A stretch of 32,587 bases of DNA, taken from NCBI GenBank assembly GCA_905235905.1, contig CAJONO010000212.1, positions 1 to 32,587 on the forward strand, given 5' to 3'. Below the pieces are notes generated by a model. That model had not been told where the DNA came from. It saw nothing but the letters and a program-made list of their open reading frames with translations, and made no database searches. The position numbers were made by a program, and so were the translations under genes. Each line of letters opens with the position of its first letter. Position 1 is the first letter of the stretch. This document shows positions 1 to 32,587 of the stretch, in pieces. Source of the DNA: an uncultured Prevotella sp. (lineage in GTDB: Bacteria; Bacteroidota; Bacteroidia; Bacteroidales; Bacteroidaceae).

Positions 1-20
1 AGGTATACTTGGGGTGTCTT

Positions 21-100
21 TTTGCCCGAAATCACGCGAAACACCGAAGATTCTGCGGAAAGCGCAAAATACAACATTTAAACATTTAAACATTTGCAAC
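21..100 (+). repeat. Dispersed repeat, first copy, upstream of the ftsY promoter
   Basis: See the copy at 22345-22415. Confidence 0.85.
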
Positions 101-213
101 ATTTACGCTTGGAAACATAGCCTCGAAGCCTCTGGAAATGTAAATTTCTGTGGAAGAAATTGAAGAAAGCTAATAATTTGGGCAAATCGTTTTGTGGTTT
201 GCCCTTTTTGCCG

Positions 214-221
214 TACCTTTG
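214..221 (+). promoter_or_regulatory. Bacteroidetes-type -7 element TACCTTTG upstream of ftsY, with TTTG at 191-194 as candidate -33 element
   Basis: Matches TAnnTTTG; 19-bp spacer to TTTG; 23 bp upstream of the ftsY ATG. Confidence 0.6.
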
Positions 222-243
222 CAATTGAATTTAATATAGCTAT

Positions 244-1185
244 ATGGGATTATTCGGTTTTTTCAGTAGTAAAAAGAAGGAAACGCTCGACAAGGGCCTT
301 GAGAAGACAAAGACTTCGGTGTTCGACAAGCTGGCTCGTGCCGTGGCGGGGAAGTCGAAGGTGGACGATGAGGTGCTCGACAATCTGGAGGAGGTGCTGA
401 TCACCTCGGACGTGGGTGTTGAGACGACTCTGAAGATTATCAGGCGCATTGAGGAGCGGGTGGCTCGCGACAAGTATGTATCGACGGGCGAACTGAACGG
501 CATTCTGCGCGAGGAGATTGCTTCGCTCCTGGCCGAGACGGAACCCACCGAAGCTCCCCTTTCGGGGGCTGCTCCCTACGTGATACTCGTCGTTGGCGTG
601 AATGGTGTGGGGAAGACTACTACGATTGGCAAGCTGGCCTGGCAGTTCAGGCAGGCCGGCAAGAAGGTGTGGCTGGGTGCTGCCGACACTTTCCGTGCGG
701 CTGCCGTAGAGCAGCTGTGCATCTGGGGCGAGCGTGTCGGTGTGCCTGTGGTGAAGCAGCAAATGGGGTCTGACCCGGCAAGCGTGGCGTTCGACACGCT
801 GCAGAGTGCCAAGGCCAACGGGGCCGACGTGGTGATTATCGACACTGCCGGCCGCCTGCATAACAAGGTGGGGCTGATGAACGAGCTGAAGAAGATTAAG
901 GAGGTGATGAGGAAGGTGCTGCCCGATGCGCCCGACGAGGTGCTGTTGGTGCTCGACGGCTCGACGGGGCAGAATGCTTTTGAGCAGGCTAAGCAGTTTG
1001 CTGCCGTCACGCAGATTACGTCGCTTGCCATAACAAAACTCGACGGTACGGCCAAGGGGGGTGTCGTGATTGGCATCAGCGACCAGCTGAAGGTGCCGGT
1101 GAAATATATAGGTCTGGGCGAGGGTATGGAGGATCTGCAACTGTTTGACCGTAAGCAGTTCGTCGACTCATTGTTTGGGATATGA
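244..1185 (+). CDS. ftsY: Signal recognition particle receptor FtsY (SRP GTPase)
   Basis: GVNGVGKTTTIGKLA, DTFRAAAVEQL, DTAGR, TKLDGTAKGG motifs. Confidence 0.97.
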   Translation: MGLFGFFSSKKKETLDKGLEKTKTSVFDKLARAVAGKSKVDDEVLDNLEEVLITSDVGVETTLKIIRRIEERVARDKYVSTGELNGILREEIASLLAETEPTEAPLSGAAPYVILVVGVNGVGKTTTIGKLAWQFRQAGKKVWLGAADTFRAAAVEQLCIWGERVGVPVVKQQMGSDPASVAFDTLQSAKANGADVVIIDTAGRLHNKVGLMNELKKIKEVMRKVLPDAPDEVLLVLDGSTGQNAFEQAKQFAAVTQITSLAITKLDGTAKGGVVIGISDQLKVPVKYIGLGEGMEDLQLFDRKQFVDSLFGI

Positions 1186-2516
1186 GAACGGTTGACGTCA
1201 TCACAATGGGGTGCTCGAAGAACCTGGTCGACTCGGAGCGGCTGATGGGGCTCTTTGAGAAGAACGGGTTTCGCTGTACGCACGACAGCGACAACCCGCA
1301 AGGCGAGATTGTCGTGGTGAACACTTGCGGGTTCATAGCCGATGCCAAGGAGGAAAGCATCAACACTATCCTTGAGTTTTGCGAGGCAAAGAGGCGTGGC
1401 AGGGTGGAACGTGTCTACGTGATGGGATGTCTGTCGGAACGCTATCTGGCTGACCTTGAAAAGGAAATCCCCGAAGTTGACGGGTGGTACGGGAAGTTCA
1501 ATTATAAGCAACTGGTGGAGGATTTGTTGAGAGATGAGAGTTCAGAGTTGAGAGATGAGAGTTTAGTCTCTCAACCCTCAACTCTCAACCCTCAACCAAG
1601 GGTTATCACCACTCCCCGTCACTATGCCTATGTTAAAATCAGCGAGGGGTGTGACCGTCATTGTGCCTATTGTGCCATACCTTTGATAACGGGCAGGCAT
1701 CGGAGTAGGCCCATGGAGGAAATCCTGGACGAGGTGGGTTGGCTGGTGTCGCAGGGGGTAAGGGAGTTTCAGGTCATAGCGCAGGAACTTACCTACTATG
1801 GTGTCGACCTGTATGGGGAGCAGCGCATTGCGGAGCTTGTGGAGCGCATGTCGGACATAGAGGGGGTGGAATGGATACGCCTGCATTATGCCTATCCTGC
1901 CCGTTTTCCTTGGGACTTGCTGCGGGTGATGCGGGAGAAAGGGAATGTCTGCAATTATCTTGACATTGCTCTGCAGCATATTTCTGACCGCATGCTGAGC
2001 CGTATGAAGCGGAATGTGACGAAGGCGGAAACCATGGATCTCATAGAACGCATGCGTCGTGAGGTGCCAGGCATTCATCTGCGCACCACGCTGATGGTGG
2101 GCTTTCCCGGCGAGACCGAAGAGGATTTTCAGGAACTCGTCGATTTCGTGAAGTGGGCTCGCTTCGAGCGGATGGGGGCTTTTGCCTATAGCGAAGAGGA
2201 GGGCACCTATTCGGCCGAGAACTACAGGGACGATGTGCCTGAGGACGTGAAAAAGCGAAGATTAGACAAGCTGATGCGCATACAGCAGGGCATTAGTGCT
2301 GAGATAGAAGCCGCAAAGACAGGGCAGACGCTTCGCGTCGTTATAGACAGGGTGGAAGGCGATTATTACGTAGGCCGCACCGAGTTCTGCTCGCCGGAAG
2401 TGGATCCTGAAGTTCTCGTAACTCACTGTAAGCCATTAGTGACAGGTGGTTTCTATCAAGTAAGAATAACAGATGCGGAGGAGTTCGACCTCTATGGAGA
2501 AATAGTGTATGAATAA
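1182..2516 (+). CDS. rimO: Ribosomal protein S12 methylthiotransferase RimO (radical SAM), with a low-complexity in-frame insertion in the linker
   Basis: N-terminal MGCSKNLVDSE, radical SAM CDRHCAYCAIP, C-terminal TRAM-like region. Confidence 0.95.
   Translation: MRTVDVITMGCSKNLVDSERLMGLFEKNGFRCTHDSDNPQGEIVVVNTCGFIADAKEESINTILEFCEAKRRGRVERVYVMGCLSERYLADLEKEIPEVDGWYGKFNYKQLVEDLLRDESSELRDESLVSQPSTLNPQPRVITTPRHYAYVKISEGCDRHCAYCAIPLITGRHRSRPMEEILDEVGWLVSQGVREFQVIAQELTYYGVDLYGEQRIAELVERMSDIEGVEWIRLHYAYPARFPWDLLRVMREKGNVCNYLDIALQHISDRMLSRMKRNVTKAETMDLIERMRREVPGIHLRTTLMVGFPGETEEDFQELVDFVKWARFERMGAFAYSEEEGTYSAENYRDDVPEDVKKRRLDKLMRIQQGISAEIEAAKTGQTLRVVIDRVEGDYYVGRTEFCSPEVDPEVLVTHCKPLVTGGFYQVRITDAEEFDLYGEIVYE
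1526..1597 (+). repeat. Heptamer-type repeat array with inverted arrangement (GAGAGAT/GAGAGTT units followed by CTCTCAA/CCCTCAA units) inside rimO
   Basis: gttgagagatgagagttcagagttgagagatgagagtttagtctctcaaccctcaactctcaaccctcaacc. Confidence 0.85.
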
Positions 2517-2796
2517 TAAAGAGTTTGTTGCTGAACTGTCGCAGCGTATGGGCTATAATACTGACCATACGCAGAAATTGCTGCTCAATGTGCTGAATGC
2601 TATGGGCGACAGCTTTCAGGAGGGAAATGCTGTTCAGATACCAGGTTTTGGACTATTTGAGGTGAAGAAGAAAATGGAGCGTGTTATTGTGAACCCCACA
2701 ACGGGTCAACGCATGCTCGTACCGCCGAAACTGGTGTTGGGATTCAGACCAAACGCTACATGGAAAGGCAAGGTGAAAAATGGAGGGCGTGAGTGA
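2509..2796 (+). CDS. HU/IHF-family DNA-binding protein
   Basis: 95 aa, HU-like fold signature (VQIPGFGLFEVKKK, NPTTGQRMLVPPKLVLGFRP). Confidence 0.88.
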   Translation: MNNKEFVAELSQRMGYNTDHTQKLLLNVLNAMGDSFQEGNAVQIPGFGLFEVKKKMERVIVNPTTGQRMLVPPKLVLGFRPNATWKGKVKNGGRE

Positions 2797-4058
2797 TGGC
2801 AAGATTGACAATACAAGACCTGGCGGCTGTGCTCATGAAGAAAAACAGTCTGCCGGAGGATGAAGCGCTGAAGTTCGTAACGGCTATCTTTGATGTGATT
2901 CAGATGGGTGTTGAACTCGATAAAACTGTGAAAATCAAGGGGCTGGGTACGTTTAGGGTGATAGATGTCGATGCCCGGGAGAGTGTGAACGTAAACACGG
3001 GTGAACGGGTGGTAATCGATGGCCATGCCAAGATTTCGTTCGTGCCTGACGCTACGATGAAGGAACTTGTAAACAAACCTTTTTCTGGCTTCGAGACGGT
3101 GGTGCTCAATGATGGGGTTGAGTTCAGCGATATTTCCATGCAGGAAGAAGACGCTCCTTCTCAGGATGATGATGAAACTGCCGAAAGCATGGTGGAAGAA
3201 TCGGTTGCAGAAGAGCAGCCAGAAGTAGCTGAAACTCCTGTAGAGACAGTCAACACTCTTGAGGAGGAAGTCCCTGTTGAGGAGGAAGTCCCTGTTGAGG
3301 AGGAAGTCCCTGTTGAGGAGAAAGCCCCTGTTGAGGAGGAGGTCCCTGTTGAGGAGGAGGTCCCTGTTGAGGAGGAAGTCCCTGTTGAGGAGGAGGTCCC
3401 TGTTGAGGAGGAAGTCCCTGTTGAGGAGGATACCCCTTGTTCGGCTCCCGTCATTGACATGCCTGTTGATACGGAGGAGAAGGAGGACGAGTCTCAGCAT
3501 AGCAAGATGTGGATAGTTTGGACGTTATTGGCTTTGGTGGCATGTGGGGCGAGCTTCGTAGCTGGTTTCTGTTTGGGTAGTAACTATTCGCCGGAAGTGG
3601 CGATGCCGGTTGACGAGAAGCCTGTTTCTGCAGCGACATCAGAGCAAAGCCCGACTGCCATAGCACAGAACGACAGCATAACGGAAAAGAACGCTCTTGT
3701 TTCCGGGAAGAGCGATTCTGCTAAGACCGTTGTCGCTACCATTGAGGAACTGGAACGAAAGGGAAAAGACGAGATGACGGACTCTCTTATTGTGGAGGCT
3801 AACAAGAAATATGCTGCGATGGACGCCCGTATTCGTACAGGTGCCTATTATATTGTAGGCACGAAACAGGTGGTCAAGGTGCGTGAGGGCGACACGCTTA
3901 TGAGAATTGCCCGTAGAACTGTAGGCCCGGAATTGTTGTGCTATATTGAGGCATATAACGGTATCAAAGCCACTGATTCCTTGAAGGTAGGCCAGACGGT
4001 GAAGATTCCTGATTTGAAATGGAAAAAGTATTTTAAGAAAAAACAATTAAATAAGTAA
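2796..4058 (+). CDS. HU-like domain protein with acidic PVEEEV repeat, single TM helix and C-terminal LysM domain
   Basis: HU-like N-terminus (VKIKGLGTFRVIDVDARESVNVNTGERVVIDGHAKISFVPD); TM WIVWTLLALVACGASFVAGFCLG; LysM VVKVREGDTLMRIARRTVGPELLCYIEAYNGIKATDSLKVGQTVKIP. The ORF track start at 2793 is GTG; ATG at 2796 overlaps the preceding stop. Confidence 0.85.
   Translation: MARLTIQDLAAVLMKKNSLPEDEALKFVTAIFDVIQMGVELDKTVKIKGLGTFRVIDVDARESVNVNTGERVVIDGHAKISFVPDATMKELVNKPFSGFETVVLNDGVEFSDISMQEEDAPSQDDDETAESMVEESVAEEQPEVAETPVETVNTLEEEVPVEEEVPVEEEVPVEEKAPVEEEVPVEEEVPVEEEVPVEEEVPVEEEVPVEEDTPCSAPVIDMPVDTEEKEDESQHSKMWIVWTLLALVACGASFVAGFCLGSNYSPEVAMPVDEKPVSAATSEQSPTAIAQNDSITEKNALVSGKSDSAKTVVATIEELERKGKDEMTDSLIVEANKKYAAMDARIRTGAYYIVGTKQVVKVREGDTLMRIARRTVGPELLCYIEAYNGIKATDSLKVGQTVKIPDLKWKKYFKKKQLNK
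3261..3422 (+). repeat. 18-bp tandem repeat (GAGGAGGAAGTCCCTGTT), 9 units plus a degenerate tenth, encoding EEEVPV
   Basis: Direct reading; one unit varies to EEKAPV. Confidence 0.95.
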
Positions 4059-4060
4059 TT

Positions 4061-5056
4061 ATGGCAGAAGCTATTGACATCCGGGAACTGAACATCCGGA
4101 TAGAACAACAAAGTGCGTTTGTAACAAATTTGGTGACGGGAATGGATCACGTCATCGTAGGTCAAAAACATCTGGTCGATTCCTTGCTCATTGGATTGCT
4201 GAGCGACGGTAATATACTGCTGGAAGGCGTTCCTGGCTTGGCTAAGACGTTGGCTATCAAAACATTGGCACAGCTCATCGATGCAAAGTATAACCGAATC
4301 CAGTTTACGCCCGACCTGCTACCTGCCGACGTGACAGGCACGATGATTTATTCACAGAAAGACGAGAAATTCCTTGTGAAGCAGGGACCGGTATTTGCCA
4401 ACTTCGTGCTGGCCGATGAAATAAACCGTGCCCCGGCAAAAGTGCAGAGCGCACTGCTGGAGGCAATGCAGGAAAAACAGGTGACTATAGGCAGTCAGAC
4501 GTTCGACCTTCCATCTCCCTTCTTAGTGATGGCTACGCAGAACCCTATTGAGCAAGAGGGAACTTATCCTCTGCCTGAGGCACAGGTTGACCGCTTCATG
4601 CTGAAGGTGGTTATCGATTATCCCACGTTGGAAGAAGAGAAGAAGATTATTCGCGAGAACATTGGCAGTGGTTTGCGTAGAGTGACTCCCGTGACCACGG
4701 CCGAGGAGATATTGAAGGCTCGCGAGGTGGTACGTGAGGTATATATCGATGAGAAGATTGAGCAGTATATTGCCGACATCGTTTTTGCTACCCGCTATCC
4801 TGACCGTTATGGGCTGAAAGACATGAAGGAGATGATTTCGTTTGGAGGCTCTCCCCGTGCTTCAATTAATCTGGCTAAAGCAGCCCGTGCCTACGCATTC
4901 ATTAAGCGTCGTGGCTACGTCGTTCCAGAAGACGTGCGTGCCGTTGCCCACGACGTGTTGCGCCATCGCATAGGGCTTACCTACGAGGCCGAGGCCAGTA
5001 ACGTGACCAGCGAGGAAATCGTTTCAAAGATTATTAATAAGGTGGAAGTTCCCTGA
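4061..5056 (+). CDS. MoxR-family AAA+ ATPase
   Basis: GVPGLAKTLAIK Walker A, ADEINRAPAKVQSALLEAMQEKQVT, ATQNPIEQEGTYPLPEAQVDRF. Confidence 0.96.
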   Translation: MAEAIDIRELNIRIEQQSAFVTNLVTGMDHVIVGQKHLVDSLLIGLLSDGNILLEGVPGLAKTLAIKTLAQLIDAKYNRIQFTPDLLPADVTGTMIYSQKDEKFLVKQGPVFANFVLADEINRAPAKVQSALLEAMQEKQVTIGSQTFDLPSPFLVMATQNPIEQEGTYPLPEAQVDRFMLKVVIDYPTLEEEKKIIRENIGSGLRRVTPVTTAEEILKAREVVREVYIDEKIEQYIADIVFATRYPDRYGLKDMKEMISFGGSPRASINLAKAARAYAFIKRRGYVVPEDVRAVAHDVLRHRIGLTYEAEASNVTSEEIVSKIINKVEVP

Positions 5057-5064
5057 TCCTTGCA

Positions 5065-5934
5065 ATGGAAACAAGTGAAATCATTAAGAAAGTCCGTAAG
5101 ATAGAGATTAAGGCACACGGCCTAAGCTCGAATATCTTCGCCGGTCAGTATCATTCGGCCTTCAAGGGACGAGGCATGGCCTTCAGCGAGGTGCGCGAGT
5201 ATCAGTACGGTGACGACGTGCGCGACATCGACTGGAACGTAACTGCCCGTTTCCACAAACCTTACGTGAAGGTGTTTGAGGAAGAGCGTGAGCTGACCGT
5301 GATGCTGCTCATAGACGTGTCTGGCTCTCAGGACTTTGGTACGCAGAAGCAGATGAAACGCGATATGGTGACCGAGATAGCCGCTACGCTGGCTTTCTCG
5401 GCCATTCAGAACAACGATAAGATTGGCGTGATCTTCTTCTCTGATCAGATTGAGAAATATATTCCTCCGAAGAAAGGACGAAAGCACATCTTATATATTA
5501 TACGCGAGATGCTCGACTTCCATGCTGACTCTAAACGAACCGATGTCGCACAGGCTGTAGAGTTCCTCACCGGAGTGTCGAAGCGCCGTTGCACAGCCTT
5601 CCTCATGAGCGACTTCTACGTGCGTCAGGACTTTCTTTCCCAACTGACCATAGCCAATCGTAAGCATGATGTGGTGGCTATTCAGGTGTATGACAAACGG
5701 GCATGTGAACTGCCCGATGTGGGGCTAATGAAGGTGGTCGATGCCGAGACGGGCTTTGAGCAATATGTAGATACGGGTAGCCGTCGGCTTCGTGAGGCAT
5801 ACCGTCGCTATTGGCTGAGACGCCAGTCACAGCTGAAGGAAACATTTGCCAAGAGCAACGTAGACAGTGTATCGATAGCCACCGACGAAGATTATGTAAA
5901 GTCGCTGATGACCTTGTTCATGCAACGGGGGTGA
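5065..5934 (+). CDS. DUF58 domain-containing protein
   Basis: GRGMAFSEVREYQYGDDVRDIDWNVTAR signature, vWA-like LLIDVSGS; follows moxR. Confidence 0.94.
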   Translation: METSEIIKKVRKIEIKAHGLSSNIFAGQYHSAFKGRGMAFSEVREYQYGDDVRDIDWNVTARFHKPYVKVFEEERELTVMLLIDVSGSQDFGTQKQMKRDMVTEIAATLAFSAIQNNDKIGVIFFSDQIEKYIPPKKGRKHILYIIREMLDFHADSKRTDVAQAVEFLTGVSKRRCTAFLMSDFYVRQDFLSQLTIANRKHDVVAIQVYDKRACELPDVGLMKVVDAETGFEQYVDTGSRRLREAYRRYWLRRQSQLKETFAKSNVDSVSIATDEDYVKSLMTLFMQRG

Positions 5935-5949
5935 GCGGATTTGTCAAAA

Positions 5950-7095
5950 ATGAAGAAAGAAATGAGAATAAACAATAGTATGCACAGACCTCACTGTTGG
6001 CTGCTAACGATGATAAGCCTTTCCTTTGTCATCTGTCAGTTGCCATTTGCCAAAACGGTGGCACAAACAATATCGGTTGAGGCTCGTATCGACTCCATCG
6101 AGATGTTTGTAGGCCAACAGACGCATGTGACGGTGACGGCTACAATGCCTGAAGGTGCAAAGGCTGCCTTTCCTGTATTCAGGCCTTCTGAATATCTCAC
6201 GCCAGGCGTAGAAGTCCTGTCGAGTACCGAACTGGGTGTTCATGGCATTGAGAATGGCTTCGTGGAGCGATCGGTAGTCTATACACTTACGTCATTTGAC
6301 GATACGCTCTATTATCTGCCGCCCTTCGTGGTCAATGTCGACGGAAAAACCTATGAGAGCAAGAGTCTGGCACTCAAGGTACTTACTTTCGAAGTCGACA
6401 CGCTCCATCCTGAGCGCATCTTCCCTCCGAAGGATGTTCAGCAGAATCCCTTCCTGTGGAGTGATTGGAGCTTGTCGTTCTGGCTGAGTGTGGTCATGCT
6501 TTTGCTCATGGCAGTAGGCTATTACTTGTATCTTCGCTTGCGCGACAACAAGCCCATCATTGCTACTATTCGCATTGTGAAGCGTTTGCTGCCACACCAG
6601 AAAGCTATGAGGGAGATAGAGGCTCTGCGGACTGAACATCGTGGCATGAACGACGATAATCAGGAGAGCCAGAAGGAGTATTATACCAAACTGACCGATG
6701 CCCTGCGCCGTTATATTGAGGAACGCTATGGTTTCTCGGCAATGGAGATGACAAGTGCGGAGATTATTGAACGCTTGACGAAAGATCCCGACACCAAGTT
6801 ACTCGATGAACTGCGCCAGCTGTTCCAGACGGCCGACCTTGTGAAGTTTGCCAAGTATTCTACGCTCATCAATGAGAGCGATGCCAATCTGATGAGTGCC
6901 ATCGAGTTTATCAATGAGACTAAGCAGGAAAACCTGCCTACAGAAGAAACCGTGAAACCGCAACTCACTGCCGAAGAGCAACGCTCACAAAAGGAGCGGA
7001 CAGCCCTGAAGTGGACGGTTGTTGGCATAGCGGTAGTATGTATCGTCCTGCTTGTCTATGTGGTCTACAGTGTTTATCAGCTATTAGTACCCTAA
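5950..7095 (+). CDS. BatD-like membrane protein of the Bat operon (hypothetical between DUF58 and BatA)
   Basis: Signal peptide, N-terminal beta-rich domain, two TM segments; operon position. ATG at 5950 preferred over TTG at 5941. Confidence 0.7.
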   Translation: MKKEMRINNSMHRPHCWLLTMISLSFVICQLPFAKTVAQTISVEARIDSIEMFVGQQTHVTVTATMPEGAKAAFPVFRPSEYLTPGVEVLSSTELGVHGIENGFVERSVVYTLTSFDDTLYYLPPFVVNVDGKTYESKSLALKVLTFEVDTLHPERIFPPKDVQQNPFLWSDWSLSFWLSVVMLLLMAVGYYLYLRLRDNKPIIATIRIVKRLLPHQKAMREIEALRTEHRGMNDDNQESQKEYYTKLTDALRRYIEERYGFSAMEMTSAEIIERLTKDPDTKLLDELRQLFQTADLVKFAKYSTLINESDANLMSAIEFINETKQENLPTEETVKPQLTAEEQRSQKERTALKWTVVGIAVVCIVLLVYVVYSVYQLLVP

Positions 7096-7101
7096 GAAAA
7101 A

Positions 7102-8103
7102 ATGGAATTTGCCAACAAAGAATATTTCTTTCTGCTCCTGCTTATCATACCTTATATAATATGGTATGTCATGTATCGCAAAAAGAGCGAGCCAACCATT
7201 CGGATGGCCGATACCTTCGCTTTCCGTTATGCACCACGTAGCTGGAAAGTGACGCTGATGCCCCTGCAGATGCTATTGCGCATCGTGGCGTTCACCATGC
7301 TTGTCGTCATCCTTGCTCGTCCGCAGACCCATAATTCGTGGAAAAATCAGACCGTCGAGGGCATCGACATTATGCTGGCCATGGACGTGTCTACATCGAT
7401 GCTTGCTGAAGATTTGAAACCGAATCGCATCGAGGCGGCAAAGAACGTGGCTGCCGAGTTTGTGGCTGGGCGCCCGGACGACAATATTGGCTTGTCGATC
7501 TTTGCAGGAGAAGCGTTCACGCAATGTCCTATGACCACCGACCACGCTTCGTTGCTTTCGTTGCTGCAGGGCGTTCGCACGGATATTGCCGCCCGGGGGT
7601 TAATTGAAGACGGCACGGCTATAGGCATGGGACTTGCCAATGCCGTGAGTCGTCTGAAAGAGTCGAAGGCTAAGAGCCGTGTGGTGATTCTGCTCACCGA
7701 CGGTTCCAACAACCGTGGTGACATATCGCCCCTGACGGCAGCCGAGATTGCAAAGAGCCTTGGCATCCGCGTCTATACGATTGGTGTGGGAACAACGGGT
7801 ACGGCCCCAATGCCGCCCAGTGCAACAGGATTGCCGCAGTATGTGAACCTTCCAGTGGAGATCGATGAGAAAACACTGAAAGGTATTGCTGCCGCTACCG
7901 ATGGTGACTACTATCGGGCTAAGAATAACAAAGAACTGAACCAGATATACAAGGAGATAGACAAGCTGGAGAAGTCGAAGCTGAATGTCAAGCAATACAG
8001 TCGCCGCTACGAGGCCTACCAATGGCCCTTTGCCGTCATTGCCATTTTGGCGCTGTTCCTCGAAATATTGCTCAGAATCACCGTGTTCCGGCGTATTCCG
8101 TGA
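7102..8103 (+). CDS. batA: BatA, vWA domain membrane protein
   Basis: GIDIMLAMDVSTSMLAEDLKPNRIEAAK MIDAS motif, N- and C-terminal TM helices, operon context. Confidence 0.88.
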   Translation: MEFANKEYFFLLLLIIPYIIWYVMYRKKSEPTIRMADTFAFRYAPRSWKVTLMPLQMLLRIVAFTMLVVILARPQTHNSWKNQTVEGIDIMLAMDVSTSMLAEDLKPNRIEAAKNVAAEFVAGRPDDNIGLSIFAGEAFTQCPMTTDHASLLSLLQGVRTDIAARGLIEDGTAIGMGLANAVSRLKESKAKSRVVILLTDGSNNRGDISPLTAAEIAKSLGIRVYTIGVGTTGTAPMPPSATGLPQYVNLPVEIDEKTLKGIAAATDGDYYRAKNNKELNQIYKEIDKLEKSKLNVKQYSRRYEAYQWPFAVIAILALFLEILLRITVFRRIP

Positions 8104-8116
8104 ATGAAGACGTGAG

Positions 8117-8157
8117 TCAAATCGTAAATCGTTAATAAGTAAATCGTAAATAGAATC
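8117..8157 (+). repeat. Short AAATCGT heptamer-like repeat between batA and batB
   Basis: caaatcgtaaatcgttaataagtaaatcgtaaatagaatcg. Confidence 0.6.
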
Positions 8158-8158
8158 G

Positions 8159-9847
8159 ATGTTTAGATTTGAAGACCCGAAATATTTGTATCTGCTGGCA
8201 TTGGTTGTGATGCTGGCATTGATTCGTTTCGTAACCTATCGCAATCAGCGGAAACGTATGCGCAAATTTGGCGACCCTCAATTGCTGAATAGCCTGATGC
8301 CAGACGTATCACGTTTACGGCCTACTTTAAAATTCTGGTTGCTCGAAGCCGCCTTGGCACTGCTTATCGTTATGTTGGCACGTCCACAGTTTGGCACACG
8401 TATAAGCCATGAGAAGCGGACAGGTATTGAGACCATTATCTGTATGGATATCAGTAACTCTATGCTGGCCGAAGACGTGGAGCCAAGCCGCCTTGACCGT
8501 GCGAAGATGATGGTTGAGAACATGGTAGACAATTTCACCAACGATAAGATTGGTCTCATCGTATTTGCCGGGGAGGCTTTTGTACAGTTGCCCATTACGA
8601 GTGACTATGTCTCGGCTAAAATGTTCCTTTCAAATATCGACCCCTCGATGATGCAGAGTCAGGGAACCGATATAGCTGCGGCTATTCGTACGGGCCTGCA
8701 TAGCTTCACACAGCAGGAAAATATAGGAAAGGCTATCATCGTCATTACCGATGGTGAAGACCATGAAGGCGGTGCACTCGAAATGGCAAAGGAGGCAAAG
8801 GAGAAGGGCATGCGTGTCTACGTCTTGGGCGTTGGCTCCACCAAAGGGTCACCCATCCCCATCCCCGGCACTGGCGATTATATGCGTGACAATACGGGCA
8901 ACACAGTGATGTCGGCACTCAACGAACAGATGTGCAGCGAAATTGCACAGGCGGGAGGAGGTGCCTACATACATGTGGAAAACAACTCGAATGCCCAGCG
9001 ACTTCTTGACGAGGAACTCGACAAGTTAGAGAAAAACGAGACAGAGAGTACCATTTATAGTGAATATGATGAGCAGTTTCAGGCGGTAGGCTGGATAGTC
9101 CTCTTGCTTCTTGTCCTTGAGGTGTGTATTCTCGATTGCAAGAATCCGTTTATGAAGAATGTTTCATTGTTTGGTAAAAAGAAAAAGATTGTTGCCGCCT
9201 GCCTCTTGATGGTGGCAGTTGGTGTGCAGGCACAGACAGACCGCCAGTACATTCGGCAGGGCAATAAGATGTTCCAACGGGGTGACCTTGAAAAGGCTGA
9301 AGTTGCCTATACCAAGGCTGTAGAGAAAAACGACAAGAATCCTCAGGCACATTACAACTTAGGACGTGTGTTGCAGGAGCAGAAGAAAGATTCTGCTGCC
9401 GTCGAGGCCTACCAACGGGCAGGACGCTTGGAAACGAACCCCTTGCGTAGGTCGCAGGCTTATCACAATATGGGGGTAATTTGTCAGCAGGGCAAACTCT
9501 ATGGCGAGGCAATCGAGGCATATAAGCAGGCTCTCAGACTGAATCCTGCCGACGATGCTACACGGTATAATTTGGTGCTTTGTAAACATCAGAAACAAAA
9601 ACAAGACCAGCAGAAGCAGGAACAGCAGCAGGAGCAGAACCAGCAGGAACAAAAGCAAGAGCAGCAAAAGCAGAATCAGCAAAAGAAGGATGAGAAAGAC
9701 GAGCAGCAACAACAGAAACCTGAGCCCAAGATGAGCAAGGAGAATGCCGAGCAACTTCTGAATGCTGCTATGCAACAAGAGAAGAATACCCAGCAGCGCA
9801 TGCAACAGAAGAAAGGACAGCGCCAGCAGAATGAAAAGAACTGGTAG
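8159..9847 (+). CDS. BatB-BatC fusion: vWA domain membrane protein continuous with a TPR protein and a Q/K/E-rich tail
   Basis: MIDAS CMDISNSMLAEDVEPSRLDRAK; after the BatB-like C-terminal TM, KKKKIVAACLLMVAVGVQAQ resembles a BatC signal peptide, followed by TPRs. Confidence 0.88.
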   Translation: MFRFEDPKYLYLLALVVMLALIRFVTYRNQRKRMRKFGDPQLLNSLMPDVSRLRPTLKFWLLEAALALLIVMLARPQFGTRISHEKRTGIETIICMDISNSMLAEDVEPSRLDRAKMMVENMVDNFTNDKIGLIVFAGEAFVQLPITSDYVSAKMFLSNIDPSMMQSQGTDIAAAIRTGLHSFTQQENIGKAIIVITDGEDHEGGALEMAKEAKEKGMRVYVLGVGSTKGSPIPIPGTGDYMRDNTGNTVMSALNEQMCSEIAQAGGGAYIHVENNSNAQRLLDEELDKLEKNETESTIYSEYDEQFQAVGWIVLLLLVLEVCILDCKNPFMKNVSLFGKKKKIVAACLLMVAVGVQAQTDRQYIRQGNKMFQRGDLEKAEVAYTKAVEKNDKNPQAHYNLGRVLQEQKKDSAAVEAYQRAGRLETNPLRRSQAYHNMGVICQQGKLYGEAIEAYKQALRLNPADDATRYNLVLCKHQKQKQDQQKQEQQQEQNQQEQKQEQQKQNQQKKDEKDEQQQQKPEPKMSKENAEQLLNAAMQQEKNTQQRMQQKKGQRQQNEKNW

Positions 9848-9905
9848 TACGGTTAAAAAGAGTTAATAATCGCTCTTTAGGCTTGACACGTATGATTTTT
9901 TTTCG

Positions 9906-9913
9906 TAATTTTG
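9906..9913 (+). promoter_or_regulatory. Bacteroidetes-type -7 element TAATTTTG upstream of rpoD; TTGACA at 9883-9888
   Basis: Consensus match; 57 bp upstream of the rpoD start. Confidence 0.6.
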
Positions 9914-9969
9914 CAAACTTTTTGGAGTAAAAGGGTTTAAAAGATAACGCTAATAGCATAGTTTAAAGG

Positions 9970-10842
9970 ATGAGACAACTTAAAATTCAGAAGAGTATCA
10001 CTAACCGTTCGAGCGAGGCGCTCGACAAGTATCTCGTGGAAATTGGCCGTCAGCCACTCGTTACCATTGACGAGGAGATAGAACTTTCACAGGCTATCCG
10101 CCGTGGAGGACTTGAGGGTGAAAAGGCACGTGAGCGGCTTGTCAAGGCCAATTTGCGTTTCGTGGTTTCGGTAGCCAAACAGTATCAGCATCAGGGTCTT
10201 TCGCTGACCGACTTGATTGACGAGGGAAACGTGGGACTCATCAAGGCTGCTGAGAAATTTGACGAGACTCGTGGTTTTAAGTTTATATCATACGCTGTCT
10301 GGTGGATTCGCCAGAGCATATTGCAAGCTATCGCCGAGCAGAGCCGAATTGTCCGCCTGCCACTGAATCAGAGTGGTGCTCTGAGCAAAATTAATCAGGA
10401 AATAAACCGTTTTGAGCAAGAGCATCAGCGACGTCCGTCGGTCACTGAGCTGTCGGAACTTACTGGGGTTGACGATGAGAAGATTGAACAGTCGATGAAG
10501 GCCGACTCCCATCATTTGAGCATCGACGCTCCTTTCGGCGAGGACGATGACAATTCCATGGCAGATTTGCTGTCTTCGGGCGATGATAGCAGGACAGACA
10601 AGGCGGTAGACTTCGAGTCGCTTACCTCTGACTTAGATAACGTGCTTCGTAAAGTGCTCAAGGAACGCGAGTTGCGCATCGTCAAGGAGTGCTTCGGCAT
10701 TGGTTGTCATGAGAAAGGATTAGAGGAAATTGGCACTGAGATGGGGCTGACCCGTGAGCGTGTGCGCCAGATTCGTGAGAAATCGATAGCCAAGCTGCGT
10801 GAAAGCGGCTATGCCAAGATACTGATGAAGTATTTGGGTTAG
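9970..10842 (+). CDS. rpoD: RNA polymerase primary sigma factor RpoD/SigA (short Bacteroidetes type)
   Basis: EALDKYLVEIGRQPLVTIDEEIELSQAIRRG, DLIDEGNVGLIKAAEKFDETRGFKFISYAVWWIRQSI, C-terminal region 4. Confidence 0.95.
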   Translation: MRQLKIQKSITNRSSEALDKYLVEIGRQPLVTIDEEIELSQAIRRGGLEGEKARERLVKANLRFVVSVAKQYQHQGLSLTDLIDEGNVGLIKAAEKFDETRGFKFISYAVWWIRQSILQAIAEQSRIVRLPLNQSGALSKINQEINRFEQEHQRRPSVTELSELTGVDDEKIEQSMKADSHHLSIDAPFGEDDDNSMADLLSSGDDSRTDKAVDFESLTSDLDNVLRKVLKERELRIVKECFGIGCHEKGLEEIGTEMGLTRERVRQIREKSIAKLRESGYAKILMKYLG

Positions 10843-10853
10843 CGCTTCTTTCT

Positions 10854-10895
10854 TTTCAGTAGTCCTCTTGCAAATTTCAGTAGTCCTTTTGCAAA
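10854..10895 (+). repeat. 21-bp tandem direct repeat TTTCAGTAGTCCT(C/T)TTGCAAA between rpoD and pgi
   Basis: Two adjacent copies, 20/21 identical. Confidence 0.85.
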
Positions 10896-10925
10896 AAAGC
10901 ATACTTTTCAATAAAATAATTCAAA

Positions 10926-12278
10926 ATGAAGAACATTAGTCTTGACATCACGAAGGCTGCCTGCTTCTTAGAGGCTGGCGCAGTGAAGGCTTTCGAGCCG
11001 AAGGTAAAGGCCGCACAAGAGGCCCTGGAGAATGGTACATGTCCTGGAAACGACTTCCTCGGATGGCTGCATCTGCCCACCGGGATCATGCCCGCCTTCC
11101 TCGACGAGATTGAGGCTACAGCCAAGGTGCTGCGCGAGAACTGCGAGGCTGTGGTTGTGGCCGGTATCGGTGGAAGCTACCTGGGTGCGCGTGCCGTCAT
11201 CGAGGCACTGAGCAACTCATTCGGCTGGCTCGTACAAGATCAGAAGAATCCGACGATTCTCTTTGCAGGCAATAACATCGGTGAGGACTATCTGTTCGAA
11301 CTGACTGAATACTTGAAGGGAAAGAAGTTTGGCGTAATCAATATTTCAAAGTCGGGTACGACGACCGAGACCGCCCTGACCTTCCGTTTGCTGAAGAAGC
11401 AGTGCGAGGCTCAGCGCGGCAAGGAGGAAGCCAAGAAGGTGATTGTGGCCGTGACCGATGCCAAGCGCGGTGCTGCCCGTACCTGTGCCGACAAGGAGGG
11501 TTACAAGAGCTTCATTATTCCCGACAATGTAGGTGGTCGCTTCTCGGTGCTCACGCCGGTGGGTCTGCTGCCCATTGCCTGCGCTGGTTTCGATATCAAG
11601 GCGCTGGTCGAGGGTGCCCAGACTATGGAGAAGGCCTGCGGCAAGGACGTTCCCTTCGAGGAGAACCTCGCTGCCCAGTATGCTGCCGTGCGCAACGGTC
11701 TGTATCAGGCAGGCAAGAAAATTGAGATTATGGTGAACTACCAGCCGAAACTGCATTTCGTCTCTGAATGGTGGAAACAGCTCTATGGAGAGTCGGAAGG
11801 CAAGGACAAGAAGGGCATCTTCCCCGCCAGCGTCGATTTTACGACCGATCTGCACTCCATGGGTCAGTGGATTCAGGACGGCGAGCGTACTATCTTCGAG
11901 ACTGTCATCTCGATTGAGGAGCCCGAAAAGAAGTTGCTGTTCCCTGAGGACGAGGAGAACCTGGATGGTCTGAACTTCCTTGCTGGCAAGCGTGTGGATG
12001 AGGTGAACAAGATGGCTGAGCTCGGTACCCGTCTGGCTCATGTCGATGGTGGTGTGCCCAACATCCGCATCTCTGTGCCCAAGCTCAACGAGTTCTACAT
12101 CGGCCAGCTCATCTACTTCTTTGAGATTGGCTGTGGCATCAGTGGCAATGTGCTTGGTGTGAATCCGTTCAACCAGCCCGGCGTGGAAGCCTACAAGAAG
12201 AATATGTTTGCCCTGCTCGACAAGCCTGGCTACGAGGCAGAGTCGAAGGCCATTAAGGAACGTCTGGCAAATGAATAA
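10926..12278 (+). CDS. pgi: Glucose-6-phosphate isomerase
   Basis: [54 protein letters not shown]. Confidence 0.97.
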
Positions 12279-13071
12279 AGCCCCCCTTTCGTCCCCCGTG
12301 GGGGATACAATAGCATCTGAAGCCTCCTCGGGGGCAGCAGGGGGGGCTATTGCGCAATACTTAGGGAAGCACGGTTTTGAGGCACTGCACCCCAAAGCCG
12401 TGCTTTTTGATATGGACGGGGTGCTCTATGACTCGATGCCCAACCATGCCGTAGCCTGGCAAAAGTCGATGGAGAGGTTTGGCATCAAGATGCTCCCGCA
12501 GGATGCCTACGCCACCGAAGGAGCACGAGGAGTAGATACTATCAGGCAGATGGTCAGGAAACAGCAAGGACGTGACATCGACGAGGCAGAGGCCCAACGC
12601 ATGTACGATGAGAAGACACGCATTTTCCATCAGATGCCCGAGCCAAACATTATGCCTGGCGTTCTCGAACTAATGGCGCAAATCCATGCCGACGGCCTGT
12701 TAGTGGGGGTGGTCACAGGTAGTGGCCAGCGTCCCCTTATCAATCGACTTCTCAAGGATTTTGGCCGTTTCTTGGACGAGAGCCAGATAACAACGGCTTA
12801 CGATGTGAAGCAGGGGAAACCGAACCCCGATCCCTATCTCAAGGGGCTGCAAAAAGCAGGAAACCTCGAGCCATGGGAAGCAGTGGTAGTCGAGAACGCC
12901 CCACTTGGTGTCCGTGCCGGCGTTGCTGCCCGTATTTTCACTATTGCAGTTAATACTGGTCCCTTGCATGCAGATGCCTTGCTGCAGGAGGGTGCCAACC
13001 TCATTTTCAGCCAGATGCCCGAATTGAGCAGGCAATGGCAACATCTTTTCAGCTATGATAAACCAAGATGA
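12271..13071 (+). CDS. HAD-family hydrolase (beta-phosphoglucomutase/phosphatase-like)
   Basis: [58 protein letters not shown] at 12271 is the plausible start; the ORF-track start at 12208 lies deep in pgi. Confidence 0.9.
12279..12348 (+). repeat. G/C-rich imperfect inverted repeat at the pgi/HAD junction
   Basis: AGCCCCCCTTTCGTCCCCCG ... TCGGGGGCAGCAGGGGGGGCT. Confidence 0.75.
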
Positions 13072-13345
13072 CCGCTGGGAAAAGCATTACAACGAGATAG
13101 TGCAGTTTATGGAAGCCAACAAGCGGCGACCCTCCAAATATTGTGCTGAGGAACGACACATGCAGCATTGGCTCAAGTACAACAAAAAACTGGCTACACA
13201 AGGAAAATTGCCAGAGGAGAGGGAAGGGAGATTCAACGAACTGCTCTCCTTGGCAAAATCAATGCAGCGCCTTAACCAGTATGCCTATGCCGACGACACC
13301 AAGCGGAATCGAGAAGCAGTCAGTTCTCAATTGTCGCTGTTTTAG
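13055..13345 (+). CDS. Small protein resembling a single helicase-associated (HA) domain, with C-terminal QLSLF
   Basis: WEKHYNEIVQFMEANKRRPSKYCAEERHMQHWLKYNKKLATQGKLPEEREGRFNELL pattern; overlaps the HAD stop by 17 nt. Confidence 0.75.
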   Translation: MINQDDRWEKHYNEIVQFMEANKRRPSKYCAEERHMQHWLKYNKKLATQGKLPEEREGRFNELLSLAKSMQRLNQYAYADDTKRNREAVSSQLSLF

Positions 13346-13886
13346 TCGTATCGCCAGAAGTGTCAAGATCGGTGTCGCGCTCAATGTGTATGCCCCTTAA
13401 ATTGTCGACCGACAGCTTTAGCGGTATGAATTCATCGTCGCTTTCCGGCAACGACACGCTTACTGCAAACTCCAGTTCCTTGCCTTTTGCCCCAAGGAAA
13501 ATCATGCTCCGTAACAGGGCATTCTGCCTAAACGAATCGTCGAGATAGGAAGCAAACGAACTTTTTGTGAACACTTTCTTGAAGAAGGTGCTGCCATCCT
13601 GCCGCCCAACAATGACGGTGATACGGTTGTCGACAAACTGTTGGCCCGTCTCGTCCTTTACCAATGGCAGACTGTCGGAAGCCACTCGCTCTATTCGCAC
13701 TGAATAGCTGCGCTGCAACCAGTCGGCCTCGCTCGTTCTCACGTCGGCAGGCATGGCTATCGGTGCCTGTAGCCGTTTGGGTACATACTTCGTGGTGATG
13801 ATTTCCTTCTTTGGCTTCTGGTCTTTGCATGCTGGCACCAGCATCATGATGCCGGCAGCCAATAATAACGGTAATATTTTTTTCAT
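13320..13886 (-). CDS. Putative lipoprotein (DUF4738-like)
   Basis: MKKILPLLLAAGIMMLVPACKDQ lipobox; -7 element at 13896-13903 supports the start at 13886 rather than 13898. Confidence 0.7.
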   Translation of the reverse strand: MKKILPLLLAAGIMMLVPACKDQKPKKEIITTKYVPKRLQAPIAMPADVRTSEADWLQRSYSVRIERVASDSLPLVKDETGQQFVDNRITVIVGRQDGSTFFKKVFTKSSFASYLDDSFRQNALLRSMIFLGAKGKELEFAVSVSLPESDDEFIPLKLSVDNLRGIHIERDTDLDTSGDTTKTATIEN

Positions 13887-13895
13887 AATCAGAGA

Positions 13896-13903
13896 CAAAG
13901 TTA
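13896..13903 (-). promoter_or_regulatory. Bacteroidetes-type -7 element TAACTTTG for the lipoprotein gene
   Basis: Reverse complement of CAAAGTTA; consensus TAnnTTTG. Confidence 0.5.
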
Positions 13904-13965
13904 CAAAAAAAGGTCGTAACGGCGAAGTAATTTTAGAAGATTAACACTGTGTTTTTTAATTATAG

Positions 13966-14032
13966 GTTGAATTACCTCGCAATTCAGCATGAATTAGCGC
14001 ATAATCCAGCATGAATTGCGAGGTAATTCAAC
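13966..14032. repeat. Perfect 21-bp inverted repeat (GTTGAATTACCTCGCAATTCA / TGAATTGCGAGGTAATTCAAC) with 25-nt loop
   Basis: Direct reading, arms 13966-13986 and 14012-14032. Confidence 0.95.
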
Positions 14033-14054
14033 ATGTCCCTTCAAAGAGGCGTTT

Positions 14055-14867
14055 TTATGGGTTGTTTGTGGTAGGTCGCAGTTGCCAGAATGCCACTGCC
14101 GAGGCTGCGGCTACATTGAGTGAGTCTACGTGGTTTGCCATGGGTATGCGAGCCACAAAGTCTGCCGAGGCAATGGTTTCTTGTGGCAACCCGTCGCCCT
14201 CTGTGCCTACGACGATTGCTAATCGCTTTTGCTGTATGAGAACAGGGTCGTCGATAGATACCGAGTTGTCGGTAAGTGCCATGGCTACGGTGGTAAAGCC
14301 GAATTGGTGCAGATGGGGTAGGGGTGCGTCATACCATGTCCACGGCACTAAGAAGACGCTTCCCATTGACACGCGCACTGCTCGCCTGTTGAGTGGGTCG
14401 CACGAGTCGGGTGTCAGCAGTACGCCCTCGATGCCCAGTGCCGCTGCCGAGCGGAAAATGGCCCCGATGTTGGTGGTGTCCACCACACCATTGATGACAA
14501 CGATGCGGCTGGCGTTTCCACACACTTCGTCGATGGCTTTCGCTGCCGGCCTGCGCATGGCACAGAGCACCCCCCTTGTCAGCTTATATCCTGTTAGTTG
14601 TGCCAGTAGTTCTCGTTCGCCGGTATAGATGGGAATATTGGCACACTGCGCCATAATATCGGCAGCATCGCCAGTGATGTGGCGCTGTTCGCAGAGCAAG
14701 GCCAAAGGCTCGTAGCCGGCAGCGAGAGCCACCCGAATCACCTTGGGGCTTTCTACGATGAAGATGCCCTTTGAGGGTTCCAGGTTGTTGCGGAGTTCGG
14801 CTTCCGTGAGCCTGCTGAACATCTCGACGCCGGAATGGGAGAGTGACGATATTTTAACAATAGGCAT
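14055..14867 (-). CDS. TrmH/SpoU-family RNA methyltransferase
   Basis: VVINGVVDTTNIGAIFRSAAALGIEGVLLTPDSCDP, VVGTEGDGLP, IPMANHVDSLNVAAASAVAFW. Confidence 0.93.
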   Translation of the reverse strand: MPIVKISSLSHSGVEMFSRLTEAELRNNLEPSKGIFIVESPKVIRVALAAGYEPLALLCEQRHITGDAADIMAQCANIPIYTGERELLAQLTGYKLTRGVLCAMRRPAAKAIDEVCGNASRIVVINGVVDTTNIGAIFRSAAALGIEGVLLTPDSCDPLNRRAVRVSMGSVFLVPWTWYDAPLPHLHQFGFTTVAMALTDNSVSIDDPVLIQQKRLAIVVGTEGDGLPQETIASADFVARIPMANHVDSLNVAAASAVAFWQLRPTTNNP

Positions 14868-14934
14868 GCTCGTTATTTTCTGTTTGTAGTTTCGGCTCCG
14901 TAACGTTCAGAGACGCTGTTGGCTACCGAGAGTG

Positions 14935-14942
14935 CAAAATTA
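14935..14942 (-). promoter_or_regulatory. Bacteroidetes-type -7 element TAATTTTG for the RNA methyltransferase gene
   Basis: Consensus TAnnTTTG on the minus strand (CAAAATTA on plus). Confidence 0.5.
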
Positions 14943-14998
14943 CGACTTTTTTCGTAAAAAAGTGTGTGGTTGTGCCAACATTTTTTCAGAAAAAGTTG

Positions 14999-15006
14999 TA
15001 TCTTTG
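14999..15006 (+). promoter_or_regulatory. Bacteroidetes-type -7 element TATCTTTG for the HD hydrolase gene
   Basis: Consensus TAnnTTTG, 28 bp before ATG 15034; argues against the ORF-track start at 14932. Confidence 0.55.
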
Positions 15007-15033
15007 CACCGCTTTTCATTATTACATCCAAAA

Positions 15034-15648
15034 ATGGAGAAAAAAGACTTTCAAGATGCCTTAGAACGGCATGCGTCACAAATTGAAGAAATGCGGCTTG
15101 TGGCTCATGAATTGCATCAGAATGTGAACCAGTCATACGGAGAGGGCCTGCCATACGGCTACCATCTCGACATGGTTGCCCATGTAGCAAGAGAGTATGG
15201 CCATTTGGTCTGTGCGAGCGAGAGCGACGTGATTCCCCTGATGTTTGGCGCCTATTTTCATGATGCCATAGAAGATGCGCGTCTTACATATAATGATGTG
15301 AAGAAGATTGCTGGCAGGCAAATGACGGACGAACAGGCACTAATGGCCACTGAGATTGTCTACGCACTGACCAACGACAAGGGGCGCACCCGTGCCGAGC
15401 GGGCTGGCGAGAAATACTATGCCGGCATACGTGTAACGCCCTATGCGCCGTTTGTGAAGCTCTGTGACCGGCTGGCCAATCTCACTTTCTCCTTTACGGG
15501 TGCCGACAGTTTCAACAACCGTATGAAAGACGTCTACAGGCAGGAGTTGCCCCACTTCCTTGCTTCAGTCCGTTCGCATAGCAATGACATACGCTTTGCC
15601 GTACCAGAAGAAATCGTAGGGCGAATGACCGAACTCGTTGAGAATTGA
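15034..15648 (+). CDS. HD-domain phosphohydrolase, possibly (p)ppGpp hydrolase-like
   Basis: YGYHLDMVAHVA, GAYFHDAIEDARLTYNDVKKIAG, VKLCDRLANL. Confidence 0.8.
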   Translation: MEKKDFQDALERHASQIEEMRLVAHELHQNVNQSYGEGLPYGYHLDMVAHVAREYGHLVCASESDVIPLMFGAYFHDAIEDARLTYNDVKKIAGRQMTDEQALMATEIVYALTNDKGRTRAERAGEKYYAGIRVTPYAPFVKLCDRLANLTFSFTGADSFNNRMKDVYRQELPHFLASVRSHSNDIRFAVPEEIVGRMTELVEN

Positions 15649-15650
15649 AA

Positions 15651-16502
15651 ATGAAGTACTTAGGAAAGTTGCTGATGCTGGGTTGTGCAGCCGTTTTTTC
15701 CATGGCTGCCTGTAAAGACGGTAAGACCAACGAACCGTACACCCCTGCCGATAGGTTAGAGTCTGACTCGCTGGTTGTCATGGAGCAAGCGAAAACCGAT
15801 TCCTTGGCAGAAGTCGAGGCCAAGATGCCTGTAGCAGCCGACGAGCTGTTCGACGACTTCTTCTTCAACTATGCTACCAGCAAGCGCCTGCAGTTAGAGC
15901 GCACCGTCTTTCCCCTTCCTGTCCGAAAGGCCGATGGCCAGGAGCAGATAGGGCGGAAGCAATGGAAAATGGAACACTTCTTCATGCAGCAGGACTACTA
16001 TACCCTGCTTTTCGACTCGCCTGAAGAAGTAGAACTGGTGACCGACACGACGGTGAGCCATGTCGTCGTCGAGCATGTAATGCTGGCCGACGCAACCGTT
16101 TGCCAGTACCTGTTCAACAGGCAGAAGGGCATTTGGAGGCTTACGGAAATCGTGTACCAGCCACTGTCTCATAACCCGAATGCCCAGTTCTTCAGCTTCT
16201 ATCAGAGATTCGTGGCCGACTCCCTGTTCCAGCAGGCGAGCTTGGCGAAGCAGATAGACTTTCTGGGGCCCGACTCCGAGGACGATTTCCAGACGATCGA
16301 GGGAGTCATCACCCCCGACTTCTGGAGTGCCTTTGCTCCTGAGTTCCCTACTGGCGACCTCTATAATATAGTCTATGGTCACCAGAACCCGGCTGCCATT
16401 CAGAAGATATTCCTCATCAGGGGTATTGCCAACGGCTTAGAGGTGGAAGTGACCTTCGAACTGCAAAAAGGCCGATGGAAGCTAACTAAGCTCATGAACT
16501 GA
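15651..16502 (+). CDS. Putative lipoprotein (DUF4348-like)
   Basis: MKYLGKLLMLGCAAVFSMAACKDG lipobox; DELFDDFFFNYATSKRLQLERTVFPLP region. Confidence 0.7.
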   Translation: MKYLGKLLMLGCAAVFSMAACKDGKTNEPYTPADRLESDSLVVMEQAKTDSLAEVEAKMPVAADELFDDFFFNYATSKRLQLERTVFPLPVRKADGQEQIGRKQWKMEHFFMQQDYYTLLFDSPEEVELVTDTTVSHVVVEHVMLADATVCQYLFNRQKGIWRLTEIVYQPLSHNPNAQFFSFYQRFVADSLFQQASLAKQIDFLGPDSEDDFQTIEGVITPDFWSAFAPEFPTGDLYNIVYGHQNPAAIQKIFLIRGIANGLEVEVTFELQKGRWKLTKLMN

Positions 16503-16503
16503 T

Positions 16504-17520
16504 ATGAGAGAAGAAACCGACTATAGCCTGTTAAGCCACAACACTTTCGGCATCGACGTGCGTTGCCGCCAGTTCCTTGAGTTTGCTTCCGTTCAGGAAG
16601 CCCGTGAGGCTGGACGCCTTCTTGCCGTCGGCCACCTGCCCTATATAATAATAGGTGGGGGCAGCAACCTTCTGCTCACTCGCCATTTCCCAGGCATTGT
16701 GGTGCGTTCCTGCATCAGGGGCATCCAGCCGCTTCACCGCGACGGGCAAAGCGTTCTTGTCAGCGTAGGGAGCGGCGAGAACTGGGATGCCCTTGTGGGC
16801 AAGTGCATCGATAATGGGTGGTATGGTGCCGAGAACCTCTCGCTCATCCCTGGCGATGTGGGAGCCTCGGCCGTACAGAATATCGGTGCCTATGGAGCCG
16901 AGGCTTGCGAACTGATAGACCAGGTAGAGGCCGTGAGGATTGCCGATGGCGCGGTAGTGACCATACCAGCCGCCGAGTGCCAGTATGGCTACAGGCAGAG
17001 CCGTTTCAAGCAGGAGTGGAAAGACCGCTTCCTCATTACCCATGTCGTGTTCCGCTTCTCGCTCACCTTCTCCCCTCGGCTCGACTATGGCAACCTGCGG
17101 GCAGAGGCCGAGCGAAGAGGCATCGTGAGTCCTACGCCACGGCAGCTCAGACAGATGGTAATCGACATACGCAGGGAGAAACTGCCCGACCCCTCGGTCG
17201 AGGGCAACGCCGGCAGCTTCTTCATGAACCCCGTGGTGAGTCGCCAACAGTTCCTGCGCTTGCAGCAACGCTATCCGCTGATGCCCCACTATGATGTCGA
17301 CGAGACCCACCAGAAGATTCCCGCTGCCTGGCTCATTGAGCAGTGCGGATGGAAAGGACGCACCGTAGGGCGCGCCGGCGTTCACCATCGGCAAGCCTTG
17401 GTGCTGGTCAATAGGGGTGGAGCCACCGGACAGGACATCGTCGACCTGTGTAACGCCATCCGTGCCGATGTCAAGTCTGCCTTCGACATTGACCTTCATC
17501 CCGAAGTAAACATCATATAG
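16504..17520 (+). CDS. murB: UDP-N-acetylmuramate dehydrogenase
   Basis: NTFGID, IIIGGGSNLLLT, LSLIPGDVGASAVQNIGAYGAEA, GNAGSFFMNP, AAWLIEQCGWKG. Confidence 0.96.
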   Translation: MREETDYSLLSHNTFGIDVRCRQFLEFASVQEAREAGRLLAVGHLPYIIIGGGSNLLLTRHFPGIVVRSCIRGIQPLHRDGQSVLVSVGSGENWDALVGKCIDNGWYGAENLSLIPGDVGASAVQNIGAYGAEACELIDQVEAVRIADGAVVTIPAAECQYGYRQSRFKQEWKDRFLITHVVFRFSLTFSPRLDYGNLRAEAERRGIVSPTPRQLRQMVIDIRREKLPDPSVEGNAGSFFMNPVVSRQQFLRLQQRYPLMPHYDVDETHQKIPAAWLIEQCGWKGRTVGRAGVHHRQALVLVNRGGATGQDIVDLCNAIRADVKSAFDIDLHPEVNII

Positions 17521-17522
17521 TC

Positions 17523-18293
17523 ATGACGATAACAATTCTCGGCACAGGAACATCGTGCGGCGTACCCGTCTTGGGCTGCCAGTGCAAGGTGTGCCAGAGC
17601 ACCGACCCGAAAGACCACCGCCTGCGTTGCTCCATTTTGGTGGAAACCGAAGAAACACGCCTGCTCGTTGATTGCGGGCCTGATTTCCGACAGCAGATGT
17701 TGCCACAGCCCTTCCGGCGCATCGACGGCATCCTCATCACCCATGCCCACTACGACCACATGGGCGGCATGGACGACATTCGACCCTATTGCCAGTTTGG
17801 AGCCATCAATGTCTATGCCGATGCCACTGCATGCAAGGGCATGCTGCAGATGCTGCCCTACTGCTTCGCCCAGAATCGCTATCCCGGAGTGCCCGCCATC
17901 GGCCTGAACGAGGTGGAAGCCGGTCGCCCCCTGCGCATCGGCGACATCGACGTGCTGCCCATCCGCGTCATGCACGGCCCACTGCCCATTCTCGGCTATC
18001 GGTTCGGCCCCTTTGCCTATATCACCGACATGAAGACCATCGACCCCGACCAGCTGCCCCTCCTTCAGGGCGTCGAGGTGCTGATGGTGAACGCCCTGCG
18101 GTTCGACAAGCCCCACCATTCCCACCAGTTAGTGGCCGATGCCGTGGCCTTTGCAAGGCAGGTGGGAGCCAGACAGACACTGCTCACCCATCTGTGCCAC
18201 GACATCGGCCTGCACGGTGAAGCCTGCTCCCGGCTACCTAAAGACATCAGCCTGGCCTACGACGGGCAGGTGGTGGAAATTCATAATTCATAA
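17523..18293 (+). CDS. MBL-fold metallo-hydrolase (PhnP-like)
   Basis: LGTGTSCGVPVLGCQCKVC, DCGPDFRQQ, THAHYDHMGGMDDI. Confidence 0.93.
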   Translation: MTITILGTGTSCGVPVLGCQCKVCQSTDPKDHRLRCSILVETEETRLLVDCGPDFRQQMLPQPFRRIDGILITHAHYDHMGGMDDIRPYCQFGAINVYADATACKGMLQMLPYCFAQNRYPGVPAIGLNEVEAGRPLRIGDIDVLPIRVMHGPLPILGYRFGPFAYITDMKTIDPDQLPLLQGVEVLMVNALRFDKPHHSHQLVADAVAFARQVGARQTLLTHLCHDIGLHGEACSRLPKDISLAYDGQVVEIHNS

Positions 18294-18317
18294 TCATAGT
18301 TCATAATTCATAATTAT
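18282..18317 (+). repeat. TTCATAA/TTCATAG heptamer-type array overlapping the 3' end of the MBL-fold gene
   Basis: attcataattcataatcatagttcataattcataatta. Confidence 0.85.
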
Positions 18318-18321
18318 AGGA

Positions 18322-19794
18322 ATGAAGTACTACAGCACAAACGGAAAAGCACCACTGGCCAGCCTAAGAAAAGCCGTGGTGAGAGGTCTGGCCGAAGACC
18401 GCGGCCTCTACATGCCCCAGCAAATCAACAAGATGCCCAAAGTCTTCTTCGACGACATGCCCCGGCTGTCGTTCCAGGACATAGCGTTCAACGTGGCCGA
18501 GACCTTCTTCGGCGAAGACGTCGATGCCGACAGCCTGCAGGACATCGTCTTCGACACCCTGCGCTTCGACTGCCCCGTGGTCAGGGTCACCGACCGCATC
18601 TACAGCCTTGAACTCTTCCATGGGCCCACGCTGGCCTTCAAGGACGTGGGAGCGCGCTTCATGGCCCGCCTGTTGCAATACTTTCTAAGAGTTGAGAGCG
18701 GAGAGCTACCCCTCAAACCCACCCCCGCCCCCTCCCAAGGGGAGGGGAGTGTAGATAGTTCTGTAACCTCAGATTCAAGTAGAAAGAGTAACCAAGCTCC
18801 CCTCCCCTTGGGAGGGGCTGGGGGTGGGTATCAACCCTCAACCCAAGTGACCGTGCTCGTGGCCACCAGCGGCGACACAGGCTCGGCCGTGGCCAACGGA
18901 TTCCTCGGCGTCGAGGGCATCCACGTCTGCGTACTCTATCCCAAGGGCAAGGTGTCGCCCATACAAGAGTGCCAGTTCACCACACTGGGCAGAAACATCA
19001 CCGCCATCGAAGTCGACGGCGTGTTCGACGACTGTCAGGCACTCGTAAAAAGCGCCTTCATGGACGAAGAGCTGCGCCAGCACCTGCAGCTCACCTCGGC
19101 CAACAGCATCAACGTGGCCCGCTTCCTGCCACAGGCGTTCTACTATTTCAACGCCGTGGCGCGGCTCTCAACCCTCACCCCTCACCCCTCACCCCTTGTG
19201 ATGTGCGTTCCCAGTGGCAACTTCGGCAATATCTGTGCCGCCCTCTTTGCCCACGAGATGGGACTGCCCATCGACCGCTTCATCGCAGCCAACAATGCCA
19301 ACGACATCTTCTACAAATACCTGCAGACAGGACAGTACACCCCCAAGCCTTCGAAGCAGACGCTGGCCAACGCCATGGACGTGGGCGATCCCTCGAACTT
19401 CGCCCGGATAGCCAGCCTCTACAGCAATGGCGGCAAGCTGACGGCACAACAGACCCACCAGCGCATAGCAAGCCTCATTGGCGGCGCCACCTACAGCGAT
19501 GAGCAGATCAAGGACACCATGAGGCGATGCTACGACCAGACGGGCTACATACTCGACCCACACGGAGCCTGCGGCTACCGAGCCCTCGAAGAGCAGCTGC
19601 GGCCCGGCGAGGTAGGCGTGTTCTGCGAAACGGCCCATCCAGCCAAGTTCAAGGAGAAGGTCGACGATATTCTCGGCATCGACCTGCCCATACCCGAACG
19701 CCTGCAAGCCTTCATGAAAGGCACAAAGCAGACCGTGCCCATGACAAAGAACTTCCAAGACTTCAAGGCTTACCTCATGAGCACTTTGCGCTGA
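18322..19794 (+). CDS. thrC: Threonine synthase with two low-complexity in-frame insertions
   Basis: YYSTNGKAPLASLRKAVVRGLAEDRGLYMP, FHGPTLAFKDVGARFMARLLQY, VLVATSGDTGSAVANGF, VPSGNFGN. Confidence 0.95.
   Translation: MKYYSTNGKAPLASLRKAVVRGLAEDRGLYMPQQINKMPKVFFDDMPRLSFQDIAFNVAETFFGEDVDADSLQDIVFDTLRFDCPVVRVTDRIYSLELFHGPTLAFKDVGARFMARLLQYFLRVESGELPLKPTPAPSQGEGSVDSSVTSDSSRKSNQAPLPLGGAGGGYQPSTQVTVLVATSGDTGSAVANGFLGVEGIHVCVLYPKGKVSPIQECQFTTLGRNITAIEVDGVFDDCQALVKSAFMDEELRQHLQLTSANSINVARFLPQAFYYFNAVARLSTLTPHPSPLVMCVPSGNFGNICAALFAHEMGLPIDRFIAANNANDIFYKYLQTGQYTPKPSKQTLANAMDVGDPSNFARIASLYSNGGKLTAQQTHQRIASLIGGATYSDEQIKDTMRRCYDQTGYILDPHGACGYRALEEQLRPGEVGVFCETAHPAKFKEKVDDILGIDLPIPERLQAFMKGTKQTVPMTKNFQDFKAYLMSTLR
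18689..18846 (+). repeat. Composite insertion in thrC: heptamer-like flanks around a large palindrome (arms about 18717-18749 and 18797-18829)
   Basis: ACCCACCCCCGCCCCCTCCCAAGGGGAGGGGAG ... CTCCCCTCCCCTTGGGAGGGGCTGGGGGTGGGT; flanks gagttgagagcggagag and tcaaccctcaaccc. Confidence 0.9.
19165..19197 (+). repeat. CTCACCC heptamer array inside thrC
   Basis: ctctcaaccctcacccctcacccctcacccctt. Confidence 0.85.
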
Positions 19795-21963
19795 ATGAAA
19801 AAAAAACTGATCATTTTGCCATTGCTGTGCGCAGGCATGACGGTGGCGGCACAGGGCGACGTGAGGACACATGGCCATGAGGAAGACTCGACCGATGTGT
19901 TCTTCCGTCATTTCAGCCTGAACGAAGTGACGGTGACCGGCATCACCGGCGACACGAAGCTGAAGCATGCCACGGCACCCATGAGCATCGTCACGCCACA
20001 GATGCTGCGGGCCACGGCCTCTACCAATATTATCGATGCCATCAGCCATCAGCCAGGCATCAGCCAGCTGACCACCGGCGGCAGCATCTCGAAGCCCATC
20101 ATACGCGGTCTGGGCTATAACCGCGTGGTGGTGATGAGCGAAGGTGTGCGGCAGGAAGGACAGCAATGGGGCGACGAGCATGGCATAGAGGTCGACGGCA
20201 GCAGCGTAGGCTCGGCAGAGATTATGAAAGGGCCAGCCTCGCTGATGTATGGTTCGGACGCCATGGCCGGCGTTGTTATCCTGCATCCCCATGCCCTGCC
20301 GGCAGAAGGAGAGACGCAGGCAAGCATAGCCACGGAGTATCAGACCAACAACGGCCTCTTTGCCTACCATCTGGCCATGGCAGGCTGCCAGCGGGGCTTC
20401 GTGTGGAACGCGGGCTACAGCGACAAGATGGCACATGCCTATAAGAACCCCTACGACGGATACGTGCCAGGCTCACAGTTTCGCCAGCGGGCAGGACGGC
20501 TCATGTTGGGACTGAACAAGCAGTGGGGACACTCACGGCTGACGTGGACGGCCTACCACCTGACGCCGAGCATAGCCGAGGGTGAGCGCGACCCCGAAAC
20601 GGGGCGGCTGCTGTGCGCGTCGGCTGCGCCCACAAGCTACGCCAAGACCCTGCCCTTCCAGCAGGTGAGGCACTACAAGCTGGTGAGCGACAACTCGCTC
20701 AGACTGCCCTCGGGCTACGTGAAGGCCGTCATAGGCTATCAGCAGAACCGGCGTCAGGAGTTCGAGGAGAGTGCCGACGACTACGAGCTGTTCTTCAAGC
20801 AGCACACGCTGACCTACGACCTGCGCTACGTGACCAGCGAGCTGGGCAGCTGGAAGCTGTCGGCAGGCGTCGGCGGCATGTATCAGAAATCGGGCAACGA
20901 GGGCGAGGAATACCTCATACCCGACTACCAGCTGTTCGACTTCGGACTCTATGCCACAGCCACCAAGACGTTAGGCCACCACTGGCAGCTGAGTGGCGGA
21001 CTGCGCTACGACCACCGCCGTCTGCACGGCGACGAGCTTACGGAGGATGGCCGACAGCGCTTTGCCGACTTCTCGCGACACTTCGGCGGCCTCACGGGCA
21101 GCATAGGCGCTGTCTGCAACATAGGCAGACAGCTGAACCTCCGACTGAACGTGGCCCGCGGCTTCCGTACGCCCAACATGAGCGAGCTGGCATCGAACGG
21201 CGTTCACGAAGGCTCACTGCGCTACGAGATAGGCTCACGGCAGCTGAAGGCAGAATACAGCCTGCAGGCCGACCTCGGACTCGACTACAGTTCCAGCCGC
21301 CTCTCGGCACAGCTGGCACTCTTCGCCAACCGAATAGACAACTATATCTACGTCCGCCGGCGGCCTGATGTCGTGGAGCCAGGTTATCTCACCTACGCCT
21401 ACACACAGGGCGATGCCCGGTTGCTCGGCTTCGAGGCAGGCATCGACTTCCATCCACTCCACTCAGTCCATTTCTCGAACACATTCAGCTATGTCGATGC
21501 CCGGATACTGCATGCCACGCACGAAACGAAGTACATCCCCTTCACGCCCGCCCCGCGATGGAACTCGGAGCTGAAGTGGGAACTCCTACACCACTCCCAC
21601 AGTACAGTAGGCCACCGGCACCTCTCACCCCTCACCCCTCACTTCTCACCTCTCAACAACCTCTATCTCGCTGCCCAGACAGAGTGCTGCCTGAAGCAGA
21701 CGCACATCTACAGTTCCGACGAAACCGAGACCGAGACCCCTGCCTACGTGCTGCTCAGCCTCGCCGTCGGCACCGATGTCATGGTAAAGGGAAAGAAGAT
21801 TGCCCAATTGCACGTAACGGCCGACAACCTTCTCGACAAGGCCTACCAGAACCATCTGAGCCGACTGAAATATACCGACGAGAACGTGGTCACGGGCCGT
21901 CGCGGCGTCTGCAACATGGGGCGTAACATCACGATAAAAGTCGTGGTGCCCATCAGCATGTGA
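19795..21963 (+). CDS. TonB-dependent outer membrane receptor
   Basis: Signal peptide; plug (FSLNEVTVTG, ISKPIIRGLGYNRVVVMSEGVRQEGQQWGDEHG, EIMKGPASLMYGSDAMAGVV); beta-barrel with FRTPNMSEL and C-terminal aromatic-rich strands. Confidence 0.93.
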   Translation: MKKKLIILPLLCAGMTVAAQGDVRTHGHEEDSTDVFFRHFSLNEVTVTGITGDTKLKHATAPMSIVTPQMLRATASTNIIDAISHQPGISQLTTGGSISKPIIRGLGYNRVVVMSEGVRQEGQQWGDEHGIEVDGSSVGSAEIMKGPASLMYGSDAMAGVVILHPHALPAEGETQASIATEYQTNNGLFAYHLAMAGCQRGFVWNAGYSDKMAHAYKNPYDGYVPGSQFRQRAGRLMLGLNKQWGHSRLTWTAYHLTPSIAEGERDPETGRLLCASAAPTSYAKTLPFQQVRHYKLVSDNSLRLPSGYVKAVIGYQQNRRQEFEESADDYELFFKQHTLTYDLRYVTSELGSWKLSAGVGGMYQKSGNEGEEYLIPDYQLFDFGLYATATKTLGHHWQLSGGLRYDHRRLHGDELTEDGRQRFADFSRHFGGLTGSIGAVCNIGRQLNLRLNVARGFRTPNMSELASNGVHEGSLRYEIGSRQLKAEYSLQADLGLDYSSSRLSAQLALFANRIDNYIYVRRRPDVVEPGYLTYAYTQGDARLLGFEAGIDFHPLHSVHFSNTFSYVDARILHATHETKYIPFTPAPRWNSELKWELLHHSHSTVGHRHLSPLTPHFSPLNNLYLAAQTECCLKQTHIYSSDETETETPAYVLLSLAVGTDVMVKGKKIAQLHVTADNLLDKAYQNHLSRLKYTDENVVTGRRGVCNMGRNITIKVVVPISM
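21620..21656 (+). repeat. CTCACCC-type heptamer array inside the TonB receptor gene
   Basis: acctctcacccctcacccctcacttctcacctctcaa. Confidence 0.85.
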
Positions 21964-21968
21964 GAGGT

Positions 21969-22034
21969 GATACCCACCCTCAGCCCCCAAAAAACTACCC
22001 CCAGCCCCTCCCCTGGGAGGGGCTGGTGGGTATC
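21969..22034. repeat. Palindromic element related to the thrC insertion
   Basis: GATACCCACC...CAGCCCCTCCCCTGGGAGGGGCTGGTGGGTATC; shares GGGAGGGGCTGG and GTGGGTATC with the thrC element. Confidence 0.85.
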
Positions 22035-22035
22035 A

Positions 22036-22096
22036 GTTAGGCATTAACTCTCGCGGAGTTAGGCATTAATTCTCGCGGAGTTAGGCATTAACTCTC
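22036..22096 (+). repeat. 22-bp tandem repeat GTTAGGCATTAACTCTCGCGGA, 2.8 copies
   Basis: Direct reading; copies start at 22036, 22058 and 22080. Confidence 0.92.
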
Positions 22097-22140
22097 ATGC
22101 GCAGCCATTTATGTCAGATTTACGGATATTTATGTTCAAA

Positions 22141-22311
22141 AGTTTAATTCGTGTGATTCGTGTTCGTAAAAAAAATCATGATGTCGTTCTTTCTCGAACA
22201 CGAATCTCACGAATCACTCGAATTCCATTTGTTTTCCTTCGAACACGAATCTCTATTCTTGTCACGCGCAACAACTCTTAAAGTTTAATTCGTTTGATTC
22301 GTGTTCGTAAA
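22141..22311. repeat. Direct and inverted copies of an AGTTTAATTCGTGTGATTCGTGTTCGTAAA-type repeat
   Basis: Plus-orientation copies at 22141-22170 and about 22282-22311; inverted related copy at 22195-22224 and a partial one at 22239-22253. Confidence 0.88.
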
Positions 22312-22344
22312 GTTGTTTTGAGAGGAACATAAATCTACACAAAT

Positions 22345-22415
22345 TTTGCCCCGAAATCACGCGAAACACCTGTGTTTATTGCAGAAAGCGCGAATACAAC
22401 ATTTCAACATTTGCA
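22345..22415 (+). repeat. Dispersed repeat, second copy of window positions about 21-100
   Basis: TTTGCCCCGAAATCACGCGAAACACC...GCAGAAAGCGCGAATACAACATTTCAACATTTG versus TTTGCCCGAAATCACGCGAAACACC...GCGGAAAGCGCAAAATACAACATTTAAACATTT. Confidence 0.85.
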
Positions 22416-22445
22416 CCTCTCACCTCACCCCTCAACTCTCAACCC
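22414..22445 (+). repeat. CTCACCC/CTCAACT heptamer array immediately 3' of the flippase-like gene
   Basis: cacctctcacctcacccctcaactctcaaccc. Confidence 0.8.
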
Positions 22446-23438
22446 TTATTTTTCTAACTTGATAAGCAGGAGGCCGATAGCCGTCCAGATGAGCTCGCGC
22501 AAACGGACGAGCAGGGCGACGAAGATGCCTGCCGAAGCCGTGAGCCCCAATCCTCCTGCCGACATGAGGAAGCCGCCCTCACGGCCGCCAAGCTGCAGGG
22601 GGATGAAGAAGAGCATGTTGGCAAACAGCGAGGTGAAGGCAAGGATGAGAATGGACTCTAAGTAGCTGGGAGAGGGCAGGATGACAAGCAGGCAGAAGTA
22701 GATTTCGAGGGCGGAGATGATTCGGCATGACAATTCGAGCAGTACGGCTGTCAGGAACGTGAAGCGGTTCTGATTGTGCAGGGCTGCTATCTGGTGGTCG
22801 ATCTCGCTGAGCTGCCCGGCGTGGTTGTCCATGAATCTGATGGCCCATCGCTTGGCGTAGGGGATATGGCCTACGATGTGGAGAATGCTGACGGCGATGC
22901 CACGCTTATAACCCTTGAGGAAAAACCAGATGGCTGTCAGGCAGAAAAGAGTAACGAGCGAGAGGATGATAGTCATGAAGACATTGAGTGGCTCTATGCA
23001 GACATAGAGCACACACGACAGGAGCCAGAACCAGAAATGGGAGAAGATGTGGGTCATGGTGTGCAGGATGACTGACGCTGTGGCCTGTTTCGTTCCTAAC
23101 TTGGGGGCGAGCATCATGATTTTATACGGCTCGCCGCCAAGCAGTCCGCCAGGCGTGGCGTAGTTGAGCGCAAAGCCCGACACGGTGACTTTGTAGAGCC
23201 ATAGGAATGACGGCCACCGGCTGCTGAATGTTGGTGGCGTGGCTTGCGAATTGATGATAATCCACCAGGCGGCGGTGTTCATGACGTAGAGGAAGAACCA
23301 GATGCCTACAACGGCCAAGAACCAATAGCCGGCACGGCTGATTCCTGCCCACACTTCGTGGTAGTCGAGCTGTGTGAGCATGACCGCGAGGATGGCCAGC
23401 CCCACGAAGAAAAAGATGTTCTGGTACTTCTTCTTCAC
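22446..23438 (-). CDS. Flippase-like / lysylphosphatidylglycerol synthase TM-region family membrane protein
   Basis: Multiple TM helices; GGLLGGEPYKIMML and PLQLGGREGGFLM motifs; GTG start overlapping the pdxA stop. Confidence 0.82.
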   Translation of the reverse strand: MKKKYQNIFFFVGLAILAVMLTQLDYHEVWAGISRAGYWFLAVVGIWFFLYVMNTAAWWIIINSQATPPTFSSRWPSFLWLYKVTVSGFALNYATPGGLLGGEPYKIMMLAPKLGTKQATASVILHTMTHIFSHFWFWLLSCVLYVCIEPLNVFMTIILSLVTLFCLTAIWFFLKGYKRGIAVSILHIVGHIPYAKRWAIRFMDNHAGQLSEIDHQIAALHNQNRFTFLTAVLLELSCRIISALEIYFCLLVILPSPSYLESILILAFTSLFANMLFFIPLQLGGREGGFLMSAGGLGLTASAGIFVALLVRLRELIWTAIGLLLIKLEK

Positions 23439-24565
23439 TACTCAGCAGGGGTTTCTTTCGCGTCGGCCGGCGCTTGTTTCTTGGGCTGCTCCTTCGAGCG
23501 GAACCTTGCCTTCTCGCTTTCGTCACGCTTCTCGTGGTAGAGCTTGGGCAGGGGGCTGCGCAGCGGCGCATCGTAGTTGTTGCGATTGCGGAAGGCATCG
23601 ATGGCCATGTAGATGGCATGGCGCATAGGGTTGGCATCGAGCTTGTTCTGGCCTGCGAGGTCGAAGTGCGGGTCGTGGGCGGGGGCTGTGCGGACGAGGG
23701 GCAGGCCTGCCGTGAAGCGTATGCCGTCTTCGGGTGCCAGTGTCTTGAAGGGGGTGGTGCCCTGGTCGTGGTACATGGCGAGTGTGCCGTCGAAGTGCTC
23801 GTAGTAGCCAAGGCCGAAGTAGCTGTCGGCGGCGTAGGGGCCAAAGGCTTGTATGCCCTGTTTCTCCAGTTCTTCTATGGCGGGGGCTATCGTCTCTTTC
23901 TCCTCTTCGCCCAGTGCTCCGTCCTCGCCACAGCGTGGGTTCAGCGAGAGCACGGCAATGCGGGGGGTAGAGATGCGCAGGTCGCGGCGCAGTGCCTCGT
24001 GGAAAAGCCTGCCTTTCTCTACGATGATTTGCTTGGTGAGAGTTTCGGGAATGTCTCTGATGGCCAGGTTGTTGGTTACCAAGGCCACCCGCACGTTGTC
24101 GTTGGTGAGGATGCTGATGGCTTTCTCGCTGCTGCCGAGCATGCGCTCCAGATAGTTGGCGTGGCCTTGGAAGCCTCTGATGGTGCTACGGCAGACGGGG
24201 GCTGTTACGAGCACGTCGAAAGCTCCTTTCTTGTAGTCTTCGATGGCACGGTCGAGGGCTTGCAGGGCAGCTTGGCCCGACTCGGACGTCGGTTGGCCTA
24301 ACTCTATCTTGATGTCTGCGTCGCCAAAGCAGTTGAGCATGTTCACTTGGTCGTCTTTAGCCTCGCTAATGTCGTTGATGACGGTGAAGGGTATCTCTAT
24401 GTTGAGTGCCTTGGCATGATAGGCTGCCGCCTTTGGCGAGCCGTAGACGATGGGTGTACACAGTTCTGTCATGGTGGGGTCGCCAAAGGCTTTGAGAATG
24501 GCTTCGTAGCCCACTCCGTTGGTATCGCCATGTGTGATGGCAACTCTTATTTTCCTTTTATCCAT
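23438..24565 (-). CDS. pdxA: 4-hydroxythreonine-4-phosphate dehydrogenase
   Basis: ITHGDTNGVGYEAILKAF, TAPVCR, GHANYLERML, MYHDQGTTPFKTLAPEDGIRFTAGLPLVRTAPAHDPHFDLAGQ. Confidence 0.93.
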   Translation of the reverse strand: MDKRKIRVAITHGDTNGVGYEAILKAFGDPTMTELCTPIVYGSPKAAAYHAKALNIEIPFTVINDISEAKDDQVNMLNCFGDADIKIELGQPTSESGQAALQALDRAIEDYKKGAFDVLVTAPVCRSTIRGFQGHANYLERMLGSSEKAISILTNDNVRVALVTNNLAIRDIPETLTKQIIVEKGRLFHEALRRDLRISTPRIAVLSLNPRCGEDGALGEEEKETIAPAIEELEKQGIQAFGPYAADSYFGLGYYEHFDGTLAMYHDQGTTPFKTLAPEDGIRFTAGLPLVRTAPAHDPHFDLAGQNKLDANPMRHAIYMAIDAFRNRNNYDAPLRSPLPKLYHEKRDESEKARFRSKEQPKKQAPADAKETPAE

Positions 24566-24568
24566 AAT

Positions 24569-24630
24569 TTATAGTTCATAGTTCATAGTTCATAATTCAT
24601 AATTCATAATTCATAATTCATAGTTCATAG
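24569..24630 (+). repeat. TTCATAG/TTCATAA heptamer array between pdxA and rlmN, overlapping the rlmN stop codon
   Basis: tttatagttcatagttcatagttcataattcataattcataattcataattcatagttcatag. Confidence 0.92.
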
Positions 24631-25689
24631 TTGTCTGGCTTTCTTGCTGTAGAGCAAGCCGCAGGCTGCAAAAATATCCTGGCCGCGACTGGCACGGATG
24701 GTGGTGAACACACCACGGGCGGTGAGGAAGTCGCGCAGTTGCTGCATGCGCTGCTCGTCGGCTGCTGGGAGGTCGACACCGGGGATGGCATGGAAGCGAA
24801 TGAGGTTGATGCGGCACTGCAGGCCCCTGACAAGGTTCAGAATCTCACGACCGTGGGACAGCGAGTCGTTCAGTCCGCCAAAACAGATGTATTCGAACGA
24901 GCAGCGACGCTGGTGGGTGAAGTCATACTGTTTGAGCAGTTCGACGGTCTCGGCAATGGGCATGGCCTTTTCGGCAGGCATCAGGCTCAGTCGCTGCTGG
25001 TGAAGGGGTGAGTGCATGGAGATGGCTACATGGCAGTCGCTTTCGTCGAGGAAGCGCTTCAGCTTGTTCTTGATGCCAACAGTGCTGACCGTGATGCGCT
25101 TGGGACTCCAGGCATAGCCGTCGGCGGCCATAAGGATGGTAGTGGCACGAAGAACGTTGTCGAGATTGTCCATCGGTTCGCCCTGACCCATAAAGACTAC
25201 GTTGGTGAGCTGGTCACGTTCAGGAAGGGCATATATCTGGTTTAGGATGTCGGCTGCGGTGAGCTGTCCTTCGAAGCCTTGCTTACCTGTCTGGCAGAAC
25301 AGGCAGTTCATTTTGCAGCCTACCTGACACGACACGCAGAGCGTGGCGCGGTCGCCATCGGGGATGAAGACTGTCTCGACGTACTTGGTGCTTGCTGCAA
25401 TGTCGTCGCAGCATAATGAGCTACAACGAACGGGGAAAAGGTACTTAATGGTTCCGTCGTGAGAGTGCTGGCTCTCTATGGGGGGCATGGCTCCTATGGT
25501 GAAGTGCTCGGCCAGCTTTTCGCGGTTCTGCTTCGAGAGGTTGGTCATCTCGTCGATGGTTGTTGCATGCTTCGCGTAGAGCCATTGGGCTATTTGCATG
25601 CCTGTGAAAGATGGCATGCCCAAGTTGCGGCAGGCCTCTTTCAGCTCTGCCGGTGTCATTCCTAATAGTATTTTCTTGCCGCTGTCCAT
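24625..25689 (-). CDS. rlmN: 23S rRNA (adenine-C2)-methyltransferase RlmN
   Basis: CVSCQVGCKMNCLFCQTGKQGF, NVVFMGQGEPMDNLDNVLRA, SPKRITVSTVGI, ISMHSP; start at 25689 avoids most overlap with the upstream gene. Confidence 0.95.
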   Translation of the reverse strand: MDSGKKILLGMTPAELKEACRNLGMPSFTGMQIAQWLYAKHATTIDEMTNLSKQNREKLAEHFTIGAMPPIESQHSHDGTIKYLFPVRCSSLCCDDIAASTKYVETVFIPDGDRATLCVSCQVGCKMNCLFCQTGKQGFEGQLTAADILNQIYALPERDQLTNVVFMGQGEPMDNLDNVLRATTILMAADGYAWSPKRITVSTVGIKNKLKRFLDESDCHVAISMHSPLHQQRLSLMPAEKAMPIAETVELLKQYDFTHQRRCSFEYICFGGLNDSLSHGREILNLVRGLQCRINLIRFHAIPGVDLPAADEQRMQQLRDFLTARGVFTTIRASRGQDIFAACGLLYSKKARQL

Positions 25690-25703
25690 GCCCGCCGCAG
25701 TTG

Positions 25704-26774
25704 TTAGGCTGTGTGATAGCAGCGTTTGTACCACTCGGCGAAGGCACGAAGACCGTCGCGAAGCGAGGTGCTGGGCTTGAAGCCGTAGTCGCGCTCTAAG
25801 GCCGAGGTGTCGGCATAGGTGACGGGCACGTCGCCTGGCTGCATGGGAACGAGTTCCTTATGAGCCTCGAAGTCGTAATCGGCTGGCAACACACCTGCAC
25901 GAATCAGTTCCTGCTGCAAGATGTCGACAAAGGTGAGCAGGTTCTCCGGCGAGTTGTTGCCGATGTTATAGACATTATAGGGAGGCAAGGGCAGGCCGTC
26001 CTCACCGTTCTTCTTCTCAGGTGCCCCCTGCATGATGCGCACCACGCCCTCGACGATGTCGTCGACATAGGTAAAGTCGCGCTTGCAGTTGCCGAAATTG
26101 AAAATCTGGATGGTCTTGCCGGCTACGAGCTTGTTGGTGAAGCCGAAGTAAGCCATGTCAGGACGACCGGCAGGGCCATAGACGGTGAAGAAGCGCAACC
26201 CCGTGGAAGGAATATTGTAGAGTTTCGAGTAGGCGTGAGCCAGTAGCTCGTTGCTCTTCTTCGTGGCGGCATAGAGCGAGACGGGATTGTCGACCTTGTC
26301 GTCGGTAGAGTAGGGCACCTTCTTGTTCGAACCGTAGACGCTCGACGACGAGGCATAGACCAGGTGCTCCACGCCCTTCTCGCCGTTGTCATAGCTGTGA
26401 CGGCAGGCCTCTAAGATGTTATAGAAGCCGATGAGGTTCGACTGGATATAGGCATCGGGGTTGGTGATGCTATAGCGCACTCCGGCCTGGGCAGCCAGAT
26501 TGACGACCACGGCGGGCTTGTACTGGGCAAAGATGCCGTCGATGGTCTGCTTGTCGGCAATGTCGCCCTTGATGAAGATGAACTTCTCGTTCGTTTCCAG
26601 TTCTTTCAGACGGGCTTCCTTCAATCGCACGTCGTAGTAGTCGTTCATATTGTCAATGCCGATGATGGTGGCTGTTGGCGCGTCCTTGAACAGGCGCTTC
26701 ACAAGGTTCGATCCGATAAAGCCGGCAGCACCAGTGACAAAGATATTCTTTCCTGCTAATTCAATTCTTTCCAT
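25704..26774 (-). CDS. NAD-dependent epimerase, UDP-glucuronate 4-epimerase-like
   Basis: FVTGAAGFIGSNLVKRL, DNMNDYYDVRLKEARL, YASSSSVYGSNKKVPY, FFTVYGPAGRPDMA. Confidence 0.92.
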   Translation of the reverse strand: MERIELAGKNIFVTGAAGFIGSNLVKRLFKDAPTATIIGIDNMNDYYDVRLKEARLKELETNEKFIFIKGDIADKQTIDGIFAQYKPAVVVNLAAQAGVRYSITNPDAYIQSNLIGFYNILEACRHSYDNGEKGVEHLVYASSSSVYGSNKKVPYSTDDKVDNPVSLYAATKKSNELLAHAYSKLYNIPSTGLRFFTVYGPAGRPDMAYFGFTNKLVAGKTIQIFNFGNCKRDFTYVDDIVEGVVRIMQGAPEKKNGEDGLPLPPYNVYNIGNNSPENLLTFVDILQQELIRAGVLPADYDFEAHKELVPMQPGDVPVTYADTSALERDYGFKPSTSLRDGLRAFAEWYKRCYHTA

Positions 26775-27525
26775 ATTTCTCTACTGCTTCATAATAGGTG
26801 TCTAAACTTCCGATGTCGAAACGACCGGCCGACATGGGCCATGCATGCATCACGGTGCGGTCGACCATATAGTGGGCCAGGTTGCCGGGGGCATCCTTGC
26901 CGCAGCCGTTTTCTACTGAATGGCGAACGAGGTCGAGGTCGGCTTTCTTATAAATATAAAAAGGTGGCACGGCCCAGTGTGACTTCGGTTCCTGGGGTTT
27001 CTCCTCCATATTGAGTACACGCATCTGTTCGTCGACGACGATGACGCCCGTGCGCTGGAGTTTCTCAATGGAGGGCTGCTCGTGGCACATGATGCACGAC
27101 GTCTGTTTCTCCTTGGCAAAATCGACGAACTCCTGGAACGAGAATAACAGGATGTTGTCGGCAGCCACGACAAGGATGTCATCGTCGATGGCAAGCTTGT
27201 TGAGAGCCATCAGCAAGTCGCAGACGGCGCCCAAGCGGGTGTCGTTGGTCTCTGTGCCGTCGTCGATGATGGTGATGGGCTTCCGAGCGGGAGAACCGCT
27301 CGGCACGGTGGCGGCGGTGCGCTGGCGGGCCCAGTCTTCGAAGATGTGGGCAAACTTGTGGTTGGTTACGACAATATGCTCGTCGATATTGGGTATGCGG
27401 TCGATGTCGTCGAGCATACGGTCGAGGATTGTGCTATTGCCAATCTTCAGCAGGGGCTTGGGGAAGTTCTTCGTGAGTTCTCCCAAGCGTGTGGCATAGC
27501 CGGCTGCTATTACGATATTTTTCAT
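26761..27525 (-). CDS. Sugar-1-phosphate nucleotidyltransferase
   Basis: MKNIVIAAGYATRLGELTKNFPKPLLKIGNSTILDRML; DILVVAADNILLF. Confidence 0.9.
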   Translation of the reverse strand: MKNIVIAAGYATRLGELTKNFPKPLLKIGNSTILDRMLDDIDRIPNIDEHIVVTNHKFAHIFEDWARQRTAATVPSGSPARKPITIIDDGTETNDTRLGAVCDLLMALNKLAIDDDILVVAADNILLFSFQEFVDFAKEKQTSCIMCHEQPSIEKLQRTGVIVVDEQMRVLNMEEKPQEPKSHWAVPPFYIYKKADLDLVRHSVENGCGKDAPGNLAHYMVDRTVMHAWPMSAGRFDIGSLDTYYEAVEKYGKN

Positions 27526-27569
27526 TGATTCTTTGCTTATTTAGCTGCGATAAATCGCAGCATACTTGA

Positions 27570-28757
27570 CTATAGGAAATCTACGCCGTTGGCAGGATCG
27601 CAGAAAAACAGCTCGAAGCTGTCCTTGTACTGTGGGTACTGCTTGAGATACTCCTCGGTCACTTTCTTGCGGATGCTTTCTTCCTTGGCGGGATCGACGA
27701 GGGCGATGCAGGCACCCTTGAAGCCGGCTCCGCTGAAGCGGCCTCCATAGACTCCTTCAGTCTCACGCAGAATCTTATAGAGGGCGATGAGTTCTGGCGA
27801 ACCGCACTCATAGTTGTTCATTGAGCTCTCGCAGCTCTGGAAGATGTATTCGCCAAACTTCTTGATGTCGCCTTCCTGCCAAGCCTTCACACCGTCGGTA
27901 ACACGGTCGCACTCAGTATAGAAGTGACGGGCACGCTTGGCAAAGCGCTCAGGCATCTTGTCCTGATACTTCAGGAACGTCTCTTCGGGCACGTCGCGCA
28001 GACGGGTGTCCTGTAGTTCCTTCAGGTGCTCATTCTCGTAGGCCTGCATAATCCAAGCTGCCGTCTTACATTCGCTGACGCGCAGGTTGTAGTCGGTGCC
28101 GGTGAGCTTGCGGGTCACGCCGCTGAAGAAGATACCTAACTTGAAGGGCAGTGGTTTCTTTCCGTCGCCGAAGGGTAGCAGCTGATACTCCGACGTGCGG
28201 GTGTCGAGATAGAGCAGCTTGTCGGCCTCGCAGAGCACCACGCAGGCCTGGTCGAGAATGCCGTTGTTCAGACCCACATAGTTGCGCTCGGCTTTCGATG
28301 CATACTCAATGACCTGCATCTTGGTAAGGCCGAGTGAGTTTACTTTATCGATAGCCATGACAAAACCACAGAGAAGAGCTGCCGATGATGACAGGCCGCC
28401 AATGGGCATCGACCCTTGGACGATGCCACGCACACCCTGCTTTAGTTGGAAGTCCTGTTGCAAGGCCCAGGCTGCACCGCGCAGATAGTCGCCCCAGTTC
28501 TCCTGCTTCTCGTCGATAGGACGGTTGACGTTGAATGTCATCAGTCCCTCGAACGAGAGCGATGCCATCTCCACCTTGCCCGTTTCGGTGGCCGAGAACA
28601 GAAACTCAATGCCGCTGTCGAAAGCAAAGCCCGTAACCAGGCCGTGCTGGTGGTCGACGTGTGCGCCTAACGGACAGATACGATACGGGGAAAAGAGCTG
28701 ATAGAGGGCATCGCCCTTGCCAAAGAACGTGCGGTATGCTTGAAATAAATCTCTCAT
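27570..28757 (-). CDS. GHMP kinase of the galactokinase/galacturonokinase group
   Basis: SPYRICPLGAHVDHQHG, GGLSSSAALLCG, NGILDQACVVL, YNLRVSECKTAA, GVYGGRFSGAGFKGACIALVD; start 28757 lies just downstream of the GlsB-type gene. Confidence 0.9.
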   Translation of the reverse strand: MRDLFQAYRTFFGKGDALYQLFSPYRICPLGAHVDHQHGLVTGFAFDSGIEFLFSATETGKVEMASLSFEGLMTFNVNRPIDEKQENWGDYLRGAAWALQQDFQLKQGVRGIVQGSMPIGGLSSSAALLCGFVMAIDKVNSLGLTKMQVIEYASKAERNYVGLNNGILDQACVVLCEADKLLYLDTRTSEYQLLPFGDGKKPLPFKLGIFFSGVTRKLTGTDYNLRVSECKTAAWIMQAYENEHLKELQDTRLRDVPEETFLKYQDKMPERFAKRARHFYTECDRVTDGVKAWQEGDIKKFGEYIFQSCESSMNNYECGSPELIALYKILRETEGVYGGRFSGAGFKGACIALVDPAKEESIRKKVTEEYLKQYPQYKDSFELFFCDPANGVDFL

Positions 28758-28770
28758 AACGTAGGTGCTA

Positions 28771-29013
28771 TTATCTCCTGAGAAGCGAAGCAATGTATAG
28801 AATAATTACGGCACCAATGATGGCAATGCCAAGCTGGCCGAGCAGACCTCCCCACTGAATGCCGAGAGCATCGAAAACCCAACCTCCGATGGCACCGCCA
28901 AACAGGCCGAGCAACAGATTCATGAAGAATCCGAAACCGCCGCCTTTCATTAATTTGCCGGCACAGAAACCTGCCAAGCAACCTATGATAATTGAACCAA
29001 TTAATCCTGTCAT
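28771..29013 (-). CDS. GlsB/YeaQ/YmgE family (transglycosylase-associated) membrane protein
   Basis: IIGSIIIGCLAGFCAGKLMKGGGFGFFMNLLLGLFGGAIGGWVF pattern. Confidence 0.9.
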   Translation of the reverse strand: MTGLIGSIIIGCLAGFCAGKLMKGGGFGFFMNLLLGLFGGAIGGWVFDALGIQWGGLLGQLGIAIIGAVIILYIASLLRR

Positions 29014-29058
29014 AACAAAAAACTATTAATGTTTAATAATGATGTAAAAAGGGTTTGC

Positions 29059-29838
29059 TTATAATTTCGCGATAACGCCTAACTTGGTAGAGCGTATGAA
29101 TGAGATAATATTGCGTATTTCCGGACTATCAGGTACCTGTTGCTCTATCTGGTTCACGGCATCGAAGACCGAGGTGTTGCTCAAGTACACCAATCGATAG
29201 GCGTTGGCAATGTGCTTCAGGATTTTCTCTTCGACACCGTAGCTACGCCCCATCGTGAAGTTGACACCTCCATATTCAGCGCGTTTGGTGCAGATGATAT
29301 AGGGTGGCACATCCTTGGAGAAAGTGCTTCCAGCCTGAATCATGGCTCCTGTTCCTACACGGGTCTTGGCATTCTCAATGACCGATGATGAGAAGATAAC
29401 ACCGTCTTGAATCTCACAGTCGCCGGCAATCTTCGTACCGTAGCCGAACACGCAGTGGTTGCCCACTTTCGTGTCGTGGGAAATGTGGGTACCTTCCATG
29501 AGCACGTTGTCATTGCCAATGATGGTCTGTCCGCCAGTGTGGGTGGCACGGTTGATGACCACATTTTCACGAATGATGTTGTTGTTGCCAATAACACATT
29601 CGGTCTTTTCGCCACGGAAGTCGAAGTCCTGTGGCAGAGCACCGATTACCGAGCCTTGGTGAATCTTATTGTGACTGCCCATTCGGGTTCCGTCGAGGAT
29701 GCTGACAAAGGGAAAGATGATACAGTTGTCACCAATTACCACATCGTCCTCGATATAGACAAAGGGGAATATTTTGCAGTTATTGCCGATACGGGCCTTG
29801 GGGCTTATTTCGGCTCTTGGGGAAATATCACTTGCCAT
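29059..29838 (-). CDS. LpxA-like acyltransferase (left-handed beta-helix)
   Basis: Hexapeptide repeats, HQGSVIGALPQDFDFRGEKT, GTHISHDTKVGNHCVFG, C-terminal helical domain. Confidence 0.85.
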   Translation of the reverse strand: MASDISPRAEISPKARIGNNCKIFPFVYIEDDVVIGDNCIIFPFVSILDGTRMGSHNKIHQGSVIGALPQDFDFRGEKTECVIGNNNIIRENVVINRATHTGGQTIIGNDNVLMEGTHISHDTKVGNHCVFGYGTKIAGDCEIQDGVIFSSSVIENAKTRVGTGAMIQAGSTFSKDVPPYIICTKRAEYGGVNFTMGRSYGVEEKILKHIANAYRLVYLSNTSVFDAVNQIEQQVPDSPEIRNIISFIRSTKLGVIAKL

Positions 29839-29870
29839 AATCATTCAATTTGCAATTATCTGTTTTACAA

Positions 29871-31247
29871 TTACTTTGAGCCGCCTCCAAGTGCCTGATA
29901 CAAGTTGACAACGGCCTGCATTTTGTTGAAATCATCAGTGACTTTCGAGATACGGGCATTGAGCAGACTTGACTGCGCCTGAATAACTTCGATATAACTG
30001 GAGCCTTTTGAGGCGTAGAGCTGCTTAGTGTCGATTACGTTTTGTTCGAGCACCGTCACTTGCTTGGCATCGAGCTTGCTCTTCTCTTCGTTGGTGTTAT
30101 AGCTCACCAAGGCGTTCGATACTTCGTTGCCAGCTTTCAGAATCAGGTTTTGCCAGGTGTTGAATGCCTGTTCCTGTGTGGCCTTTGCAACTTTAAGGCC
30201 GGCCACAAGTTGACCGTGGGCGAAGATGGGTTGCGTGAGCGAACCCACTGCAGATAGAAGCCACTTGCCTGGATCTACTGCACCGTTCTGGTTGGTGAAA
30301 GATGCTGAGCCAGTGATGGTAATGCTGGGATAGAAGCGCGAACGGGCTGTTTCCACATCGTAGAAGCACTGGGCAAGAGACATCTCGGCAGCATGCACAT
30401 CAGCACGATTACTCAACAGTTGGATGCCAACGCCTGTCGCAAAGTTGGTAGGCAACGACTGGTTATAGAATTTGCCTCGCTGAATCTGGTGACCAGCCTC
30501 GTTGAGCAGGAGCGACATGGAATTCTCAATCTCGCGAATCTGCTGGCGCAGACCTGCTGCCTGTGCCTGCACACTATAGTAGCTGGCTTCAGCACTCTGT
30601 ACGCCTGTAGAGCGTACACGGCCCAACTCTTTCTGCAGCTTCATCATTTCCCAGGTCTCTTTGGTCAGACCTTCCATGTCGGTGACAATGGCGAGCTGCT
30701 CGTCGAGCATCATAAGTGTATAGTAAAGGTTGGCTACGCCGCAAATGACCTGTGTCTGGACGGCTACCTGATAATCTTTCGTCGCCAGTAGCTTTACCTG
30801 TGCCGAACGTTTTTGGGAGAGTAGGTTGCCGAAAAGATCGACATTCCAACTGGCAGTAATTGGCAATGAGTAGGCCTTGGTGACCGAACCGCCATCGAAC
30901 GAGCTAAGTGAGCCTGTGGGAGAGAACGTCAATGAAGGCAGGAAAGCCAGTTTCGACACGGTGAGCATCTTCTGCATCATGTCCACGTTGAGGGCCGCAT
31001 TACGCAAGTCTGTGTTCTGTGCCAAGGCTTTCTCAATGAGCGATTGCAGTTGTGGGTCGGTGAACACTTCTCGCCAAGGTAGGTTGCCGAAATTCTCGTC
31101 GCTATTTACAGCCAGCGTGTCAGTATCGCTCATGAGGTCGCGAAAAAGCCCCTTCGTATTTACGTCGTCTGGACGATGATATTTGTTGTAAAGACCGCAG
31201 CTCGACAGTAGTAAGACTGCGGATAAAAGGATAATTACTTTTTTCAT
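29871..31247 (-). CDS. TolC-family outer membrane efflux lipoprotein
   Basis: Lipobox LLLSSCG; PWREVFTDPQLQSLIEKALAQNTDLRNAALNV; SRFYPSITITGS; GGGSK end. Confidence 0.93.
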   Translation of the reverse strand: MKKVIILLSAVLLLSSCGLYNKYHRPDDVNTKGLFRDLMSDTDTLAVNSDENFGNLPWREVFTDPQLQSLIEKALAQNTDLRNAALNVDMMQKMLTVSKLAFLPSLTFSPTGSLSSFDGGSVTKAYSLPITASWNVDLFGNLLSQKRSAQVKLLATKDYQVAVQTQVICGVANLYYTLMMLDEQLAIVTDMEGLTKETWEMMKLQKELGRVRSTGVQSAEASYYSVQAQAAGLRQQIREIENSMSLLLNEAGHQIQRGKFYNQSLPTNFATGVGIQLLSNRADVHAAEMSLAQCFYDVETARSRFYPSITITGSASFTNQNGAVDPGKWLLSAVGSLTQPIFAHGQLVAGLKVAKATQEQAFNTWQNLILKAGNEVSNALVSYNTNEEKSKLDAKQVTVLEQNVIDTKQLYASKGSSYIEVIQAQSSLLNARISKVTDDFNKMQAVVNLYQALGGGSK

Positions 31248-31281
31248 GTTCGTTTCTTTTCTTTTGACAAGAGAAGGCTGG

Positions 31282-31322
31282 CTTCAGATTACAGACTTCC
31301 CAGGAATGCCTGTAGTCTGAAG
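31282..31322. other. Inverted repeat between the RND pump and TolC genes (12/13-bp stem, nested TTCC/GGAA inner stem)
   Basis: CTTCAGATTACAG ... CTGTAGTCTGAAG. Confidence 0.75.
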
Positions 31323-31335
31323 TCACCTACTATCG

Positions 31336-32587
31336 TCATTTTTGCAGTTCATATTCTACAGGCCTGTTCGCATACTGCTGCAACTCTGTGGTCACATCGG
31401 GATTTTCTTCGTCACCTTCAAACTTGATGGGAGAGAACTTCTCCTGTATGGTTTGGAAGATGGTGAATAGCGTGGGAACCACCAACACTTGGCAAAGTGT
31501 ACCTATCAGCATTCCACCAACGGCAGCTGCACCCAGTGTCTGGTTACCGTTCTTGCCTACACCCGAGGCAAACATCATGGGTAACAGACCAATGACCATG
31601 GCCAACGACGTCATCAGGATGGGGCGCAGACGAGCTGCAGCACCCAGCACGGCCGACCATGAGACAGCCATGCCCGTTTGGCGGCGCTCCAGGGCGAACT
31701 GCACAATAAGGATGGCGTTCTTGGCCAACAGGCCTATCAGCATGATGAGTGAAATTTGCATGTAGATGTCGTTGTTGTGTCCGAACAGCTGAGTGAACAG
31801 GAAAGCACCTGCCAAACCAAACGGCACTGAGAGCACCACGGCAAGCGGCAGGATGTACGACTCATACTGTGCCGACAAGATCAGGTAGATGAAGATAAAG
31901 CACAGCAAGAAGATCAATGCCGTGGAGTTGCTCGACTTCGCCTCCTGACGGGTCAGGCCCTGATAGTCGTATGTATAGCCTGTAGGCAGCATGTCCTTGG
32001 CCACCTCTTCCACGGCCTTGATGGCCTCACCCGTGGAGTAGCCGTCGGCCACGGTAGCCGTCACGGTGATGGAGGTGAACAGGTTGAAGCGCGTGATGTT
32101 CGTCGGACCATAGACACGCTCCACATTACAGAACTCCTGCACGGGCGACATGCCCTTGGGTGTGCGTACATATATACTATTCAGCGATTCCTTCGTCATG
32201 CGTGTCTCGGGCGAACCTTGCACCATGACGCGGTAGAGCTTACCGTAGGCGTTGAAGTTCGACGCATAAAGACCGCCATAGTAGCCCTGAAGCGTGGTAA
32301 GCACGGTGTTGGGCGATATGCCGCTCTGCTTACACTTCGCCACGTCCACATGAATCATGTACTGCGGGTAGTTTGGGTTGTACGAGGTCTGTGCCATCTG
32401 TATTTCCGGACGCTTGTTCAGTTCGGCCAAGTAGTTCTTAGTGATGTCGAAGAACTTCGTCAGGTCACCACCCGTGCGGTCCTGCATGACGAGCGACACG
32501 CCGCTGTTGGCCGAGAAGCCGGGAATCATAGGCGGCGAGAAGGCCAGGATGGAGGCGTCCTTGATGTGGGCGGTCTTGATGTAAATC
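31336..32587 (-). CDS. RND efflux pump inner-membrane subunit (AcrB/HAE1 type), 3' part only; continues beyond the window
   Basis: LFLLCFIFIYLILSAQYESYILPLAVVLSVPFGLAGA, LLAKNAILIVQFA, GAAARLRPILMTSLAMVIGLLPM; frame stays open to the window end (KTAHIKDASILAFSPP). Confidence 0.95.
   Translation of the reverse strand, partial: IYIKTAHIKDASILAFSPPMIPGFSANSGVSLVMQDRTGGDLTKFFDITKNYLAELNKRPEIQMAQTSYNPNYPQYMIHVDVAKCKQSGISPNTVLTTLQGYYGGLYASNFNAYGKLYRVMVQGSPETRMTKESLNSIYVRTPKGMSPVQEFCNVERVYGPTNITRFNLFTSITVTATVADGYSTGEAIKAVEEVAKDMLPTGYTYDYQGLTRQEAKSSNSTALIFLLCFIFIYLILSAQYESYILPLAVVLSVPFGLAGAFLFTQLFGHNNDIYMQISLIMLIGLLAKNAILIVQFALERRQTGMAVSWSAVLGAAARLRPILMTSLAMVIGLLPMMFASGVGKNGNQTLGAAAVGGMLIGTLCQVLVVPTLFTIFQTIQEKFSPIKFEGDEENPDVTTELQQYANRPVEYELQK

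Follow-up and report, generated by a model that had tools for sequence, protein, structure and literature searches.

The threonine synthase gene (thrC) of an uncultured Prevotella sp. carries in frame a 113-bp palindrome, which is most probably one copy of a mobile, non-autonomous element with a harmless coding strand whose landings in loops are kept. We directly observed a repeat family, its dispersal, its in-frame residence with a bias in orientation and frame, empty sites, and a predicted disordered insert in an intact ThrC fold. These observations are consistent with a mechanism in which the consensus would keep one frame open on one strand and encode there a short, hydrophilic, disorder-prone peptide, while the element spreads to new genomic places. 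After a sense, in-frame landing in a surface loop or linker, the protein would still work despite some 35–40 additional floppy residues, and the landing would be kept; other intragenic landings would be lost by selection. That is, loop insertions would be tolerated because the consensus keeps one strand open, and we infer that the insert is translated, that the host proteins are active and that bad landings are purged.

The window, by which we mean the whole stretch of 32,587 nucleotides that was analysed, is a single contig (C212) of a draft genome that is 82% complete and consists of 231 contigs. On its plus strand, thrC (18322–19794) encodes a protein of 490 amino acids with the Pfam domains Thr_synth_N and PALP. 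Within this gene, the palindrome occupies positions 18717–18829 of the plus strand in what we call the 'A' orientation and encodes (K)PTPAPSQGEGSVDSSVTSDSSRKSNQAPLPLGGAGGG(Y). Inverted-repeat detection delimited a left arm of 33 nt (ACCCACCCCCGCCCCCTCCCAAGGGGAGGGGAG, 18717–18749, plus strand) and, beyond a 47-nt spacer (18750–18796, plus strand) that makes the element directional according to copy comparison, a right arm of 33 nt (18797–18829, plus strand), which can pair with the left arm at 31 of its 33 nucleotides (94%). A sequence-only reading of this DNA had described just such a palindrome of about 113 bp with roughly 31/33 complementary arms, free of stops in the coding frame, and the ORF 18322–19794 is indeed open across it. 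The heptamer-like flanks in opposite orientations that it had reported were also found, on the left in the minus strand (GAGTTGAGAG, 18688–18716) and on the right in the plus strand, where two units, TCAACCC TCAACCC, can be read (ATCAACCCTCAACCC, 18830–18844). The RNA strand of the palindrome folds at −79.6 kcal/mol (z = −8.0), a value equalled by none of 200 shuffles, and its DNA fold reaches −41.6 (z = −8.2). By chance, the arm core occurred 0 times in 100 shuffles of the window. An Rfam search gave nothing above a gathering score, and the sub-threshold hairpin matches were to microRNA models only.

The encoded protein was compared with E. coli threonine synthase (1vb3), which it matched in a sequence search (E = 5e-104) as well as in a fold search (E = 9e-36). 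In the alignment only 4 residues of 1vb3 lie opposite residues 122–174 of the window ThrC, so the earlier estimate of about 50 extra codons was correct; 39 of the extra residues come from the 113-bp element and the remainder from the heptamer-like flanks. The stretch from FKDVG to SGDTG has 77 residues here, versus 31–44 in 29 relatives. The alignment for empty sites that had been proposed as a check yielded 29 orthologues without the insert, and the palindrome-encoded residues were absent from all of them. The loop at this position is a length hotspot in the genus. From its length variation (31–44 residues between the motifs) one might suppose that ThrC of this lineage has long possessed the extra residues as a conserved, functional segment. 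We consider this scarcely credible, since the residues occur in no relative, each species has its own loop sequence, and the same DNA is found in unrelated genes.

AlphaFold modelling of ThrC from a 28-sequence alignment gave a pTM of 0.81 and a pLDDT below 50 for residues 132–172, and the best PDB match of the model was a threonine synthase; the model thus predicts an intact fold with a disordered insert. That thrC might be a pseudogene, or the insert an assembly artefact, could be argued from the fragmented and incomplete draft, in which the copy in parE sits on a contig break. However, the ThrC frame runs open for 490 codons and the motifs that 27 relatives conserve are retained, most in-gene copies of the element lie well inside contigs, and the pattern recurs in independent assemblies, for instance with an insertion in metK of the public MAG Prevotella sp. 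Tb.RUG.318. We therefore regard a pseudogene or artefact as highly improbable. Another ThrC loop of variable length, which spans 32–52 residues between two motifs among relatives, also contains repeats: here, a heptamer array (CTCACCC x4.3, 19167–19196, plus strand) is read in frame (RLSTLTPHPSPL). Some relatives (L019, L022 and L025) have heptamer-like repeats in the insert loop or in this second loop.

Searching the whole genome with the arm, as the sequence-only reading had proposed, returned 63 matches, so further copies exist. Together with the residues being present in 0 of 29 orthologues, this means that the outcome named beforehand as refuting that reading, a lack of other copies and conserved residues in orthologues, did not arise. 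A mismatch scan of the stretches around the matches resolved 24 full-length copies in the own genome, together with many half or compact ones. We refer to them as family 1, with a consensus of roughly ACCCACCCCCnnCCCCTCCCnAGGGGAGGGG-AGTTTAGATAGTTCT...AAAGAGTAACCAAGCT-CCCCTCCCCTnGGGAGGGGnnGGGGGTGGGT; the full-length relatives of the thrC palindrome elsewhere in this genome are 94–96% identical to the consensus query. Four copies, in thrC, in a menE-like gene, in a TonB receptor gene and at one intergenic site, have a near-identical spacer. Such near-identity at unlinked sites is the best evidence that family 1 moved recently, and its apparent mobility is deduced from these sequences. Family 1 matches were found in 109 of 200 genomes sampled from the genus, versus 11 of 293 from the rest of the order, where nearly all were the arm alone (Fisher p = 4e-40). 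Two named records, a Prevotella MAG and a Prevotellaceae MAG, also show the pattern. Besides the thrC copy, the window holds a compact degenerate one (21994–22031) in the intergenic region 3' of the ORF 19795–21963. It is adjoined by a 22-bp tandem repeat of 2.8 copies (22035–22096), likewise between genes.

Beyond what had been read from thrC, in-frame residence in genes is a habit of the whole family. About half of the full copies lie within conserved genes, which in the own genome are, by NCBIfam names, dnaE, mnmG, a gltD-type gene, dnaG and gyrB, in addition to thrC. Further hosts are menE-like, RsmF-like methyltransferase, CPA2 antiporter, M3 peptidase and TonB receptor genes, whose NCBIfam matches (menE, RsmF, antiporter, peptidase, TonB) fall below the curated cut-offs. 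The parE host gene, named from its sequence only, is split over two contig ends. All 12 in-gene full copies of the own genome are in frame and none of its full copies breaks a gene, the remaining ones being intergenic or at gene starts. Among relatives, the host genes, read by eye, resemble uvrA, metK, miaB, pyrG, prmC, gltB, mfd, RNase R and argS.

The in-gene copies also share their reading direction. Ten of the 12 have one common orientation and frame (sense-A frame 2). Across 21 copies, three of the six frames are mostly open (in 17, 16 and 14 copies), and compared with an equal use of these three the preference for one of them is significant (p = 5e-4). When oriented in-gene copies of the own genome and of relatives were combined, 31 used sense-A frame 2, 8 used sense-B frame 0 and 5 used others. 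Copies in the sense frame measure 74–128 bp, and all lengths are 2 mod 3, that is, they differ by multiples of three. The peptide of the preferred frame is hydrophilic and reads PTPxPS(R/Q)GEGS(L/V)DSS...K(S/G)NQ(A/T)PLP(S/L)GG(A/V)GGG, or PTPxPSRGEGSLDSS...KSNQAPLPSGGAGGG; hydrophobic and aromatic residues (FWYILMVC) make up 13% of it, versus 29–33% in the two rival frames. Two consensus-like peptides matched no Pfam family. Spacer substitution did not differ between coding (0.43/0.30/0.44 at codon positions 1/2/3) and non-coding copies (0.37/0.30/0.42). These rates match and so give no evidence of selection for the peptide as such; the non-coding copies may have arisen recently from coding ones.

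The insert might be transcribed but not translated, its hairpin being excised at the RNA level or skipped by the ribosome, as in Magnusiomyces mitochondria. Its very strong hairpin, its presence in essential genes and the precedent of bypassed elements quoted in PMC6649704 would fit. Yet an open frame would then be unneeded, whereas all in-gene full copies of the own genome are open and in frame; the length differences by multiples of three (an argument that is partly circular) and the lack of any frame-breaking copy in this genome point the same way. We judge removal or bypass very unlikely.

The earlier description of the element as MITE- or REP-like stood for its shape and failed for its defining features, namely a target-site duplication, a GTAG/CGTC tag and an association with Y1/RAYT transposases. 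Bacterial MITEs such as ERIC, RUP, NEMIS and Coxiella QMITE1 are small and non-autonomous and have terminal inverted repeats; some contain open frames and form in-frame fusions. Similarly, the Prevotella element has terminal inverted repeats and no transposase gene inside. It differs in the target-site duplication, which the sequence-only reading had suggested looking for and which we did not detect: over 85 copies, direct flank matches of 1–10 bases stayed at chance level.

If the element were an ordinary REP doublet (REPIN/BIME) that owed its movement to a RAYT (a Y1 tyrosine transposase) and entered genes only incidentally, its two inverted, hairpin-rich arms and the missing target duplication would be accounted for, and Y1 transposases are present in the genome. 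Short palindromes or doublets of the GTAG/CGTC type do sometimes lie in genes, often in those for replication or repair (uvrA, dnaE), where 20–30 residues are translated in more than half of the cases (PMC3733652). But REPs are tagged and mostly intergenic (PMC3733652), whereas the Prevotella element is an untagged two-arm unit of about 113 bp with about half of its full copies in genes; neither GTAG nor CGTC was found at its ends, which are ACCCACCCCC and GGGGGTGGGT in nearly all copies. In addition, three Y1 genes were clearly recognized in the own genome, and their 1–1.5 kb flanks contain no arms. Over 100 genomes, the presence of a Y1 gene was unrelated to that of family 1 (36/53 versus 28/47, p = 0.41), and several near-complete genomes carry family 1 without any Y1 gene. 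The missing flanking copies and the missing co-occurrence rule against a RAYT/Y1 transposase as the mover, and we consider a REP doublet of this kind unlikely.

Nesting in a heptamer array, also proposed from thrC, applies to that copy and to some others and is no general trait. Heptamer arrays adjoin 6 of the 24 full copies versus 2.1% of control positions (p = 9e-6). Because most copies are without heptamers, the arrays are an association and not a part of the element; they may be landing sites of family 1. Elsewhere in the window, two opposite heptamer arrays (GTTGAGA... and CTCAACC...) form an inverted pair with no palindrome between them (1526–1597). Two A+T-rich arrays lie directly 5' of thrC (AATTCAT x5.6, 18278–18315) and between two minus-strand ORFs (CATAATT x9.6, 24563–24629). 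An 18-bp tandem repeat (TTGAGGAGGAAGTCCCTG) of 9.6 copies with 94% matches is located inside an ORF (3259–3430).

Orthologues free of the element were aligned at five sites, in thrC, dnaE, gyrB, the M3 peptidase gene and metK. The empty sites read YGTPLP in dnaE, DLRPDEEGNLREPE in gyrB, YIDRKGENVRP in the M3 peptidase and GVDRADEEEQGAG in metK. Identity to the nearest relatives is about 80%, and with their differing loops a small deletion at the target looks the same at the junctions as a later change of the loop. At the metK site, the 115 matching genomes as listed include only two with an alignment that spans it completely, namely one relative (G023) and the own genome; a third is G213, the source of the query locus L080.

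The insert in the own metK proved to be a different palindrome, AGAGCCCCCCTTTCGTCCCCCGAGGGGG...CCCCCTCGGGGGCAGTAGAGGGGGCTTTG, which we call family 2 and which occurs at more than 20 places in the own genome. At 18 of 20 fetched own-genome loci, two of which overlap, it is in frame within a long ORF, and most loci fetched from relatives use the same frame. Its peptide is APLSSPEGDTI...K(S/T)NEAPSGAVGGA or near, or APLSSPEGDTI..KTNEAPSGAVGGA. Hosts are, by NCBIfam, metK, ileS, clpA, glmM, obgE and typA, plus mnmG and dnaG. Within the genus, 39 of 150 genomes contain the family. Family 2 behaves like family 1 in residing in frame in conserved genes, and we count this in support of the thrC insert being a mobile palindrome. 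The window has a family 2 copy of its own (12279–12348, plus strand), immediately behind the stop codon of the preceding gene, where it forms the in-frame N-terminus of an ORF whose motif DMDGVLYDS suggests a putative HAD-like phosphatase.

Both families end their spacers with K(S/T)N(Q/E)AP, and single genes of the own genome carry both: in mnmG, two units of family 1 accompany one of family 2, and dnaG has one of each. One metK loop contains different palindrome families in different species (L179 in the own genome, L080 and L088 in relatives), which suggests a repeated landing site. It is conceivable, though we put it forward tentatively, that several selfish palindrome families (at least two, probably three) with a coding strand of their own exist in Prevotella. 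Different arms would have converged on one frame and the same kind of disordered peptide with the shared ...K(S/T)N(Q/E)AP..., selection on the element would be for harmlessness when translated, and throughout the genome the families would add inserts to enzymes of replication, translation and metabolism, as a continuing natural source of protein linkers.

In-frame coding palindromes are best known from Rickettsia, with scattered REP cases elsewhere. The Rickettsia palindromic elements (RPEs; Ogata et al. 2000, 2002) are described in PMC10969869 and PMC3733652; they are about 150 bp long and form ten families, and in R. conorii nearly half of them lie within ORFs (PMC10969869). RPEs resemble the Prevotella element as palindromes of about 100–150 bp with many copies (here 113 bp and 24 full copies), as in-frame residents of unrelated conserved genes with one conserved peptide, and in having several families per genome. 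In contrast, the Prevotella element belongs to another phylum (Bacteroidota) and to a host not known as intracellular, has G+C-rich arms and another peptide, is genus-wide and is associated with heptamers. By behaviour and description it appears to work like an RPE, a comparison that implies no membership in that group. Long inverted repeats inside protein-coding genes are also known from mitochondria of Nematomorpha, where both arms of coding palindromes encode conserved residues of the host gene (PMC6649704), whereas the Prevotella palindrome is an extra insert common to unrelated genes. In the open-access literature we found no paper on coding palindromes in Prevotella, which is no proof of their absence there.

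In-frame coding palindromes are abundant here in a common, partly culturable genus; counting both families, they reside in dozens of genes, many of them vital, and their hosts include highly conserved proteins such as DnaE, DnaG, GyrB, ParE, MnmG, MetK, IleS and ObgE. The old question of whether selfish DNA can adapt to translation and build protein segments becomes testable in laboratory strains. For annotation, a low-complexity insert of 25–40 residues in a conserved enzyme can stem from repeat DNA.

Two further observations concern other loci. Four loci of relatives (L089, L105, L127 and L141) have arms of a third type, CCCTCCCTGTGAGGGAGGGG or similar, with the in-frame peptide HPQPLPxGRG...IYSPPSQGGAGGG or similar. 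At locus L042, an ORF (105–1079), read by eye, appears to be an in-frame fusion of a DUF559-type-like start with a TrmH-like RNA methyltransferase, the two being linked by a half element (KKSNQAPLPSGGVGGGY).
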